From: Anaerotruncus massiliensis (ex Togo et al. 2026)
GTDB taxonomy: Bacteria > Bacillota > Clostridia > Oscillospirales > Ruminococcaceae
NCBI RefSeq assembly: GCF_900199635.1
Contig: NZ_LT962687.1
Coordinates: 915,501 to 979,500 of the forward strand
Length of the DNA stretch: 64,000 bases
Direction: 5' to 3'
Shown here piece after piece: positions 1 to 64,000 of the stretch. The position numbers and the translations under genes are program-made. The notes under the pieces were generated by a model. That model was not told the DNA's origin. It made no database searches and saw only the letters and a list, made by a program, of their open reading frames with translations. Each line of letters begins with the position of its first letter. Position 1 is the first letter of the stretch.

Positions 1-1195
1 CCGCCAGCGTCCAGAGCTGTCCGCCGACGGCGGCCCAGTTGCCGCCCTCGTCGTCAATCAGGGGAACGTCGTTAAAAATGCTGCCCTCGCCCTGAAGCCC
101 CCGCAGGATGGCGTTGACGCCTGCCGTGTCCTTTTCCTCCGGGTCCTCTTTCGCGTTCTCGGACGCGAAGATGTTGAGCAGCGCGTCCGGGTGCTGCGTC
201 CGGGGCAGGTTCCCGGTCGTGAGCCCTTCGCCAAGCGCGAGGGCGGCGTCGACGTCGACGCCCAAACCGGTGAGCACTCCGGTGAGGCCGCTGATATTCT
301 GCTTGAGCGCGGCCAGCGCCTCCTGGAGCGCGGACGTGTCGGCCGGCTGCTCGGTGGGAAGGGCGGCGATCTGGTCGTTTACCTCCCTGATCTTCGCGTC
401 GAGGTCGGCGAGCTGCTGCCGCAGCTTTTCCGCCTCGGCCGTGAGCGACTGGGTCTTCTGCTCCGCGTCGTACTGCGCCTTCAGGTCCTCATAGACCTTC
501 TGCAGCCGGTCGGCCTCGGCTTTCAGCGCGTCGGCGCCGGGGATCTTTTCAACCGGGCTGCCGGGGCTGAACGCGGCGTAACCCGCGTCGGCGGCGAGCT
601 GTTTGAGCTCGTTCAGCAGGTCCTTCTGCCTGTTTTCCGCGGCGGCCAGTTCCTTGACCGCCTGCTCGTAGGCGGCGCCGAGCTGTTCGGGCGTCAGGTC
701 CGCGCTGCGCGCCGAAGGGCCCGCGAGCTTGAACATCGGGAAGAAGTCCCGGCCCCCGAGGCTCGGATAGTGGGTGACGATCAAATCCTTGCGCGCCTTG
801 ATCTGCGCCTCCATCTCGACCTTGTATTCGTCGGCGGAGAAATTGTCCTTGATCGAGAACCTGATGCAGACGTAGCGGGTGCCGTTGAAGCGCTTTTCCA
901 CGATGTCGGCTCCGCTGACCAGCTTGCCGTTGGTCTTTTTCTTCATCGAGAAGCGGACGACGTCCTTGTCGGTCAGGATGTCGTACCCCGCCACGGAGGA
1001 GGGCCCGATGATATAGTAGTAGTCGTCGCCGGGCTTCAGGGTGTCGTAGCCCGAATCGTAGGCGGATTCGCCGTCCCCGTTCAGGATGGTGCCGACGACC
1101 GGGTCGGTATAGATGTCGTAGGCCGCCGCGAAGGCCGCGACGTTCAGCGACAGCACGCAGGCAACCGCCAGAAGCAGTGCGAGCAGTTTTTTCAT
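1..1195 (-). CDS. Secreted coiled-coil protein, unknown function (3' end beyond window)
   Basis: The frame is open from an ATG at 1195 to the left edge, so at least 398 residues are present and the C-terminus is missing. The first 25 residues are a classic signal peptide (MKKLLALLLAVACVLSL, then Ala-rich), so the product is exported. Residues about 25-185 look globular; residues about 190-310 are rich in Ala, Glu, Gln and Leu with heptad-like spacing and read as a coiled coil (for example KLRQQLADLDAKIREV). I do not recognise the family. It is likely a cell-surface or spore-envelope structural protein, which is inference only. An AAGGGGG ribosome binding site lies nine bases before the ATG. 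The signal peptide and uninterrupted frame make this a real gene. Confidence 0.8.
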   Translation of the reverse strand, partial: MKKLLALLLAVACVLSLNVAAFAAAYDIYTDPVVGTILNGDGESAYDSGYDTLKPGDDYYYIIGPSSVAGYDILTDKDVVRFSMKKKTNGKLVSGADIVEKRFNGTRYVCIRFSIKDNFSADEYKVEMEAQIKARKDLIVTHYPSLGGRDFFPMFKLAGPSARSADLTPEQLGAAYEQAVKELAAAENRQKDLLNELKQLAADAGYAAFSPGSPVEKIPGADALKAEADRLQKVYEDLKAQYDAEQKTQSLTAEAEKLRQQLADLDAKIREVNDQIAALPTEQPADTSALQEALAALKQNISGLTGVLTGLGVDVDAALALGEGLTTGNLPRTQHPDALLNIFASENAKEDPEEKDTAGVNAILRGLQGEGSIFNDVPLIDDEGGNWAAVGGQLWTLA

Positions 1196-1330
1196 GGTGA
1201 GATGCCCCCTTCTTTGCTCTTGCGTTTCCAGTTTCTCTCTCTTTCCGGTTACTCTTATAACCAAATTGGAAGCCGCCGGGGGACAGATCCCTGTGTGTTT
1301 TTTGTGTCGGCACGCCGCGCGGGGAAAAAA

Positions 1331-1360
1331 GCCCGGGGCGGCCGTCTGGCCGCCCCGGGC
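1331..1360 (-). terminator. Rho-independent terminator of the zinc-ribbon gene
   Basis: A perfect 13-bp GC-rich stem (1331-1343 with 1348-1360, loop GTCT) is followed on the minus strand by six T (1330-1325). It sits directly after the stop codon of the minus-strand gene ending at 1366. Confidence 0.85.
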
Positions 1361-1365
1361 GGGGG

Positions 1366-2025
1366 TTATTCGCGGTTGTCGTAGAGGACGCCGCCCCCCA
1401 CCTCCAGCATCAGGGGGGAGTAGCCGTCCAGGCCGTCTGACAGGGTGAGCTTTGCCGTATAGGACTCGGTGAGCGTCTCCCCGGAGGCGGTGTTGCGGTC
1501 GAACCGCTGGGAAACGGTGTAGACGCCCGCCTCCTCGTCGACCGACAGGCCCTGCCGGTAAAAGTGGACGCTGGCGGGGTCGTAGGCCTGCGCGCGGACC
1601 ATCTCCTGCGCGCAGGAGACGGCGTACCGCTCCGCATCGGTTTGCGCGCCGGCCTGCTCCCGCGGGGCTTCCGCGCCGGGGCGCAGCAGGAAGAAGAGGA
1701 GCCCGCCCGCCGCGAGCAGGATGACGAGCAGGACGGGAAGCAGCCACCGCGGCAGCTTACGCCGGGATTTCGGCGCGTCGCCGGGCGGGCTCTCGTCAAA
1801 GTCGGGGAGCAGCTCGGGCTCGGGCGGGACGCCGTCCGGCGTTTCCCCGCGCAGGCAGGCGTCGCACAGGTCGGAGACGCCGCCCTCGGGCAGCGGCCGC
1901 CCGCAGAGGATGCAGGCGCGCACCGGAGGGGCGTCCGCCCCGGCGGGGGCGGAGAGGGGCGCGCCGCAGTGCAGGCAGTAGGCGCTTTTGCGCGGGATGC
2001 GTTTTTTGCAGTAAGGGCAGACCAT
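1366..2025 (-). CDS. Zinc-ribbon, single-pass membrane protein
   Basis: A 219-residue protein. It begins with a zinc ribbon (Cys3, Cys6, Cys17, Cys20), followed near residues 38-60 by a second ribbon-like CxxC...CxxC. An acidic Pro-rich linker leads to one transmembrane segment near residues 92-112 (WLLPVLLVILLAAGG). The remaining ~105 residues would be extracytoplasmic and resemble a small beta-rich domain. Cytoplasmic zinc ribbons tethered to an outer domain are common in Clostridia, usually without known function. The start is supported by AAGGAGG six bases upstream. Its own promoter and terminator make it monocistronic. Confidence 0.8.
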   Translation of the reverse strand: MVCPYCKKRIPRKSAYCLHCGAPLSAPAGADAPPVRACILCGRPLPEGGVSDLCDACLRGETPDGVPPEPELLPDFDESPPGDAPKSRRKLPRWLLPVLLVILLAAGGLLFFLLRPGAEAPREQAGAQTDAERYAVSCAQEMVRAQAYDPASVHFYRQGLSVDEEAGVYTVSQRFDRNTASGETLTESYTAKLTLSDGLDGYSPLMLEVGGGVLYDNRE

Positions 2026-2058
2026 GCCGTTCCTCCTTCCGAGGGGGATTCTGGGAAT

Positions 2059-2086
2059 ATGATAGCACAGCCTCCGGAAAATGCAA
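2059..2086 (-). promoter_or_regulatory. Sigma-A-type promoter for the zinc-ribbon gene
   Basis: Minus strand: TTGCAT (2086-2081), 16-bp spacer, TATCAT (2064-2059), ending 34 bp before the ATG at 2025. Confidence 0.5.
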
Positions 2087-2091
2087 GCGGG

Positions 2092-2607
2092 TCAGCAGCA
2101 GCTTTCGAGAATCCGCCGGAAGGCGCGGATGTGGAGCTGTTCGTCGAGGATGATGCGGTTGAGCATCGCGGAGATATAGCAGTCCTCGATCGCCGCCGCC
2201 TGGTACTGGTAGGTGTGGATGGCGGCCTGCTCGAGGGAGATGTCGCTTTGGACCGCCTCGCAGAGGGAGGCGTGGTAGGTCACCATATTGCCGTTCCAGG
2301 CCACCGGGCAGCCCTGCCGCGGGGAGCAGTAGCGCGGGTCGCCGCCGAGCAGCAGGACGAGCCTGCCGAAGATGTCGAGGTGGTGCATCTCGGTGATCGA
2401 GATGTGGTGAAGGGCGTCGGCGGCCTCGGGCGCGGAGCGTCCGAGTACGAGGCTGTGGTAGGTGTACTGGGTGATCGAGGTGAGCTCGCTGCCCGCGGAG
2501 GCGAAATTGGCCTGGAGCATTTGCGCGTAACGGGGATTGGGCCGCTCCACGCGGATGGGAGGATAGGGTTCCGGCGCCGCGTAGAGGATGGCGTTCTGAT
2601 CGCTCAT
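2092..2607 (-). CDS. Ferritin-like diiron protein
   Basis: A 171-residue cytoplasmic protein with the ferritin-like four-helix metal signature: Glu41, Glu73-x-x-His76, Glu126 and Glu156-x-x-His159, that is, two Glu...ExxH halves. This is the carboxylate-bridged diiron (or Mn) layout of the rubrerythrin/bacterioferritin/manganese-catalase superfamily. No rubredoxin domain is present. The loop around residues 92-100 carries two Cys and the C-terminus ends in Cys-Cys. Likely roles are peroxide handling or iron/manganese metabolism in an anaerobe; the exact reaction cannot be assigned. The start ATG has a GGAGGGACC-type ribosome binding site. The gene is transcribed away from the XRE regulator. 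Confidence 0.8.
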   Translation of the reverse strand: MSDQNAILYAAPEPYPPIRVERPNPRYAQMLQANFASAGSELTSITQYTYHSLVLGRSAPEAADALHHISITEMHHLDIFGRLVLLLGGDPRYCSPRQGCPVAWNGNMVTYHASLCEAVQSDISLEQAAIHTYQYQAAAIEDCYISAMLNRIILDEQLHIRAFRRILESCC

Positions 2608-2929
2608 AGGGGTCCCTCCTGTCAGGTTTTTACATGTTTAAAGATATGCGCGGCGGCCTCCGGACAGACTGGGAAAAATTTTTCCGGAAAAGATGGGGCG
2701 TAGAGCTTCCACAGTGGTCATGAAAAACTTATAATAAAAGTATAATTTGCCTTCCATGCGAGCGGCTGTTTTGTCGAAAAAAACCGGTTTCAAAAAATGA
2801 TGCACAAATTTGGGGGACGCTTTTACACAAATGGAAAATACATTTAATACTGGTAACATATATCTAGAACTATGGTAGTTTGAAATGGGTCGAAAAATGT
2901 ATTATGATGTCGAAAAGGGGTGTGGACGC
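2608..2929. promoter_or_regulatory. Divergent AT-rich control region with Spo0A-box-like heptamers
   Basis: A 322-bp AT-rich region between the ferritin-like gene (minus) and the XRE gene (plus); it contains no convincing ORF. TGTCGAA, the core of the Bacillus 0A box, occurs at 2772-2778 (inside an extended A/T-flanked match) and 2908-2914, with a one-mismatch copy GGTCGAA at 2888-2894. A TTTACA hexamer precedes TAATAC by 17 bp near 2821-2849, a possible promoter for the XRE gene. Confidence 0.4.
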
Positions 2930-3274
2930 ATGTCAAACAGCAACGAGGTAATCAGACGTAACATCCGGTTTGTACGCACTTCCCTTGGAATGACACAGGA
3001 ACAGCTGGCGTTCGCATCGGGGATGACCACCGCCTGCGTAAGCAGGCTGGAGCGGGTCAACGGTAACCCGACGGTGCAGACGCTCGACCAGATCGCGGAT
3101 GGCCTGAAGCTCCAGACCATGCGCCTCTTTGACGAGGACCTGATCTCCCCGGAGAACAGGCGGCTGACGGCGCTTCAGCGCAGCTTTTTCGCGGCGCAGG
3201 AGCTTCCCGCCGAGCGGCAGGAGGAGTTGAGCCTGCTGATTCAGAACTATATCAGCCTCGGGAAGCTCTTCTGA
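2930..3274 (+). CDS. XRE-family HTH transcriptional regulator
   Basis: A 114-residue DNA-binding regulator. Residues about 8-62 are a Cro/C1 helix-turn-helix: the recognition region reads MTQEQLAFASGMTTACVSRLER, followed by the typical NPTVQTLDQIADGL helix. The C-terminal ~45 residues are helical and may dimerise. I chose the ATG at 2930 because AAAAGGGG lies nine bases before it; an in-frame ATG at 2885 has no ribosome binding site and overlaps the candidate regulatory repeats. Its targets are unknown. It is followed by a strong terminator and so is monocistronic. Confidence 0.85.
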   Translation: MSNSNEVIRRNIRFVRTSLGMTQEQLAFASGMTTACVSRLERVNGNPTVQTLDQIADGLKLQTMRLFDEDLISPENRRLTALQRSFFAAQELPAERQEELSLLIQNYISLGKLF

Positions 3275-3298
3275 GGCCGGACCGCGGGCAGCGTAAAA

Positions 3299-3335
3299 GG
3301 CACGGGGCCGCCGATGGGCGGGCCCGTGCCTTTTT
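3299..3335 (+). terminator. Terminator of the XRE gene
   Basis: A GC-rich stem-loop at 3299-3330 (GGCACGGG... with ...CCCGTGCC) is followed by five T. Confidence 0.8.
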
Positions 3336-3348
3336 GCGCGCCGGACGA

Positions 3349-3377
3349 TTTACAACCGGGGCGCAGGCTGGTATAAT
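3349..3377 (+). promoter_or_regulatory. Promoter for the redox-protein/radical-SAM operon
   Basis: TTTACA (3349-3354), 17-bp spacer, TATAAT (3372-3377); upstream of the gene starting at 3460. Confidence 0.7.
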
Positions 3378-3459
3378 AACCGAAGCGGCTATCAAGCATT
3401 TATGATCAATCCCGCCTGTTTCGGCGGCAAAGGACAACCGTATTAAAGGAAGCGAAAAG

Positions 3460-3879
3460 ATGGAAAATCGAGTGGAAAAGGCCGTGGCGCTGCATAAGCA
3501 GGGCTACAACTGCGCGCAGGCGGTGCTCTGCGCCTACTGTGACCTCTTCGGCATGGACGAGGAGACGGCGTTCAAAATCTCCGAGGGCTTCGGCGGCGGC
3601 ATCGGCGGCATGCACAGCGGCGTGTGCGGCGCGACGAGCGCGGTCTATATGCTCGCGGGGCTCCAGGGGAGCGGCGGCTCGCCCGAGAAGGGGCTCACCA
3701 AGGCCGCGACCTACGCGCGGATCAAGGAGCTGGAGAGCATCTTCCAGGCGGAGAACGGCAGCACCACCTGCCGTCAGCTGATCGAGCGGCGCAAGGCGGG
3801 CGAGGGAAAGAGCTGCCGCGAGCTGGTGATCTATGCGGCCGGGCTCGTCGAGCGGGAGCTGCTCGGCGAAGGAAAATGA
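3460..3879 (+). CDS. C_GCAxxG_C_C family redox protein
   Basis: A 139-residue protein of the C_GCAxxG_C_C family (TIGR01909-type), small proteins with conserved cysteines thought to bind a metal or cluster. Visible signatures are GYNCAQAV with Cys18, then Cys24 and Cys27, the GVCGATSA block around Cys56, and two later Cys in the TTCRQLI and KSCREL contexts. A Gly-rich loop (GFGGGIGG) lies between them. The precise reaction is not known for the family. Its stop overlaps the start of a radical-SAM activase (ATGA), so the two are translationally coupled and may act together. Confidence 0.85.
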   Translation: MENRVEKAVALHKQGYNCAQAVLCAYCDLFGMDEETAFKISEGFGGGIGGMHSGVCGATSAVYMLAGLQGSGGSPEKGLTKAATYARIKELESIFQAENGSTTCRQLIERRKAGEGKSCRELVIYAAGLVERELLGEGK

Positions 3880-4763
3880 GGCTTGAACACTGCACCCTCT
3901 GCCCGCGCGCCTGCGGGGCCGACCGGAGGACGGGAAGGGGATTCTGCGGCGGCGGCGCGCTCCCGCGCGTCGCGCGCGCGGCCCTGCACCAGTGGGAGGA
4001 GCCCTGCATCAGCGGGACGCGCGGCTCGGGGACCGTCTTTTTCTCCGGCTGCCCGCTGCGCTGCTGCTTCTGCCAGAACTACCGGATCAGCGCGGAAAAC
4101 TTTGGGAAGGAGATCTCCGTCGGCCGTCTGGCGGAAATCTTTCTCGAATTGCAGGCGCAGGGCGCGCACAATCTCAACCTCGTGAACCCCACCCACTGGG
4201 CGCCCTGGGTCGTGGAGGCGGTGGGGCGCGCCCGCCCCGCGCTCAAAATTCCCGTCGTCTGCAATTCGGGCGGCTACGAGTCTCCCGAGACGCTGGAGCT
4301 GCTTGGGAAGGTGGCGGACGTCTGGCTGCCCGACCTCAAATATGCCGACGCGGCGCGCGCGGCGCGCTATTCGGGCGCGCCCGACTATTTCCGGGCGGCG
4401 TCCTCCGCGATCGCCGAAATGTTCCGGCAGACGGGGCCCGTCCGGTTCGGAGCGGACGGGCTGCTCGAAAAGGGGCTCGTCATCCGCCATCTCGTGCTGC
4501 CGGGCGGGCTCCACGATTCGATCGCGGTGCTCGAATGGATCGCGGAAAACCTGCCGCTGGAGGAGATCCGTGTGAGCGTCATGAGCCAGTACACCCCCTT
4601 TTACCGCAGCGGGGAGTTCCCCGAGCTCGGCCGGCGGCTGAGCAGCTACGAATACCGCAGGGTGCTCGAGCGCGCGCGGGAGCTGGGCGTCCGCGGCTAC
4701 ATGCAGGAGAAAAGCTCCGCAAAAGAAGAATACACGCCCCCCTTTGATTTGGAGGGCGTGTAA
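3876..4763 (+). CDS. PflX-like radical SAM protein (COG1313)
   Basis: A 295-residue radical SAM enzyme. Near residue 55 the CxxxCxxC motif (GCPLRCCFCQN) binds the [4Fe-4S] cluster that cleaves S-adenosylmethionine. An extra N-terminal cysteine block (CTLCPRACG, then FCGG) is typical of the 'putative pyruvate-formate-lyase activating enzyme' PflX group. Substrates of this group are not established. The start overlaps the stop of the preceding redox protein gene by ATGA; longer in-frame extensions upstream lie inside that gene and are rejected. The gene ends just before a hairpin terminator. Confidence 0.85.
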   Translation: MRLEHCTLCPRACGADRRTGRGFCGGGALPRVARAALHQWEEPCISGTRGSGTVFFSGCPLRCCFCQNYRISAENFGKEISVGRLAEIFLELQAQGAHNLNLVNPTHWAPWVVEAVGRARPALKIPVVCNSGGYESPETLELLGKVADVWLPDLKYADAARAARYSGAPDYFRAASSAIAEMFRQTGPVRFGADGLLEKGLVIRHLVLPGGLHDSIAVLEWIAENLPLEEIRVSVMSQYTPFYRSGEFPELGRRLSSYEYRRVLERARELGVRGYMQEKSSAKEEYTPPFDLEGV

Positions 4764-4805
4764 AGACATGGAGTGCGTATCCACAGGGAACGCCAAAAGC
4801 AGGAG

Positions 4806-4830
4806 AGCCGCGGGATTCCCGCGGCTTTTT
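4806..4830 (+). terminator. Terminator after the radical SAM gene
   Basis: A 9-bp stem AGCCGCGGG/CCCGCGGCT with loop ATT (4806-4826) and five T. It lies between convergent genes. Confidence 0.8.
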
Positions 4831-4878
4831 CACGCGCCGCGGACGCAGGATGGCGCCGGGCGGCGTGCGGGTACGCGT

Positions 4879-5151
4879 TCAGGCCGCGTGCGCGGCGGCG
4901 ACGCGGCGGCGGACAGGCCGCGCCTGCGCGGCCTGCGTCGGGGGCGCCGGCGCATGGCGGCGCCGGGCCGGCTTCTTGGAGCCCGCCCGCGCGCAGAAGA
5001 CGCCGATCGCGGTGAAGGCGACGAGCTGGAGGATGCATTCCCAGAGGGAAATGCCGCCCGTCTCCCATGCGCCGAGCGAACCGAGGACCAAAAACGCCGA
5101 AACCACCGTAAGCAGTTGGAACAGATAGCGGATATGATAGAACAGTTTCAT
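4879..5151 (-). CDS. Small two-helix membrane protein, candidate target of the S24 repressor
   Basis: A 90-residue protein with two hydrophobic helices (around residues 9-29 and 35-52) and a strongly basic, Ala/Pro/Arg-rich tail. I do not recognise a family. I place the start at 5151, six bases after an AGGAAGG ribosome binding site; the longer frame from 5268 would run through its own promoter. It is transcribed divergently from the LexA-like repressor, and its promoter is covered by a perfect palindrome (see 5262-5282). That suggests stress-inducible expression, which is inference. Confidence 0.65.
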   Translation of the reverse strand: MKLFYHIRYLFQLLTVVSAFLVLGSLGAWETGGISLWECILQLVAFTAIGVFCARAGSKKPARRRHAPAPPTQAAQARPVRRRVAAAHAA

Positions 5152-5256
5152 CCGGATGCCTTCCTTCCTCCGCGCCGACCGTTTCCCGGCGGACGGCCTC
5201 CCGCGCGGAAAAGGAGGCGTCCGGACTGCCGAAAAACAACGATTGTTTGTATTTTC

Positions 5257-5285
5257 AATATACAACAACTAATGGTTGTTGTCAA
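5257..5285 (-). promoter_or_regulatory. Promoter of the small membrane protein gene
   Basis: Minus strand: TTGACA (5285-5280), 17-bp spacer, TATATT (5262-5257). The spacer is almost entirely occupied by the palindrome at 5262-5282. Confidence 0.75.
5262..5282. promoter_or_regulatory. Perfect palindromic operator candidate
   Basis: Arms ACAACAAC (5262-5269) and GTTGTTGT (5275-5282) around TAATG. It overlaps the -35 and -10 of the leftward promoter. Three TACAAC half-sites recur at 5261, 5293 and 5324, about three helical turns apart, the last inside the rightward promoter spacer. A second small inverted repeat (AAACAA, CGA, TTGTTT) lies at 5234-5248. The likely binder is the adjacent S24 repressor (inference). 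Confidence 0.65.
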
Positions 5286-5315
5286 GCTGTTTTACAACTT
5301 TTTTGATTATTTGGA

Positions 5316-5344
5316 TTGACAGATACAACCTATTGATGTAAAAT
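5316..5344 (+). promoter_or_regulatory. Promoter of the S24 repressor gene
   Basis: TTGACA (5316-5321), 17-bp spacer containing TACAAC, TAAAAT (5339-5344). Confidence 0.75.
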
Positions 5345-5430
5345 ATAACTGTCAGTATAAATGGCTGCGGGGACGGCGGCGCGGGCCGGACAGCGGGTTC
5401 CTCCCGCGCGCCGGGAAAGGGAGAAGATCG

Positions 5431-6036
5431 ATGTTTTCCGAACGGTTGAGGGCGCTTCGCAAGGAGCGCAAAATTTCGCAGGGCGCGCTGGCCGCGCAGC
5501 TCGGCATCAGCCAGCAGGCGGTCGGCAAGTGGGAGACGGGGCGTTCCACCCCCGACCCCGGCACGCTCCGCAAAATCGCCGACCTCTTCGGCGTATCGGC
5601 CGACGGCCTGCTCGGGCGGGACGACGCGCATTCCGCGCCGGTGTGGCCGGGCGCGGAGGTGCTCGTGCCGGTGCTCGGCACCGTCAAGGCGGGCTACGAC
5701 GCCTACGCCTTTGAGGAGGATTACGGCAGTGAGCCCGCGAACGTCAAAAACCCGCGCGACTATTTCTACCTGATCGTGCGCGGGGACAGCATGGAGCCGC
5801 GCATCAGCAGCGGCGACCTCGCGCTCGTCCACAGCCAGCCCGACGTCGAAAGCGGGGATCTGGCCGTCGTGCTTGTCGACGGGGAGGAGGGCACCCTTAA
5901 AAAGGTGCTCAAAAAGGAGGGCGCGGTGATCTTGCAGCCCTTCAATCCCGCCTACCAGACGCAGGTCTTCATCGGCGGGGAAATCGACCGGCTCACCATC
6001 GTGGGCAAGGTCGTGGAGACAAAAACCAAGTGGTAG
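5431..6036 (+). CDS. XRE/S24 LexA-like self-cleaving repressor
   Basis: A 201-residue repressor. Residues 3-58 are an XRE helix-turn-helix (LGISQQAVGKWETGRSTP). Residues about 78-198 are an S24/LexA peptidase domain with the catalytic pair Ser120 (RGDSMEP) and Lys157 (GTLKK), and an Ala87-Gly88 bond in the position of the LexA cleavage site. It therefore has everything needed for RecA-stimulated or stress-triggered autocleavage. It differs from true LexA, which carries a winged helix, and so resembles phage CI or stand-alone stress repressors. The divergent small membrane gene and a perfect operator next door suggest autoregulation and a local target. No phage genes surround it. Confidence 0.9.
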   Translation: MFSERLRALRKERKISQGALAAQLGISQQAVGKWETGRSTPDPGTLRKIADLFGVSADGLLGRDDAHSAPVWPGAEVLVPVLGTVKAGYDAYAFEEDYGSEPANVKNPRDYFYLIVRGDSMEPRISSGDLALVHSQPDVESGDLAVVLVDGEEGTLKKVLKKEGAVILQPFNPAYQTQVFIGGEIDRLTIVGKVVETKTKW

Positions 6037-6037
6037 G

Positions 6038-6066
6038 TTGCTTATTGGGCCGCGGTGTGCTAAAAT
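6038..6066 (+). promoter_or_regulatory. Promoter of the pyrophosphatase gene
   Basis: TTGCTT (6038-6043), 17-bp spacer, TAAAAT (6061-6066); begins two bases after the repressor stop codon. Confidence 0.6.
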
Positions 6067-6119
6067 CATCCTGACAGGACGCTACAGGGCTAGAGAAGTT
6101 TTGAAAAGGGGTTATCGGA

Positions 6120-6653
6120 TTGAATATTTGGCATGACATGTCGCCCAAGCGCATTACCAAAAACGACTTTATCGCTGTGATCGAAATCCAGAAGGGCGGG
6201 AAGAATAAGTACGAGCTGGATAAGGAGACGGGGCTGATCATCCTCGACCGGATCCTCTACACCTCCACCCACTATCCCGCCAACTACGGCTTCATCCCGC
6301 GCACCTACGGCGACGACAACGACCCGCTCGACGTGCTGGTGCTCTGCTCCGAGGCGCTCATCCCGCTGAGCCTCGTGCGCTGCTACCCGATCGGCGTCAT
6401 TTCGATGATCGACAACGGCAAAAACGACGAGAAGATCATCGCGATCCCCTTTGAGGACCCGATGTACAACCACTACCGGGATATCAGCGAGCTGCCCGAG
6501 CATGTCTTTGCCGAGATGCGCCACTTCTTCAGCGTCTACAAATCCCTCGAGGGCAAACAGACCGCCGTCAACGAGGTGGCCGGCCCCGAAACCGCGATCG
6601 AGATCGTCCAGAACGCGATCGACCACTACGTCGAGAAATTCTGCCGCGGATAG
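6120..6653 (+). CDS. ppa: Inorganic pyrophosphatase (family I)
   Basis: A 177-residue soluble family I pyrophosphatase, hydrolysing PPi to phosphate and so pulling biosynthetic reactions forward. Signatures are YPANYGFIPRTYGDDNDPLDVLVL, interrupted here only for quoting: the acidic block GDDNDPLD carries the metal-binding Asp residues. Length is typical. The start is a TTG at 6120, eight bases after AAGGGG; no ATG lies in a better position. It is a single gene with its own promoter and terminator. Confidence 0.93.
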   Translation: MNIWHDMSPKRITKNDFIAVIEIQKGGKNKYELDKETGLIILDRILYTSTHYPANYGFIPRTYGDDNDPLDVLVLCSEALIPLSLVRCYPIGVISMIDNGKNDEKIIAIPFEDPMYNHYRDISELPEHVFAEMRHFFSVYKSLEGKQTAVNEVAGPETAIEIVQNAIDHYVEKFCRG

Positions 6654-6682
6654 ATCCCGCGAAGCTCCGGAAATACGGAAAA

Positions 6683-6716
6683 CCCCCGCCGCTGTGATAC
6701 AGCGGCGGGGGGTTTT
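6683..6716 (+). terminator. Terminator of ppa
   Basis: A perfect 12-bp stem (6683-6694 with 6700-6711, loop TGATA) followed by GTTTTG. Confidence 0.8.
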
Positions 6717-6721
6717 GCGCG

Positions 6722-6816
6722 GCGGCGGGATCGCCCGCGCGAAGCGCGGGGCGCCGCGGGGCCGCCAGCGGGCGGCCCCGCGGCGTGCCGTCCCGTGGGA
6801 CGGCCGATCCCGCCGC
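6722..6816. repeat. Perfectly nested four-way-junction sequence
   Basis: A 12-bp outer stem (6722-6733 with 6805-6816) encloses three adjacent hairpins: 6734-6750 (7-bp stem, GAA loop), 6752-6785 (15-bp stem, AGCG loop) and 6787-6804 (8-bp stem). Only single bases separate the helices. It lies between the ppa terminator and feoB. It could be a structured RNA, a cruciform-forming DNA element, or a miniature mobile palindromic element. I do not recognise it. Confidence 0.75.
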
Positions 6817-6928
6817 GTCTCCGTCCCTTCCGCCGCGCCCTCCGGCGGCGAGGGCTAAAAATTCCCGCCGTGTCATATGCTGGTGGCAGGGGACAAACCC
6901 GAATCGGAAACGCGGGGAGGAACGGGCA

Positions 6929-8938
6929 ATGCGGACGGTGGCGCTGGCGGGCAATCCCAACTGCGGCAAGACCACCCTGTTCAACCGGCTCACGGGGCAG
7001 AGCCAGCACGTGGGCAACTGGGCGGGGGTGACGGTCGAACGCCGGGAGGGACGGATCGAAGCGGCGGGAGAGCGGGCGGTGCTCGTCGACCTGCCGGGCA
7101 TCTATTCGCTCGCGGCGTATACGCTGGAGGAGCGGGTCGCGCGGGAGTTCCTGCTCGGCGGGCAGGCGGACGCGGCGGTCAACATTTTGGACGGCACCTC
7201 GCTCGAACGGGGGCTCTACCTGACGCTGCAGCTCTGCGAGCTGGGGACCCCGATGGCGGTCGCCGTGGGAATGATGGACGAGGTGCGGGCGGCGGGCGGC
7301 GGCGTGGACGCCGCCCGGATGGAAAAGCTGCTGGGGGTGCCGGTGGTGCCCGTCGCGGCGAGGAAGGGGGAGCGTGTGGAGGAGCTGGCGGCCGCGGCGC
7401 TGGGCCGCGCGCGCGTCCCGCCGCCGCCCCGGTACGGGGAACCGCTCGACGGCGCGATCGCGGAGGCGGCGCGCGCCGTCGAAGGAGCGGTGCGGGAACC
7501 GGGCCGGCTGCGGTTCTATGCCGCCGGGCTGCTGGAGGACCCGGACGCGTTCAAGGACCGCCTGCGCCTCACCGCCCGACAGAGGTGGGAGCTGCGGCGC
7601 ATCCGCGCGTCGCTCGAGCGGGAGACGGGGGAGGACACGGCCTCGCTCATCGCGGGGGCGCGCTACCGGCTGATCGAACGCATCCTGCGGGAGGCGGTGA
7701 AAACGCCGCCCCGGCCCGCGGGCGGGACCCTCACCGACCGGATCGACGGGGCGGTCCTGCACCGGAAGCTGGCCTTCCCGATCTTCCTGGCCGCGATGGC
7801 CGGGATGTTCGGCGTCTGCTTCGGAGGGCCGGGGCTCGCGCTCAAAGGCTGGATGGAACGGCTGCTCGCCGGGCTTTCGGCGGGCCTTTCCGGATGGCTT
7901 CCCGCGCTCGGCGTGTCGCCGCCCGTCTCCGACCTGCTGGTGGGCGGCGTGCTCGGCGGGGTGGGCAGCGTCCTCACCTTTCTGCCGCAGGTGGCGCTCA
8001 TCTTCCTCTGCCTCACGCTGCTCGAGGAGTGCGGCTACCTCTCCCGCGCGGCCTTTCTGATGGACCTGCCCCTGCGGCGGCTGGGGCTCACGGGCAAATC
8101 CTTCATCCCCATGCTGATGGGCTTCGGCTGCACCACGCCGGCGGTCATGGCCGCCCGCACGCTGGGGGGCGAGCGGGACCGGCGGCTGACCATCCTGCTG
8201 ACCCCCTACCTGCCCTGCAGCGCGCGCTTCCCGATCTACGCCCTCTTCGCCGGGGTCTTCTTCCCGCGGCGGCAGGGACTGGCGGTCGCGGCGCTCTACC
8301 TTGCGGGGATTGCGGCGATGGCGGCGGTCGGCTGGTTTTTGCGCAAAGGCCCCTTCCGGGGGCGGGAGGCCCCCTTCCTCATGGAGTTCCCGCCCTACCG
8401 CGCCCCCTCGCTGCGAAACGTCCTGCGCAACACCGGGGAAAAGTGCGGCGACTTCCTGCGCAAGGCGGGGACCCTCATCTTTGCGATGAGCGTGCTCATC
8501 TGGCTGCTCCAGCATGTGGACGGGGGACTCCGCTTCACGGCGGACCCCGCCGCCAGCCTCTTCGCGCGGGCGGGCGGCGTGCTCGCGCCCCTCTTTTCGC
8601 CGCTCGGCTTCGGCTTCCGGGAGGCGGCGGTCGCGCTGCTCGCCGGGCTGGTCTCCAAGGAGGCGGTCGTCTCGACGCTGGGGGTGTCGCTCGCGGGGGA
8701 GGGGCCTCTCGCGGCGGCGCTCGCCGCGCGGTTTTCCCCCCTCTCCGCCGCGGCCTTCCTCGTCTTCTGCGCGCTTTACGCCCCCTGCGTGTCGGCGCTC
8801 GCGACGATGCGCCGCGAGCTCCATTCCACCTGGCGCGCGCTCGCGGCGGCCCTCCTGCAAACCGCCGTCGCCTATGCCGCCGCGCTCGCGGTCTTCCAGC
8901 TTGGCACGCTCGCCCAAAACCTCGCCGGATTGCTTTGA
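6929..8938 (+). CDS. feoB: Ferrous iron transporter FeoB
   Basis: A 669-residue membrane protein importing Fe(II), with an N-terminal G domain, a helical spacer and a membrane core. G1 (GNPNCGKT), G2-like GNWAGVTVE and G3 (DLPGIYSL) are clear; the core carries the family motif GFGCTTPAVMAART. The G4 region reads VAVGMMDEV, so the Asn of NxxD is Gly, and the G5-like block reads VAARKGE. No feoA precedes it, unlike many Clostridia. The ATG at 6929 follows a GGGGAGG ribosome binding site and begins right at the G1 strand; the frame is open further upstream but that part is the hairpin region. Confidence 0.92.
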   Translation: MRTVALAGNPNCGKTTLFNRLTGQSQHVGNWAGVTVERREGRIEAAGERAVLVDLPGIYSLAAYTLEERVAREFLLGGQADAAVNILDGTSLERGLYLTLQLCELGTPMAVAVGMMDEVRAAGGGVDAARMEKLLGVPVVPVAARKGERVEELAAAALGRARVPPPPRYGEPLDGAIAEAARAVEGAVREPGRLRFYAAGLLEDPDAFKDRLRLTARQRWELRRIRASLERETGEDTASLIAGARYRLIERILREAVKTPPRPAGGTLTDRIDGAVLHRKLAFPIFLAAMAGMFGVCFGGPGLALKGWMERLLAGLSAGLSGWLPALGVSPPVSDLLVGGVLGGVGSVLTFLPQVALIFLCLTLLEECGYLSRAAFLMDLPLRRLGLTGKSFIPMLMGFGCTTPAVMAARTLGGERDRRLTILLTPYLPCSARFPIYALFAGVFFPRRQGLAVAALYLAGIAAMAAVGWFLRKGPFRGREAPFLMEFPPYRAPSLRNVLRNTGEKCGDFLRKAGTLIFAMSVLIWLLQHVDGGLRFTADPAASLFARAGGVLAPLFSPLGFGFREAAVALLAGLVSKEAVVSTLGVSLAGEGPLAAALAARFSPLSAAAFLVFCALYAPCVSALATMRRELHSTWRALAAALLQTAVAYAAALAVFQLGTLAQNLAGLL

Positions 8939-8958
8939 GCCGCCGGGCGTGCTAGAAT
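8930..8958 (+). promoter_or_regulatory. Promoter of the YcxB-like gene
   Basis: TTGCTT (8930-8935), 17-bp spacer, TAGAAT (8953-8958). The -35 lies inside the end of feoB. Confidence 0.5.
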
Positions 8959-8979
8959 GGAGGAAAAGGAGGCGGCAAA

Positions 8980-9531
8980 ATGGAACACACGGCGGAATCC
9001 GCGCGTTTTGCGGCGCGGATGAAACAGGACGACCGGATGTACCGGCAGCTGATCCGGTTCCACCACAAATACCTGACGCATCTGTTTTTATGTTTTCGGA
9101 TCGTCGGCGTCGTCGCCCTGCTGGCATTCCTGATGACGCTGGCGGAGGCCCTCGCGACGGGGAGCGGCGGGGCGGCCTTTCGGCTGGTCGAAGCCGCCCT
9201 GCTGGGCCTGCTCTTTCTTTTCGCGCCCGAGTGGGTCACCGCCCTGTCGGTGCGCTCCGCCCGCAAAAACCGGGTCTCCGGCATGCTGGAGACCCGGATG
9301 GCCTTCTACGGCGACCGCATGGCGTGGGAGACTGACCAGAGCGCGGGGGAAATCTACTACAGCCAGTTCGTCAAGGCGTTTGAGACGCGGGAGGGCTACT
9401 ACCTCTACATCACGAGGCAGCAGGCCTACGTGCTGGGGCGGGACGGCTTCACGCGGGGGGACCCGGAGGAATTCCGCGCGTTTTTTGAAGCGGCGGCGGG
9501 CAGGCCGGTCAAATGGAAGGGCCCGAGATAG
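8980..9531 (+). CDS. YcxB-like membrane protein
   Basis: A 183-residue protein with two transmembrane helices (about residues 38-60 and 68-86) and a C-terminal soluble domain (residues 100-180) of the YcxB-like type, with the family-like stretch YYSQFVKAFETREGYYLYI. The function of this family is unknown. An AAGGAGG ribosome binding site precedes the ATG. It ends at a hairpin shared with the convergent RNase Y gene. Confidence 0.75.
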   Translation: MEHTAESARFAARMKQDDRMYRQLIRFHHKYLTHLFLCFRIVGVVALLAFLMTLAEALATGSGGAAFRLVEAALLGLLFLFAPEWVTALSVRSARKNRVSGMLETRMAFYGDRMAWETDQSAGEIYYSQFVKAFETREGYYLYITRQQAYVLGRDGFTRGDPEEFRAFFEAAAGRPVKWKGPR

Positions 9532-9545
9532 GACGTACGGAAAAA

Positions 9546-9568
9546 GGGCGCCGGAATTTCCGGCGCCC
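9546..9568. terminator. Bidirectional terminator between the YcxB-like gene and rny
   Basis: A 9-bp stem GGGCGCCGG/CCGGCGCCC with loop AATTT. Five A upstream give a T tract for the minus-strand rny transcript; the plus side has only TTT. Confidence 0.75.
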
Positions 9569-9582
9569 TTTGGCGTAAAAGC

Positions 9583-11145
9583 TTATTTCGCGTATTCGAT
9601 CGCACGGCTCTCGCGGATGCAGTTGACCTTGATCTGCCCGGGGTAGTCGAGCTCGCTTTCGATCTTCTTGACGATCTCGCGCGCGACGATGGTCATCTGG
9701 TCGTCCGAGACGACGTCGGGCTTGAGCATGATGCGCACCTCGCGGCCGGCCTGGATGGCGTAGCACTTCTCGACGCCGTCGAAGGAATTGGCGATCTCCT
9801 CGAGCTTTTCAAGACGCTTGATGTAGTTCTCGAGGTTCTCCCTGCGGGCGCCGGGGCGGGCGGCGGAGATCGCGTCGGCCGCCTGGACCAGGCAGGCCAC
9901 GATCGTCCGGGGCTCCACGTCGTTGTGGTGCGCTTCGATCGCGTGGATGATATCGGGGCTCTCCTTGTACTTGCGGGCGAGGTCGACGCCGATCTGCACG
10001 TGGGAACCCTCGATCTCGTGGGTCATCGACTTGCCGATGTCGTGGATGAGGCCCGCGCGGCGCGCCTGCGCCTCGTCGGCGCCGAGCTCCGCGGCCATCA
10101 TGCCGGCAAGCTGGGAGACCTCGATCGAATGGCTAAGTACGTTCTGGCCGTAGCTCGAACGGTAACGCATGCGGCCGAGCAGCTTGACCAGCTCGGGATG
10201 CATGCCGTGCACGCCGCACTCCATAACGGCACGTTCGCCGTCCTGCTTGATCTTGCCCTCGATCTCGCGGCGGGCCTTGTCGACCGTCTCCTCGATGCGG
10301 GCGGGATGGATGCGGCCGTCCTGGATGAGCCGCTCGAGCGCGACGCGCGCGGTTTCGCGCTTGACGGCGTCGTGGCTCGAAAGGGTGATCGCCTCGGGGG
10401 TGTCGTCGATGATGAGGTCGACGCCGGTGAGGGTTTCGAGGGTGCGGATGTTGCGCCCCTCGCGCCCGATGATGCGGCCCTTCATTTCGTCGCTGGGCAG
10501 CGGGACGACCGAGACGGTGATCTCCGCCACATAGTCGGCCGCGCAGCGTCCGATGGCGGCGGCGATGATCTCGCGCGCCTTCTGGTCGGACTCGTCCTTG
10601 AGCTGGCTCTCATACTGGGAAATCTTGAGGGCCTTTTCGTGGGTCAGCTCGCCTTCGAGGTTGGCGAGCAGATAATTCTTAGCCTGGTCGGCGGTGAAGC
10701 CGGAGATCTTTTCGAGCATGTCGAACTGGTGGGTCTTGACCTGCTCGGCCTCCTGGAGCTTGGTGTCCGCCTCCTTGAGTTTTGACTGAAGGGTTTCTTC
10801 CTTCTTTTCGAGGTTGTCGAGCTTTTTGTCGACCGACTCCTCTTTCTGCTGGATGCGCCGTTCGAGGCGGGAAACCTCCGAGCGGCGTTCCTTCATTTCC
10901 TTTTCATTGTCCTGCTTGAGCTTGTAAATTTCGTCCTTCGCCTCAATGATGGCTTCTTTCTTTTTTGTTTCCGACGCTTTGATTGCGTCGCTGATCAGCC
11001 GTTTCGCTTCCTCCTCGGCGGAACCGAGCGCCGCTTCCGCGGCCTTTTTGCGGTATGCAATACCCAGGAAAAATGCGATTACCGCGCCAACTAAAAAAGC
11101 ACCAATCACACTGACGACAAACGGAATGAATCCGATTGTGCTCAT
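9583..11145 (-). CDS. rny: Ribonuclease Y
   Basis: RNase Y, the membrane-anchored endoribonuclease that starts mRNA decay in Firmicutes. From the ATG at 11145 the protein has 520 residues, a usual length. Order: one N-terminal transmembrane helix (about residues 5-27), a long charged coiled coil (about 30-200), a KH domain with the [12 protein letters not shown] motif (about 215-280), and an HD domain with the catalytic HDIGK and the upstream SHS/EIS histidine region (about 330-430). A GTG at 11154 is in frame but lies only three bases after GGAGG; the ATG lies twelve bases after it and gives the family length. Monocistronic. Confidence 0.95.
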
Positions 11146-11308
11146 GGGGAACACTGACCTCCTTTATTCCATTTTCAATGTCCGCAATCCGCGCGCGGAA
11201 AGCCGTGCGCGGATAGAATATTTTTATTGGCACAGCGCGGGAAAGCGGGGAAAAAACGCCAAAACCTTCCGTGCGATGATACCATAAAACATACTGCATG
11301 ACATTACT

Positions 11309-11337
11309 ATTTTATATGGATGTCATAGGATTGTCAA
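11309..11337 (-). promoter_or_regulatory. Promoter of rny
   Basis: Minus strand: TTGACA (11337-11332), 17-bp spacer, TAAAAT (11314-11309). The leader is about 155 nt. Confidence 0.75.
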
Positions 11338-11380
11338 GAATTATTGCGAAATTGTGAACTTTTAGAGGGCAATTCGGACA

Positions 11381-11415
11381 AAAAAAGCGGGCGGCCGCCA
11401 AAACGGCGGCCGCCC
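11381..11415 (-). terminator. Terminator of the small helical protein operon
   Basis: A perfect 11-bp stem GGGCGGCCGCC/GGCGGCCGCCC (11389-11399 with 11405-11415). On the minus strand it is followed by GC and then a run of seven T. Confidence 0.85.
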
Positions 11416-11419
11416 CGGT

Positions 11420-11692
11420 TCAGCAGAGGCCCTGCGCGAGGAACTTTAAGGTGTAGGAGTAGCCCTCGCGGAAGTACAGTTCGCAGGTATAGGACTCAAT
11501 GCGGGTGGTGCATTCGAGAAGCTGGTCGAGAAGGTCCCGGCTCTCGTCGCCGCCGCTTTCGAGGCGGGCACGGAGAAGGCGCTCGAGCTCGATGCGGGAT
11601 TGGCGGAGCTGGAAGAGCTCGTCCGGTTCCTTGACGCTCTCTTCATAGCAGGAGCGGTAGATTTCATTGATGAGCGGCCTGCGTGCGTTCAT
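11420..11692 (-). CDS. Small helical protein, DUF6809-like, unknown function
   Basis: A 90-residue, mostly alpha-helical acidic protein ending in an aromatic segment (YFREGYSYTLKFLAQGL). The layout resembles small DUF6809-like proteins of Clostridia, which often accompany mobile or regulatory modules; that assignment is tentative. The ATG at 11692 has GGAGG six bases upstream and overlaps the end of the ribbon-helix-helix gene by 29 bp, so the two form one transcription unit closed by a strong terminator. Confidence 0.65.
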   Translation of the reverse strand: MNARRPLINEIYRSCYEESVKEPDELFQLRQSRIELERLLRARLESGGDESRDLLDQLLECTTRIESYTCELYFREGYSYTLKFLAQGLC

Positions 11693-11885
11693 GCTGTTCC
11701 TCCATTCCGGGGTTCGTCCCCTCGTTCTGCAAGCTGTATTCGATCATGCTGACGACGACATTATTGAAGCTCGTGTCATATTCCGAGGCGATCCGCTCGA
11801 CCTCCCGGATCAGCTGTTCCGACAGATAAAGGGTCTTGTAGAAGGACTTTTCCCTGCCCTTTGTCTGCCGGGGTGTAAACGGCAT
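11664..11885 (-). CDS. Ribbon-helix-helix (CopG/Arc-like) regulator
   Basis: A 73-residue protein whose centre reads as a ribbon-helix-helix fold: the strand SFYKTLYLSEQ, then helix LIREVERIASEY, then a turn and helix FNNVVVSMIEYSLQ. Such proteins bind DNA as dimers and often repress their own operon. I chose the ATG at 11885, eight bases after GGGAGGAGG; the longer frame to 12134 runs through the promoter region. It heads a two-gene unit. The region 12075-12124 upstream carries repeat pairs that could be its operator. Confidence 0.75.
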   Translation of the reverse strand: MPFTPRQTKGREKSFYKTLYLSEQLIREVERIASEYDTSFNNVVVSMIEYSLQNEGTNPGMEEQHERTQAAHQ

Positions 11886-12074
11886 GGAAAACGCCTCCTC
11901 CCTTTTTTTTGACACCTTCATTTTAGGATAAAAGCCCAACAGAGCATAGATGAGAAATTTTTGGTTTATGGTAAACGTTATCTTGCCTTTTATTTTATCG
12001 TGTTCCCCAAGCGGGGAACAGCGAATGGAACCGCACATTTGGTGCGCTACATTTATCATATCACGGCATACGCA

Positions 12075-12124
12075 GCTTGTAGACAAGCGGAGAGCTTGTA
12101 AATACAGGGTATTTGTTGGTATTT
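12075..12124. promoter_or_regulatory. Cluster of inverted and direct repeats upstream of the RHH gene
   Basis: GCTTGT (12075-12080) and ACAAGC (12083-12088) form an inverted repeat, with a further GCTTGT at 12094. Directly after, AAATAC (12100-12105) pairs with GTATTT (12109-12114), which recurs at 12119-12124. A minus-strand -35-like TTGTCT lies within the first repeat. The arrangement looks like operator half-sites for a dimeric repressor. A separate 8-bp hairpin TGTTCCCC/GGGGAACA lies at 12001-12020. Confidence 0.4.
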
Positions 12125-12231
12125 GACAGCCCACCTCCCAAAGATCATATCACAAAATCCTGCGGCGGTGGGGAAATCGGATAAAGTAGTAGAAAGTAGG
12201 AGCGGAGAGAAAATGTGTGCAATCTGCCAGC

Positions 12232-12261
12232 TTGCGACGGGCGCGCCGCCTGTGCTATAAT
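12232..12261 (+). promoter_or_regulatory. Promoter of the heptad-repeat gene
   Basis: TTGCGA (12232-12237), 18-bp spacer, TATAAT (12256-12261), 23 bp before the ATG at 12285. Confidence 0.6.
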
Positions 12262-12284
12262 ATCTCCATTGTGAGGTGTGCGGA

Positions 12285-12740
12285 ATGGACGAACGGGAGC
12301 TTTTGCAGGCGATCGGGCGGATGATGGATGACAAGCTGTCCCCCATCGGGACGCAGCTCGGCAAGGTGGAGTCGCGCCTCGGCAACGTGGAGACGCGCCT
12401 TGGCGGCATGGAATCGCGTCTGGGAAATGTGGAGACGCGCCTCGACCGGATGGACCTGCGGCTCGACGGCGTGGAGACGCGGATGGACCTTGTGGAGACG
12501 CGCCTCAGCGGCGTCCGGACCCAGCTCGGCAACCTCGACGCGCGCGTCGGCGGCGTGGAGGCGGAGGTCGGGACGGTCGGCGCCCGCATCGACCGCATGG
12601 AGGACGACGTCAAGGAAATCCGCCGCGACGTGAAGAAGGTCGCGTGGCAGGTGGACACCCTCTACGGCTGGGTCGACGAGGTCGACCTGCGCAGCAAAAA
12701 CACCCGCGAAATCGTCGAAAACCTCCCGCTCGCCAAGTAA
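12285..12740 (+). CDS. Heptad-repeat coiled-coil protein
   Basis: A 151-residue protein. After a 20-residue head (MDERELLQAIGRMMDDKL), residues about 25-140 are some 16 uninterrupted seven-residue units of the form LGxVETR (variants LDRMDLR, VGGVEAE, VKKVAWQ), visible in the DNA as 21-bp repeats. This predicts a long, rigid, probably trimeric or dimeric coiled coil. There is no signal peptide and no membrane segment. Function unknown; similar repeat proteins occur as hypothetical proteins in Clostridia. ATG chosen because GAGG lies eight bases upstream; a GTG at 12276 is the alternative. Confidence 0.75.
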   Translation: MDERELLQAIGRMMDDKLSPIGTQLGKVESRLGNVETRLGGMESRLGNVETRLDRMDLRLDGVETRMDLVETRLSGVRTQLGNLDARVGGVEAEVGTVGARIDRMEDDVKEIRRDVKKVAWQVDTLYGWVDEVDLRSKNTREIVENLPLAK

Positions 12741-12764
12741 ATCCGTTCCATTGCGAAAGAACGG

Positions 12765-12793
12765 TTGACAGCCGCGCGGCGGCGTGCTAAGAT
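12765..12793 (+). promoter_or_regulatory. Promoter of thrS
   Basis: TTGACA (12765-12770), 17-bp spacer, TAAGAT (12788-12793). Confidence 0.8.
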
Positions 12794-12799
12794 AATCTG

Positions 12800-13046
12800 T
12801 AAAGCAGAACATCCCCAACAGCGTTGACGGGGAACGTCCCGGCGCAAGGGCGCGCCACAGAGAGAAGCGGTTTAAGCTGAAAGCCGCTTCACGCGCCGCG
12901 AATGGACGACCGCCCCCCGAGCGCGTGCGACGAGCACGCCGGCCGATCCCGTTACCGATCGTCGAGCGGCGCGATTTTTTGCGCAATTCGGGTGGAACCG
13001 TGGAGCAGAGCCTTCATCCCGTCTTTTGGGGATGAGGGCTTTTTTT
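12800..13046 (+). promoter_or_regulatory. T-box riboswitch controlling thrS
   Basis: A ~245-nt leader with canonical T-box elements in order: the stem I distal segment AGAGAG...CTGAAA (about 12855-12885), a candidate Thr specifier ACC at 12909-12911, CCCGAGC closing stem I, GTTA near 12950, and the T-box sequence GGGTGGAACCGTGG (12990-13003) that pairs with the uncharged tRNA 3' end. A terminator follows: 11-bp stem 13010-13020 with 13029-13039 and seven T. Uncharged tRNA-Thr should favour the antiterminator and so raise thrS expression. Confidence 0.9.
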
Positions 13047-13085
13047 ATTGCGTAAAATAACCTCGGATAGAAAGGAAGCAGGAAT

Positions 13086-14990
13086 ATGATAAACGTAACG
13101 TTGAAAGGCGGCGTCGTCAAGGAGTTTGAATCCGGCACGACCGCCGCGGAAGTGGCAAAGAGCCTCGGCGCGGGCCTCTATAAGGCGGCCTGCGCGGCCA
13201 GGGTCGACGGGAAGGCCGTCGACCTGCGCACCCCGCTCACGGAGGACTGCACCCTCGCGATCCTCACCTTCGACGACCCGGAGGGCAAGCATGCCTTCTG
13301 GCACACCGCCTCCCACGTGCTGGCGCAGGCGGTCATGCATCTATACCCCGACACGAAATACACGATCGGACCCGCTGTCGAAAACGGCTTCTACTACGAT
13401 TTCGACGTCGAGAAGCCCTTCACCCCCGAGGACCTCGCCAAGATCGAAAAGGAGATGACGGCGATCGTCAAGACGGGGGAGGAGCTCGAGCGGTTCGAGC
13501 TCGACCCCGCCGACGCGAAGGAGCTCATGAAGGACCAGCCCTACAAGCTCGAGCTCATTGACAAGCACTCGGGCGCGGGGGAGAAGATCAGCTTTTATAA
13601 GCAGGGCGACTTCACCGACCTGTGCGCCGGCCCGCATCTGATGAGCGTCGCGCCCCTCAAGGCGATCAAGCTCGTGCAGAGCACCGGCGCCTATTGGCAT
13701 GGCGACAGCAACAACCGGATGCTCTGCCGCGTCTACGGCATCGCCTTCCCCAAGGCGAGCGAGCTGGAAAGCTACCTCAACATGCTCGAGGAGGCCAAGC
13801 GCCGCGACCACCGCAAGCTCGGCCGCGAGCTCGACCTCTTCGACATCTACGAGGAGGGCCCCGGCTTCCCCTTCTTCTTCCCCAAGGGCATGGTGCTGCG
13901 CAACACGCTGGAGAGCTTCTGGCGCGAGCTGCACCGCCAGCGCGGCTATGAGGAGATCCGCACCCCGCTGATCCTCTCGGAGGAGCTGTGGCACCGTTCG
14001 GGCCACTGGGACCATTACAAGGACAACATGTACACCACCAAGATCGACGACCGCGACTTCGCGATCAAGCCGATGAACTGCCCGGGCGGCATGCTCGTCT
14101 ACAAGCGCAAGCTCCACTCCTACCGCGACCTGCCCGAGCGGATGGCCGAGCTGGGCATCGTGCACCGCCACGAGCTGTCCGGCGCGCTGCACGGGCTGAT
14201 GCGGGTGCGCTGCTTCACCCAGGACGACGCCCACATCTATATGACCCCCGAGCAGATCGAGGAGGAGGTCCTCGGCGTCATGGACCTGATCGACAGCATC
14301 TATAAGGTGTTCGGGTTTGAATACTTCCTCGAGCTGTCCACCCGTCCGGAGGACTCGATGGGCACCGAGGAGCAGTGGAACATGGCGACGGAGGCGCTCC
14401 GGAACGCGCTGGAGAAGAACGGCAAGCCCTACTCGGTCAACGAGGGGGACGGCGCCTTCTACGGCCCGAAGATCGACTTCCACCTGCGCGACTGCATCGG
14501 GCGCACCTGGCAGTGCGGCACCATCCAGCTCGACTTCCAGATGCCCGAGCGGTTTGACCTCACCTATACCGGCAAGGACGGCGAGAAGCACCGCCCGGTC
14601 ATGCTCCACCGCACCGCGCTCGGCAGCATCGAACGGTTCATCGGCATCCTCACCGAGCACTACGCGGGCGCGTTCCCGCTCTGGCTCGCGCCGGTGCAGG
14701 TCAAGGTCCTGCCCGTGACCGACGAGCACATCCCCTACGCGCAAAAGGTGTCCGACGCGCTCACCGCCGCGGGACTGCGCGTCGAGACGGACAGCCGCAA
14801 CGAGAAGGTCGGCTACCGCATCCGCGAGGCGCAGCTCCAGAAGATCCCCTATATGCTCGTGCTCGGCGGCAAGGAGGCCGAGGCGGGCGAGGTCGCGGTG
14901 CGCGACCGCCGCGACGGCAAGACGACTACGATGTCCCTCGAGGCGTTCCTCGAAAAGGCGAAGGCCGAGGTCGACTCCAAGGCCAACTGA
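13086..14990 (+). CDS. thrS: Threonyl-tRNA synthetase
   Basis: A 634-residue class II aminoacyl-tRNA synthetase charging tRNA-Thr. Order: N-terminal TGS-like domain (1-60), editing domain with HTASHVLAQAV near residue 65 and the GPHL motif, catalytic core (about 240-530) with zinc ligands in MNCPGG, HRHELSGA and MLHRTALGS, and a C-terminal anticodon-binding domain. Length matches the family. AAAGGAAGCAGGAAT precedes the ATG. Expression is controlled by the T-box leader upstream, and a strong terminator follows. Confidence 0.98.
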   Translation: MINVTLKGGVVKEFESGTTAAEVAKSLGAGLYKAACAARVDGKAVDLRTPLTEDCTLAILTFDDPEGKHAFWHTASHVLAQAVMHLYPDTKYTIGPAVENGFYYDFDVEKPFTPEDLAKIEKEMTAIVKTGEELERFELDPADAKELMKDQPYKLELIDKHSGAGEKISFYKQGDFTDLCAGPHLMSVAPLKAIKLVQSTGAYWHGDSNNRMLCRVYGIAFPKASELESYLNMLEEAKRRDHRKLGRELDLFDIYEEGPGFPFFFPKGMVLRNTLESFWRELHRQRGYEEIRTPLILSEELWHRSGHWDHYKDNMYTTKIDDRDFAIKPMNCPGGMLVYKRKLHSYRDLPERMAELGIVHRHELSGALHGLMRVRCFTQDDAHIYMTPEQIEEEVLGVMDLIDSIYKVFGFEYFLELSTRPEDSMGTEEQWNMATEALRNALEKNGKPYSVNEGDGAFYGPKIDFHLRDCIGRTWQCGTIQLDFQMPERFDLTYTGKDGEKHRPVMLHRTALGSIERFIGILTEHYAGAFPLWLAPVQVKVLPVTDEHIPYAQKVSDALTAAGLRVETDSRNEKVGYRIREAQLQKIPYMLVLGGKEAEAGEVAVRDRRDGKTTTMSLEAFLEKAKAEVDSKAN

Positions 14991-15012
14991 ACAGACGGAA
15001 CCGCATGAAAAA

Positions 15013-15038
15013 GCAGCCGCGCGAGCGGCTGCTTTTTT
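15013..15038 (+). terminator. Terminator of thrS
   Basis: 8-bp stem GCAGCCGC/GCGGCTGC with loop GCGA, then six T. Confidence 0.9.
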
Positions 15039-15206
15039 GCCGCCCGGCGTCGGCCGGCTTCCCGCGCGGGGAATCGCGCCGAGGCTTTGGGCGGCGGACG
15101 GGTTTCCTGAGATTTCCGGCCGTACACAGAATATTCACAGACTGTCGAAACTACCGCCACATAAATCGTGTTAACTATACAGGTAGCACGCGTTTCCGGC
15201 AGATAC

Positions 15207-15235
15207 TTGCCTAAAACGCGGATTTATAGTACAAT
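15207..15235 (+). promoter_or_regulatory. Promoter of the M23 endopeptidase gene
   Basis: TTGCCT (15207-15212), 17-bp spacer, TACAAT (15230-15235). The leader then contains a small hairpin CCCCGTG/CACGGGG near 15259-15277. Confidence 0.65.
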
Positions 15236-15349
15236 ATTACCCTACGACATGCTTCCGGTCCCCGTGTTTTTCACGGGGGCGCTGTGAAGTGCGGCCTTCG
15301 CGCAAGACGCGCCGGGGCCCGGCGAATCCACGGGAAGGAGGTGGCCTGC

Positions 15350-17440
15350 TTGGCGCCATACGACAAGATGCCGGACGATTCCGTACCGGAGCCGGACGAT
15401 TCCCCGCTCGGCGAACTGGCGGAAGCGGAACCGGAAGAAGCGGCCCCCTCCGGTGAGCTCGAGGAGCTCGCCGCGCCCGCCGGGGAACCGTCCCCTCCCG
15501 CCGGGGAGGCCGCCTCCGAAACGGAGGACGGCGCGGAGCCGCCGCCCGCCCAAAGGGCGGAGAGCCCCTTCGTCCGGTCGGTCAAGCGCCTCTGGTTCAG
15601 GGCGGCAAACGCCTTTTACGCCTACTGCTATTTTGTGGGCATCCAGCTGCTGCGCACGACCCGCGCCAAACGGCGGCATGTGGCGCACGGCTTCCACCGG
15701 ATGGAGGAGGAGGCCGCCGCCCGCCGCCGCAAGTACTTCAACCGTCTGCGCGCCCGTCTGCGCGGCTATTGGCGGGACCTCGTCTCGCCGCTGACCGAGC
15801 TGCGCGAGCAGTGCCGGGGATTTTCCAAGGCGGTCGACAACGCGCGGCGCTACGGCACCTCCCGCAACGTCGCCAACGTCGTCCTGAACGCTGCCGGGTT
15901 CTGGCTGAAGCGGCTGTGGCGGATCTTCCGGACGCTGCTCAACTATGCCGCGCCCATCGCGGCGTGCGTGCTGCTCTACTTCACCGTCCGCTATTTCGCC
16001 GGCTTCCAGCTCGCGCTGCACGTCGAATACAACGGCGTCGACATCGGCTACGTCTCCAACGAGACGGTGTTCACCGAGGCGGAGAAGGACATGAAGGAGC
16101 GTATGATCCTCGGCGACGTGCTCGTCGCCGACCCGACCGCCGAGGAGGAGGACACCAACGAGGTCCAGGAGGCCGAGCAGGCCGCCGAAGAGGCGGAGGA
16201 GCAGGCCAAGACGATCCGTCCGCGCTTTGAGCTGACGCCCGTCACCCGCGACCCGTTCAGCAGGTTCATGGGGCGGTTCGTGCACACGGCCGACCCGAGC
16301 CAGCTGCTCGACGCGGACGAGCTGACCAACCGCCTGATCCGCGCGGTGAGCCGGAGCGAGAACAATCCCGACGGCTTCGCGGTCGAAGAGGCGACGGGGC
16401 TTTATATCGACGGGACCTACATCGGCGCCGTCACCGACGGGGACGGGCTGCTCGACCTGCTCTATGAGATGAAGGAGCGTTACCGCACCTCCGACATGGA
16501 GGAGAGCACGAGCATCCAGTTCGTGAAGAAGGTGGAGGTCAAGCAGGGCCTCTATCCCTCCGGCCCGAACGGCTCGATCCGTTCGCTCGAGGAGATCCGC
16601 TCGCTGCTCGACAAGGAGGAGCGCGGCAAGAAGATCTACACGGTGGTCAGCGGCGACGACCCGCTGAAGATTGCGGCCAAAAACGGCATCACGCTCGACG
16701 AGCTCAAGGCGATGAACCCGGGCGTCGACGTGAGCCTCTTCCCGGGCGACGAGCTGCTGATCGCGAACTCGGTGCCCTACCTGGGCGTCAAGGTGACCGA
16801 GACGATCCGGTATGAGGAGGAGCTCGAATACGAGATCACCCAGCGCACCGACCCCGACCACGACATCGGCTACTACCAGATCGTCCAGCAGGGCGAAAAG
16901 GGCGTGCGCGAGGTGACCGCCGAGATCGTCATGACCGACGGCGTCGAGACCGACCGCAACATCCTCAACACCACCATCGTCAAGGAGCCGGTCAACCAGA
17001 TCGTCGTCGTGGGCGGCAACCGCCCGCTCAAGGTCATCCCCAAGGATTCGAGCGGCAGGGTGGCCTCCGGCGCCTTCCAGTGGCCGACGATCGCCGGCTC
17101 GATCAACCCGGGCTTCCTCGGGTACTGGGGCCACACGGGCTCCGACATCTCGTGGAGCGGCTGCTACGGCAGCCCCGTCCTCGCCTCGGCCGACGGCACC
17201 GTCGTCGCGTCCGGCTGGCGCGGACTCTACGGCTACTGCGTCGTTATCGACCACGGCGGCGGGATGCAGTCCCTCTACGCGCATTGCAGCGCGCTCTACG
17301 TCTCCGCCGGGCAGCAGGTCTCCCAGGGCGAGACAATCGCCGCCATCGGCGCGACCGGCAACGCCTACGGCCCCCACCTGCACTTCGAGATCCGCGTCAA
17401 CGGTACGCCGGTCGACGCGGCCCCCTACCTCTATGGTTAA
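15350..17440 (+). CDS. Membrane-anchored LysM-G5-M23 endopeptidase
   Basis: A 696-residue envelope protein. Order: an acidic Pro/Glu-rich cytoplasmic tail (1-75), a basic region, one transmembrane helix (about residues 198-222), an extracytoplasmic segment, a LysM peptidoglycan-binding domain (YTVVSGDDPLKIAAKNGITL, about 425-470), a G5 domain (about 480-555) and a C-terminal M23 metallopeptidase with HTGSD and HLHFE zinc ligands (about 600-690). It probably cleaves peptidoglycan cross-bridges. The start is TTG at 15350, seven bases after AAGGAGGT; an ATG 22 codons upstream has no ribosome binding site. The long cytoplasmic tail is unusual for this class. Confidence 0.9.
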   Translation: MAPYDKMPDDSVPEPDDSPLGELAEAEPEEAAPSGELEELAAPAGEPSPPAGEAASETEDGAEPPPAQRAESPFVRSVKRLWFRAANAFYAYCYFVGIQLLRTTRAKRRHVAHGFHRMEEEAAARRRKYFNRLRARLRGYWRDLVSPLTELREQCRGFSKAVDNARRYGTSRNVANVVLNAAGFWLKRLWRIFRTLLNYAAPIAACVLLYFTVRYFAGFQLALHVEYNGVDIGYVSNETVFTEAEKDMKERMILGDVLVADPTAEEEDTNEVQEAEQAAEEAEEQAKTIRPRFELTPVTRDPFSRFMGRFVHTADPSQLLDADELTNRLIRAVSRSENNPDGFAVEEATGLYIDGTYIGAVTDGDGLLDLLYEMKERYRTSDMEESTSIQFVKKVEVKQGLYPSGPNGSIRSLEEIRSLLDKEERGKKIYTVVSGDDPLKIAAKNGITLDELKAMNPGVDVSLFPGDELLIANSVPYLGVKVTETIRYEEELEYEITQRTDPDHDIGYYQIVQQGEKGVREVTAEIVMTDGVETDRNILNTTIVKEPVNQIVVVGGNRPLKVIPKDSSGRVASGAFQWPTIAGSINPGFLGYWGHTGSDISWSGCYGSPVLASADGTVVASGWRGLYGYCVVIDHGGGMQSLYAHCSALYVSAGQQVSQGETIAAIGATGNAYGPHLHFEIRVNGTPVDAAPYLYG

Positions 17441-17455
17441 ATTTCCCGCGGACGC

Positions 17456-17495
17456 ACGCGCTCCGCGCGCTTTCCAGCGCGCGGGGCGCGTTTTT
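17456..17495 (+). terminator. Terminator of the M23 endopeptidase gene
   Basis: A 16-bp stem with one G-U pair (17456-17471 with 17476-17491, loop TTCC) followed by T5. Confidence 0.9.
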
Positions 17496-17740
17496 GCCAT
17501 CTTCCGGCAAAAAACGAGCCGGATTTTAAGAATCATCACAAAAATTCCTCTTTTATTTTGTGGGATGCGGTGATATACTATATGTATTGAAATGCGCCTT
17601 TGCCGCGCATCTGTTTGCCGCGCGCTTCGGCGCGGCGGACAACCTTTTGACAGGGAATCCTCTTCGCCCCGGCCGGACGCGCGTGAAGCCGGGGCGCGGC
17701 TTTGAAAAAATGTGTGGCGCGCGCGGAGAAGGCGGTCAAG

Positions 17741-19024
17741 ATGGAAAAGTTTATTGTGCAGGGCGACACCCGGCTTTGCGGCGAGGTCACCATCAGCGGC
17801 GCGAAGAACGCGGCCGTTGCGATCATTCCGGCGACGATCCTGGCGCAGGGCAAATGCGTCATTGAAAATATCCCCAACATCAGCGACATCACGATGCTCT
17901 TCAAGATCCTGCGCGCGCTCGGCGCGTCGGTGCGGATGCTCGACCGCACCACCGTCGAGGTGGACACCACCTACATCACCGAGCCGGTCGTCCCCTATGA
18001 ACTCGCGCGGTATATGCGCGCCTCCTACTACCTGCTGGGCACCCTGCTCTCCCGCTGCAACCGGGCGAGCGTCTCAATGCCGGGCGGGTGTAATTTCGGG
18101 GTCCGCCCGATCGACCAGCACATGAAGGGGTTTGAGGCGCTCGGCGCGACCGTCTCGATCGACAGCGGCATGATCAACACGAAAGCGGACATGCTGCTCG
18201 GCGCGCACATCTATTTCGACGTGGTGTCGGTCGGCGCGACGATCAACGTCATGCTCGCGTCGGTCAAGGCCAAGGGGATCACCATCCTCGAAAACTGCGC
18301 CAAGGAGCCCCACATCGTCGACCTGGCCAACTTCCTCAACTCGATGGGCGCGGACATCCGCGGCGCGGGCACCGACGTCATCAAAATTCACGGGGTGGAC
18401 ATCCTGCACGGGACCACCTATTCGATCATCCCCGACCAGATCGAGGCGGGCACCTATATGGTCGCCGCCGCGGCGACCGGCGGGGACGTGCTCGTCAAAA
18501 ACGTCATCCCCAAGCACCTCGAGGCGATCACCGAAAAGCTCGAGAAGGCGGGCGCGGAGGTCACTGAATACGACGACTCGATCCGCGTGACGCGCGAGGG
18601 GGAGCTCTCCAAGGTCAACCTCAAGACGATGCCCCATCCCGGCTTCCCGACCGACATGCAGCCGCAGATGACCGCGCTGCTCTCGATGGCGAACGGGACG
18701 AGCATCGTGACCGAGGGCGTGTGGGACAACCGCTTCCGCTATGTCGACGAGCTGCGCCGGATGGGCGCGCAGATCCAGGTGGACGGCAAGGTCGCGGTCG
18801 TCGAGGGCGTGCCCCGGCTGACGGCCGCCCCGGTGCGCGCGGTCGACCTGCGCGCGGGCGCGGCGGTGCTGATCGCCGCGATGGCGGCCCACGGGGTCAC
18901 CGAGATCGAGGACATCGAGCACATCGAGCGGGGCTACGAAAATATCGTGGAAAAGCTCGAGGCGCTCGGCGCCAATATCCGCAAGGTCGTGCTCCCCGAC
19001 GGAGAGCTCAAGGCTGCGCTCTGA
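17741..19024 (+). CDS. murA: UDP-N-acetylglucosamine 1-carboxyvinyltransferase
   Basis: MurA (427 residues) transfers enolpyruvate from PEP to UDP-GlcNAc, the first committed step of peptidoglycan synthesis. The conserved Lys-Asn site (SGAKNAAVA) is near residue 20, and the PEP-binding, fosfomycin-sensitive Cys lies in MPGGCNFGVRPID. RPI DQHMKGFEALGA and the C-terminal DLRAGAAVLIAA block are typical. Firmicutes often carry two murA copies; only this one is visible here. I chose the ATG at 17741 (AAGG eight bases upstream) over one at 17702. The ~300-bp gap upstream holds the previous terminator, a -10-like TATACT (17574-17579) and small GC hairpins. Confidence 0.95.
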   Translation: MEKFIVQGDTRLCGEVTISGAKNAAVAIIPATILAQGKCVIENIPNISDITMLFKILRALGASVRMLDRTTVEVDTTYITEPVVPYELARYMRASYYLLGTLLSRCNRASVSMPGGCNFGVRPIDQHMKGFEALGATVSIDSGMINTKADMLLGAHIYFDVVSVGATINVMLASVKAKGITILENCAKEPHIVDLANFLNSMGADIRGAGTDVIKIHGVDILHGTTYSIIPDQIEAGTYMVAAAATGGDVLVKNVIPKHLEAITEKLEKAGAEVTEYDDSIRVTREGELSKVNLKTMPHPGFPTDMQPQMTALLSMANGTSIVTEGVWDNRFRYVDELRRMGAQIQVDGKVAVVEGVPRLTAAPVRAVDLRAGAAVLIAAMAAHGVTEIEDIEHIERGYENIVEKLEALGANIRKVVLPDGELKAAL

Positions 19025-19028
19025 CTTC

Positions 19029-19058
19029 CGGCCGGCTGTTTTTTGAGCCGGCCGTTTT
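19029..19058 (+). terminator. Terminator of murA
   Basis: 9-bp stem CGGCCGGCT/AGCCGGCCG, loop of eight, then TTTT. Only 31 bp separate it from the next gene. Confidence 0.7.
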
Positions 19059-19089
19059 CCTTATCCAAATTCGTTTCGGGAGGATGCCT

Positions 19090-19884
19090 ATGGCCCGGTT
19101 TTGCACGCTGTTCTCCGGTTCCAGCGGGAACAGCACCTATATCGCCGCCTCCGACTCGGCGGTGCTCGTCGACGCGGGGCGCTCCTGCAAGCAGCTGCTG
19201 GCGGCGATGGAGTCCCGCGGCATCGAGCCGCGCTCGATCGGCGCGGTGCTCGTCACCCACGAGCACACCGACCATGTGAGCGGCCTGCGGGTGCTCCTCA
19301 AAAAGCTGGGCGTGCCCCTCTACGCCACGCCCGAGGTGCTCGAGCGGCTGCGGTGGGACGGGGTGCTCGTCCCGGGGCAGGAGGCGCATCCGGTGGAGCC
19401 GGGGACGCGCCTGACGGTCGGCTCGCTTGAGATCGACAGCTTCGACACGCCGCACGACAGCGCGCACAGCGTCGGGTACCGGATCCGGACCCCTGACGGG
19501 CGGCGGCTGGCGGTCGCCACCGACATGGGATACATAAGCGAAAACGTCGCGCAGATGCTGCGGGGCTGCGACCTTGTGATGCTCGAATCGAACTATGAGC
19601 CGGGGATGCTCAGCGCGTGCGACTACCCCTACTATCTGAAGCGGCGGATCGCCTCCAACACGGGGCATCTCTCGAACGAAGTCTGCGCGCAGGAGCTGAT
19701 CGAGCTGGTCCGCACGGGGAGCACCCGCTTTGTGCTGGGGCACCTCTCGCAGAACAGCAACACCCCCGAGAACGCCTACCAGGCGTCCTACTGCGCGCTG
19801 ACGGCGGGCGGGATGCGGGAGGGGATCGACTTCACGCTGACGGTCGCGTCGCGGTCGGGCCCGTCCGAGATGGTGGTGCTGTGA
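19090..19884 (+). CDS. walJ: Metallo-beta-lactamase-fold hydrolase WalJ/YycJ
   Basis: A 264-residue MBL-fold protein of the YycJ/WalJ group, linked in Bacillus to coordination of cell division and DNA replication. The zinc site is THEHTDHVSG near residue 58, with later His (TPHDSAHS) and Asp (ATDMGY) ligands. The ATG at 19090 is six bases after GGGAGG; an ATG at 19084 touches the ribosome binding site and is less likely. Here it is coupled to rlmH (4-base overlap), as in the end of the Bacillus walRKHIJ-rlmH region, but the walRK kinase genes are absent. Confidence 0.88.
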   Translation: MARFCTLFSGSSGNSTYIAASDSAVLVDAGRSCKQLLAAMESRGIEPRSIGAVLVTHEHTDHVSGLRVLLKKLGVPLYATPEVLERLRWDGVLVPGQEAHPVEPGTRLTVGSLEIDSFDTPHDSAHSVGYRIRTPDGRRLAVATDMGYISENVAQMLRGCDLVMLESNYEPGMLSACDYPYYLKRRIASNTGHLSNEVCAQELIELVRTGSTRFVLGHLSQNSNTPENAYQASYCALTAGGMREGIDFTLTVASRSGPSEMVVL

Positions 19885-20363
19885 TCGCGGTGCAGGTGAT
19901 CGCGGTCGGCAGGCTCAAGGAGGCGTGGATGCGCGACGGCTGCGTGGAATATGTAAAGCGGCTGGGGCTGTGGAGCCGGGCGTCGGTCGTGGAGGTCGAC
20001 GAATACCGGCTGGGGGAGAACCCCTCGCCCGCGCAGATTCGCGTCTGCGTGGAGAAGGAAGGGGAGCGCATCCTCGAGAAGATCCCGAAGGGCGCGCGGG
20101 TGGTGGCGATGTGCATCGAGGGGAAGACGCTCTCCTCCGAGGAGCTGGCGGACTACCTCGCGCGGGCGGCCGCGTCGGGCGCGGGGAGCCTTGCATTTGT
20201 GATCGGCGGTTCCCACGGGCTCTCCGACGCGGTGAAGGACGCCGCCTCGCTGCGGCTGTCGATGTCGCCGATGACCTTCCCGCACCAGCTCGCGCGGGTG
20301 CTGCTGCTCGAGCAGCTTTACCGCGCCTTCTCGATCAACGCGAACGCGAAATATCATAAATAA
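19881..20363 (+). CDS. rlmH: 23S rRNA (pseudouridine-1915-N3)-methyltransferase RlmH
   Basis: A 160-residue SPOUT methyltransferase, the family length. It methylates pseudouridine 1915 in helix 69 of 23S rRNA on assembled ribosomes. Signatures are FVIGGSHGLSDAV for the SAM-binding knot and the C-terminal FPHQLARVLLLEQLYRA and KYHK. The start is a GTG whose bases overlap the stop of walJ (GTGA), giving translational coupling; no ATG is available. Confidence 0.95.
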   Translation: MIAVQVIAVGRLKEAWMRDGCVEYVKRLGLWSRASVVEVDEYRLGENPSPAQIRVCVEKEGERILEKIPKGARVVAMCIEGKTLSSEELADYLARAAASGAGSLAFVIGGSHGLSDAVKDAASLRLSMSPMTFPHQLARVLLLEQLYRAFSINANAKYHK

Positions 20364-20442
20364 AAAGTTTCGCCCGCCTTTTCAAAGGCGGCGGGGTCGC
20401 GGGGCGGAGCCCCGCGCCGCTCGCCGCGGCGAGCGGAACGCC
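20363..20442 (+). repeat. 80-bp direct repeat, copy 1
   Basis: Starts AAAAGTTTCGCCCGCC and ends GAACGCC, immediately at the rlmH stop. Contains three stem-loops: CCCGCCTTT/AAAGGCGG, CGCGGGGC/GCCCCGCG and CCGCTCGCCG/CGGCGAGCGG. It differs from copy 2 at two positions. Confidence 0.9.
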
Positions 20443-20457
20443 TGATTCACAATAGCC

Positions 20458-20537
20458 AAAAGTTTCGCCCGCCTTTTCAAAGGCGGCGGGGCCGCGGGGC
20501 GGAGCCCCGCGCCGCTCGCCGCAGCGAGCGGAACGCC
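20458..20537 (+). repeat. 80-bp direct repeat, copy 2
   Basis: A near-identical copy of 20363-20442 (two substitutions), separated by 15 bp. One substitution shortens the last palindrome. Confidence 0.9.
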
Positions 20538-20560
20538 CTCTCCTTCAGGCATATTTTTCG

Positions 20561-20780
20561 GTTCCTTTTTACAAGAGAAAAAGGAACGTTTCAGAGGCCG
20601 CCGGTTCGGCGGCCTCTCCTCTTCCCGGGGGCCTTTTTTCTTGTAAAAGGCCCCCGAACCCCCAAAATACGCTTGAAGCAGGGCCTGCGGGCCCGGGCTC
20701 AGGGCTCCGCCCTCGAAAAATCCCGGCGTTTTGAAAAAACGCCGGGACTTTTCTCACCCGCCGCCTTTTGAAAAAGGCGG
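20561..20780. repeat. Six-hairpin intergenic mosaic
   Basis: Consecutive stem-loops: 20561-20587 (10 bp), 20593-20617 (11 bp), 20627-20655 (11 bp), 20701-20713 (5 bp), 20721-20747 (12 bp, loop GAA) and 20761-20780 (9 bp). The last, with its flank to 20810, is an inverted relative of the start of the 80-bp repeat. It fills the gap between convergent rlmH and the deacetylase gene; several stems could terminate transcription in either direction. Confidence 0.85.
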
Positions 20781-20810
20781 GCGAAAACTTTTGGATCGGG
20801 CGGGCGAAAC

Positions 20811-21674
20811 CTATTTGCGGGCGCGCTCGAGAATCGTCTGGAACGACGTGCCGTGCGGACGGTTGAACCGCCGCAGGTGGTAGAGCTGTTCTAGATCGCC
20901 CGTGATGTAGTTGAGCTTCTCCTCGCAGGTCAGCGCCGCCGAAAAGCCCATCCCCTGGATCACCGGCAGCGCCTCCTTGCTGATCTGCCCGAACGGGTAG
21001 GTGAAGCAGGTGGGCGTCCAGTCGAGGAACGCCGCGCATTCGTCCTGGAGCTTGCCGAGGTCCTCCTCCAGCATCGTCTGGTAGGCCGCCAGCCCCTCGC
21101 CCGACTTGCGCATCGAGCCGTGGCGGCCGTTCTGGTTCTCGTGCAGGTTGTAGGAGTGGTTCTGGATCTCCACGAGGCCGCTGTCCCGCATCTCGCGCAG
21201 CTCGTTCCACGTCGAGTGAGAATAGCGGATGTGATGGTCGTCCACCGCGGAATACTGGTCGGCGTACCGGCCCACAATGGAATAGACGGCCTTGAAGTCA
21301 TACTCCTTCAGGATGGGGAAGACGTATTCGTGGAAGCTCTCGTACCCGTCGTCGAAGGTGATCATGACCGGGCGTTCGGGCAGCGGCGCGCCCTCCTCCA
21401 CATAGGCGAGCAGGTCGGCGATCACGATCGGGGTATAGCCTTCCGTCTTCAGGTATTCCATGTCCGACCGGAACTCGTCGGGGGAGATGGTGTATTTGTT
21501 GAGCCGCGCCTGCTCCTTGAGCACGTGGTGGTACATCACGATCGGCAGTTCGATCCCGTCCGGTTCCGCCGGCGCGTTCGCGGACACCGCCCGGACGCCC
21601 TGCACGGCGATCCCGCCCAACGCCACCGCCAGCGCGAGGGCCAGCGGCAGGATCGCCCTGTTGATTGCCTTCAT
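20811..21674 (-). CDS. Exported polysaccharide deacetylase
   Basis: A 287-residue NodB-type polysaccharide deacetylase with an N-terminal signal or anchor helix (MKAINRAILPLALALAVALG). NodB motifs: MITFDDGYES with the catalytic and metal Asp pair (about residues 103-112), the metal-binding histidines in QNHSYNLHE, and TYPFGQ later. It probably removes acetyl groups from GlcNAc or MurNAc in the wall or another surface glycan. I place the start at 21674, in front of the signal peptide; an ATG at 21758 is in frame but adds a basic, Met-rich stretch that fits no signal peptide. Convergent with rlmH. Confidence 0.85.
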   Translation of the reverse strand: MKAINRAILPLALALAVALGGIAVQGVRAVSANAPAEPDGIELPIVMYHHVLKEQARLNKYTISPDEFRSDMEYLKTEGYTPIVIADLLAYVEEGAPLPERPVMITFDDGYESFHEYVFPILKEYDFKAVYSIVGRYADQYSAVDDHHIRYSHSTWNELREMRDSGLVEIQNHSYNLHENQNGRHGSMRKSGEGLAAYQTMLEEDLGKLQDECAAFLDWTPTCFTYPFGQISKEALPVIQGMGFSAALTCEEKLNYITGDLEQLYHLRRFNRPHGTSFQTILERARK

Positions 21675-21751
21675 TGCGTCACTTCCCAAAGCGTTTTCTT
21701 CTGCATATCTATGCCCCGCGCGCCTGTCCATATGAGCATGGGGAATTTTTA

Positions 21752-21781
21752 CTGGCAATCCGGCCGGGAGTATGGTATACT
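21752..21781 (+). promoter_or_regulatory. Promoter of the DEAD-box helicase gene
   Basis: CTGGCA (21752-21757), 18-bp spacer, TATACT (21776-21781). Confidence 0.45.
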
Positions 21782-21831
21782 TACAGCTTACACAGTGAAT
21801 GTGAATTGAGCAAAAGGAATCTGCACAACTT

Positions 21832-23103
21832 ATGAAATTTGATCAACTGAAATTGATACCGCCCATCCTGCGCGCCGCGGCCGACGAGGGCTACACCGCC
21901 CCGTCCCCCATCCAGCAAAAGGCGATCCCCCCCGCGCTCGAGGGCCGCGACGTGCTCGGCTGCGCCCAGACGGGCACCGGCAAGACCGCCGCCTTCGCCA
22001 TGCCGATTTTGCAGCGGCTCTCCGCCCGGAAGCCCCAGCCGGGCGCGCCGCGCGTCATCCGCGCGCTCGTGCTCACCCCGACCAGGGAGCTCGCGCTCCA
22101 GATTTCCGACAGCTTCAAGGCCTACGGCCACTACCTGCGCCTGCGCACCGCCGTCATCTTCGGGGGCGTCTCCCAGAACCCGCAGGTGGACGAGCTTCGA
22201 CGCGGCGTCGACATTCTCGTCGCCACCCCCGGCAGGCTCAACGACCTGATCGGGCAGGGGTATATCGACCTTTCGCGCGTCGAGACGCTGGTGCTCGACG
22301 AGGCCGACCGGATGCTCGACATGGGCTTCATCCACGATGTGGAGAAGATCATCGCCCGGGTGCCGCAGAAGCGGCAGACCCTCTTTTTCTCCGCGACGAT
22401 GCCCGAGAGCATCATGCGCCTGTGCGACCGCATCCTCACCGACCCGGTCAAAGTGGCGGTGGATCCCGTCTCCTCCCCCGTCGAGGTGATCGACCAGCGG
22501 CTCTATTTTGTGGATAAGCCCAACAAGCGCCGTCTGCTCGTGCACCTGCTCAAGGACCCGGGCATCGTTTCGGCGCTCGTGTTCACCTTTACCAAGCATG
22601 GCGCCGACCGGGTGGCCCGGGAGCTCGACAAGGCGGGCGTCGAGGCGCAGGCGATCCACGGCAACAAGAGCCAGAACGCCCGCCAGCGGGCGCTGAGCGC
22701 CTTTAAGGCGGGGGAGATCCGCGTGCTCGTGGCGACCGACATCGCCGCGCGCGGCATCGACATCGACGAGCTTTCCCACGTCATCAACTACGACCTGCCC
22801 AACATCCCCGAGACGTATGTGCACCGCATCGGGCGCACGGCGCGCGCGGGGCTGTCGGGGACGGCGATCTCCTTTTGCAGCATCGAGGAGATGGACGAGC
22901 TCAAGGAGATCGAGAAGCTGATCGGCAAAAAGATCCCCGTGGTGGAGGACCATCCCTACCCGATGGAGGTGTTCGAGGCGCCGCCCAAGCAGCCGCGCCC
23001 CCAGCGCCCGCCGCGCGAGCAGCGCGCCGCGAAGCCGAAGCCGGTGCGTCAGCAGCCGCAGAAGCAGCAAAAGCCCGCCGGACGTTCCCCGCGCAAGCAC
23101 TGA
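21832..23103 (+). CDS. DEAD-box RNA helicase (RhlE/CshA-like)
   Basis: A 423-residue ATP-dependent RNA helicase. All motifs are visible: Q (SPIQQKAIP), I (AQTGTGKT), Ia (PTRELA), Ib (TPGR), II (DEAD), III (SAT), V ([11 protein letters not shown]) and VI ([10 protein letters not shown]). The last ~50 residues are a basic Pro/Gln/Arg-rich tail, typical of RhlE-type proteins that unwind rRNA or mRNA in ribosome assembly and degradosome work. Monocistronic with a strong terminator. Confidence 0.95.
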
Positions 23104-23112
23104 AACCAAAAA

Positions 23113-23139
23113 GGCAGCCGCACAGCGGCTGCCTTTTTT
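23113..23139 (+). terminator. Terminator of the DEAD-box helicase gene
   Basis: 9-bp stem GGCAGCCGC/GCGGCTGCC, loop ACA, then six T. Confidence 0.9.
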
Positions 23140-23185
23140 GATTTTTTGGCATAAAACGCCGGGAATTTTTTCCGGGACGCAGGAA

Positions 23186-23554
23186 TCAGAGCTTTGCGCC
23201 GCACCGATTGCAGTAGAGGCTGTCCTTCTGCTGCGGCGCGCCGCAGGCGGGGCAGCGGGGGAGGACGTTATTGCGCAGCAGGCGCAGCCCGCCCGGCGGC
23301 ACCGTGATTTCCCCGCCGTGCGCGAGGCGGCGGCCGAGCGCGGGGTCGAGCTCGAAGACGCTCGCGCAGCGGGGGCAGGTAGCCAGATAGACCGAATCGT
23401 ATTTGACGAGCGGGATGAAAAAGAAGTGGACGTAGCTGTAGCGGCGGCAGACGCTGAGGGACGCCGTTTCCCCGCAGGCGGGACAGGCCGCCGCGGAAAC
23501 CTGTCCGGCGGGTACTACTTTGCTGTTCGCGCCGAATATACCTAGAAAGAACAT
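23186..23554 (-). CDS. Zinc-ribbon protein, unknown function
   Basis: A 122-residue protein with a short hydrophobic start (MFFLGIFG) and several CxxC pairs: CPACGE near residue 24, CPRC near 60, and a C-terminal zinc ribbon CPACGAP...YCNRCG. It is typical of small clostridial zinc-ribbon proteins without known function. The ATG at 23554 follows GGAGGTGACAGAG; the upstream extension to 23641 has no ribosome binding site and overlaps the neighbouring promoter. Confidence 0.75.
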   Translation of the reverse strand: MFFLGIFGANSKVVPAGQVSAAACPACGETASLSVCRRYSYVHFFFIPLVKYDSVYLATCPRCASVFELDPALGRRLAHGGEITVPPGGLRLLRNNVLPRCPACGAPQQKDSLYCNRCGAKL

Positions 23555-23641
23555 CTCTGTCACCTCCGGAAACCGTTGGTACCAGTGTATACTAAATGTT
23601 GAAAAAGTCAACCGGAAAAGACAGATATTTGCTCGGGACAC

Positions 23642-23670
23642 TTGACCGAATTGGGCAAAACGTGTAAAAT
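23642..23670 (+). promoter_or_regulatory. Promoter of the GHL10/amidase pair
   Basis: TTGACC (23642-23647), 17-bp spacer, TAAAAT (23665-23670). Confidence 0.7.
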
Positions 23671-23704
23671 TATGTTGAGTTATCGTGTGGAAAGGAAAAT
23701 CAGC

Positions 23705-25033
23705 ATGAAAAAGACGTTAAGCGTTATACTGTCGGTATTTCTGCTGGTTGGCATGGCCGGCTGCGGAAGCCGGGCTGCCGGCGATGACATCGCGGGAGGC
23801 CGGGGGGACGCCGCGCAGGCGGTCACCCTGAGCAGGACGGAAACGACAAGCGTGTACGGCGTGGAAGCGCCGGGCAGCGACGAAAACATTCTCCTCGGCG
23901 CCGGGCTGCTGGCGGCGAACGCCCCGCGGGAGGGGCAGAAGATCTCCTCCGCCCCGCAGGGGGAGGTGCGCGCCGTATGGATGTCCTACCTGACGCTCGA
24001 GCCGATGGTGAAGGGCAAGACGAAGGCGCAGTTCACCGCCAACGTCGGCGCGGCCTTCAAGAAGGCGGCCGACTTCGGCTTCAACACCGTGTTCGTGCAG
24101 GTGCGGCCGTTCGGTGACGCGCTCTACGCGTCCGACTTTTTCCCCTGGTCCCGCTACCTGACGGGCACCGAGGGGCAGGACCCCGGCTACGACCCGCTGG
24201 AAATCATGTGCGCGCTGGCGGACGAAGAGGGGCTGCGCATCGAGGCGTGGCTCAACCCCTACCGCGTGCGGATCGGCGACCAGCCGATGTCGAGCGACAA
24301 CCAGGCGAAAATCTGGCTCAGCCAGGGCAGCGACGCGGCGCTCGAATGGAACGGCGGCGTCTACTACAATCCCGGCAGCCCCGCCGCGCGCAAGCTCATT
24401 GTGAACGGCGTGCGGGAGATCGTGCGGAACTATGATGTGGACGGCGTCCACTTTGACGACTACTTCTATCCGACGACCGATTTTGCCTTCGACAGCGCGA
24501 CCTACCGCGCCTCGGGCTCGAACCTCTCCCAAGCCGACTGGCGGCGGGAAAACGTGGATATCCTCATCCGGGAGGTCTACGCGGCGATCAAGGAATCGAA
24601 GCCCGCCTGCCTCTTCGGCATCAGCCCGCAGGGCAACGTCAAGACCAACTATGAAAGCCAGTTCGCGGACGCGTCCGTCTGGCTCTCCAACCCCGGCTAT
24701 GTCGACTACATCTGCCCGCAGGTCTACTACGGCTACGACAACGCGACCTGTCCCTACGCCGAGACGGTGAAGAAGTGGGCGGACATGATCAAGGTGGACG
24801 GCATCAAGCTCTATGTGGGCATCGGGGCCTACAAGATCGGCACCGAGGACACGTGGGCGGGCGCGGGCCGCGACGAGTGGCTCGGAACCACCGACCTGCT
24901 CGCCCGGATGGTGACGACCGCGCGGGACGCGAAGCATTACGGCGGCGTGGCCTTCTACAGCTATGAATCCCTCTTCGTTTCGCCGGGCAGGCAGATGCAG
25001 GCGGAGGAACGGAACCTCAAAAAGATTTTCTGA
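23705..25033 (+). CDS. GHL10-family (DUF187) lipoprotein
   Basis: A 442-residue lipoprotein; the lipobox is VGMAGC with the lipidated Cys at residue 20. Residues about 90-440 form a GHL10/DUF187 glycoside-hydrolase-like TIM barrel. Visible family landmarks are EVRAVWMSYL, FVQVRPFGDALY, EAWLNPYRVR, VDGVHFDDYFYP (with the Asp pair), GISPQGN and ICPQVYYGYDN. Family members are thought to act on cell-wall or surface glycans; the substrate is unknown. ATG chosen at 23705 after AAAGGAAA; the frame extends to 23642 but that is promoter. It is followed 91 bp later by a fusion protein containing a related barrel. Confidence 0.88.
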   Translation: MKKTLSVILSVFLLVGMAGCGSRAAGDDIAGGRGDAAQAVTLSRTETTSVYGVEAPGSDENILLGAGLLAANAPREGQKISSAPQGEVRAVWMSYLTLEPMVKGKTKAQFTANVGAAFKKAADFGFNTVFVQVRPFGDALYASDFFPWSRYLTGTEGQDPGYDPLEIMCALADEEGLRIEAWLNPYRVRIGDQPMSSDNQAKIWLSQGSDAALEWNGGVYYNPGSPAARKLIVNGVREIVRNYDVDGVHFDDYFYPTTDFAFDSATYRASGSNLSQADWRRENVDILIREVYAAIKESKPACLFGISPQGNVKTNYESQFADASVWLSNPGYVDYICPQVYYGYDNATCPYAETVKKWADMIKVDGIKLYVGIGAYKIGTEDTWAGAGRDEWLGTTDLLARMVTTARDAKHYGGVAFYSYESLFVSPGRQMQAEERNLKKIF

Positions 25034-25124
25034 CAGCCGTTGACGCGGGGCGGGTTCTCGGACCCGCCCCATACGGTATCCGGACAGGCCCCGCCGGGGC
25101 GGTCCGCGCGGGGAGGAAACCAGC

Positions 25125-28100
25125 TTGCCAAGAAACGGCCCCAACCGCAAAAAACTTGCCCTCGCCCTGTCGGCGGCGTTCATCCTGATGACGCTGCTGA
25201 TGGGGGCTTTGGCGTTTCTCGGCGGGGATTTGATCGGCGGGGACGGGGCGGAAAGCCCGGACGCCGCCGTCATGGCTTCCGCGGACGGGGAACCGGAGTC
25301 CTCCGACGGGGAAGAGCCGCGGGACGCGGACAGTCCGGAGGAGTCCTCCGGGCCCGGGGAGGAACCGGAGGAGGAGCCCGAGCCCGAACCGGTCTACTTC
25401 AACGTCCCGGACGAGCTGCGGGCGGTGATGATCTCGGCGGGGACCGACTACCTGACGACCGACGCGCCGCTCTCGGCGGCGGAGCTGGGCGGCCAGCTCG
25501 ACCGGGCGCTCGCGGCCGCGCAGGAGCTGACGATGAATTCGATCATCATCGACACGAAGTACCGCGACACCGTCCTCTTTACGAGCGACACGCTCGAGGC
25601 GGCGCCGCTTGAAATCGACGTGACCAGCTATCTCGCGGACAAGGCCCGCGAGATGGGCTTCTACGTCTACGCGACCTACGACGTGTCCGGCCTCGCGGGC
25701 GACGACGGCAAATATCTGCGCGCCGCCAACGCGGACGGGAGGACGCTCGACAGCGTGCGGGAGAACGTCGGCTCCTTTGCGGAAACGTACAAGCTGGACG
25801 GCATCCTGCTCGACGGGTACGAAAACCCCGCCGACGGGCAAAGCTACGCCCAGTACCTCGAAAACGGCGGCGGCGCTGGCTATCAGAACTACCTGCGGCA
25901 GGTGCCGTCGGCGCTCGTGAGCGCGGCGGCCTCCGCCGTGCGGGAGCGCGCGCCCGGCACCCAGGTGGGACTGCTGGCGGACGCCGTGTGGGAGAACGCC
26001 GCGGAAAACCCCGGCGGCACCGACACCAAGGCGGAGCGGACCGCGCTCGGCTACGGCAACGCGGACACGAAAGCGATGGTCGAGAGCGGGCTCTTCGACT
26101 TCGTGATGGTCAAAAACTACGGCTCCACCAACGAGGAGACGGCGCGGTTCGGCGTCGTGGCCGAGTGGTGGAAGCAGGTGGCGCGCGGCGCCGACACCAC
26201 CCTTTACATGATGCACGCGGCCGACCGCGTGGGCACCCAGTCGATCGGCTGGACGGTCTACGAGCAGCTCACCAAGCAGGTCATCGACCTGCAGGAGCTG
26301 GGCGGCGTGTCGGGCAACGCGTTCAACTCCCTGGCGGCGCTCTCCGCCAACCCCGGCAACAGCACGACCACCCTCGTGCAGTACCTCAACAACGAGATCA
26401 ACGAGCAGTGGGTGCTCACCCAGCTCGCCATCACCACCCCGCAGCAGATGACCTTCACGACCAAGGAGCAGTCGGTCACCTTCCAGGGCGCGTCCGACCC
26501 GCAGGCGGAGGTCACGATGAACGGGGAGACGATCCCCACCAACGAGAGCGGCTACTTCGCCATCCGCGAGGACCTGACGCCGGGGCTCAACACCTTCGCC
26601 TTTGTGCACAAGGGCAAGACCCTCACCTACAGCATCACGCGGCAGGTGCAGGTCATCAAGGAGGTCACCCCGACCGGCAAGCTGGCGGTCGACGGCGGCA
26701 TGGAGGTCACCGTCTCGGTGCTCGCCTACGAGGACGCCAAGGTGAGCGCGAGCGTCGGCGGGCAGACGATCACCCTCTCCCAGACGGAGGACGAGACCGA
26801 CGAGGCGGACTCGCTGTCCGGCTACAAGCGGTTCACCGGCGTGTTCACCGCGCCGAGCGCCTCCGCCTCCGCCACCACGATGGGCAACATCACCTTTACC
26901 GCCACCGCGCAGGGGGAGACCCAGTCGGTGGAGGGCGCGCTCGTCACCGTCAACAAGCGGGCGGTCATGGGCGAGGGGTCGGTCGTCTACGTCGTCGCCG
27001 ACCAGGCGGAGACCTTCCCCATCAATACCCTCAACGACAACTCCAATTCGGGCTATTTCCCGCTGCCCAAGGGCACGGTGGACAAGACCTACGGGGACGA
27101 GATCGTCTACAAGAACGGCAGCGTCACCAAGACCTACTGGAAACTCGAATCGGGCGTGCGCGTCTATTCGGACGACATCAAGGCGTCGGGCGGCTCGATG
27201 CCCGACCAGAACGTCATCAGCGGCATGTCGGTCAAATCGTCGGGCGCCTACACGAGCGTCTCGCTGGAGATGGATCAGAAGGTGCCCTACAAGGTCGCCT
27301 ACGACGGCTCGCAGATCATCTTCAAGTTCGACTACACCGCCCGTACCCCCGACTCCGACTCGATCAAGTCCAACGCGCTCTTCAAGTCGGCCAAATGGGA
27401 GGGCTCCAACCTCAACCTCACCCTCAAGAAGGCGGGCGGCTTCCTTGGCTACAAGGCGTACTACGAGGGCAACAGCCTCGTTTTGCGCTTCAACAATTCC
27501 CCCGGCTCCCTCTCGGGGGCGCGGATCGTGGTCGACCCCGGGCACGGCGGAAACGACCCGGGCAACCTCGGCTTCTATCCCGGCAAGGACGAGGCGGACA
27601 TCAACCTCGCGGTGGCCAAAAAGCTCGTCAGCGACCTCAAAAGCCAGGGCGCGACGGTGCTGATGGCCGAGCCCGGCTCGACGATGGCCACCCGCATGGC
27701 GGCGGCCCGCGCCTTCAACGCGCAGGTGCTCGTCAGCGTCCACAGCAACTCCGCCCCCAACGTCAAGGCGACCGGCACCGAGGTCTACTACTTCTATCCC
27801 TTCTCCAAGCAGCTCGCGGCGAACATCTCCGCCAACGTCTCCAAGGCGCTCGGCTCGGACAACCGCGGCGCCAAGGCGGGGCTCTACTACATGACCCGCG
27901 AGAGCCAGTTCGCCTGCGTGCTCGCCGAGCTGGGCTTCATGTCCAACGAGGGGGAATATACCAAGCTGATCAACTCGAAATACCAGAGCCGCATGGCCGA
28001 GGCGATCGCCAACGGCATCAGCGCCTATCTCGGCGGCGCCAGCTCGGGGAGCTATTCCTCCAGCGGCGACGATGAGGACGAGGACGACGATGACGATGAG

Positions 28101-28943
28101 GACGGCGGGAACCTCCGCCTCAACGAGACGGAGCTCGACCTCGAGGTGGGCGACACCTTCCCGCTCAAGGTGAGCGGCGCGGGCGGCGCGGACGTCTCGT
28201 GGGAGACGGACGACAAGTCGGTCGCGACGGTCAATTCCTCCGGCAAGGTGGTCGCCAAGGGGGAGGGCAAAACCCGCATCACCGCCTACACCGACGACGA
28301 CGAGGCGCGCTGCACCGTCTATGTCGGCGGGGGAAGCGGCGGCGACGGCGGCGACGTGACGAAGATCGTCGTCGAGGCGGATGAGGAGGAGATCGAGGTG
28401 GGGACCCGCACGACGCTTTCGGTGCGGGTGTCGCCCTCCGACGCGGACGACGACCGGGTCAAGTGGGTGACCGATGACGACGACATCGTCGAGCTCTCCA
28501 ACCTCACGTCCTCCTCCTGCAAGGTGGAGGGCCTGCGGGACGGCACCGCCACGATCACCGCCATCGCGCGGGACGGCAGCGGGGTGCGCGGCTCGATCGA
28601 CATCGTGGTGGGCACCGGCAAATATAAGCAGACCAGCAAGGACACGAGCAGTACCGCGCCCAAGAAGGGGGTCAAGGTCGAGGCGATCTCGATCGACGGG
28701 CCGTCGACCCTCTACGTGGGGGACGGGCGCTCGGTCTACACCGGCACGGTGTCGCCCGCCAACGCGGAGGACCCCGGCATCAAGTGGTCGGTGACCGACC
28801 GCGACATCCTCGAGCTCTATAACACCGACGACGAGAACGTCGTCAAGGTGGAGGGCCTCAAGGCGGGCACCGCCTACCTCGTGGGCGAGCCCTACGACAA
28901 GAGCAAGGTCGTCAAGAAGTTCAAGATCACCGTCAAAAAATGA
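25125..28943 (+). CDS. Giant envelope protein: GHL10-like barrel + amidase_3 + three Big2 domains
   Basis: A 1272-residue exported protein. Order: N-terminal signal anchor (about 10-33), acidic linker (35-88), a GHL10-like barrel (about 95-420) beginning ELRAVMISAG, a middle of beta-sandwich-like modules (about 440-790), an N-acetylmuramoyl-L-alanine amidase (amidase_3, about 798-970), an Asp/Glu linker (981-995), and three Big2 Ig-like repeats to the end. The amidase keeps its zinc and catalytic residues: VDPGHGG, DEAD, SVHSN and LAELGFMSN. The barrel has lost the second Asp of the neighbour's motif (ILLDGYENP), so it may only bind glycan. TTG start, eight bases after GGGGAGG. Probably co-transcribed with the GHL10 lipoprotein. 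Confidence 0.9.
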   Translation: MPRNGPNRKKLALALSAAFILMTLLMGALAFLGGDLIGGDGAESPDAAVMASADGEPESSDGEEPRDADSPEESSGPGEEPEEEPEPEPVYFNVPDELRAVMISAGTDYLTTDAPLSAAELGGQLDRALAAAQELTMNSIIIDTKYRDTVLFTSDTLEAAPLEIDVTSYLADKAREMGFYVYATYDVSGLAGDDGKYLRAANADGRTLDSVRENVGSFAETYKLDGILLDGYENPADGQSYAQYLENGGGAGYQNYLRQVPSALVSAAASAVRERAPGTQVGLLADAVWENAAENPGGTDTKAERTALGYGNADTKAMVESGLFDFVMVKNYGSTNEETARFGVVAEWWKQVARGADTTLYMMHAADRVGTQSIGWTVYEQLTKQVIDLQELGGVSGNAFNSLAALSANPGNSTTTLVQYLNNEINEQWVLTQLAITTPQQMTFTTKEQSVTFQGASDPQAEVTMNGETIPTNESGYFAIREDLTPGLNTFAFVHKGKTLTYSITRQVQVIKEVTPTGKLAVDGGMEVTVSVLAYEDAKVSASVGGQTITLSQTEDETDEADSLSGYKRFTGVFTAPSASASATTMGNITFTATAQGETQSVEGALVTVNKRAVMGEGSVVYVVADQAETFPINTLNDNSNSGYFPLPKGTVDKTYGDEIVYKNGSVTKTYWKLESGVRVYSDDIKASGGSMPDQNVISGMSVKSSGAYTSVSLEMDQKVPYKVAYDGSQIIFKFDYTARTPDSDSIKSNALFKSAKWEGSNLNLTLKKAGGFLGYKAYYEGNSLVLRFNNSPGSLSGARIVVDPGHGGNDPGNLGFYPGKDEADINLAVAKKLVSDLKSQGATVLMAEPGSTMATRMAAARAFNAQVLVSVHSNSAPNVKATGTEVYYFYPFSKQLAANISANVSKALGSDNRGAKAGLYYMTRESQFACVLAELGFMSNEGEYTKLINSKYQSRMAEAIANGISAYLGGASSGSYSSSGDDEDEDDDDDEDGGNLRLNETELDLEVGDTFPLKVSGAGGADVSWETDDKSVATVNSSGKVVAKGEGKTRITAYTDDDEARCTVYVGGGSGGDGGDVTKIVVEADEEEIEVGTRTTLSVRVSPSDADDDRVKWVTDDDDIVELSNLTSSSCKVEGLRDGTATITAIARDGSGVRGSIDIVVGTGKYKQTSKDTSSTAPKKGVKVEAISIDGPSTLYVGDGRSVYTGTVSPANAEDPGIKWSVTDRDILELYNTDDENVVKVEGLKAGTAYLVGEPYDKSKVVKKFKITVKK

Positions 28944-28955
28944 GCATGCACAGAT

Positions 28956-29001
28956 ATAACAAACCTTCGCGTGCATTTTGCGAAGGTTTGTTATGTTTTT
29001 T
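28956..29001 (+). terminator. Terminator of the GHL10/amidase unit
   Basis: A perfect 15-bp stem (28956-28970 with 28980-28994, loop of nine) followed by GTTTTTT. Confidence 0.92.
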
Positions 29002-29004
29002 CTG

Positions 29005-29033
29005 TTGCATGGGCGGGCGGATGCTGGTATAAT
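29005..29033 (+). promoter_or_regulatory. Promoter of nfnAB
   Basis: TTGCAT (29005-29010), 17-bp spacer, TATAAT (29028-29033). Just downstream, TGATAAAAAATTA occurs twice (29042-29054 and 29072-29084), exactly 30 bp apart, and could be a repressor site in the leader. Confidence 0.75.
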
Positions 29034-29138
29034 AGAACGAGTGATAAAAAATTATTATTTTCTGGGAGATTTGATAAAAAATTAACTCTTTCAAAATGTG
29101 CTGTGCGTTGGCGCGCGGCCTGAAATAGGAGTGAGCGT

Positions 29139-29996
29139 ATGTACAAGATTGTCAAGAAGCGGGCGCTGAACGACACGGTGACGCTGATGGAGATCGAGGC
29201 CCCGCACATCGCCAAAAAGGCGAAGGCGGGCCAGTTCATCATCTTCCGCGTCGACGAGCGGGGGGAGCGGGTGCCGCTGACCATCGCGGACTATGACCGC
29301 GAAAAGGGCACCGTGACGATCATCTTCCAGATCGTCGGCGCGTCCACCAAGCTGCTGAACACCCTCGGGGAGGGCGACAGCCTGCTCGACTTCGTCGGGC
29401 CGCTCGGCCAGCCGACCCACGTGGGGCCGGAGGTCAGGCGGGTGTGCGTGATCGGCGGCGGCGTGGGCACCGCGATCGCCTATCCGCAGGCCAAGGCGCT
29501 GCACGCGGCGGGGCTGGAGGTGGATATGATTGCGGGCTTCCGCTCGAAGGAGATCGTCATCCTCGAGGAGGAGATGAAGGCGGTCACCGACCATCTCTAC
29601 CTGATGACCGACGACGGCAGCTACGGCGAGAAGGGGCTCGTCACCCAGAAGCTCGAGGAGCTCATCAAGGCGGGGAACCCGTACGACCTGGTCATCGCGA
29701 TCGGGCCGGTGATCATGATGAAGTTCGTCGCCGCCGCGACGAAGCCCTACGGCATCAGGACGCTCGTCTCCCTCAACCCGATCATGGTCGACGGCACCGG
29801 CATGTGCGGCGGCTGCCGCGTCAGGGTCGGCGGGCAGACGAAATTCGCCTGCGTGGACGGCCCGGACTTCGACGGCCACGAGGTCGATTTCGACGAACTG
29901 ATGAAGCGCAACAGCTTTTATAAGGAGCGCGAGATGGCCGACCGGGAGGACCCGGCGCACATCTGCCGCCTGACGGGAGGGAAACGCCATGCCTAA
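29139..29996 (+). CDS. nfnA: NfnA: ferredoxin-NADP+ oxidoreductase, small subunit
   Basis: A 285-residue FAD/NAD-binding flavoprotein, small subunit of the NADH-dependent reduced-ferredoxin:NADP+ oxidoreductase. NfnAB couples NADH and reduced ferredoxin oxidation to formation of two NADPH by electron bifurcation in anaerobes. Residues 1-95 form the FAD-binding beta barrel (VPLTIADYD), then the nucleotide-binding fold CVIGGGVGTAIAYP, and a C-terminal [2Fe-2S] motif GMCGGCRVRV...FAC. The same family includes sulfide dehydrogenase beta subunits; the partner gene downstream supports NfnAB. It overlaps nfnB by eight bases. Confidence 0.88.
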   Translation: MYKIVKKRALNDTVTLMEIEAPHIAKKAKAGQFIIFRVDERGERVPLTIADYDREKGTVTIIFQIVGASTKLLNTLGEGDSLLDFVGPLGQPTHVGPEVRRVCVIGGGVGTAIAYPQAKALHAAGLEVDMIAGFRSKEIVILEEEMKAVTDHLYLMTDDGSYGEKGLVTQKLEELIKAGNPYDLVIAIGPVIMMKFVAAATKPYGIRTLVSLNPIMVDGTGMCGGCRVRVGGQTKFACVDGPDFDGHEVDFDELMKRNSFYKEREMADREDPAHICRLTGGKRHA

Positions 29997-31374
29997 CATG
30001 TCCTTAAAGAAGAACCCCATGCCGGAGCAGGCCCCCGACGTGCGCAACAAGAACTTTGAAGAGGTCGCGCTCGGCTATACCGCCGAGATGGCGGTGGACG
30101 AGGCGAAGCGCTGCCTCCACTGCAAGAACAGGCCGTGCGTCGCGGGCTGCCCGGTCAACGTACGGATTCCGGAGTTCATCGCGAAGGTGGCGGAGGGGGA
30201 TTTTGCCGGCGCTTACCGGGAGATCGCCCTGACCAATTCGCTGCCCGCCGTCTGCGGGCGGGTGTGCCCGCAGGAGAACCAGTGCGAGGGCAAGTGCGTG
30301 CGCGGCGTCAAGGGGGAGCCGGTGGGCATCGGCCGCCTCGAGCGGTTCGTGGCCGACTGGTGGATGGAAAACGGCTCGGAGGAGCTTACCCGCCCCGCCT
30401 CCAACGGGCACCGGGTCGCAGTGGTCGGCGCCGGCCCGGCGGGGCTTACCTGCGCGGGCGACCTCGCCAGGATGGGGTATGAGGTCACCGTCTTCGAGGC
30501 GCTCCAGACGGCGGGCGGCGTGCTCGTCTACGGCATCCCGCAGTTTCGCCTCCCCAAGGAGATCGTCGCCCGCGAGGTGGGCGCGCTCGAAAGGCTCGGC
30601 GTGGAGATGAAGCCCGACATGGTCATCGGCAAGGTCGATTCGGTCGACGAGCTCTTCGAGCAGGGCTTTGAAGCGGTCTTTATCGGTTCGGGCGCGGGGC
30701 TCCCGAACTTTATGAACATCCCCGGCGAAAATCTGCTGGGGGTCTATTCCGCCAACGAGTACCTCACCCGCATCAACCTCATGAAGGCCTATCGCGAGGG
30801 GTACGACACCCCGATCGCCAGGAGCCGCAGGGTCGCCGTCGTGGGCGGCGGCAACGTGGCGATGGACGCGGCCCGCTGCGCCAAGCGGATGGGCGCGGAA
30901 GAGGTGTATATCGTCTACCGCCGCAGCGAGGTCGAGCTCCCGGCACGCGCCGAGGAGGTCCACCACGCCAAGGAGGAGGGGATCCTCTTCCAGCTCCTCC
31001 GGAATCCCGTGCAGATCCTCGGGGACGAAAACGGCCGCGTCAAGGCGATCGAGTGCGTCGAGATGGAGCTGGGCGAGCCGGACGCGTCGGGCCGCCGCCG
31101 CCCGATCGAAAAGCAGGGCAGCAACTTCACGATCGACGTGGACACGGTGATCATGGCGATCGGCACGAGCCCCAACCCGCTCATCCGGTCGACGACCACC
31201 GGGCTGGAGGCCAACAGAAAGGGCTGCCTCGTGGCGGACGAACGCGGCGCGACGACCAAACCGGGCGTGTTCGCGGGCGGCGACGCGGTGACGGGCGCGG
31301 CCACAGTCATCCTCGCGATGGGCGCGGGCAAGACCGCCGCCCAGTCGATCGACGAGTACATCAAATCCAAATAA
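29989..31374 (+). CDS. nfnB: NfnB: ferredoxin-NADP+ oxidoreductase, large subunit (GltA-like)
   Basis: A 461-residue glutamate-synthase-small-chain-like flavoprotein. The N-terminus holds two [4Fe-4S] cysteine sets (CLHCKNRPCVAGCP and CGRVCPQENQCEGKC), followed by an FAD Rossmann motif (GAGPAGLTCAGDLA), an NADPH motif (VGGGNVAMDAARCA) and a second FAD contact (GGDAVTGAATVI). It binds NADPH and hosts the bifurcating FAD. No glutamate synthase large-subunit gene is nearby, which favours NfnB over GltD. It starts inside nfnA, so the pair is translationally coupled. Confidence 0.88.
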   Translation: MPNMSLKKNPMPEQAPDVRNKNFEEVALGYTAEMAVDEAKRCLHCKNRPCVAGCPVNVRIPEFIAKVAEGDFAGAYREIALTNSLPAVCGRVCPQENQCEGKCVRGVKGEPVGIGRLERFVADWWMENGSEELTRPASNGHRVAVVGAGPAGLTCAGDLARMGYEVTVFEALQTAGGVLVYGIPQFRLPKEIVAREVGALERLGVEMKPDMVIGKVDSVDELFEQGFEAVFIGSGAGLPNFMNIPGENLLGVYSANEYLTRINLMKAYREGYDTPIARSRRVAVVGGGNVAMDAARCAKRMGAEEVYIVYRRSEVELPARAEEVHHAKEEGILFQLLRNPVQILGDENGRVKAIECVEMELGEPDASGRRRPIEKQGSNFTIDVDTVIMAIGTSPNPLIRSTTTGLEANRKGCLVADERGATTKPGVFAGGDAVTGAATVILAMGAGKTAAQSIDEYIKSK

Positions 31375-31384
31375 CCAGATTCCC

Positions 31385-31423
31385 ATGAGCGGTTTGTCCG
31401 GCGGACAAACCGCTCATTTTTTT
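31385..31423 (+). terminator. Terminator of nfnAB
   Basis: A 15-bp perfect stem (31385-31399 with 31403-31417), loop GGC, then seven T. The T tract overlaps the candidate sigma-E -35 of the next operon. Confidence 0.9.
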
Positions 31424-31442
31424 GCGCCCGCCCGCATAGACT
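31414..31442 (+). promoter_or_regulatory. Candidate sigma-E promoter of the spoIVFA/FB-like operon
   Basis: TCATTTT (31414-31420), 14-bp spacer, CATAGACT (31435-31442). This matches the Bacillus sigma-E pattern (TCATATT, about 14 bp, CATANANT) at 6 of 7 and at all defined -10 positions. No sigma-A-type promoter is evident here. Confidence 0.5.
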
Positions 31443-31478
31443 TGTCTTAGAAGGGCAGCAAAGGAGCGGGATGGCATC

Positions 31479-32399
31479 ATGATCGACCAGAGGATACGCC
31501 GGTATCCGCCGCGCGCGGGGATGCGCAGGCGGCGGGAGAGGGACCCCTATCTCTTCACGGTGATCGTGCAGATCGTCCTGTGCGCGGCGCTGCTGCTCGG
31601 CTGCCTGGGGCTGCGGAGGTTCCAGCCGGGGGCCGCGCGGGGAATGGCGGAGCTCTTTGACGGGCTGCTGACCGCCGACCGGGTGGAAATCCCGAGCGGG
31701 ACGGGGGTGGCGGCGGTCTCCGCGCGGGCGCGGGAAGCGGCGGATCACGCGGCGGACGCCGCCGCGCGGGTGCTGACCGAGCTGCTCACGCCGCCCGCCG
31801 CTCAGCCGCCGTCCCCGGACGCGCCCGGGGACGGCGACACCGGAGGAAGCGGCGGCGGGAGTACCGCCGCCGCTTCCTCCGGTCCCTCCGCTCCGGCGGA
31901 GGGGCTGAGCGGCGCGGGCGGCTGGTTCGGGCGCGGCGACGCGGCGGGGAAGGAGGCCCCCTCCTCCTGCGCCTTTTCGCCGATCCTCGTCTCGGCGCGG
32001 GTGGACGCGCCGGCCGGGGGCGCCGTGACCTCTCCGTTCGGCTGGCGGGAACACCCCATCTCGGGTGCGGAGGACTTCCACCGGGGGGTGGACATCGCGG
32101 CGGCTTCGGGCAGCGGCATCTACGCGTCGTTGCCGGGGCGGGTCGTGGAGGTGGACAGCTCCCCCATCTACGGCAACTACATCACCCTTGACCACGGCGG
32201 CGGGCTGACGACCACCTACTGCCACTGCGAGTCGATCGCCGCGCCGCTCGGCGCGAACCTGCGGCGGGGGGAGCTTGTCGCGCTGGTGGGCAGCACGGGC
32301 ATCTCCACCGGGCCGCACGTCCACTTTGAGATCAGCAAGGACGGCCGGTACTACAACCCCGCGTGGGTGCTCGACGGGATGGACGCCGATGGAGTTTGA
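31479..32399 (+). CDS. SpoIVFA-like M23 membrane protein
   Basis: A 306-residue protein with one transmembrane helix (about residues 24-46), a low-complexity Pro/Ser/Gly linker (100-155) and a C-terminal M23 domain (about 185-300). The metal ligands FHRGVD and HVHFE are present. Its position in front of a SpoIVFB-like protease, with which it overlaps by 11 bp, suggests the SpoIVFA role: holding the pro-sigma-K protease inactive in the forespore outer membrane. The intact zinc site is notable because this partner is often regarded as a non-catalytic scaffold. ATG at 31479 follows AAAGGAG at a somewhat long distance. Confidence 0.75.
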   Translation: MIDQRIRRYPPRAGMRRRRERDPYLFTVIVQIVLCAALLLGCLGLRRFQPGAARGMAELFDGLLTADRVEIPSGTGVAAVSARAREAADHAADAAARVLTELLTPPAAQPPSPDAPGDGDTGGSGGGSTAAASSGPSAPAEGLSGAGGWFGRGDAAGKEAPSSCAFSPILVSARVDAPAGGAVTSPFGWREHPISGAEDFHRGVDIAAASGSGIYASLPGRVVEVDSSPIYGNYITLDHGGGLTTTYCHCESIAAPLGANLRRGELVALVGSTGISTGPHVHFEISKDGRYYNPAWVLDGMDADGV

Positions 32400-32955
32400 G
32401 TGGGGCGGCACGCGCTATTCCTTCACCTTCGGTTTCTTCGCGGTGCTCGCGCTCTGGCTGCTCTGCGACCGTTCGGGGCTCGGTCTGCCCGCGCTGGGGG
32501 GCGTGCTCGTGCACGAGGGCGGGCATATCCTCGTCATGCGCCTGACGGGCGCGCGAATTCTCGCCATGCGGTTCTGCGCGGTCGGGGTGCGGCTGGAAAA
32601 ACGCGGCCTGCTCTCCTACGGCCGGGAGACGGCCGTCTACCTCGGCGGCGTGGCGGCGAACCTGCTCGCCGCGGGGGCGTGCGTCCTCCTCTGCGGCTGG
32701 AACGGCTTCGCCGCCGCAAACCTGGCGCTCTGCATCTTCAACCTCCTGCCGGTCGGCCGGCTGGACGGCGGAGTGCTGCTGGGGCTCGCGCTCTGCCGCG
32801 CCGGGAAGCCCGAACAGGCGGCGTTCTGGCAGAAGCTCGCGGGGTTCGCGGTGCTCACACCCCTCTTCGCGGCGGCCCTCCTGCTGCTGCCGCGCGGCAA
32901 TTATACGATGCTTTTGACCGCGCTTTATCTCGCGGCCACCCTCCTGCGGGGATAG
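32389..32955 (+). CDS. SpoIVFB-like M50 intramembrane metalloprotease
   Basis: A 188-residue polytopic membrane protein of the M50 (site-2 protease) family. The zinc motif is LVHEGGHIL near residue 43, and the third ligand region is FNLLPVGRLDGG near residue 120. In Bacillus, SpoIVFB cleaves pro-sigma-K in the mother cell. This copy is shorter than the Bacillus protein (about 290 residues) and lacks its C-terminal CBS domain, as in several Clostridia. It overlaps the M23 gene by 11 bp. The assignment rests on motif plus partner; another site-2 protease role is possible. Confidence 0.8.
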   Translation: MEFEWGGTRYSFTFGFFAVLALWLLCDRSGLGLPALGGVLVHEGGHILVMRLTGARILAMRFCAVGVRLEKRGLLSYGRETAVYLGGVAANLLAAGACVLLCGWNGFAAANLALCIFNLLPVGRLDGGVLLGLALCRAGKPEQAAFWQKLAGFAVLTPLFAAALLLLPRGNYTMLLTALYLAATLLRG

Positions 32956-32957
32956 GA

Positions 32958-32996
32958 CGAAGGCCCCTCCGGCGCTGCCGGAGGGGCCTTCGGTTT
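32958..32996 (+). terminator. Hairpin after the SpoIVFB-like gene
   Basis: A perfect 16-bp stem (32958-32973 with 32977-32992, loop GCT) with only GTTT behind it; a strong stem but a weak T tract. Confidence 0.65.
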
Positions 32997-33023
32997 GTCA
33001 TTCGGCGGCATGTGTGGTAAAAT
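32995..33023 (+). promoter_or_regulatory. Promoter of the two-lipoprotein unit
   Basis: TTGTCA (32995-33000), 17-bp spacer, TAAAAT (33018-33023), directly behind the hairpin. Confidence 0.65.
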
Positions 33024-33138
33024 GCAGGAGGAAGCGGCGGCCTCTTTTTTCACAAAATTTTGCCAGCCCGGATGAAAACCGCCAAAATCCGACACTGTTT
33101 CAATATCGGATTCGACGGACATAGGAGGAGGGCTTTGG

Positions 33139-34353
33139 ATGAAACGGATGCTCTGCACGCTCGCGGCGGGTTTGCTCTGCCTGTCGCTGGCCGCCTGCGA
33201 AAGCCCGGGGGCGGACGCTCCCGGCGGGGCGCTGCCCGGTTCCCCGCCCGTGACGGCGGGCGTTACCCCGGCGGAATCGGAGCCCGCGCCCGGATCGGCG
33301 GAGGAGTCCCCCAAAGCGTTCCCGGAGGAGGCGGTCATCCTGAGGCCCATGGAGGGAATCGGGAAGAGCGAACTGATCTATGGGGATTTCTTACAGTCGG
33401 GAGACGTGCTGGTGTGCAGCTGGTATGAACGGAAGGGAGAGGGCTCCGAACTCCATTGGATGATCGGGGCGTTTGACCTGTCTTCGGGGGAGATGCGCTA
33501 CCGGTTTCCGGTAGACGAGCTCGTCTGGGGGATGGAGAAGGTCTCATACGGCCCCTATGACTACCGGGTCCTGCTCACGGACCGGATGCTCTACCGGAGC
33601 AGCACCGACGAAACGGCCGAAGCGGTCGTGCCGCTGCCGGAGAATATCGCGCTGCTGGAGTTTGGCCTTTCGACCAGATATTCGCCCTGCGCCTATGACT
33701 ATAGCGGGAACGCCTTTACCTGGGCGGCGGAGGACGGCATTTGGATTTCGGACGCGCGGGGCGAAAACGCCCGAAGAATCCTGAACAACAGCGATCTGCC
33801 CGACGGGATGGGGGCCACGCCCGATGCGCCGCCCTATCTTCTCTACGCTCCGCGGTTTCTCTGCAATGGGGAAAAGGTGGCGGCCGCGCTCTTTTCTCCG
33901 TATGCGGGAGACGGGGAACACTATGCGGGCGCGGTTCTGTGCGATCTGGAAACAGGAGCGCGGACAGAGCTGGAAGTGGGCAGGCGGACCAACGGGTCGA
34001 TCAAGTGCGGCGTCGAGGACCGCTATGTGATCTCACAAAGCGCCTCATATACCGTCGTTCTGGATGCGCAGACCGGCGAAACCCGAAAATATGAAATCCA
34101 CTATAGCGATTTATATCCGGACCTTCTTTTGGAAGCCCGGACGCTTGTTCGGGCCGGCGCGGATGAAAACAGGGAAACCCGTTTTTATATCTGTTCCCTC
34201 GACGACCCGGACGACCGTTCCCACCCGCTGCCCGATCCCTGGAAAGCTCCGTATGAGACCATGTTCGGGCCACGGGACCTCACGGAATCCTATGTTTATT
34301 TTGAAGATGTGGACGGCGACGGCCCGTGGCTGGCCGCCGTGAAATACCGCTAG
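33139..34353 (+). CDS. Lipoprotein with propeller-like repeats (short paralogue)
   Basis: A 404-residue lipoprotein; the lipobox LSLAAC puts the lipidated Cys at about residue 19. After a Pro/Gly/Ala linker, residues 60-400 consist of repeating beta-rich blocks such as DVLVCSWYE, AFDLSSGEMRYRF, YDYRVLL and LDAQTGETRKYEI, like blades of a beta propeller. The same blocks occur in the next gene, so the two are tandem paralogues. Function unknown; surface sensing or binding is a guess. Codon use in the second half is visibly less GC-rich than in its neighbours. Confidence 0.75.
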   Translation: MKRMLCTLAAGLLCLSLAACESPGADAPGGALPGSPPVTAGVTPAESEPAPGSAEESPKAFPEEAVILRPMEGIGKSELIYGDFLQSGDVLVCSWYERKGEGSELHWMIGAFDLSSGEMRYRFPVDELVWGMEKVSYGPYDYRVLLTDRMLYRSSTDETAEAVVPLPENIALLEFGLSTRYSPCAYDYSGNAFTWAAEDGIWISDARGENARRILNNSDLPDGMGATPDAPPYLLYAPRFLCNGEKVAAALFSPYAGDGEHYAGAVLCDLETGARTELEVGRRTNGSIKCGVEDRYVISQSASYTVVLDAQTGETRKYEIHYSDLYPDLLLEARTLVRAGADENRETRFYICSLDDPDDRSHPLPDPWKAPYETMFGPRDLTESYVYFEDVDGDGPWLAAVKYR

Positions 34354-34363
34354 GGGGGATTTG

Positions 34364-36673
34364 ATGAAACGATGGCTCTGCGTCCTGCTGGCGCTGGCGC
34401 TCTGCCTCTTTGCGGCGGGCTGCGTGCAGCCGCCCGTGGAGGGCCCCGCGCCCGCCAAAGAGCCCGCGCGGCCGGCGCCGGAAAAGACGGACGACCCGCT
34501 CCTGCTCGCGATGGAAGCCGAACTGACGGGCGCGCGTCCCGGCGACGTGCGCATCGACCCGCCGGGCGAATTCCAGCGGGTGAGGATGTCCCGCGCGCTG
34601 GTGGAGGGGATCGCGAACCTGCTGACCGTCTCGCCCTTTGAGCGGGTGGAGATGCGTTCCATCGAGGGGGAGGAGGATCTCGGCTACCAGCAGGTGAGCG
34701 TGCTGGGCGGCGGGAAGGTCTGTTCCCTCGAGCTCTTCCTCTGCGGGGAGAGCCACGAGCTGTATCCCGGGAAGACGGTGCTCTGGCTCCAGGTCGGGGA
34801 CGAGACGGGGCAGTACCTGTTCGGCGGGGAGGTCTATGACGGGATCGCCCGGCTGGTCGGGAAAAATACCCTCCCCGACGCCGTGAGCCTCGAGGGGGAG
34901 TACCTGCCGCTCGATTCGACGGATTCCGGCTCGCAGGACCTCTATCCGCGGGAGCTGCTTCAGCTCGGCGGGGTCCTGCTGGTCCGCTATGAGGACGCGG
35001 ACGGTAAGGCGCTTTTCGAGGCGTTCGACACCTCGAGCGGGGAGGCGCTTTACGACTTTTCACCGGAAGCCGGGATCGACCGGATGGAAAGGACCTCCTT
35101 CAACGGCTGGGACTACCGTCTCGTCCAGGACAACGGCGTCGTCTCCTACCGCTCCGCCTCCGATCCGGAAAAATCGGAGGAGCACCGCCTCCCGCTCGAG
35201 CTGTGGCGGCGGATGTCCGGGGAGCGGCCGGGCGGCTACGACCTCGACCCGGCGTCCGGGGCCGCCGCCTGCGCCGACGGCGGGGGGGTGTGGCTCGCCG
35301 GACCCGGCGGCACGGTGCGGCGGGCGCTTTCCTCCGACAGCCTCGCCGAGGCGCTGGGGGACCGCTATCCCGCCAACGCGCCGGAGGATTTCCCGCAGCC
35401 GTGCTATACGGAGCCGCGCCTGCACGGGGGCGGAAGGCTGCTGACCGCGGTCGCGTCGATCCCGGGCGCGCAGTCGGATTACGCCGCGCTGGCGGTCTGC
35501 GACCTGGTCGCGGGGACGGTCGGCTATTACCGGAATTTCGGCGCGATGCGTTCGGGGACGGCCTATCCGGACGATATGACCGTCGTGATGCGCTCCGACA
35601 CGGTCGACACGGTGCTCGACCTCTCGACGGGCGAGACGCGGGAAAGCCCGGTCATGCTCGACCGCGGGGTGCGGGAGCTCTTCACCGCGGACTATGAAAA
35701 TTACCTCTCCGTGCGGACTTCCCGCGCGGACGACGGGCAGAATCTCGTGGAGCTCACCGCCTACGGGGAGGACAAGCCCCTCTTCACCGCGTCGGGCGGA
35801 CAGTTCTACGTGGCGGGCGTCACGCCCGATTACGCGCTCTGCCGCTACCGGGACGGACAGCAGGCGGGGACCCTGCTGCTCCGGTGGAACCGCGCGGGCG
35901 CGCTGACGCTCCACTCCCTGCTCGCGGGCGAGACGGAGCGCGCGGGCGCGGCCCCGATCGACGCCTACGGGACGGGGGAATCGGTGGCCGTGCTGGCCCG
36001 CGCGGCGGACGGGAGCTGGTTCGTCGAATCGTTCGACGCGAAGACGGGCCGCAGCTTCGGGGACGGCGTCCGGCTCGACCGGGAGACCCGCCCCGTCGCG
36101 CTCGCGCCCGTCTATGACCGGGTGGGGTACGACTACCGGCTGCTCACCTCCGGGTCGGTGCTCTACGGCAAGTTCGGGCAGCGGCTCCCCGTGGAGGAAT
36201 ACGCCCTGCCCGACCGCATCGCAACCGCTCTGCTCCCGGACGACGGCTCCTTCGACCTCTCGGGGGAGACGATCGCCTACGCGGCGGACGACGGCATCTG
36301 GACCGCCCGCGCCGACGGCACGGGGGAACAGCTCCGGCTCCCCAACCGGGAGATCGGCCAGCGGACGGACAACATCCCCGCGCGCTACGCCTTCCCCCGC
36401 CTGATGGGCGGCGGGCGCTTCCTCGTCGGGATGCAGGCAATCCTGGGCGGCGAGACCTTCTACTGCGGGTTCACCGTCCTGGACCTTGTCACCGGGGAAA
36501 AGACGGAGGTCTTCGACCCGGACGGCTATTTCCCGGGCGGCGTCCTCTATCCGAACGACTATACCGTCGGGCTGCGGCAGGGGGAGACGGTCGACTATTA
36601 CTCCCTGCCCGACCTGCGGCGCACGGCCGGACCGGGCGAGCCCTATCCAAGCGAAGCCTACCGGTTCGCATAG
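34364..36673 (+). CDS. Lipoprotein with propeller-like repeats (double-length paralogue)
   Basis: A 769-residue lipoprotein with signal peptide and lipobox LFAAGC. It contains the same blocks as the preceding gene (AFDTSSGEALYDF, GWDYRLVQD, LDLSTGETRESP), and a second set in its C-terminal half (VGYDYRLLTSGSVLYG, AADDGIWTARADG, VLDLVTGEKTEVF). It looks like an internal duplication of the 404-residue protein. Function unknown. The ATG at 34364 follows AGGGGGG by six bases and lies 11 bp after the previous stop, so the two are co-transcribed. Confidence 0.78.
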   Translation: MKRWLCVLLALALCLFAAGCVQPPVEGPAPAKEPARPAPEKTDDPLLLAMEAELTGARPGDVRIDPPGEFQRVRMSRALVEGIANLLTVSPFERVEMRSIEGEEDLGYQQVSVLGGGKVCSLELFLCGESHELYPGKTVLWLQVGDETGQYLFGGEVYDGIARLVGKNTLPDAVSLEGEYLPLDSTDSGSQDLYPRELLQLGGVLLVRYEDADGKALFEAFDTSSGEALYDFSPEAGIDRMERTSFNGWDYRLVQDNGVVSYRSASDPEKSEEHRLPLELWRRMSGERPGGYDLDPASGAAACADGGGVWLAGPGGTVRRALSSDSLAEALGDRYPANAPEDFPQPCYTEPRLHGGGRLLTAVASIPGAQSDYAALAVCDLVAGTVGYYRNFGAMRSGTAYPDDMTVVMRSDTVDTVLDLSTGETRESPVMLDRGVRELFTADYENYLSVRTSRADDGQNLVELTAYGEDKPLFTASGGQFYVAGVTPDYALCRYRDGQQAGTLLLRWNRAGALTLHSLLAGETERAGAAPIDAYGTGESVAVLARAADGSWFVESFDAKTGRSFGDGVRLDRETRPVALAPVYDRVGYDYRLLTSGSVLYGKFGQRLPVEEYALPDRIATALLPDDGSFDLSGETIAYAADDGIWTARADGTGEQLRLPNREIGQRTDNIPARYAFPRLMGGGRFLVGMQAILGGETFYCGFTVLDLVTGEKTEVFDPDGYFPGGVLYPNDYTVGLRQGETVDYYSLPDLRRTAGPGEPYPSEAYRFA

Positions 36674-36674
36674 C

Positions 36675-36718
36675 TTGCATTTACCCCCCATTTCATGTAA
36701 AATGGGGGGTAGCTTTTT
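36675..36718 (+). promoter_or_regulatory. Promoter embedded in a terminator hairpin
   Basis: A hairpin TACCCCCCATTT/AAATGGGGGGTA (36682-36693 with 36700-36711) plus GCTTTTT ends the lipoprotein transcript. The same bases provide TTGCAT (36675-36680), a 17-bp spacer and TAAAAT (36698-36703) for the next operon. Transcripts from it would start near 36710, past most of the stem. Confidence 0.65.
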
Positions 36719-36736
36719 GAGAGGATGTTTCAAATC

Positions 36737-38581
36737 ATGAATGTGAGAAAGGCGCTCGAACGGGTGCTTTTGCAGGTACAGAAGCCCGCGCGCTACACCG
36801 GCGGCGAGCTCGGCAGCATTGTAAAGGATCCGGCGAAGGTGGACGTGCGGTTCGCCTTCTGCTTCCCCGACCTCTATGAGGTGGGGATGTCCCACCTCGG
36901 CATGAAGATTCTCTACTCGCTGATGAACGAGCGGGAGGATATCTGGTGCGAGCGGGTGTTCGCGCCGGGCGACGACCTGGAGCGGCTGATGCGGGAGCAC
37001 CGGATCCCCCTCTTCGGGCTCGAGAGCCTCGACGCCGTCACCGATTTCGACTTCATCGGCTTCACGCTGCAATACGAACTGAGCTTCACCGCCATCCTCA
37101 ACATGCTCGACCTCGCGGGGCTGCCGGTGCGCTCCAAGGACCGCACCGGCCTTTCGCCGCTCGTCGTGGCGGGAGGTCCCTGCGCCTGCAACCCCGAGCC
37201 GATCTCGGCGTTCATCGACCTGTTCATCCTCGGCGAGGGGGAGGAGGTCAACCTCGAGTTGATCGACCTCTACAAGATCGCCAAGCGGGAGGGCTGGGAC
37301 AAGCAAACCTTCCTGCGCCGCGCCGCGCGGATCGGGGGCATCTACGTCCCCTCCCTCTACGACGTCAGCTACCGGGAGGACGGCACGATCGAAGCCGTCA
37401 CCCCGCGGGAGGGCGCGCCCGCCCGGGTCCTGAAGCGGATCGTCAGGGATTTCGACGGCGTCTACTATCCGAAGGATTTCGTCGTGCCCTTCACCGAGAC
37501 GGTGCACGACCGCGCGATGGTCGAGGTGCTGCGCGGGTGCATCCGCGGATGCAGGTTCTGCCAGGCGGGGTTCCTCTACCGCCCGCTGCGCGAAAAGCGC
37601 CACGCCACCCTCGACCGGCAGGCGCACGACCTGTGCGACCACACCGGCTACGACGAGGTGTCGCTCACGAGCCTTTCGACGAGCGACTATTCCGAGCTCG
37701 AGCCGCTTCTGAACGACATGCTCTCCTGGACCGAGCGGGACGCGGTCAACATCGCGCTGCCGTCGCTGCGGGTGGACAACTTCTCCAGGGAGCTGGTCGA
37801 GCGGATCGCGGCGGTGCGCAAATCCTCCCTCACCTTCGCGCCCGAGGCCGGGACCCAGCGGCTGCGGGACGTCATCAACAAGAACGTCTCCGAGGAGGAG
37901 GTGCTGCGCACCTGCCGCACCGCCTTCGAGGGGGGCTACAGCAATGTGAAGCTCTACTTCATGATGGGGCTCCCCACCGAGACGGACGAGGACGTGGCGG
38001 GCATCATCCGCCTCGCGCAGAAGGTGGTCGACATGTTCTACCGCCTGCCCGACCGCCCCAAGGGGCGCGGGGTCAGCGTGACCGTCTCGGTCGCCTGCTT
38101 CGTGCCCAAGCCGTTCACCCCCTTCGAGTTCGAGCCGCAGGACACGCGGGAGGAGCTGCGGCGCAAGCAGCGCATCCTGCTCGACACGGTGAAGAGCAAG
38201 AAAATCACCGTCAAATACCACGACAGCCCGACGAGCTTTCTGGAAGCGGTGCTCGCGCGCGGCGACCGGCGGCTGTGCCCCGTCGTCGAATACGCGTGGC
38301 GGCTGGGCTCGAAGCTCGACGGCTGGAACGACTTCTTCTCGATGGAGCGGTGGGAGGACGCCGCCGAGGTGTGCGGCGTGGACTTCTCCTTCTACGCGAA
38401 CCGCCGGAGGAGCTACGGCGAGGTCATGCCGTGGGACCATCTCGACTACGGGGTGACGAAGGCGTACCTCATCCGCGAGCACGAGCGCGCGCTCGCCGCG
38501 CAGGTGACGCCCCACTGCCGCATCAACTGCTCCGGCTGCGGCGCGAACAAGCTGGTGGGAGGTGCCTGCTTTGGGAAATGA
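36737..38581 (+). CDS. TIGR03960-family radical SAM protein
   Basis: A 614-residue radical SAM protein with an N-terminal B12-binding-like domain, the TIGR03960 type. The cluster motif CIRGCRFCQAG lies near residue 270; the C-terminal region ends in a Cys-rich CRINCSGCGAN. It belongs to a conserved Firmicutes pair with a DUF2344 protein, usually near rplU/rpmA or RNase G genes, and is presumed to modify RNA or protein; the reaction is unknown. I chose the ATG at 36737; one at 36725 touches the ribosome binding site. The gene overlaps its DUF2344 partner by 11 bp. Confidence 0.9.
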   Translation: MNVRKALERVLLQVQKPARYTGGELGSIVKDPAKVDVRFAFCFPDLYEVGMSHLGMKILYSLMNEREDIWCERVFAPGDDLERLMREHRIPLFGLESLDAVTDFDFIGFTLQYELSFTAILNMLDLAGLPVRSKDRTGLSPLVVAGGPCACNPEPISAFIDLFILGEGEEVNLELIDLYKIAKREGWDKQTFLRRAARIGGIYVPSLYDVSYREDGTIEAVTPREGAPARVLKRIVRDFDGVYYPKDFVVPFTETVHDRAMVEVLRGCIRGCRFCQAGFLYRPLREKRHATLDRQAHDLCDHTGYDEVSLTSLSTSDYSELEPLLNDMLSWTERDAVNIALPSLRVDNFSRELVERIAAVRKSSLTFAPEAGTQRLRDVINKNVSEEEVLRTCRTAFEGGYSNVKLYFMMGLPTETDEDVAGIIRLAQKVVDMFYRLPDRPKGRGVSVTVSVACFVPKPFTPFEFEPQDTREELRRKQRILLDTVKSKKITVKYHDSPTSFLEAVLARGDRRLCPVVEYAWRLGSKLDGWNDFFSMERWEDAAEVCGVDFSFYANRRRSYGEVMPWDHLDYGVTKAYLIREHERALAAQVTPHCRINCSGCGANKLVGGACFGK

Positions 38582-39248
38582 GCTCTTCAAAATGACCGTC
38601 CGGGTCTTTTACCGGAAGCTCGGGCGGATCAAATACATCTCCCACCTCGACATGGTGCGCTGTATCTCCCGCGCGCTCAAGCGCTCGGGACTGCCGGTGT
38701 GGCACACCCTCGGCTTCCACCCGCACGTCTACCTGACCTTCGCGCTGCCGCTCGCGCTTGGCTATGAGAGCACCTGCGAGTCGATGGATTTCCGCCTCAC
38801 CGGGGAGCTGCCGATGGAGGAGGTGGTGGAGCGCCTCAACGCCGTGCTGCCCGAGGGGGTCCGCTGCTACCGCGCGGCTCCGGCCGGACAGAAGCCGGAG
38901 GCGATCGCGTGGGCGGACTACGAGATCACCCAGGAGTTCGACGGGATGACGGCGGAGGCCGCCGCGGAAAAATTCGCGGCGTGGCGGAACCGGGAGACGG
39001 TCCCCGTCGTCAAGAAGGGCAAAAAGGGGGAGCGCGTGATCGACGCGAAGCCGCACTTTTCGGTGCGGGAGGAGCGCGCGGCGGGCGACACCCTCGTTTT
39101 TACGATGCGCGCCGCCGCCGGCAACACGCTCAACCTCAACCCCACCCTGCTGCTCGACGCGTTCGCGGCGGAGGAGGGGGTGCGCGCGGACTGGATGCGG
39201 GTGGTGCGCACCGCGGTTCTGGACCAGGATGGAAACCCATTTGAATAG
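38571..39248 (+). CDS. DUF2344 (TIGR03936) radical-SAM-linked protein
   Basis: A 225-residue protein of the radical-SAM-linked family TIGR03936/DUF2344. The N-terminus RVFYRKLGRIKYISHLD and the segment SRALKRSGLPVWHTLGFHPH are characteristic. It is the invariant partner of TIGR03960 proteins and sometimes fused to them, so it likely delivers or binds the substrate. The start is most likely TTG at 38571, eight bases after GGGAGG; a GTG at 38562 is too close to that site. Overlaps the upstream gene by 11 bp. Confidence 0.88.
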   Translation: MGNELFKMTVRVFYRKLGRIKYISHLDMVRCISRALKRSGLPVWHTLGFHPHVYLTFALPLALGYESTCESMDFRLTGELPMEEVVERLNAVLPEGVRCYRAAPAGQKPEAIAWADYEITQEFDGMTAEAAAEKFAAWRNRETVPVVKKGKKGERVIDAKPHFSVREERAAGDTLVFTMRAAAGNTLNLNPTLLLDAFAAEEGVRADWMRVVRTAVLDQDGNPFE

Positions 39249-39260
39249 GAGGCATGCAGG

Positions 39261-39608
39261 ATGATTACAAGAAAACGGGAGCTTCCCGAGACGGTCAAGA
39301 CGCAGATGCGCGGCGGCGACGGGGAGGTGCGCATGAAGGAGCTTTTGCAGCCCGGGCAGTTCTGCGGGCACGGCAGGCTCTTCAATCACATGGTCCTCGC
39401 GCCCGGCTGCTCGATCGGCTACCACGAGCACCAGGGCGAGAGCGAGACCTTTTACATCCTCGCGGGCGAAGCGCGCTACAATGACAACGGCACCGAGGTC
39501 ACGCTCTCCCCGGGAGACTGCGCGCACACCGCGTCGGGCCAGGGGCACAGCATCGCAAACGCGGGGGAGACGCCGCTCGAGTTCATCGCGCTCATCGTAA
39601 ATTCGTAA
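39261..39608 (+). CDS. Cupin-domain protein
   Basis: A 115-residue single cupin. Motif 1 is IGYHEHQGESETFYILAG with two His and a Glu as metal ligands, motif 2 is PGDCAHTASGQGHSI. Small cupins of this kind bind a metal and act as isomerases, dioxygenases or sensors; substrate unknown. It lies 12 bp after the DUF2344 gene and is probably part of the same transcript; GGAGG precedes the ATG. Confidence 0.85.
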   Translation: MITRKRELPETVKTQMRGGDGEVRMKELLQPGQFCGHGRLFNHMVLAPGCSIGYHEHQGESETFYILAGEARYNDNGTEVTLSPGDCAHTASGQGHSIANAGETPLEFIALIVNS

Positions 39609-39626
39609 AAAACAGGAAGAAAATAC

Positions 39627-39655
39627 TTGCATTTTGGATTCCCCTGTGGTATCCT
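39627..39655 (+). promoter_or_regulatory. Promoter of rplS
   Basis: TTGCAT (39627-39632), 17-bp spacer, TATCCT (39650-39655). Confidence 0.6.
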
Positions 39656-39661
39656 ATATAA

Positions 39662-39792
39662 GCATGTAATGAACGTTGTGATCCTGCAACGGGATTTCAC
39701 GCCCAATCCAGCCGGATTGAACATGAAACCGGACAGTCCTCTGCCATCGATTTTGGGCATGAATGTCTGCAAAAAATAAGGAGGAAGCAGTA
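39662..39792 (+). promoter_or_regulatory. Candidate L19 leader
   Basis: A ~130-nt untranslated leader before rplS, containing complementary segments such as CAATCC/GGATTG near 39703-39720. Firmicutes rplS transcripts often carry an autoregulatory L19 leader; position and length fit, but I could not match the consensus by eye. Confidence 0.35.
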
Positions 39793-40137
39793 ATGGACGC
39801 TTTGAAGCAGATCGTCACCGATTGCACGAAAGCAGAGCTGCCCAAGATCGAGATCGGCGATACCGTCAAGGTACACGTTTGGATCAAAGAGGGCGAGAAG
39901 AAGAGGGTTCAGGTTTTTGAGGGAACGGTCATCGCCAAGAAACACGGCGGCATCTCCGAGACCTTCACCGTCCGCCGCGTGGCCCACGGCTGCGGCGTCG
40001 AGAGGGTTTTCCCCATCCATTCCCCCAACATCGACAAGGTGGAGCTGGTCAGGAACGGACGCGTCCGCCGCAGCAAGCTCTACTACCTGCGTGACCGCGT
40101 CGGCAAGGCCGCCAAGGTCAAGGACACCATTCGATAA
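39793..40137 (+). CDS. rplS: 50S ribosomal protein L19
   Basis: L19 (114 residues) sits at the 30S-50S interface of the large subunit. Signatures are [20 protein letters not shown] and the C-terminal [10 protein letters not shown]...[16 protein letters not shown]. The ATG at 39793 follows AAGGAGGAAGCAGTA; an in-frame ATG at 39763 lies in the leader. In Firmicutes rplS precedes lepB and rbgA, as it does here, but a hairpin array separates it from lepB. Confidence 0.97.
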
Positions 40138-40148
40138 GAACGCTTTTG

Positions 40149-40179
40149 AAAGGGACGTGAAAACGTCCCTTTCTGTTTT
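40149..40179 (+). terminator. Terminator of rplS
   Basis: 10-bp stem AAAGGGACGT/ACGTCCCTTT with GAAA tetraloop, then CTGTTTT. Confidence 0.85.
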
Positions 40180-40308
40180 GTCCGGACATGTGCCGGACAA
40201 AACTCCCCTTGAAAAAGGGGGCGCACACGAGGGGGATGAGGGAGCAAGGCCGCGGGCCGCGGCGATCCGGTTCCCCCTCGTGCAGCCTGCGGGCGGCCCC
40301 GCAGGCTG
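40176..40308. repeat. Hairpin array between two copies of the rplS terminator
   Basis: In order: TTTTGTCCGG/CCGGACAAAA (40176-40202); a small CCCCTT/AAGGGG hairpin near 40205-40221; an 11-bp stem CACGAGGGGGA/TCCCCCTCGTG (40226-40236 with 40272-40282) enclosing a CCGCGG pair; and CAGCCTGCGGG/CCCGCAGGCTG (40283-40308). No ORF of note. Confidence 0.8.
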
Positions 40309-40332
40309 GGGACGTGAAAACGTCCCTTTTCT
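40309..40332 (+). terminator. Second copy of the rplS-type terminator
   Basis: The 21-bp segment GGGACGTGAAAACGTCCCTTT at 40309-40329 is identical to 40152-40172, followed by TCTTTTT. Confidence 0.8.
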
Positions 40333-40374
40333 TTTTCCGATTCTTCGGCCGCGCCCCGGCCGGCGCCGTCCGCC

Positions 40375-40403
40375 TTGAATCGCGGGACGGGGTGTGTTAT
40401 ACT
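40375..40403 (+). promoter_or_regulatory. Promoter of the signal peptidase operon
   Basis: TTGAAT (40375-40380), 17-bp spacer, TATACT (40398-40403). Confidence 0.7.
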
Positions 40404-40449
40404 GAAAATCTATCAATGGAAAGGTCCGGGCTTCCGGAAGGATGGGCGT

Positions 40450-41073
40450 ATGTTGGAACAGCAGTACAGGACCCGACAGGACGCGCGGCGGGAACACGAC
40501 TTCCGCTACGACATCAAGAACTCCCTGAACGCCAGGGAACGGCGCCGCGGCGCGGTGGCCGAGGTGTACGAATGGGTGGAGTCGTGCGTGATCGCGGTGG
40601 GGGTCATCCTGCTGATCTTTGCGTTCGCGGCGCGCACCGCGACGGTGTCCGGCCCCTCGATGCTGCCCACCCTGCGCGACGGCGACCGCCTGCTGCTGGT
40701 GCAGGCGGGCTACCACGACCCCCAATACGGCGACGTGGTCGTCATCGACCGCAGCCAGAAGGGGGAGCCGCCGATCATCAAGCGGGTGATCGGCCGCGCG
40801 GGGGACGAGATCGACATCGACTTTGAAACCGGGCAGGTCCGCCGCAACGGGCAGACGCTGGACGAGCCCTACTTAAACGAGCCCACCCTCACCCGACGGG
40901 ACGTGAAGTTCCCGGTGACGGTGCCCGAGGGGAGCGTCTTCGTGATGGGGGACAACCGCAACCACTCGGCCGACAGCCGTACGCGGGAGATCGGCATGAT
41001 CGACCTGCGGCGGGTGATGGGCAAGGCGGTCTACCGCTTCCTGCCGGCGGGCAGGGCGGGGGAGATCGACTGA
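40450..41073 (+). CDS. lepB: Type I signal peptidase, first copy
   Basis: A 207-residue signal peptidase I, removing signal peptides from exported proteins on the outer membrane face. A ~45-residue charged cytoplasmic tail precedes one transmembrane helix (about 48-66). The catalytic Ser lies in SGPSMLPTL and the Lys in PIIKRVIG; GDNRNHSADSR is the family box. ATG at 40450 follows GGAAGGATGGGCGT. It is followed 31 bp later by a second, closely similar peptidase. Confidence 0.93.
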   Translation: MLEQQYRTRQDARREHDFRYDIKNSLNARERRRGAVAEVYEWVESCVIAVGVILLIFAFAARTATVSGPSMLPTLRDGDRLLLVQAGYHDPQYGDVVVIDRSQKGEPPIIKRVIGRAGDEIDIDFETGQVRRNGQTLDEPYLNEPTLTRRDVKFPVTVPEGSVFVMGDNRNHSADSRTREIGMIDLRRVMGKAVYRFLPAGRAGEID

Positions 41074-41104
41074 CGACAGAATGACTGGAATGGAGAGGAT
41101 GCAG

Positions 41105-41668
41105 ATGGACGCTGCGGAATACAGGGACAATCAGCCGGAGGCGAAAAGCGCGGTGAGCGAGGCGTACGAGTGGGTGGAATCGTTTTTGGTGCCGCTGCTC
41201 GCCTTCCTGCTCATCTTCACCTTTTTCGCGCGGCTCGCGACGGTCAACGGCATTTCGATGCTGCCGACCCTCCACAACGGCGAGCGGCTGATCCTCCAGC
41301 AGGCGGGCTACGCGCCGGAATACGGCGACGTGGTCGTCGTCGACCGCTCGATCACCGACGAGGACGCGATCGTCAAGCGGGTGATCGGCAAGGAGGGGGA
41401 CGTCATCTTCATCGATTTCGCGTCGGGGGAGGTGTGGCGCAACGACACCCTGCTCGATGAGCCCTACATCAACGAACCCACGATGCTCCAGTACGACATC
41501 TCCTTCCCGGTGAAGGTGCCGGCGGGTTGCGTCTTCGTGATGGGGGACAACCGCAACCATTCGCTCGACAGCCGGTCGAGCGACATCGGCATGGTCGACG
41601 TCCGCCACATCATGGGCAAGGCGGTCTTCCGCTTCTTCCCATTCAACAAGTTCGGAGGGATTTCATGA
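41105..41668 (+). CDS. lepB: Type I signal peptidase, second copy
   Basis: A 187-residue paralogue of the preceding gene, sharing EAYEWVES at the start of the membrane helix, the catalytic NGISMLPTL and AIVKRVIG, and GDNRNHSLDSR. The cytoplasmic tail is shorter. I chose the ATG at 41105, six bases after GGAGAGG; ATGs at 41081 and 41099 are in frame but badly spaced. Its stop overlaps the rbgA start (ATGA). Two tandem enzymes may divide substrates. Confidence 0.92.
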   Translation: MDAAEYRDNQPEAKSAVSEAYEWVESFLVPLLAFLLIFTFFARLATVNGISMLPTLHNGERLILQQAGYAPEYGDVVVVDRSITDEDAIVKRVIGKEGDVIFIDFASGEVWRNDTLLDEPYINEPTMLQYDISFPVKVPAGCVFVMGDNRNHSLDSRSSDIGMVDVRHIMGKAVFRFFPFNKFGGIS

Positions 41669-42564
41669 GTACCCAGCAGCCCGGCGTCCCGGCGGCAGAG
41701 GTCCCGTCGATCCAGTGGTTCCCGGGGCACATGGCCAAAACCCGGCGGCTGATGAGCGAGAGCCTGAAGCTCGTCGACATCGTCGTCGAGCTGACCGACG
41801 CGCGGATTCCCGCGTCGAGCCGCAATCCGGAGATCGACAAGCTCGTGGGGCAGAAGCCCCGCGTGATCCTGCTCAATAAATGCGATTCCGCCGACGACGG
41901 GGCGACCCGCCGCTGGGTGGATTACTATGCCCGAAAGGGCGTCCCCGCCATCGCGACCGACTGCCGCAGCGGCAAGGGGCTGGGGGCGTTTCTGCCGCTC
42001 GTAAAGAGTGCGCTTTCCGCGCAGCTCGCGCGCCGGGCGGAGAAGGGAATGAGCGGCCAGCCGATCCGCATGATGATCGTTGGCATCCCCAACGTCGGCA
42101 AGTCCTCCCTCATCAACCGCCTCGCGGGCGCGAAGCGCGCGAAGGTGGAGGACCGCCCGGGCGTGACGCGCGGGCGGCAGTGGGTGTCGCTCGCGGGCGG
42201 GATCGACCTGCTGGACATGCCGGGAGTGCTCTGGCCCAAGTTCGAGGACCCCGCCGTCGGGGAGCGGCTCGCCTTCACGGGCGCGGTCAAGGACGACGTG
42301 CTCGACGCCGAGCTGCTCGCGATGCGGCTGCTCTGGCTTTTAAACGCCGAATACCCGGCGCAGCTCGCCGCGCGCTATCACCTGAAGGAGGGGGAGACGG
42401 ACGGGCTCGACGCCTACGGGCTGCTCTGCCTCGTGGGGAAAAAGCGCGGGATGCTCCTCCCGGGCGGCGAGGTCAACACCGAGCGGGCGGCGATCACCGT
42501 GCTCGACGAATTCCGCAGCGGAAAGCTCGGCAGGCTGACGCTGGAACTGCCGCCGGAGGACTGA
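41665..42564 (+). CDS. rbgA: Ribosome biogenesis GTPase RbgA (YlqF)
   Basis: A 299-residue circularly permuted GTPase needed for late 50S assembly. The order of motifs is permuted: G4 (LLNKCD) first, then G1 (GIPNVGKSSLINRL), then G3 (DMPGVLWP). The N-terminal QWFPGHMAKTRR is diagnostic. It is coupled to the upstream signal peptidase (ATGA) and followed one base after its stop by rnhB, the usual Firmicutes order. Confidence 0.96.
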   Translation: MSTQQPGVPAAEVPSIQWFPGHMAKTRRLMSESLKLVDIVVELTDARIPASSRNPEIDKLVGQKPRVILLNKCDSADDGATRRWVDYYARKGVPAIATDCRSGKGLGAFLPLVKSALSAQLARRAEKGMSGQPIRMMIVGIPNVGKSSLINRLAGAKRAKVEDRPGVTRGRQWVSLAGGIDLLDMPGVLWPKFEDPAVGERLAFTGAVKDDVLDAELLAMRLLWLLNAEYPAQLAARYHLKEGETDGLDAYGLLCLVGKKRGMLLPGGEVNTERAAITVLDEFRSGKLGRLTLELPPED

Positions 42565-42565
42565 C

Positions 42566-43165
42566 ATGGACCTGTACCAGTATGAGCTGATCGCCTACGA
42601 CCAGGGGTTTTCCGCCGTCTGCGGCATCGACGAGGCGGGGCGCGGGCCGCTCGCGGGGGACGTGTACGCCGCGGCGGTCATTCTGCCGCGCGGCGTCGAG
42701 ATCGCGGGGGTCAACGACTCGAAGAAGCTCACGGAAAAAAAGCGCGAGGCGCTCTTTGACGAGATCACCGCGCGGGCCGCGGCCTATAGCATCGCGGCCG
42801 CGTCGGTTGCGGAGATCGATGAAATGAACATCCTGCGGGCGGCGATGCTCGCGATGCGCCGCGCGGCGGAAGGGCTTTCGGTGAAGCCCGACCTCGCGCT
42901 CGTCGACGGCAACTGCGACCCGGGGCTCGGCTTCGCCACCCAGACGATCATCGGCGGGGACGGCAGGAGCGCGTCGATCGCGGCGGCGTCGATTTTGGCG
43001 AAGGTCGCGCGGGACCGCTATATGAAGGAGCTCGACCAAAAGTACCCCGAATACCGGTTCGCGCAGCACAAGGGCTACGGCACCAGGCTCCACTACGAGA
43101 TGCTGGAACGGTACGGCCCCTCGCCGGTACACCGCCGCACCTTCCTCAAAAAGCTCCTCAAATGA
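42566..43165 (+). CDS. rnhB: Ribonuclease HII
   Basis: A 199-residue RNase HII, which nicks RNA-DNA hybrids and removes misincorporated ribonucleotides. The metal-binding residues are in CGIDEAGRGPLAGDVY, with VDGN later and the C-terminal HKGYGT...HRRTFLKK. Typical length. It overlaps yraN by four bases (ATGA). Confidence 0.97.
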   Translation: MDLYQYELIAYDQGFSAVCGIDEAGRGPLAGDVYAAAVILPRGVEIAGVNDSKKLTEKKREALFDEITARAAAYSIAAASVAEIDEMNILRAAMLAMRRAAEGLSVKPDLALVDGNCDPGLGFATQTIIGGDGRSASIAAASILAKVARDRYMKELDQKYPEYRFAQHKGYGTRLHYEMLERYGPSPVHRRTFLKKLLK

Positions 43166-43566
43166 CGGCGACGACGCGGCAGCGCGGGACGCTGGGGGAG
43201 GAGTTCGCCGCAAAGAAGCTCGCGGAGGCGGGGTACGAGATCCTCGCGCGCAACTGGCGCAGCGGGCGCCATGAGATCGACCTCATCCTGCAAAAGGATG
43301 GGGTCATCGCCTTCGTCGAGGTCAAGACCCGCGCGCAAAGCGCGCTGGCCGCCCCGGCCGCGAGCGTCACCAGGGCGCAGCGCAGGCGGATCGCGCTGGC
43401 CGCCGTGGCATATCTGCGGGAGCGCGGCATATACAATACAGGGGCGGTCCAGCCGCGTTTCGACCTCTTCGAGGTCGTGACCGAGCGGCCCGGCTCGAAT
43501 GTGGTGACCCGCTGGGCCCACCTGGCGGGCGCGTACGATACGGGGGATCTGGATGTATTTATTTGA
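43162..43566 (+). CDS. yraN: YraN-like UPF0102 nuclease-fold protein
   Basis: A 134-residue UPF0102 protein with the restriction-endonuclease-like motif RHEIDLI...VIAFVEVKTR. The family's function is not established; DNA repair or recombination is suspected from fold and neighbours. It is coupled to rnhB, as in many Firmicutes, and overlaps the dipeptidase gene by 14 bp. Confidence 0.93.
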   Translation: MTATTRQRGTLGEEFAAKKLAEAGYEILARNWRSGRHEIDLILQKDGVIAFVEVKTRAQSALAAPAASVTRAQRRRIALAAVAYLRERGIYNTGAVQPRFDLFEVVTERPGSNVVTRWAHLAGAYDTGDLDVFI

Positions 43567-44518
43567 CCTGCACTGCGACACCGTCACCCGCCTGCACGAC
43601 GGCGAACGCCTCGCGCCGGGCGACCGGAGCCTGCGGCAAAACGGCGCGCACCTCGCGCTCGGCCGGATGGCCTGCTACGACTGGTGCCAGTGCTTTGCGA
43701 TCTTCATGCCGGACGAATACCGCGGCGAGGCCGCGGTCGATTATTTTGAGAGCTGTTACCGGTTCTTCACCGGGCAGCTCGCGGAGAACGCCGACCTCGC
43801 CGCGCAGGCGTTCACGGCGGCGGACATCCGGGAGATCATTTCCGGGGGAAGGTGCGCGGCGCTGCTCACGGTGGAGGGCGGCTCGGCGCTCGCCGGGGAC
43901 CTCGGGCGGATCGCGCGGCTGCGGGAATGCGGCGTGCGCGTCCTGACCCTCACCTGGAACGGTAAAAACGAGCTGGGCAGCGGCATGGCCTGCGACGAGG
44001 GGCTCACCCCCCTCGGACGGGAGGCGCTCCCGCTGCTCGAGGAGGCGGGAATCGTCGTCGACGTCTCCCACCTGAGCGACAGCGGCTTCTGGGAGGTGCA
44101 GAAACGCGCGAGGCGCCCGTTTATCGCGACCCATTCGGATTCCCGCGCGGTCTGCGGGCATGGGCGCAACCTCACCGACGACCAGTTCCGGGCGGTCGCG
44201 GCGGCGGGCGGCGTCGTGGGGCTCAACTTCTCCACCCACTTCATCGCGGCGGACGACCCCGACCCCTCCTACGCGGCGCTCTCGGCGCACCTGGGCCACT
44301 TCCTCGCGCTCGGCGGGGAGGACGCCGTGGCGCTCGGCTCCGACTACGACGGCACCGACGTGCCCTCCTGGCTGGAGCCGGCCGAGAGGATCGGCGGGCT
44401 CTACGGCCGGGTGAAGGCGGAGTACGGCGAAAAGCTGGCCCAAAAGCTCTTTTTTCAAAACGCGATGGCGTTTTTCGAGCGGTACGACGCGCGGGGAGAA
44501 CCTCCCTGCGGGATGTAA
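43553..44518 (+). CDS. Membrane-dipeptidase-family (M19) metallopeptidase
   Basis: A 321-residue zinc dipeptidase of the M19 (renal dipeptidase) family. Metal ligands: the DLHCDT box at residues 6-11, Glu in LTVEGGSAL, His in VDVSHLSD, and THSDSRAVCGHGRNL. No signal peptide, so it probably acts on dipeptides in the cytoplasm. The start lies within yraN. Confidence 0.92.
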   Translation: MYLFDLHCDTVTRLHDGERLAPGDRSLRQNGAHLALGRMACYDWCQCFAIFMPDEYRGEAAVDYFESCYRFFTGQLAENADLAAQAFTAADIREIISGGRCAALLTVEGGSALAGDLGRIARLRECGVRVLTLTWNGKNELGSGMACDEGLTPLGREALPLLEEAGIVVDVSHLSDSGFWEVQKRARRPFIATHSDSRAVCGHGRNLTDDQFRAVAAAGGVVGLNFSTHFIAADDPDPSYAALSAHLGHFLALGGEDAVALGSDYDGTDVPSWLEPAERIGGLYGRVKAEYGEKLAQKLFFQNAMAFFERYDARGEPPCGM

Positions 44519-44578
44519 GCGGGGCTGTTTTCCGGGGCTTCCCCGGGAGACCGGCCCGGCAAAAAGGAGGCGATCGCA

Positions 44579-45280
44579 ATCGCGGTCTACACAATCGGCG
44601 ACCTGCACCTCTCGCTGACGAGCGGGCACCCGATGGACGTTTTCCCCGGGTGGGAAAACTACGTCGCGCGCATCGGGCGGGCGTGGCGCGCGAAGGTCGG
44701 GGAGGAGGACACCGTAGTGCTGCCCGGCGACACCTCGTGGGGGATGTCGCTCGAGGGGGCGCTCGCGGATTTCCAATTTCTCGAGGCGCTGCCCGGGCGC
44801 AAGATCCTGCTCAAGGGCAACCACGACTACTGGTGGAGCACCCGCTCCAAGGTGCACGCCTTTTTTTCGGCGCACGGATTAAACACGCTGGAAATCCTCC
44901 ATAATAACTGCGTTACGGCCGACGGGATCGCCGTCTGCGGCTCGCGGGGGTGGCTCTTCGAGACGGGGGAGGCGTTCGACGACAAGATCATCAACCGGGA
45001 GTGCATCCGGCTGGAGCTTTCGATCGCGGAGGCGGAAAAGACCGGGCTGGAGCCGGTCGTTTTTCTGCACTACCCGCCCGTCTACGGCGAGAGCGTCTCG
45101 CCGCAGATCCTCGAGGTGCTCAAAAAGCACGGCGTCCGCCGCTGCTACTACGGTCACATCCACGCCGAGGGGTGCCGCTGGGCGATCGACGGGAGCTACG
45201 AGGGCATCCGCTTTCGGCTGGTGAGCGGCGACTACCTGAAATTTGACCCGGTGCTGGTGGAAACCGGCCGGGAAGGCTGA
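44579..45280 (+). CDS. Metallophosphoesterase with apparent ATC start
   Basis: A 233-residue calcineurin-like phosphoesterase. Metal ligands in order: GDLHLS (near residue 7), PGDTSWGM, KGNHDYWWS, LHYPP and GHIH. The first motif lies upstream of the first ATG (44633), so that ATG cannot be the start of a working enzyme. The frame is open upstream to a stop at 44516 but contains no ATG, GTG or TTG. AAGGAGG (44564-44570) is eight bases before an ATC at 44579, which gives the expected short N-terminus (IAVYTIGDLHL). Either the gene uses ATC or the base is a sequencing error or mutation of ATG. Confidence 0.8.
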   Translation: MAVYTIGDLHLSLTSGHPMDVFPGWENYVARIGRAWRAKVGEEDTVVLPGDTSWGMSLEGALADFQFLEALPGRKILLKGNHDYWWSTRSKVHAFFSAHGLNTLEILHNNCVTADGIAVCGSRGWLFETGEAFDDKIINRECIRLELSIAEAEKTGLEPVVFLHYPPVYGESVSPQILEVLKKHGVRRCYYGHIHAEGCRWAIDGSYEGIRFRLVSGDYLKFDPVLVETGREG

Positions 45281-45309
45281 AAAAACGCGGGAAATTCACA
45301 AATTATCTA

Positions 45310-45338
45310 TTGGCAAGTCCCGTCCGATTTGATATAAT
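45310..45338 (+). promoter_or_regulatory. Promoter of tig
   Basis: TTGGCA (45310-45315), 17-bp spacer, TATAAT (45333-45338). Confidence 0.75.
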
Positions 45339-45428
45339 ACCAAGATAGTGGGTTTATAGCGCCCGAATCGTTCCTCCAGGAAAAGCGGAAGATGCAGGGG
45401 AACGGAACATTTTTCAGGAGGAAGTAGA

Positions 45429-46823
45429 ATGGCAGTAACAGAAATGAAGACCAACGAGGACAAAAAGGTAGAGCTCACCATCACCGTCGACGCCGAGACG
45501 TTCGGCAAGGCGGTCGACGAGGTGTTCAAAAAGAACGTCAAGCGGATGACCGTTCCCGGCTTCCGCCGCGGCAAGGCCCCCCGCAAGATGATCGAAAAGC
45601 TGTACGGCGAGGGCGTTTTCTATGAGGAGGCCGTCAACAACACCTACCCCGCGGCCTACGACGCCGCCGTCGAGGAAAAGGGCATCGAGCCGGTCGACCG
45701 CGCCGATATCGAGGTGCTCGACGTCTCGAAGGACGGCTACTCCTTCAAGGCGACCGTCACCGTCAAGCCGGAGGTCTCCATCGAGGGCTACAAGGGCATC
45801 GAGGTGGAGAAGAAGGTCGTCGAGGCGACCGACGCCGAGGTCGACGCCGAGCTCTCCCGCATGCAGGAGCAGGGCGGCCGCGTGATCGCCGTGGAGGGCC
45901 GCGCCGCCATGAACGGCGACACCGCCGTGATCGATTTCGAGGGCTTTGTCGACGGCGAGGCGTTCGAGGGCGGCAAGGGCGAGAAATACCCGCTCGAGCT
46001 GGGCTCCAACAGCTTCATCCCCGGCTTCGAGGAGCAGGTCGTCGGCCACAGCGTCGGCGAGTCGTTCGAGGTGAACGTGAGCTTCCCGGAGAACTACCAC
46101 GCCGAGGAATTAAAGGGCAAGCCCGCTGTCTTCAAGTGCACGCTGCACGAGCTCAAGATGAAGGAGCTGCCGCTGCTGGACGACGAGTTCGCCAAGGACG
46201 TCAGCGAGTTCGACACGCTCGACGAGCTGAAGGCCGACCTCAAGAAGAAGGCGCAGGAGCGTCATGACAGCCAGGCTGAAACCGAGATGGAAAACAAGCT
46301 GATGGATACCGTCTGCGAAAAGCTCGTGGCCGACATCCCCCAGTGCATGTATGACAGCCGCATCGACGAGATGGTGCGCGACTTCGAGTACCGTCTGCAG
46401 TCGCAGGGGCTCAACCTGCCGACCTATTTGCAGTACGCGGGCACTGATATGGACGGCTTCCGCAAGGGCTTCGTCCCGCAGGCCGAATCGCAGGTCAAGA
46501 CCCGCCTGGCGCTCGAAAAGATCGTCGAGCTCGAGAAGATCGAGCCGACCGCCGAGGAGATCGCCGCCGAGTATGACAAGCTCGCGAAGAACTACAGCAT
46601 GGAGGCCGACAAGCTCAGGAACATCGTTCCGGAGAAGGAGATCGCCCAGAACCTCGCGATGGGCAAGGCGCTCGACCTTGTGCGCGACAGCGCCGTCGTG
46701 AAGGAGGTCAGGGAGGAGCCCGCCAAGGAGGAGAAGCCGAAGAAGGCCTCCAAGCCGCGCGCCAAGAAGGCGAAGGTGGAGGAAGCCCCGGCGGCGGAGC
46801 CCGCGGACGGGTCGGCCGAATAA
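45429..46823 (+). CDS. tig: Trigger factor
   Basis: A 464-residue ribosome-associated chaperone and peptidyl-prolyl isomerase. The N-terminal domain has the ribosome-binding loop GFRRGKAPR; the FKBP domain is residues about 150-245 ([21 protein letters not shown]); the rest is the helical C-terminal cradle, ending in an unusual Lys/Glu/Ala-rich tail of ~35 residues. AGGAGGAAGTAGA precedes the ATG. The tig-clpP-clpX-lon order is standard in Firmicutes. A partly paired hairpin (46835-46866) follows. Confidence 0.97.
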
Positions 46824-46929
46824 GACTGCCTACATACCGGCACGGCGGCCAGCCGCCGCGCCGGTAAAACTTTTGGAGCATAGAGGATTGGTTTGCGGCA
46901 GAACGAATCCGACAGGAGGTAATTTCACA

Positions 46930-47541
46930 ATGAGCCTAACAATGGGAAGCGCGGCCATGAGCCTGGTGCCGATGGTCATCGAGCAGACGAACCGGGGCGA
47001 GCGCAGCTACGACATCTTTTCGCGGCTGCTCAACGACCGCATCGTCATGCTGTGCGAGGAGGTCAACGACACCTCCGCCAGCCTGGTGATCGCGCAGATG
47101 CTCTACCTCGAGGGGCAGGACCCCGACAAGGACATCCACCTCTACATCAACAGCCCGGGCGGCTCGGTCACGGCGGGCATGGCGATCTACGACACGATGA
47201 ACTATATCAAGTGCGACGTCTCGACCATCTGCATGGGGCTCGGCGCGTCGATGGGCGCGTTTCTGCTCTCGTCGGGCGCCAAGGGCAAGCGGATCGCGCT
47301 GCCCAACGCCGAGATCATGATCCACCAGCCGTCGGGCGGCGCGCAGGGCCAGGCCACCGACATGAAGATCCACACCGACTGGATCATCCGCACCCGCGAA
47401 AAGCTCAACCGCCTGCTCTCCGAGCAGACCGGCCAGCCGCTCGAGATCATCGAGCGGGACACCGAGCGGGACAACTTCATGACCGCGCAGCAGGCCCTCG
47501 ACTACGGCCTGGTCGATAAGATCCTCAGCCACCACGAATAA
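46930..47541 (+). CDS. clpP: ATP-dependent Clp protease proteolytic subunit
   Basis: ClpP (203 residues), the tetradecameric serine protease that degrades proteins delivered by ClpX. Catalytic triad: Ser in GLGASMGAF, His in MIHQPSGG, Asp in [14 protein letters not shown] is the oxyanion strip. ATG at 46930 follows AGGAGGTAATTTCACA; the in-frame ATG at 46873 lies upstream of that ribosome binding site. Confidence 0.98.
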
Positions 47542-47609
47542 CATTTTCCCAAAAGCGCAGCGCCCACCGGCGCCGCGTTTTGCGTATCCAGATTTTCAGG
47601 AGGTATCCC

Positions 47610-48917
47610 ATGGCGAAGAACGACGAGAGGGAACTGCGCTGTTCCTTCTGCGGCAAGATGCAGAACCAGGTCCAGCGGCTGATCGCGGGGCCGGGGGTGT
47701 GCATCTGCAACGAGTGTGTGGAGCTCTGCCAGAGCGTGCTCGACGACGACATGCCCGCGCAGCGGCCCCGCCAGAGCCGTCCCGAGCAGCAGATCACCGT
47801 GCTCAAGCCGCGTGAGATCAAGGAGCGGCTGGACGAATACGTGATCGGGCAGGACCGCGCGAAGATCGCGCTGTCCGTGGCGGTCTACAACCACTACAAA
47901 CGCATCTATTTCGGCGACACGAGCGAGGTGGAGCTCGGCAAGACCAACATCCTCATGCTCGGACCCACCGGCGTGGGCAAGACGCTGCTCGCCCAGACCC
48001 TCGCCAAGATGCTCAACGTCCCCTTCGCCATCGCGGACGCCACGACGCTGACCGAGGCGGGCTATGTGGGCGAGGATGTGGAAAACATCCTGCTGCGCCT
48101 TTTGCAGGCGGCGGACTACGACGTCGAGCGCGCGCAGAAGGGCATCATCTATATCGACGAGATCGACAAGATCTCCCGCAAGAGCGAGAACCCCTCGATC
48201 ACCCGCGACGTGTCGGGCGAGGGGGTCCAGCAGGCGCTGCTCAAGATTCTGGAGGGCACCGTCGCCAACGTCCCGCCGCAGGGCGGGCGCAAGCATCCCC
48301 AGCAGGAATTCATCCAGATCGACACCAAGGATATCCTCTTCATCTGCGGCGGCGCGTTCGAGGGGATCGAAAAGATCATCGAGCGCCGCACCGATAAATC
48401 TTCGATCGGCTTCGGGTCGACGATCAAGGACTCCAAGCAGAAGGACCAGCTCGTGCAGCAGGTCATCCCGCAGGACCTTGTCCGTTTCGGGCTCATCCCC
48501 GAGCTGGTCGGGCGCACGCCGGTGCTCACCGTGCTGGAACCGCTCGACCGGGAGGCGCTCGTCAAAATCCTGACCGAGCCGAAGAATTCGATGGTGCGCC
48601 AGTACCAGCAGCTCTTCTCGCTCGACAACATCGAGCTCTCCTTCGACCAGGAGGCGCTCGAGGCGATCGCCGACAAGGCGATCGAGCGCAAGACGGGCGC
48701 GCGCGGGCTGCGCGCGATCATCGAGGACGTGCTCGGGAACCTCATGTACGAGGCGCCCTCCGACTGCACGGTCGCGGGCATCCGGATCACCGGCGCCTGC
48801 GCCAAGGGGGAGGGGGAGCCGGAGTACACCCGGGATCCCGCCCGCAGGCCTTCCCGCCTGCAAATTTCCACCGCCCGCCGCGTGACGCCGCGGGCCCGGC
48901 GGGACAGCGCGTCCTGA
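47610..48917 (+). CDS. clpX: ATP-dependent Clp protease ATP-binding subunit ClpX
   Basis: A 435-residue AAA+ unfoldase. The N-terminal zinc domain has CSFCGK and CICNEC; Walker A is GPTGVGKT, the pore loop is GYVG, Walker B is IIYIDEIDK, and GGRKHP is the RKH loop. The usual end (GEPEYTR) is followed by an extra ~27-residue Arg/Ser/Pro-rich tail. GGAGGTATCCC precedes the ATG. Transcribed with clpP. Confidence 0.97.
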
Positions 48918-48941
48918 TTCGGTGTAAGACGGCATGGAAGA

Positions 48942-48972
48942 GGCCGCCGCAGAGTTTCTGCGGCGGCCGTTT
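48942..48972 (+). terminator. Hairpin after clpX
   Basis: A perfect 12-bp stem GGCCGCCGCAGA/TCTGCGGCGGCC (48942-48953 with 48957-48968) followed by GTTTC; a strong stem, weak T tract. Confidence 0.6.
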
Positions 48973-49000
48973 CGCGTCTTTCGGCGGCGGACCCGGCGTA

Positions 49001-49082
49001 GACAGAGACGGCGTAAAGCGCGGGCAGAGCCCCATGTTGAAAGGCGGCGGCCGGCCCAATGAAGCTTTGGGGGTTTCCAAAG
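49001..49082. repeat. 82-bp repeat, copy 1 (clpX-lon gap)
   Basis: Begins GACAGAGACGGCG and ends GGGTTTCCAAAG. About 90% identical to 49097-49178 (8 differences, nearly all transitions). Confidence 0.9.
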
Positions 49083-49096
49083 AGCGTTTTGGCGCG

Positions 49097-49178
49097 GACA
49101 GAGACGGCGAAAAGCGCGGGCAGAGCCCCATACCGGAAGACGGCGGCCGGCCCGATGAAGCTTTGAGGGTTTCCAAAG
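49097..49178. repeat. 82-bp repeat, copy 2, with trailing hairpin
   Basis: Second copy, 14 bp after the first. It runs into GGGGACTTT/AAAGTCCCC (about 49178-49200) and a duplicated GAAAGTCCCCTTTGG. Confidence 0.9.
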
Positions 49179-49239
49179 GGGACTTTCCCGAAAGTCCCCT
49201 TTGGTACGAAAGTCCCCTTTGGCTGGTAATGCTCCCCGG

Positions 49240-49268
49240 TTTACATCGGGGGGAAAGCATGATATAAT
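49240..49268 (+). promoter_or_regulatory. Promoter of lonA
   Basis: TTTACA (49240-49245), 17-bp spacer, TATAAT (49263-49268). No HrcA CIRCE or CtsR-like repeat is visible. Confidence 0.7.
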
Positions 49269-49332
49269 AATAGCTCAAACCGGCAAGGTTTTTTGAGATA
49301 GAAGCATTTTACCGGAGAATGGAGGCCGCGAT

Positions 49333-51804
<2,472 letters not shown>

Positions 51805-51830
51805 ATGACAGACCGAAAGGGGCGGGAGCC

Positions 51831-52505
51831 ATGAATTACCACAACGTCCAGTTTGAGGCGAGCTACGGCACGTCGTCGCAGCTTCCGCCCTCCGACCTGC
51901 CCGAGATCGCCTTCGCGGGGCGCTCCAACGTGGGAAAGAGCTCGATGATCAACAAGCTCTTCAACCGCAAGGGGCTCGCGCGGGTGTCGGCGGTGCCGGG
52001 CAAGACGGCGACGATCAACTTTTTCCATGCGGACGGCATCCGTTTCGCGGATCTGCCCGGCTACGGCTACGCGAAGGTCTCGAAGGGGGAGAAGCGCCGC
52101 TGGGCGGAGTTGATCGAGGGGTATTTCGCGCAGGACCGCGACCTGCGGGTCGTCTTCCAGCTCATCGACATGCGCCATCCGCCGACGGCGGACGACCTGA
52201 CGATGATCGACTTTTTGATCGACCGGGAGCTGCCCTTCGTGGCCGTGCTGACCAAGGCGGATAAGCTCTCCAAGAAGCAGCGGGAGGAACGCCTCGCCGC
52301 GCTGGAACGCGAGCTGCCCTGCGCCGACCAGATCATCAAGATTCCCTTCTCCGCCGAGACGGGCGAGGGGGTCGACGCGGTTAAGGCGATCGTCGCGGAG
52401 ATCGAGCGGGACTGCGCCGAGGAGGCGCGGGAGGAGGACGACCGCGCCTCGATGGACGCGCGCGAGGCCGAGAAGGACGCGGGCGGCTATGCCGACGACA
52501 TGTAA
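51831..52505 (+). CDS. engB: Ribosome biogenesis GTP-binding protein EngB/YsxC
   Basis: A 224-residue YihA-type GTPase involved in 50S assembly. G1 GRSNVGKSSMINK, G3 DLPGYGYAKV, G4 TKADK and G5 SAETGEG are visible. Residues after about 195 form an acidic Glu/Asp-rich tail longer than usual. AAGGGGCGGGAGCC precedes the ATG. Confidence 0.97.
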   Translation: MNYHNVQFEASYGTSSQLPPSDLPEIAFAGRSNVGKSSMINKLFNRKGLARVSAVPGKTATINFFHADGIRFADLPGYGYAKVSKGEKRRWAELIEGYFAQDRDLRVVFQLIDMRHPPTADDLTMIDFLIDRELPFVAVLTKADKLSKKQREERLAALERELPCADQIIKIPFSAETGEGVDAVKAIVAEIERDCAEEAREEDDRASMDAREAEKDAGGYADDM

Positions 52506-52528
52506 AATCTGACGAAAGACGTGATCAT

Positions 52529-53830
52529 ATGTTTGTATCCGACTGCCTGGGGCTCAACGCCCTCGGACACCTGACGATCGGCGGGCGGGATACCGTCGAG
52601 CTGGCGCAGACCTACGGCACCCCCCTCTATGTCATGGACGAGGACGAGATCCGCCGCGCGTGCGAAAGCTACCGTGAGTCGGTCAACCGCTACTACGGCG
52701 GCCGGGGGCTCGTGACCTACGCGAGCAAGGCGTTCTGCTGCAAGGCGGTCTGCCGGATCGTGGCGGAGGAGGGGCTCGGACTCGACGTGGTGTCGGGGGG
52801 CGAGCTCTACACCGCCAAAAGCGTCGGCTTCCCGCCCGAGCGCATCTTTTTCCACGGCAACAACAAGACGGTGCAGGAGCTGATCGAGGCGCTCGAATAC
52901 GGGGTGGGCACGATCGTCGTCGACAACTTTGACGAGCTCATGCTGCTCGACCAGCTCGCCGTCAGCCGGGGCAAGGTCGCGGAGATCCTCTTCCGCATCA
53001 AGCCGGGCATCGACGCGCACACCCACGACTTCGTGCGCACCGGCCAGATCGACAGCAAGTTCGGCCTCGCGCTCGAGACGGGCGAGGCGATGGAGGCGGT
53101 CCGGCAGGCCGTCGGCATGAAGGGGGTCCGCCTCAAGGGCGTCCACTGCCACATCGGCTCGCAGATCTTTGACATCGAGCCGTTCGAGCACGCCGCCGAG
53201 GTGATGCTCGGCTTCATGGCGGACGTGAAGGCGGAGACGGGCCGGGAGCTCGAGATCCTCGACCTGGGCGGCGGCTTCGGCATCAAATACCTGCCCGAGC
53301 ACGACCCCGTCCAGTACGACCGCTATATGCAGCGGGTCGCGGGCGCGGTCGAGCGCACCTGCAAGGCGCGCGGGCTGCGCACCCCCTTCATCGTCATCGA
53401 GCCGGGCCGCTCGATCGTCGGCCCCGCGGGGCTGACTCTCTACACGGCGGGCGCGGTCAAGGAGATCCCCGGCGTGCGCACCTACCTGTCGGTGGACGGC
53501 GGCATGGGGGACAACCCGCGCTACATCCTCTATCAGGCGCCCTACGAGGCGATGGTCGCCAACCGGGCCGCAGAGCCCAAGACCCGCACCGTCACCCTCG
53601 CGGGCCGGTGCTGCGAGTCGGGCGATCTGATCGGCGAGCACATGCAGATGCAGGAGGCGCGCGCGGGCGACATCATCGCCGTGCTGGCCACCGGCGCCTA
53701 CAACTATGCGATGGCCTCCAACTACAACCGCATCCCCCGGCCGCCCGTGGTCATGCTGCGGGAGGGGCGGGCGCGCGTCGTCGTCCGTCGGGAGAGCTAC
53801 GAGGACCTCGTGCGGAACGATGAGGACTGA
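52529..53830 (+). CDS. lysA: Diaminopimelate decarboxylase
   Basis: A 433-residue fold-type III PLP enzyme converting meso-diaminopimelate to lysine. The PLP Lys is in TYASKAF (about residue 66), the Gly-rich phosphate site is LGGGFGI, and the active-site Cys is in CCESGD. The ribosome binding site is weak. It lies 23 bp after engB, so may be read through from lon, and 12 bp before the SHOCT gene. Confidence 0.96.
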   Translation: MFVSDCLGLNALGHLTIGGRDTVELAQTYGTPLYVMDEDEIRRACESYRESVNRYYGGRGLVTYASKAFCCKAVCRIVAEEGLGLDVVSGGELYTAKSVGFPPERIFFHGNNKTVQELIEALEYGVGTIVVDNFDELMLLDQLAVSRGKVAEILFRIKPGIDAHTHDFVRTGQIDSKFGLALETGEAMEAVRQAVGMKGVRLKGVHCHIGSQIFDIEPFEHAAEVMLGFMADVKAETGRELEILDLGGGFGIKYLPEHDPVQYDRYMQRVAGAVERTCKARGLRTPFIVIEPGRSIVGPAGLTLYTAGAVKEIPGVRTYLSVDGGMGDNPRYILYQAPYEAMVANRAAEPKTRTVTLAGRCCESGDLIGEHMQMQEARAGDIIAVLATGAYNYAMASNYNRIPRPPVVMLREGRARVVVRRESYEDLVRNDED

Positions 53831-53842
53831 GGGGGCGCGGAG

Positions 53843-54184
53843 ATGAAAAAACAGGTGCGCGTCCGCCCGGGCAAGGGACAGTCGGCCGTCGGGGCCGTCG
53901 TCGGCGCGGTCTTTGTCCTGCTCGGTATTTTCATGGTGATTCCCGCCTTCGGGCCGTTCGGTATTTTCTGGACACTGATCGCGGCCGTCATCACGGCGGT
54001 CAACCTGCTGAACGCTTTTTCCAAAAAGGGCGTGACAAGCTGCCGCATCGAGATCGACGAGGCGGACGCGCCGGAGGAGCCGATCGAGCGGCGGCTGGAA
54101 CGCCTGCGGGGGCTCTATGAGCAGCGGCTGATCTCCGAGGAGGAGTACCAAACAAAAAAGGCGGAGCTGCTGGAAAAGCTCTGA
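53843..54184 (+). CDS. Small membrane protein with SHOCT domain
   Basis: A 113-residue protein with two hydrophobic helices (about 16-36 and 42-58) and a C-terminal SHOCT motif (LERLRGLYEQRLISEEEYQTKKAELLEKL, here only described: residues 84-113). SHOCT is a short oligomerisation module. Function unknown. Likely co-transcribed with lysA; a terminator follows. Confidence 0.85.
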   Translation: MKKQVRVRPGKGQSAVGAVVGAVFVLLGIFMVIPAFGPFGIFWTLIAAVITAVNLLNAFSKKGVTSCRIEIDEADAPEEPIERRLERLRGLYEQRLISEEEYQTKKAELLEKL

Positions 54185-54189
54185 AAGCG

Positions 54190-54217
54190 GCCGGGCGGGT
54201 GTTTCCGCCCGGCTTTT
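54190..54217 (+). terminator. Terminator after the SHOCT gene
   Basis: 9-bp stem GCCGGGCGG/CCGCCCGGC, loop GTGTTT, then TTTT. Confidence 0.8.
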
Positions 54218-54281
54218 CGCGCCCTTTCCCGGTGTGAAGCGGCAGCGCGAAAAAAATGTAGCGCTTTCACGCATAAAAGTC

Positions 54282-54310
54282 TTTACTTTCGTAAACTAAA
54301 ATGATAAAAT
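54282..54310 (+). promoter_or_regulatory. Promoter of yerC
   Basis: TTTACT (54282-54287), 17-bp AT-rich spacer, TAAAAT (54305-54310). Confidence 0.65.
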
Positions 54311-54346
54311 GCAGACAGTGCAAATATCATTTGTGGAGGCGATCGT

Positions 54347-54634
54347 TTGAATACGAAACTCAAGGACATGAACGTCGACTATCTCTTTAAAGCCATCCTC
54401 TCCCTCGAAACGATGGACGAGTGTTATAATTTCTTCGACGACCTGTGCACCGTGCCCGAGCTCAAGGCGCTCTCCCAGCGCCTCGAGGTGGCCCGCATGC
54501 TCAGCGAGGGGCGCGTCTACAGCGACATCGTCGCCAAGACGGGCGCTTCCACCGCGACGATCAGCCGGGTGAACCGCTCCCTCAACTACGGCAGCGACGG
54601 CTACAAGGTGGTCTTCGAGCGGGTGAAGGACTGA
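54347..54634 (+). CDS. yerC: YerC/TrpR-like DNA-binding protein
   Basis: A 95-residue protein of the YerC/YecD TrpR-related family, with FFDDLCTVPELKALSQRLE and the helix-turn-helix YSDIVAKTGASTATISRVNR. Regulatory targets are unknown. Start is TTG at 54347, seven bases after GGAGG. It overlaps the methyltransferase gene by one base (TGATG). Confidence 0.92.
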   Translation: MNTKLKDMNVDYLFKAILSLETMDECYNFFDDLCTVPELKALSQRLEVARMLSEGRVYSDIVAKTGASTATISRVNRSLNYGSDGYKVVFERVKD

Positions 54635-55371
54635 TGCCCTACCACGCCTTTGCCGCCTATTACGACCGGCTGATGGAGCAGGTCGACTACCGGCGGCGCG
54701 CGCAATATTTCGATTCTGTCATCAGGCAGCATCTCAGCGTGGCCGAAAAGCCCATCCTGCTCGATCTGGCGTGCGGGACGGGGAGCCTTTCGGTCGAGCT
54801 TTCCCGCCTCGGCTACGACGTGATCGGGGTGGACGGCAGCGCGGACATGCTGTCTGAAGCTGCGTCCAAGGGCGCGGGGGAAATCCTCTGGCTCTGCCAG
54901 GACTTTTCCTCCCTCGACCTCTACGGCACGGTGGACGCGGCGGTCTGCGCGCTCGACAGCCTCAACCACATCACCGACGAGACGGCGCTCGAGGCCGCGA
55001 TCGGGCGGGTGGCCCTCTTCACCGCGCCGGGCGGCGTCTTCGTCTTTGACGTGAACACCCCCTACAAGCACCGGGAAATCCTCGGGCAGAACACCTTCGT
55101 CTACGACCTCGGGGACCTCTACTGCGTATGGCAGAACGCCACCGACGACACCCTGCTCACCGAGATCACGCTCGACTTTTTCGTACGGGAGAAAACCCTC
55201 TACGCGCGGGAGGGGGAGAGCTTCTGCGAGCGCGGCTATTCGCACGATACGCTCGCCGGAATTCTCGACCGCGCCGGCTTCGAGCTGCTCGCGGTCTACG
55301 CGGGGGACACCTTCGACCCGGTGGGGGAGACGACCCAGCGCGCCGTCTACGCGGCGCGCCGCAGGGGATAA
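54634..55371 (+). CDS. SAM-dependent class I methyltransferase
   Basis: A 245-residue Rossmann-fold methyltransferase. Motif I is LDLACGTGSLS (about residues 44-54), followed by GVDGSADML and a DSLNHI region near residue 108. The substrate is unknown; the family includes many small-molecule methyltransferases. It starts on the last base of the yerC stop codon, so is translationally coupled. Confidence 0.9.
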   Translation: MPYHAFAAYYDRLMEQVDYRRRAQYFDSVIRQHLSVAEKPILLDLACGTGSLSVELSRLGYDVIGVDGSADMLSEAASKGAGEILWLCQDFSSLDLYGTVDAAVCALDSLNHITDETALEAAIGRVALFTAPGGVFVFDVNTPYKHREILGQNTFVYDLGDLYCVWQNATDDTLLTEITLDFFVREKTLYAREGESFCERGYSHDTLAGILDRAGFELLAVYAGDTFDPVGETTQRAVYAARRRG

Positions 55372-55394
55372 GAAACGGAAAGGAACTTTCAGAT

Positions 55395-56267
55395 ATGGGA
55401 AAACTGATTCGCGCCATCGCGGGGGACGGCTCGCTCGTCTGCACCGCGGTGGACTCGACCGATATCGCCGCCGAGGCGGAGCGGGTCCACAGGACCTCCG
55501 CCACGGTGACGGCCGCGCTCGGGCGGCTGATGACCGCCGCCTCGATCATGGGTAGCCAGCTCAAAAACGAGGGGGACAGCGTCACGGTGCGGCTGGCCGG
55601 CGGAGGGCCCGCCGGCTCGCTCATCGCGGTGTCCGACGCGCGGGGCAACCCGCGCGGCTACGTCGCCAACCCCGTCGTGGAAATTCCACTCAACCGCTAC
55701 GGCAAGCTGGACGTGGCGGGCGCGGTGGGCAAAAACGGCACCCTCACCGTCATCAAGGACGTGGGCCTGCCCGAGCCGTCGATCGGCTCGGTGCCGATCG
55801 TCTCGGGGGAGATTGCCGAGGACGTGACGAGCTACTACGCGGTCAGCGAGCAGACGCCGACCGTCTGCGCGCTCGGCGTGCTCGTGAACCCCGAGCTCAC
55901 CGTGCGGGCGGCGGGCGGTTACCTCGTACAGCTGCTGCCGGGCGCGGGGGAGGACACGATCGCGCGGCTGGAGGAGAACATCAACGCGGTGAAGCCCGTC
56001 TCGACGATGATCGACGAGGGGATGGGACCCCGGGAGATCATTGAAACGGTGCTCGCGGGCTTTTTCCCCGAGATTCTGGACGAGCGGGAGGTCCGTTACC
56101 GCTGCACCTGTTCCAAGCAGCGGGTCGAGCGGGCGCTCCTCAGCATCGGCCGCGAGGACCTCGAAAAGCTCGCCGAGGAACAGGAGACCACCGAGGTGGC
56201 CTGCCACTTCTGTGATAAAAAGTACACCTTTACCCGCGCGGAGCTGGAAGCCCTGCTGCGGCGCTGA
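55395..56267 (+). CDS. hslO: Hsp33 redox-regulated chaperone
   Basis: Hsp33 (290 residues), a holdase activated when oxidation releases its zinc. The C-terminal zinc site is CTC (RCTCSK) and CHFC, 30+ residues apart; the substrate-binding core includes GGGPAGSLIAVSDARG and RNG-type beta strands. It sits in the yerC transcript, 23 bp after the methyltransferase gene. Confidence 0.95.
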   Translation: MGKLIRAIAGDGSLVCTAVDSTDIAAEAERVHRTSATVTAALGRLMTAASIMGSQLKNEGDSVTVRLAGGGPAGSLIAVSDARGNPRGYVANPVVEIPLNRYGKLDVAGAVGKNGTLTVIKDVGLPEPSIGSVPIVSGEIAEDVTSYYAVSEQTPTVCALGVLVNPELTVRAAGGYLVQLLPGAGEDTIARLEENINAVKPVSTMIDEGMGPREIIETVLAGFFPEILDEREVRYRCTCSKQRVERALLSIGREDLEKLAEEQETTEVACHFCDKKYTFTRAELEALLRR

Positions 56268-56281
56268 AAGGAGGCCGTCGG

Positions 56282-57589
56282 ATGGGACTGCGGAAGATCG
56301 CCGCCCTGCTGGCGGCCTGTCTTTTTTTGGCGGGGTGCGCGCCGCAGGCCGCCCCCGCGGCGGCTTCGGCCGCGGAGCCATCCGCGCCCGCCCCGGCCGG
56401 GCGCGCCGCCTCCGCCGAACCGCCGGGATCAAAATCGGAACCCGGCCCGGAACCGGGTGGGACCTACCGGCTTGATCCGCCCCGCTTTCTCGAGCGGAAG
56501 GACTGGAAGCTCTGCCCGCTGGCGGAGGACTACCTCACGCTCGACGGGGAGGCGTTTGCCGCGAAATACCCCGACGACGCGCTGTGGGAGCAGGGGGCGT
56601 CCGGCCGCCTGCTCTTCGACGGGCGTTCCACCGCCCCGGTGATCGCGGGCATCTCGGTCGGCGACTCGTTCACCCGGGTGCGGGAGAGGCTGGGCGCGCC
56701 GCAGTTCGGCTTTTCGCCCGACGACGTGACCGGCGCGCCGGGGAAGGGCGCCGGCTTTTACGCCACCTACGCGGGCTACCGAACGCGGGAGTTCTCCGTC
56801 GCGTTTGAGGGCGAGGCGGGCGGCGAGGTCCGGTCGATCTGCATCTGCAGGCGGTATCCGCTGCCGGAGGAGCGCCGGGACATGCTCCCGGTGCTCGCGG
56901 CGCACGCACCATGGTACGAGGTCGGCGGCAATGACGCCGACGCCGACGCCGACTGGAAGCGCTGCTTCGGGGAGGACGCGCCGGTGTGGTATGAGCAGCT
57001 TGGGCGCGGTTCGATGACGCTCTTCTGCGGCTACGGCTTCATTTCGATGAGCACCGGCGAGGAGGACGTCTATCAGGTCTACGCCGACTACGAGGGGGAT
57101 ATTCCGGACATCCCGGAGGTGGAGGTCTTGAAGGCCGACTGGCCCGAGCGGCAGATTTGGGGAATCTACGACGAACTGGTATGGGTGCGCGCGGCGGCCG
57201 CCAACCGGAAAAGCAGCCGCTCCCCGGATGGGAATATCTTTGCCTTCGCGGTCAGCGACGGCCTCTTTGAACGGGCGTACGTCCAATTCCACTGGCTGGA
57301 CGCCTCCCACCCCGACCGGCAGGTCCGTTTTGGACATCACTCCAGTATCGCGGGCTTCCTCAGCGACCGCTACCTGCTCGAAACGAACATGCTAGGCCCG
57401 CACGTCTACGACATCGAAAAGGACGAGATCGTCTTTTCGGAGCCGCTGGAGGACGGGCTGGGCATCCGCGGCGACCTGCGGGTCGACCAGACCCACCGCC
57501 GCGTCCTCGACGGGGACGGAAACGTCTGGTACGTTTACGATTTCGCGTCCGACGGCACGCTGGCCATCGAGCGGCGGATCGACCCATAA
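56282..57589 (+). CDS. Lipoprotein, unknown function
   Basis: A 435-residue lipoprotein; lipobox LFLAGC, then an Ala/Pro/Ser-rich linker of about 50 residues. Residues 120-180 contain a block (GISVGDSFTRVRERLGAPQFG) that looks like a small outer-surface repeat domain; the C-terminal 130 residues have propeller-like strands (SPDGNIFAFAVSDG, NVWYVYDFASDG). It may be distantly related to the lipoproteins at 33-36.7 kb. Its start is 14 bp after hslO and follows AAAGGAGG. Confidence 0.75.
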   Translation: MGLRKIAALLAACLFLAGCAPQAAPAAASAAEPSAPAPAGRAASAEPPGSKSEPGPEPGGTYRLDPPRFLERKDWKLCPLAEDYLTLDGEAFAAKYPDDALWEQGASGRLLFDGRSTAPVIAGISVGDSFTRVRERLGAPQFGFSPDDVTGAPGKGAGFYATYAGYRTREFSVAFEGEAGGEVRSICICRRYPLPEERRDMLPVLAAHAPWYEVGGNDADADADWKRCFGEDAPVWYEQLGRGSMTLFCGYGFISMSTGEEDVYQVYADYEGDIPDIPEVEVLKADWPERQIWGIYDELVWVRAAAANRKSSRSPDGNIFAFAVSDGLFERAYVQFHWLDASHPDRQVRFGHHSSIAGFLSDRYLLETNMLGPHVYDIEKDEIVFSEPLEDGLGIRGDLRVDQTHRRVLDGDGNVWYVYDFASDGTLAIERRIDP

Positions 57590-57590
57590 G

Positions 57591-57622
57591 AAAAGCGGCC
57601 CGCCGGACGGCGGGCCGCTTTT
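57591..57622. terminator. Bidirectional terminator between the lipoprotein gene and nth
   Basis: 14-bp perfect stem (57591-57604 with 57609-57622, loop GGAC) that begins with A4 and ends with T4, so it works for both convergent genes. Confidence 0.85.
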
Positions 57623-57631
57623 CATGCCATG

Positions 57632-58276
57632 TCATTTCACCTTGTATGTATCCTTGTAGTGCTTGCAGCAGACGTTCAGCACGCATTTGTCGCATTGGGG
57701 CCGCCGCGCGATGCAGACGGCGCGGCCGTGCAGCACCAGCCGGTGGCAGAAGTTGTTGGACTCGGCGGGCGGCAGCAGCGGTCGGAGCTGTTCCTCCACC
57801 TTGGCGGGGTCCTTGCTGTCGGTGAGGCCGAGCAGGTTGGTGATGCGGATGCAGTGGGTGTCGCAGACGATCGCGGGCTTCCCGTAGACGTCGCCCACCA
57901 CGAGGTTCGCGGTCTTGCGCCCGATGCCGGGGAGCTTGGTCAGCTCCTCGACCGTGTCGGGGAGCACGCCGTCGTACTGCTCCATCAGCATCCGGCACAT
58001 CGCGACGATGTCCTTCGCCTTGGTGTGGTAGAAGCCGCAGGGCTTCACGATCGCCTCCACGTCGGCGACGTCCGCCTCCGCGAAGTCCCGGACGCTCTGG
58101 TATTTCTGGAAGAGATCGACGCAGACGATGTTGACCCGCGCGTCGGTGCACTGCGCGGCCAGACGGGTGGCGATCATCAGCTCGTGGGGCTTTTGGTAGT
58201 CGAGGGAGCAGATCGCGTCGGGGTATTCCGCTTTCAGCAGCTCCACCGCCTGCAGGGCGGCTTTTTTCTTGTTCAT
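57632..58276 (-). CDS. nth: Endonuclease III
   Basis: A 214-residue DNA glycosylase/AP lyase for oxidised pyrimidines. The helix-hairpin-helix LPGIGRKTANLV carries the catalytic Lys and DTHCIR the catalytic Asp. The [4Fe-4S] loop is C-x6-C-x2-C-x5-C (CIARRPQCDKC...). Conserved length. It is 12 bp downstream of the chromate transporter genes and probably co-transcribed with them. Confidence 0.97.
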   Translation of the reverse strand: MNKKKAALQAVELLKAEYPDAICSLDYQKPHELMIATRLAAQCTDARVNIVCVDLFQKYQSVRDFAEADVADVEAIVKPCGFYHTKAKDIVAMCRMLMEQYDGVLPDTVEELTKLPGIGRKTANLVVGDVYGKPAIVCDTHCIRITNLLGLTDSKDPAKVEEQLRPLLPPAESNNFCHRLVLHGRAVCIARRPQCDKCVLNVCCKHYKDTYKVK

Positions 58277-58288
58277 GGGGAACCTCCT

Positions 58289-58879
58289 TTAAGGAATCAT
58301 GGGCAGCGCGGCGTGGAAGACGAATCCCAGCGCGCCGGAGATGCAGATGAGCCAGATGGGATGCAGCTTTTTGCGCCAGCGGCTGACCGCGAAGACGATC
58401 ACGCCGATCAGGATGGCGCGCCAGCTGATGTGGGGCAGCGTCCAGAAGTAGAGCAGGGCGTGGGGGGAGAGGCCGCCGAGGGTGATCGCGGTGAAGATCG
58501 AGAGCGCGGCCGACGCGACGAGGGCGACGACGGCGGGGCGCAGGCCGTAAAAGACGGCCTTCACATAGATGTTCTCCTGAATGCGGCCGAACCACTTCGC
58601 GACGATGAGGATGATGAGGAAGGAGGGGAGCACGACGCCGAGGGTGGCACAGACGGCGCCGGCGACGCCCGACTGGGACATGCCCACAAAGGTGGCGATG
58701 TTGACCGCGAAGGGGCCGGGGGTGGACTCGCTGATGGCGATGAAATCGATGAGCTGCTGCTGGGTGAGCCAGCCGTGCGAGAGGATGTCCTGCTGGATCA
58801 TCGGGATCATCGCGTAGCCGCCGCCGAAGGTGAAAAGCCCGATCTTGAAAAAGGTGAGGAAGAGGTAGAGGTTGATCAT
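58289..58879 (-). CDS. Chromate transporter, half-size subunit B
   Basis: A 196-residue short-chain CHR-family protein with about six membrane helices. The family motifs FKIGLFTFGGGYAMIP and SESTPGPFAVN are present. Half-size CHR proteins come in pairs that form one functional transporter; the partner overlaps it by four bases. The physiological substrate in anaerobes may be another oxyanion rather than chromate. Confidence 0.93.
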   Translation of the reverse strand: MINLYLFLTFFKIGLFTFGGGYAMIPMIQQDILSHGWLTQQQLIDFIAISESTPGPFAVNIATFVGMSQSGVAGAVCATLGVVLPSFLIILIVAKWFGRIQENIYVKAVFYGLRPAVVALVASAALSIFTAITLGGLSPHALLYFWTLPHISWRAILIGVIVFAVSRWRKKLHPIWLICISGALGFVFHAALPMIP

Positions 58880-59454
58880 TTGCCGTCACCTCCCGCCGCT
58901 TCCGGGTTCCTGCGCGCGATCACAAGCTGGCGGACGACGCCGGCCGCGCCCGAGAGAACGAGCAGAAGGATCACGCTGACGTTGAAAAAGGAGGCCGCGA
59001 GGAAATCGATCAGGATGACGATCGCGACGAAGTTGGTGCGGGGGACCTGCTTGCCGAGCTTGATAACGGCGTTGAGGATGAGCACGACGACGCCCGCGCG
59101 GATGCCGTCGAACACCCAGGTCAGCCAGGTGAACCGCTGGTACTGCATGATGAAGAGGGAGAGCACCGCGATGATGAGGAAGGAGGGCAGCGCGACCCCG
59201 AGGGTTGCGGAAGCGGCCCCCCAGAACCCGGCGACGCGGTAGCCGATGAAGGTGGCTGAGTTGATGGAGACGGGCCCGGGGGTCGCCTCGGAGATGGCGA
59301 GCACGTCGAGCATCTCCTCGTCGCTGATCCACTGGTGGGTTTCCACCGCCTCCCGGTGGATGAGGGGGATCATCGCGTAGCCGCCCCCGAAGGTGAAGAG
59401 GCCGATCTTGAAGAAGGCGGCGAACAGTCTTAAAAGCGGGTGATTCTTTTTCAT
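58876..59454 (-). CDS. Chromate transporter, half-size subunit A
   Basis: A 192-residue CHR-family protein, the first of the pair, with FKIGLFTFGGGYAMIP and SEATPGPVSIN. I place the start at 59454; no strong ribosome binding site is visible. Frame extension to 59604 would cover the leader and promoter. It overlaps subunit B by four bases (ATGA). Confidence 0.92.
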   Translation of the reverse strand: MKKNHPLLRLFAAFFKIGLFTFGGGYAMIPLIHREAVETHQWISDEEMLDVLAISEATPGPVSINSATFIGYRVAGFWGAASATLGVALPSFLIIAVLSLFIMQYQRFTWLTWVFDGIRAGVVVLILNAVIKLGKQVPRTNFVAIVILIDFLAASFFNVSVILLLVLSGAAGVVRQLVIARRNPEAAGGDGK

Positions 59455-59574
59455 GTGCGATTCAGACTCTTTTCCACAGGCGACGCCTGTTTGATCAGCC
59501 GCGCGCCCAGGGGAACCCCTGACGAACCCGCGGCCCCGCGGGCGGGGCCGGCCGGAAAATGCGGTTACGCGTTT

Positions 59575-59604
59575 ATTATACCCCGAAACGACAGGCCCCG
59601 TCAA
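59575..59604 (-). promoter_or_regulatory. Promoter of the chromate transporter operon
   Basis: Minus strand: TTGACG (59604-59599), 18-bp spacer, TATAAT (59580-59575). The ~120-nt leader holds several hairpins, one being ACAGGCG/CGCCTGT near 59481-59495. Confidence 0.7.
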
Positions 59605-59678
59605 ACAATCTGAATAAATGTTACTGTTTTGTCATAAGCTACAGAAAGGAAAATTTTGTATGGAAGAGGGGAACGCCC

Positions 59679-60146
59679 ATGACCATCCGCCTCAAACCCC
59701 TTGCGGTCTCGGTGGCCGTCCCGCTGGCCGGCGGGCTGCTCAGCAACTGGCTTTCAGGGGACGTCCGCGCGGTCTACGAATCGCTCGATCTGCCCGCCTT
59801 CGCGCCGCCCGCATGGATATTCGGGGTCGTGTGGCCGCTGCTCTACCTGCTGCTGGGGATCGCGGCCTATCTCATATGGGAGAAGCCCGCCTCCTCCGCG
59901 CGCACGCAGGCGCTCACTTTTTACGGCGCGCAGCTCCTCCTCAATTTCCTCTGGAGCCCGCTCTTCTTCCGGTTCGGGCTTTTCCGTTTTGCCTTCTGGG
60001 AGCTGTGCGCCCTTTTCGCGCTCGCCGCGGTCACCGCGGCCTGCTTCGCGATGCTCTCCCGGCGCACACTCTGGCTCACGGCGCCCTATCTCTGCTGGCT
60101 GCTCTACGCGGCGGCGCTCAACCGGGCGGTCGCGGCGCTGAATTGA
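59679..60146 (+). CDS. tspO: TspO/MBR family membrane protein
   Basis: A 155-residue five-helix TspO protein, a tryptophan-rich sensory or porphyrin-binding membrane protein. The family signature YESLDLPAFAPPAWIFGVVWP...LYLLLGIAAYLIW is present in helices 1-2. The ATG at 59679 follows AGAGGGGAACGCCC. No obvious partner; heme or stress ligand binding is known for other family members. Confidence 0.92.
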   Translation: MTIRLKPLAVSVAVPLAGGLLSNWLSGDVRAVYESLDLPAFAPPAWIFGVVWPLLYLLLGIAAYLIWEKPASSARTQALTFYGAQLLLNFLWSPLFFRFGLFRFAFWELCALFALAAVTAACFAMLSRRTLWLTAPYLCWLLYAAALNRAVAALN

Positions 60147-60232
60147 CCGCATCCTCTATCAATTTTTTTACCGCTGTGGTAGAATAGGGAAAAGGCCCGC
60201 GGGCAAAACGACGGAAGAAAAAAGGTGCGCAG

Positions 60233-61576
60233 ATGAAACTGAATTTCAACAAACGGGATACGACCATGGCCGTCTACGCGTTTCTGGTGCTGGCGGCGGC
60301 GATCCTCTTCTACGGGCTGCTGAACAATTTTCCGGTGGTGGGCAGGGCGTTTTCGACGGTGTTGGGGCTGATTTCCCCCTTCATCTATGCGTTCGGCATC
60401 GCCTACATCCTCAATCCGATCTTGAAATTTATCGAGCGCGCCATCCTCTCCCCCCTGCTCGGAAAGCACGTCAGCGGCAAGTGCATCCGCGCGGTCGCGG
60501 TGCTGCTGACCTTCCTGTTCGCGGCGGGGGTGATCGCGGTCTTCGTCATGATCGTCATCCCGCAGCTGATCTCGAGCATCACGGGGCTCGTCTACAGGCT
60601 TTCCCGCTACCTCAATTCGCCCGACACCTGGCTGCCGCGCCTGCTGGCGCTCTTCCCCGACCTCGACCTTGACGCCACGATCTCGAACGCGCTCAGGCAG
60701 TACGCCGACACGATCCTGAACTCGACCGTCTCGATGATGAAGCAGCTGCTTCCCTGGCTCGTCTCGGCGTCCACCAGCTTTGCGTCGGGGCTCCTCAGCA
60801 CGGTGGTGGGCATCATCATCTCGGTCTACATGCTGCTCGACAAGGAGCGGTTCTGCGCGGGCTGCAAAAAGGTTTGGTACGCCATCCTTCCGCAGCAGCG
60901 CGCCGACTGGCTGCTTGACCTGACCGCCGAGGCCAACCGGGTGTTCGGCGGCTTCATCAGCGGGAAGATCCTCGACTCCCTCATCATCGGCATCCTCTGC
61001 TTTTTGGGGATGACCCTCTTCAAGATGCCCAACGCGATGCTCATTTCGGTCATCGTGGGGGTCACCAACGTTATCCCCTATTTCGGGCCGTTTATCGGCG
61101 CGATCCCCTCGTTTTTCATCATCCTGATCGACGCGCCGATCAAGGCGCTGTGGTTCCTCGTTTTCATCCTCATCCTCCAGCAGTTCGACGGCAACATCCT
61201 CGGCCCCAAAATCCTCGGGGACTCTACGGGGCTTTCGGCCTTCTGGGTCATCTTCGCGATCATGCTGTTCGGCGGCCTCTACGGGTTCATCGGGATGTTT
61301 TTGGGCGTGCCCGTCTTCTCGGTGGTCTACATGCTCATCTGGCGGTTCGTCGACGCGCGGCTGGCCGCCCGCGGCATGCCGCTGGAACTGGTGAGCTACA
61401 GCGCGCCCGACTCGCCCATCCCGCAGGGCTCGAAAAAGCAGAAGCCCGCCCGGCGCGGCGCGCCGGGCATGCTGCGCGGGGCGCACGTCTCCCGCATCGG
61501 GCCGCCGCGCCGCAAAAAAACGGACGAGCCGGAGGACGCCTCCGGCGGGCGGGAAAACGACTCGACCGATGCGTGA
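60233..61576 (+). CDS. AI-2E family transporter
   Basis: A 447-residue AI-2E (TqsA/PerM-type) exporter with 6-8 membrane helices and the central amphipathic region typical of the family; IVGVTNVIPYFGPFIGAIPS and the final GGLYGFIGMFLGVPVF are the recognisable blocks. Substrate uncertain. The C-terminus (~60 residues) is a basic, disordered cytoplasmic tail. Confidence 0.92.
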   Translation: MKLNFNKRDTTMAVYAFLVLAAAILFYGLLNNFPVVGRAFSTVLGLISPFIYAFGIAYILNPILKFIERAILSPLLGKHVSGKCIRAVAVLLTFLFAAGVIAVFVMIVIPQLISSITGLVYRLSRYLNSPDTWLPRLLALFPDLDLDATISNALRQYADTILNSTVSMMKQLLPWLVSASTSFASGLLSTVVGIIISVYMLLDKERFCAGCKKVWYAILPQQRADWLLDLTAEANRVFGGFISGKILDSLIIGILCFLGMTLFKMPNAMLISVIVGVTNVIPYFGPFIGAIPSFFIILIDAPIKALWFLVFILILQQFDGNILGPKILGDSTGLSAFWVIFAIMLFGGLYGFIGMFLGVPVFSVVYMLIWRFVDARLAARGMPLELVSYSAPDSPIPQGSKKQKPARRGAPGMLRGAHVSRIGPPRRKKTDEPEDASGGRENDSTDA

Positions 61577-61692
61577 ACAAACTGTGAAGAAAGATGAATC
61601 TTTTGTTAAGATTTGCCGGTTTCCTCTCGCGCTGAGGAAAAGTGTGATAGAATACTCTATACAAAATGCGGCATCGAAAGTGAGGACTGACT

Positions 61693-63354
61693 GTGAAGGT
61701 CAAACGGTACAAGCTGGTTACCTACCTTGTCATTACCCTTGGCATCTGCCTCTATATCTTTTTTGAGGCGCCCAATCTCAACCCCTTCTTCTATTCGGAC
61801 GGCGCCTTCTTCTGGGCGGTGGTCATCACCCTCTATGTCGGCGCGTGGGCGCTCATGCATTTCGGGGAGCTGACCTTCCAGTTCACCGACCGCAGCGAGC
61901 GGCCGTTCAACTATGTGCCAAACGAGAAGTTCCCCCGCTGGACCAAGCTCCTGCTTGCGCTGCCGTGGGTGTTTTTCATCGTGGTGCTGGTCGGCTCCTC
62001 CTTCATCTTCAACTGGAAGGCCTTCCGCGACCAGCTCGGCACCTCCGAGGTGGTCGAGTTTTCCGCGAGCATGCAGGCGGTCGACCTCAACCAGGTGCCG
62101 GTCGTAGACCAGGAGCTGGCCGTGCGGCTGGCCGACAAGAAGCTCGGCGAGCGCGCGGGGCTCGGCAGCCAGGTGCGCCTGGGCAGCAACGACGCGACGA
62201 TCCAGCGGGTGGACGGCAAGCTCGTGTGGGCGGTGCCGCTCTACCATTCCGGCCTCTTCAAGTGGCTGACCAACATGTCGGGCACCCCGGGCTATATCCT
62301 CGTGTCCGCCACCGATGTGAACGACGTGCAGTACGTCGAAAATTTCAAGGTGAAATACCAGCCGGGCAACTACCTGCTGCACGACCTGACGAGGCACACC
62401 CGCTTCTTCGGGGCGTGGTTCGACGGGATCACCGACCCCTCCTTTGAGATCGCCGACGACGGCCAGCCCTACTGGATCTATACGACCTACCGCAACCGGC
62501 GCGGCTTCAGCCTCCCCGAGGCGACGGGCGCGTGGGTGGTCAATGCGACCACCGGCGAGATGGAAAAGTATACGATCGACACGATCCCCGAATGGGTCGA
62601 CCGCATCCAGCCGGAGGACTTCATCATCCGCCAGATCAACAACAAGGGCGAGTACGTGCGCGGCTGGCTCAACTTCGCGGACAAGGACAAATACCGCGCC
62701 TCGGCCGGGCACATGATCATCTACAACAACGACCGCTGCTACCTCTTCACCGGCATGACGAGCGTGGGCGGGGACGACAGCGCGATCGGGTTCATCATGG
62801 TCGACATGGTCACCAAGGAATCGATCGTCTACCAGATGCCGGGCGCGACCGAGATGGCGGCGCAGGGCTCGGCGGAGGGCAAGGTCCAGCACCTGGGCTA
62901 CGACGCGACCTTCCCGCTCATCCTGAACGTCGAGGGCCAGCCGACCTACTTCATGGCGCTCAAGGACCAGAGCCGCCTCATCAAGCAGTATGCCTTCGTA
63001 TCGGTCGCCAACTATTCGATCGTCGGCACGGGCGAGACGATTCCGCTCGCGCTGCGCGACTACCAGCAGGGGCTCAAGAATTCGGGCATCGCGGGGGTCG
63101 CGCCGCCCGCCTCGGAGCAGGCCGTGGTCACCGGGACGGTCGAGCGCATCGCCTCGGAGGTGAGCGGCGGGGATACGGTCTACAAGATGATCCTCGCGGA
63201 GCACCCCGACAAGATCTTCACGGTCCCCGCGCTCGTCTCAGACGAGCTGGCGCTCACCCGCGAGGGGGACCGCGTCAAGATCGAATACACCGAGGGCGAT
63301 GGGATCATCAGCCAGGCCACCGTGTTCGACAACCTCGCCTACACCCAAAAATAA
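61693..63354 (+). CDS. Membrane-anchored protein with large outer domain, unknown function
   Basis: A 553-residue protein. Three hydrophobic helices near the N-terminus (about residues 7-23, 34-55 and 89-108), then ~440 residues presumably outside the membrane. The outer part has repeated beta-strand/Gly-Asp turns (GTPGYILVSATDVNDVQ, MIIYNNDRCYLFTGMTSVG) and recalls PepSY-like or propeller modules, but I do not recognise a named family. GTG start at 61693, seven bases after GAGG. Single gene with terminator. It ends just before ptsI. Confidence 0.8.
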   Translation: MKVKRYKLVTYLVITLGICLYIFFEAPNLNPFFYSDGAFFWAVVITLYVGAWALMHFGELTFQFTDRSERPFNYVPNEKFPRWTKLLLALPWVFFIVVLVGSSFIFNWKAFRDQLGTSEVVEFSASMQAVDLNQVPVVDQELAVRLADKKLGERAGLGSQVRLGSNDATIQRVDGKLVWAVPLYHSGLFKWLTNMSGTPGYILVSATDVNDVQYVENFKVKYQPGNYLLHDLTRHTRFFGAWFDGITDPSFEIADDGQPYWIYTTYRNRRGFSLPEATGAWVVNATTGEMEKYTIDTIPEWVDRIQPEDFIIRQINNKGEYVRGWLNFADKDKYRASAGHMIIYNNDRCYLFTGMTSVGGDDSAIGFIMVDMVTKESIVYQMPGATEMAAQGSAEGKVQHLGYDATFPLILNVEGQPTYFMALKDQSRLIKQYAFVSVANYSIVGTGETIPLALRDYQQGLKNSGIAGVAPPASEQAVVTGTVERIASEVSGGDTVYKMILAEHPDKIFTVPALVSDELALTREGDRVKIEYTEGDGIISQATVFDNLAYTQK

Positions 63355-63360
63355 GCAGCA

Positions 63361-63395
63361 GGGGTCCCGCGAAACCGCGGGGCCCCCTTCTTTTC
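63361..63395 (+). terminator. Terminator before ptsI
   Basis: 11-bp stem GGGGTCCCGCG/CGCGGGGCCCC (one G-U) followed by CTTCTTTT. Confidence 0.75.
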
Positions 63396-63441
63396 CCGGC
63401 GGGGCGTTTCGTCCGGAACCGCTTTTTTCGCCCTGTTTTTG

Positions 63442-63470
63442 TTGACAGAACAGGTTTGCCTCACTATAAT
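63442..63470 (+). promoter_or_regulatory. Consensus promoter of ptsI
   Basis: TTGACA (63442-63447), 17-bp spacer, TATAAT (63465-63470): the only promoter in the window matching both hexamers perfectly. Confidence 0.9.
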
Positions 63471-63541
63471 GGAAGAAATCCGGGCGATGTATTGAAATAC
63501 CGCTTTAAACTATAAAATTCACACGGGAGGAGGGATGGACG

Positions 63542-64000
63542 ATGGAGAGGCTAACGGGCATCGGCGGGAGCGGCGGGCTCGTGTTCGGGCGGCTGCATTT
63601 CTTCGACAACTCGGTGCGCCAGGTGGGGCCCTGCCCGGCCGCCGACAGCCGCGTGGAGCTGGAGCGGTTCGAGGCGGCGCGCGCGGAGACGCTCGGCATC
63701 CTCGACGCGCTGCAGCTGCGCGCGCAGGAGGAGGCGGGCCCCGACGAGGCTCGCATTTTTGAAATCCATCGGATCATGCTGACCGATCCCGACTTCGAGG
63801 ACCGGGTGACCGACCGGATCGTCCGGCAGGGCCTGACCGCGGAATACGCGGTGCAGGAAGCCGGACGGGAACTTGCGCAGATGCTGGCGGCGATGGACGA
63901 CGCCTACATGCGGGAACGCAGCGCGGACGTGACCGACGTGTGCAACGGGGTCATGCGGCGGCTGCGCGGCGAAAAGGAGGCGGATCTGCCGGGGCGCGGT
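63542..64000 (+). CDS. ptsI: Phosphoenolpyruvate-protein phosphotransferase (PTS enzyme I), N-terminal part
   Basis: The first 153 residues of PTS enzyme I; the rest lies beyond the right edge. Enzyme I takes phosphate from PEP and passes it to HPr in sugar uptake. Visible blocks are GIGGSGGLVFGRLHF, EARIFEIHRIMLTDP and YMRERSADVTDV. The catalytic His is further on. The ATG at 63542 follows GAGG by eight bases. No ptsH precedes it here. Confidence 0.88.
   Translation, partial: MERLTGIGGSGGLVFGRLHFFDNSVRQVGPCPAADSRVELERFEAARAETLGILDALQLRAQEEAGPDEARIFEIHRIMLTDPDFEDRVTDRIVRQGLTAEYAVQEAGRELAQMLAAMDDAYMRERSADVTDVCNGVMRRLRGEKEADLPGRG

Follow-up and report, generated by a model that had tools for sequence, protein, structure and literature searches.

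The 95-nt cloverleaf at positions 6722-6816 of the window, as we call the whole 64-kb stretch of DNA analysed here, is best read as belonging to a dispersed, mobile-type set of palindromic repeats that are kept as four-way junctions at the DNA level and whose arms can be exchanged, a reading to which we assign a probability of about 0.6. Four properties of this set were observed directly: its multiplicity, a fixed architecture combined with changing sequence, compensation within one family of 75 bp, and presence/absence within the genus. In the scheme that we propose, the window element would be one member of a group of lineage-specific, genome-dispersed small palindromic repeats, the unit of which is probably a four-way junction, with an outer stem that serves as inverted termini and encloses three directly adjoining hairpins. 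The elements would be non-autonomous mobile DNA, inserted mostly into intergenic DNA by some activity, and at one site that differs between two members of the genus (G001 and G002) an older hairpin may have received the insertion in one of its arms. Pairing would be kept at the DNA level, be it by arm-to-arm correction through template switching, by a mobilising activity that needs the folded junction, or by both. Mobility of the window element itself, its enzyme and its extrusion are what we infer.

The window element consists of a perfect 12-bp outer stem (5′ arm at 6722-6733, 3′ arm at 6805-6816, apparent from direct reading and from the folds) that closes three hairpins: hairpin 1 at 6734-6750 with 7 bp and a 3-nt loop, hairpin 2 at 6751-6786 with 15 Watson-Crick bp, a terminal G·U and a 4-nt loop, and hairpin 3 at 6787-6804, which can be drawn either with 8 bp and a 2-nt loop or with 7 bp and a 4-nt loop. 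A preliminary description of this DNA had single bases unpaired between the helices; the junction contains two such bases when the terminal G·U is left aside and none when it is counted. Its claim that nested pairing of this degree exceeds chance was borne out by the folding that it had suggested. As RNA, the region 6700-6840 reached z-scores of -6.5 on the plus and -6.4 on the minus strand, the 95-nt element as DNA (one strand, predicted) reached -9.05, and in each case none of 200 shuffles folded as well.

The element occupies part of a 275-bp gap that separates ppa for inorganic pyrophosphatase (6120-6653, plus strand, PF00719) from feoB for a ferrous iron transporter (6929-8938, plus strand, PF02421 and gene call). 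A similarity search of this gap against a plasmid collection gave no match. A separate terminator-like hairpin, on which the preliminary description was silent, stands behind ppa at about 6683-6716; the terminator scan flags it on the minus strand (one site versus 0.4 expected), and on direct reading TTTT is present on the plus strand, too. It was the sole site in 6600-6960 (there delimited as about 6683-6711), and no intrinsic terminator, i.e., a GC-rich hairpin with a T-run, was found at 6722-6816. Any effect of the element on ppa or feoB is probably incidental.

The same shape recurs across the genome from which the window is taken (G000, G+C about 63%). A strict detector, defined by a perfect Watson-Crick outer stem enclosing adjacent hairpins, picked out two junctions in the window, each with three hairpins, and no two- or four-hairpin junction. 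The two are the element itself and a second junction at 31796-31914 (outer stem of 11 bp, hairpins of 12, 20 and 8 bp). Five order-3 Markov versions of the window, for which only two and three hairpins were tried, contained neither type. A further 800 kb of G000 (40 stretches of 20 kb) yielded 12 three-hairpin, three two-hairpin and no four-hairpin junctions, and the corresponding Markov controls no three-hairpin junction. In the resulting total for 864 kb, 14 three-hairpin and three two-hairpin matches, counts are not independent because eight of the 14 are copies of the 75-bp family; two of the 14 are weak (L102:2051 and L121:16017), and one two-hairpin place coincides with a weak three-hairpin match. 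Other elements share the shape with unrelated sequence, such as L208:16558-16676, whose hairpins measure 17, 8 and 17 bp. When 20 elements were folded, 18 formed three hairpins, the exceptions (L208:12561 and L202:13618) both being model matches. An energy-based census of the 864 kb with loose limits, dominated by folds in coding DNA, listed 419 two-, 86 three-, 17 four-, one five- and one seven-branch junctions. With tightened limits it gave 16 three-, five two- and no four-branch junctions; these limits were chosen after the loose list had been viewed, so that the strict detector and the chain test presented below are the fairer evidence.

The second junction of the window lies within an M23 peptidase gene, in the stretch that encodes a Gly-, Ser-, Ala- and Pro-rich linker, and one of its hairpins comprises 20 perfect bp in frame. 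Four of ten M23 relatives passed a motif filter and were aligned; among them, the linker was variable in length and no clean insertion was apparent.

Cloverleafs were also found in other genomes, and each of G000, G001, G002 and G205 has its own element sequences. Among 80 loci around relatives of ppa (607 kb, about 7.6 kb each), 79 gave no strict match and a single one, L076, gave two, with a third element revealed by a looser fold in the same 8.5 kb. The genome of L076 (G205, 52% G+C) contained 11 three-hairpin, no two-hairpin and one four-hairpin match in 397 kb, the latter being an alternative reading of one of the 11 three-hairpin places, and its elements form recurring outer-stem families. 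Within the genus, the strict detector found one three-hairpin and no two-hairpin junction in 240 kb of G001, three and none, respectively, in 400 kb of G002, and nothing in 160 kb of G004. The Markov control of the G002 and G205 scan was free of three-hairpin junctions, one Markov version containing a two-hairpin match. Three further elements came from a model search, all of them folding as three hairpins: L261 (G001, E 0.002), L262 (G205, E 0.003) and L263 (G002, E 0.88); in G005 and G007, the search gave no match up to an E of 1. A looser energy census of G001 and G004 (400 kb) runs against the three-hairpin pattern, with two two-branch junctions and one three-branch junction.

For the chain test, runs of adjacent hairpins were listed without requiring an outer stem and then scored for enclosure. 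All three-hairpin runs proved to be enclosed (6/6 in G000, 2/2 in G205, 2/2 in G002 and 1/1 in G001, 11/11 in total), as opposed to 2/54 two-hairpin runs (0/33, 2/12, 0/7 and 0/2 in the same order of genomes). The single four-hairpin run was not enclosed, and the two enclosed pairs, both from G205, are in fact elements with three hairpins, one of which escaped detection. Fisher's test for 11/11 versus 2/54 gives p = 9e-11 with runs that are not independent: the 11 represent five outer-stem families, and all six from G000 belong to the 75-bp family. With five families substituted for the 11 runs, p is about 4e-6. The window element is outside these runs, since its full-length hairpin 3 has a 2-nt loop, beyond the limits used. 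Exactly three hairpins is not an absolute rule.

Two sequence kin of the window element were seen. L241:2231-2315 is 92% identical to it over 36 query bases and has the outer stem and hairpin 1 in common with it; its hairpins 2 and 3 are quite unlike those of the window element, yet perfect. L102:7289-7370 shares hairpin 1 when reversed, contains a hairpin similar to hairpin 3 and has a different outer stem. Among these relatives, arms have thus been exchanged and the shape has been kept. In a DNA search of 11 genus genomes, the sequence of the window element was met in its own genome only. A search for copies elsewhere, which had been proposed at the outset, succeeded for the shape, found across G000 and in G001, G002 and G205, and for the sequence itself in G000 only.

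The 75-bp family is represented in G000 by 39 copies with the exact outer stem, and a covariance model places it at at least 49 distinct positions (from 91 strand matches), a lower bound as 150 of 9,097 candidates were scored. Approximately 32 of 37 listed copies are embedded in a longer repeat of about 430 bp, the remaining copies being solitary and mostly located in short intergenic gaps. Searches by DNA in 11, by pattern in 100 and by model in 197 genomes encountered the family in its own genome only, with the exception of a single pattern match in G092, which on reading lacks the shape; the model search, with 24 candidates scored per genome and stricter filters, has little bearing on relatives by shape alone. 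One copy compared with phages and one exact pattern compared with viral contigs gave no match. Some intergenic gaps of about 1 kb are mosaics of structured repeats that include the 430-bp repeat with its 75-bp cloverleaf (L242 1193-2236 and similar gaps in G000 next to other copies of the long family).

In 17 copies of this family (16 distinct), 99.4% of 526 cells are paired, and 10 of 33 pairs have changed on both sides (shuffle mean 3.9, 0/500 as high); one of five covariation measures, that of further pair types, was not above shuffles (192/500). As elements were mostly found by pairing, the share of perfect pairs is inflated, and double changes are less biased. The outer stem is invariant in nine of ten pairs in a family of which many copies were collected by that very stem. 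Outer stems also recur in G205 and in G001/G002, forming conserved terminal inverted repeats as used to define MITEs. Uncompensated changes in the outer stem together with a lack of other copies had been named in the preliminary description as pointing to chance; other copies exist, and the 75-bp family is compensated.

At three orthologous sites, a pair of cloverleafs is present in one of G001 and G002 and missing from the other. These pairs are related to the window element by shape and are not its sequence kin. Pieces of the two genomes longer than 500 bp align with 86-94% identity. At L339:14081, which was read from the sequence strings (the MAFFT alignment misplaces the gap there), G001 has two adjacent cloverleafs of about 160 bp between GTGGTATAAT and AACCGC, and G002 reads straight through. 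The insert sits within one arm of an older hairpin, between near-identical direct repeats, GTGGTATAAT and GTGATATAAT, which may belong to the repeat itself. At L315:2011, the pair is present in G002 and absent in G001, which contains other repeat modules at this place, and at L212:5655-5812, where the gap is more widely diverged, it is present in G001 and absent in G002. Because the insert at L339:14081 lies in an older hairpin arm and is bounded by direct repeats, transposition, recombination and loss are indistinguishable there, and presence/absence data cannot separate insertion from deletion or from recombination between flanking repeats. No consistent target-site duplication was recognised by eye in the flanks examined in G000 or G205, and neither an excision product nor a transposase, looked for as Y1, was found. 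Among the three guesses offered originally, a miniature mobile palindrome fits best: the elements occupy many genomic places, the window element is absent between ppa and feoB in G001 and G002, and three sites are polymorphic for a like shape. A cruciform-forming site is compatible with the lack of a strand bias in gene direction, extrusion as such being putative.

A more far-reaching form of the mobile-repeat reading, possible although rather doubtful, is that of a shape-defined mobile DNA. The folded junction itself would be both recognised and copied, arms would be exchangeable, and elements unrelated in sequence would constitute one system across lineages, served by a junction-recognising enzyme other than Y1/RAYT.

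Alternatively, the cloverleafs might be by-products that are not mobile as such, with replication template switching, in which one arm is copied onto the other and loops can become inverted, making and perfecting GC-rich intergenic hairpins, and ordinary repeat recombination moving them around. We consider this unlikely. In its favour, stems are near-perfectly Watson-Crick paired in spite of unrelated sequences, the inserts in G001/G002 are bounded by direct repeats that permit recombination, and the template-switch mechanism is documented, as far as the excerpts of PMC8794818 and PMC8604942 go. One clear loop inversion was seen among otherwise similar copies, L147 having GAA where 25 of 32 copies have TTC, and an inverted loop is described as a footprint of template switching in the excerpt of PMC8604942. 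L145 was considered as a second case and rejected, as its nearest copy, L106, has the loop CCT. What the by-product explanation does not predict is the enclosure of precisely the three-hairpin runs (11/11 versus 2/54), and taken alone it leaves the occurrence of one outer stem at many separate places unexplained.

It is likewise unlikely that the elements act as structured RNA, i.e., as 3′ UTR stabilisers, cluster-of-hairpins terminators or sRNAs that have spread because they are useful at gene ends. Genes, mostly unnamed, were called with our own codon-usage script and not with a standard caller; on this basis, 42 elements outside the long repeat are distributed over 23 tandem, eight convergent and four divergent gaps, four overlap a called gene and three lie at locus edges. 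The 23 elements in tandem gaps follow a stop codon at a median distance of 104 nt and precede a start codon at a median of 151 nt, and seven of them begin 8-27 nt after the stop codon. The tandem and convergent positions and the proximity of these seven to stop codons speak for a role at the RNA level, as does TTTT adjoining a hairpin within the outer stem of the 75-bp family. According to the available part of PMC8355165, clusters of hairpins are able to terminate transcription. On the other hand, the long family is oriented opposite to tandem genes in 16 cases and in the same direction in eight, loops vary among elements, and no terminator-like site is found at 6722-6816, the one detected preceding the element.

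The few mispairs bear on the same question. In 75 hand-listed elements, drawn from four genomes, Watson-Crick pairing is seen at 1,888 of 1,927 interior positions, the rest comprising 17 G·T, 16 A·C and six others. If RNA were selected on the gene strand, an excess of G·T would be expected; in gene direction, eight G·T face 13 A·C (p 0.38), which would argue against such selection. In the 75-bp family's own orientation (32/37 copies, those of standard length), the ratio of G·T to A·C is 13:5 and leans to RNA.

Very unlikely, too, is a REPIN/REP system mobilised by a RAYT (Y1) transposase. REP, REPIN and BIME repeats with their RAYTs, as portrayed in the portion of PMC3116915 at hand, are likewise short, intergenic and palindromic, of similar size, numerous in each genome and organised in species-specific families, and the same source puts forward a clover fold for REPINs. 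There, however, the clover is suggested, whereas it is the predicted best fold here, and REPINs are two inverted REP hairpins tied to RAYT, in contrast to three unlike hairpins inside an outer stem. In the window element, in the 75-bp family and in L208:16558 alike, direct reading shows that hairpin 3 is no inverted copy of hairpin 1. A search with PF01797 (E up to 0.001) detected no Y1 transposase in G000, G001 and G002, though it did so in six of 11 genus genomes; a diverged RAYT might escape this profile. G004 has ten Y1_Tnp matches, five of them with an internal stop, and G000-G003 and G010 have none.

Other known repeats come close in different ways. Correia/NEMIS, ERIC/RU and CIR, the MITE-like repeats covered by the excerpt of PMC2229807, resemble the cloverleafs in length (about 100-200 bp), stable folds and intergenic as well as intragenic location. 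However, Correia/NEMIS and ERIC/RU form long stem-loops by end-to-end pairing and CIR consists of two arms and a linker, and a four-way junction with variable, compensated arms is absent from the descriptions in that excerpt. The stem-loop repeat families of bacteria outlined in the accessible text of PMC2267715 have a predicted shared fold and a mostly intergenic location in common with our elements; they were built from clusters of similar sequence in 40 genomes, a route that a shape-defined class would escape. Template-switch evolution of hairpins, in what was available of PMC8794818 and PMC8604942, accounts for perfect arms, multi-base compensation and inverted loops; it is a mutational process rather than an element, and does not set the number of hairpins. 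Among the open-licence PMC matches listed, none named a four-way-junction repeat family of this kind, and PMC13155455 makes no mention of four-way, nested, multi-branch or cloverleaf forms, of Oscillospirales-type names or of Clostridia. The REP/REPIN/MITE-like kind is already known; a three-arm junction with exchangeable, compensated arms was not described among those open-licence matches. The initial observation is real and wider than first described, extending to a set of dispersed palindromic repeats defined by shape.

A riboswitch-like regulator in the feoB leader that is specific for iron uptake, in substance the structured RNA suggested by the preliminary description, is hardly tenable and largely refuted. 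Its location spoke for such a role, with 112 nt between the end of the element and the start of feoB on the coding strand. Two members of the genus, G001 and G002, were found to have feoB behind ppa, and the gap there lacks the window element; feoB beside ppa was not matched in the other seven genus loci and in L009, which are uninformative about the element. The element is not kept upstream of feoB. In addition, the shape recurs in dozens of other gaps (with unnamed flanking genes), and Rfam returned no match at gathering score in the 64-kb window. When 6640-6940 was scanned permissively, 12 matches below threshold appeared, all inside 6657-6749 and mainly on the upstream hairpin; none of them spans 6722-6816. 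Chance in GC-rich DNA, for which the roughly 63% G+C of the genome might be invoked, is refuted by the absence of three-hairpin junctions from every Markov control, by the lack of matches with two, three or four hairpins in 400 kb (eight 50-kb stretches from a plasmid collection, some with 59-63% G+C) from Subdoligranulum, Collinsella, Methylosinus, Deinococcus, Monoglobus and Roseburia, and by the richness in elements of G205 at only 52% G+C.

Dispersed bacterial repeats are usually grouped by sequence; the constant feature here is geometry, one stem closing three hairpins, with compensated changes of sequence and exchange of entire arms. If the elements are mobile, they could be used to ask whether a folded DNA junction can serve as the unit that is recognised for movement, and how hairpins stay perfect without RNA selection. 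Strong compensatory covariation alone is not proof of a functional RNA.

Some intergenic regions of G001 and G002 contain arrays of palindromic modules joined at GGTATAAT (L212 5538-6199, L315 1804-2589 and L330 11826-12448). This motif presumably resembles an extended -10 promoter. The motif is repeated by insertions in the arrays, which might leave a promoter downstream intact. In nine loci of G000, a search for tRNA and tmRNA found none and Rfam at gathering score recognised nothing for the elements; elsewhere in these loci it identified one glmS ribozyme (RF00234, 65 bits), located at L109 11101-11254 in a 20-kb stretch that it shares with two cloverleafs.
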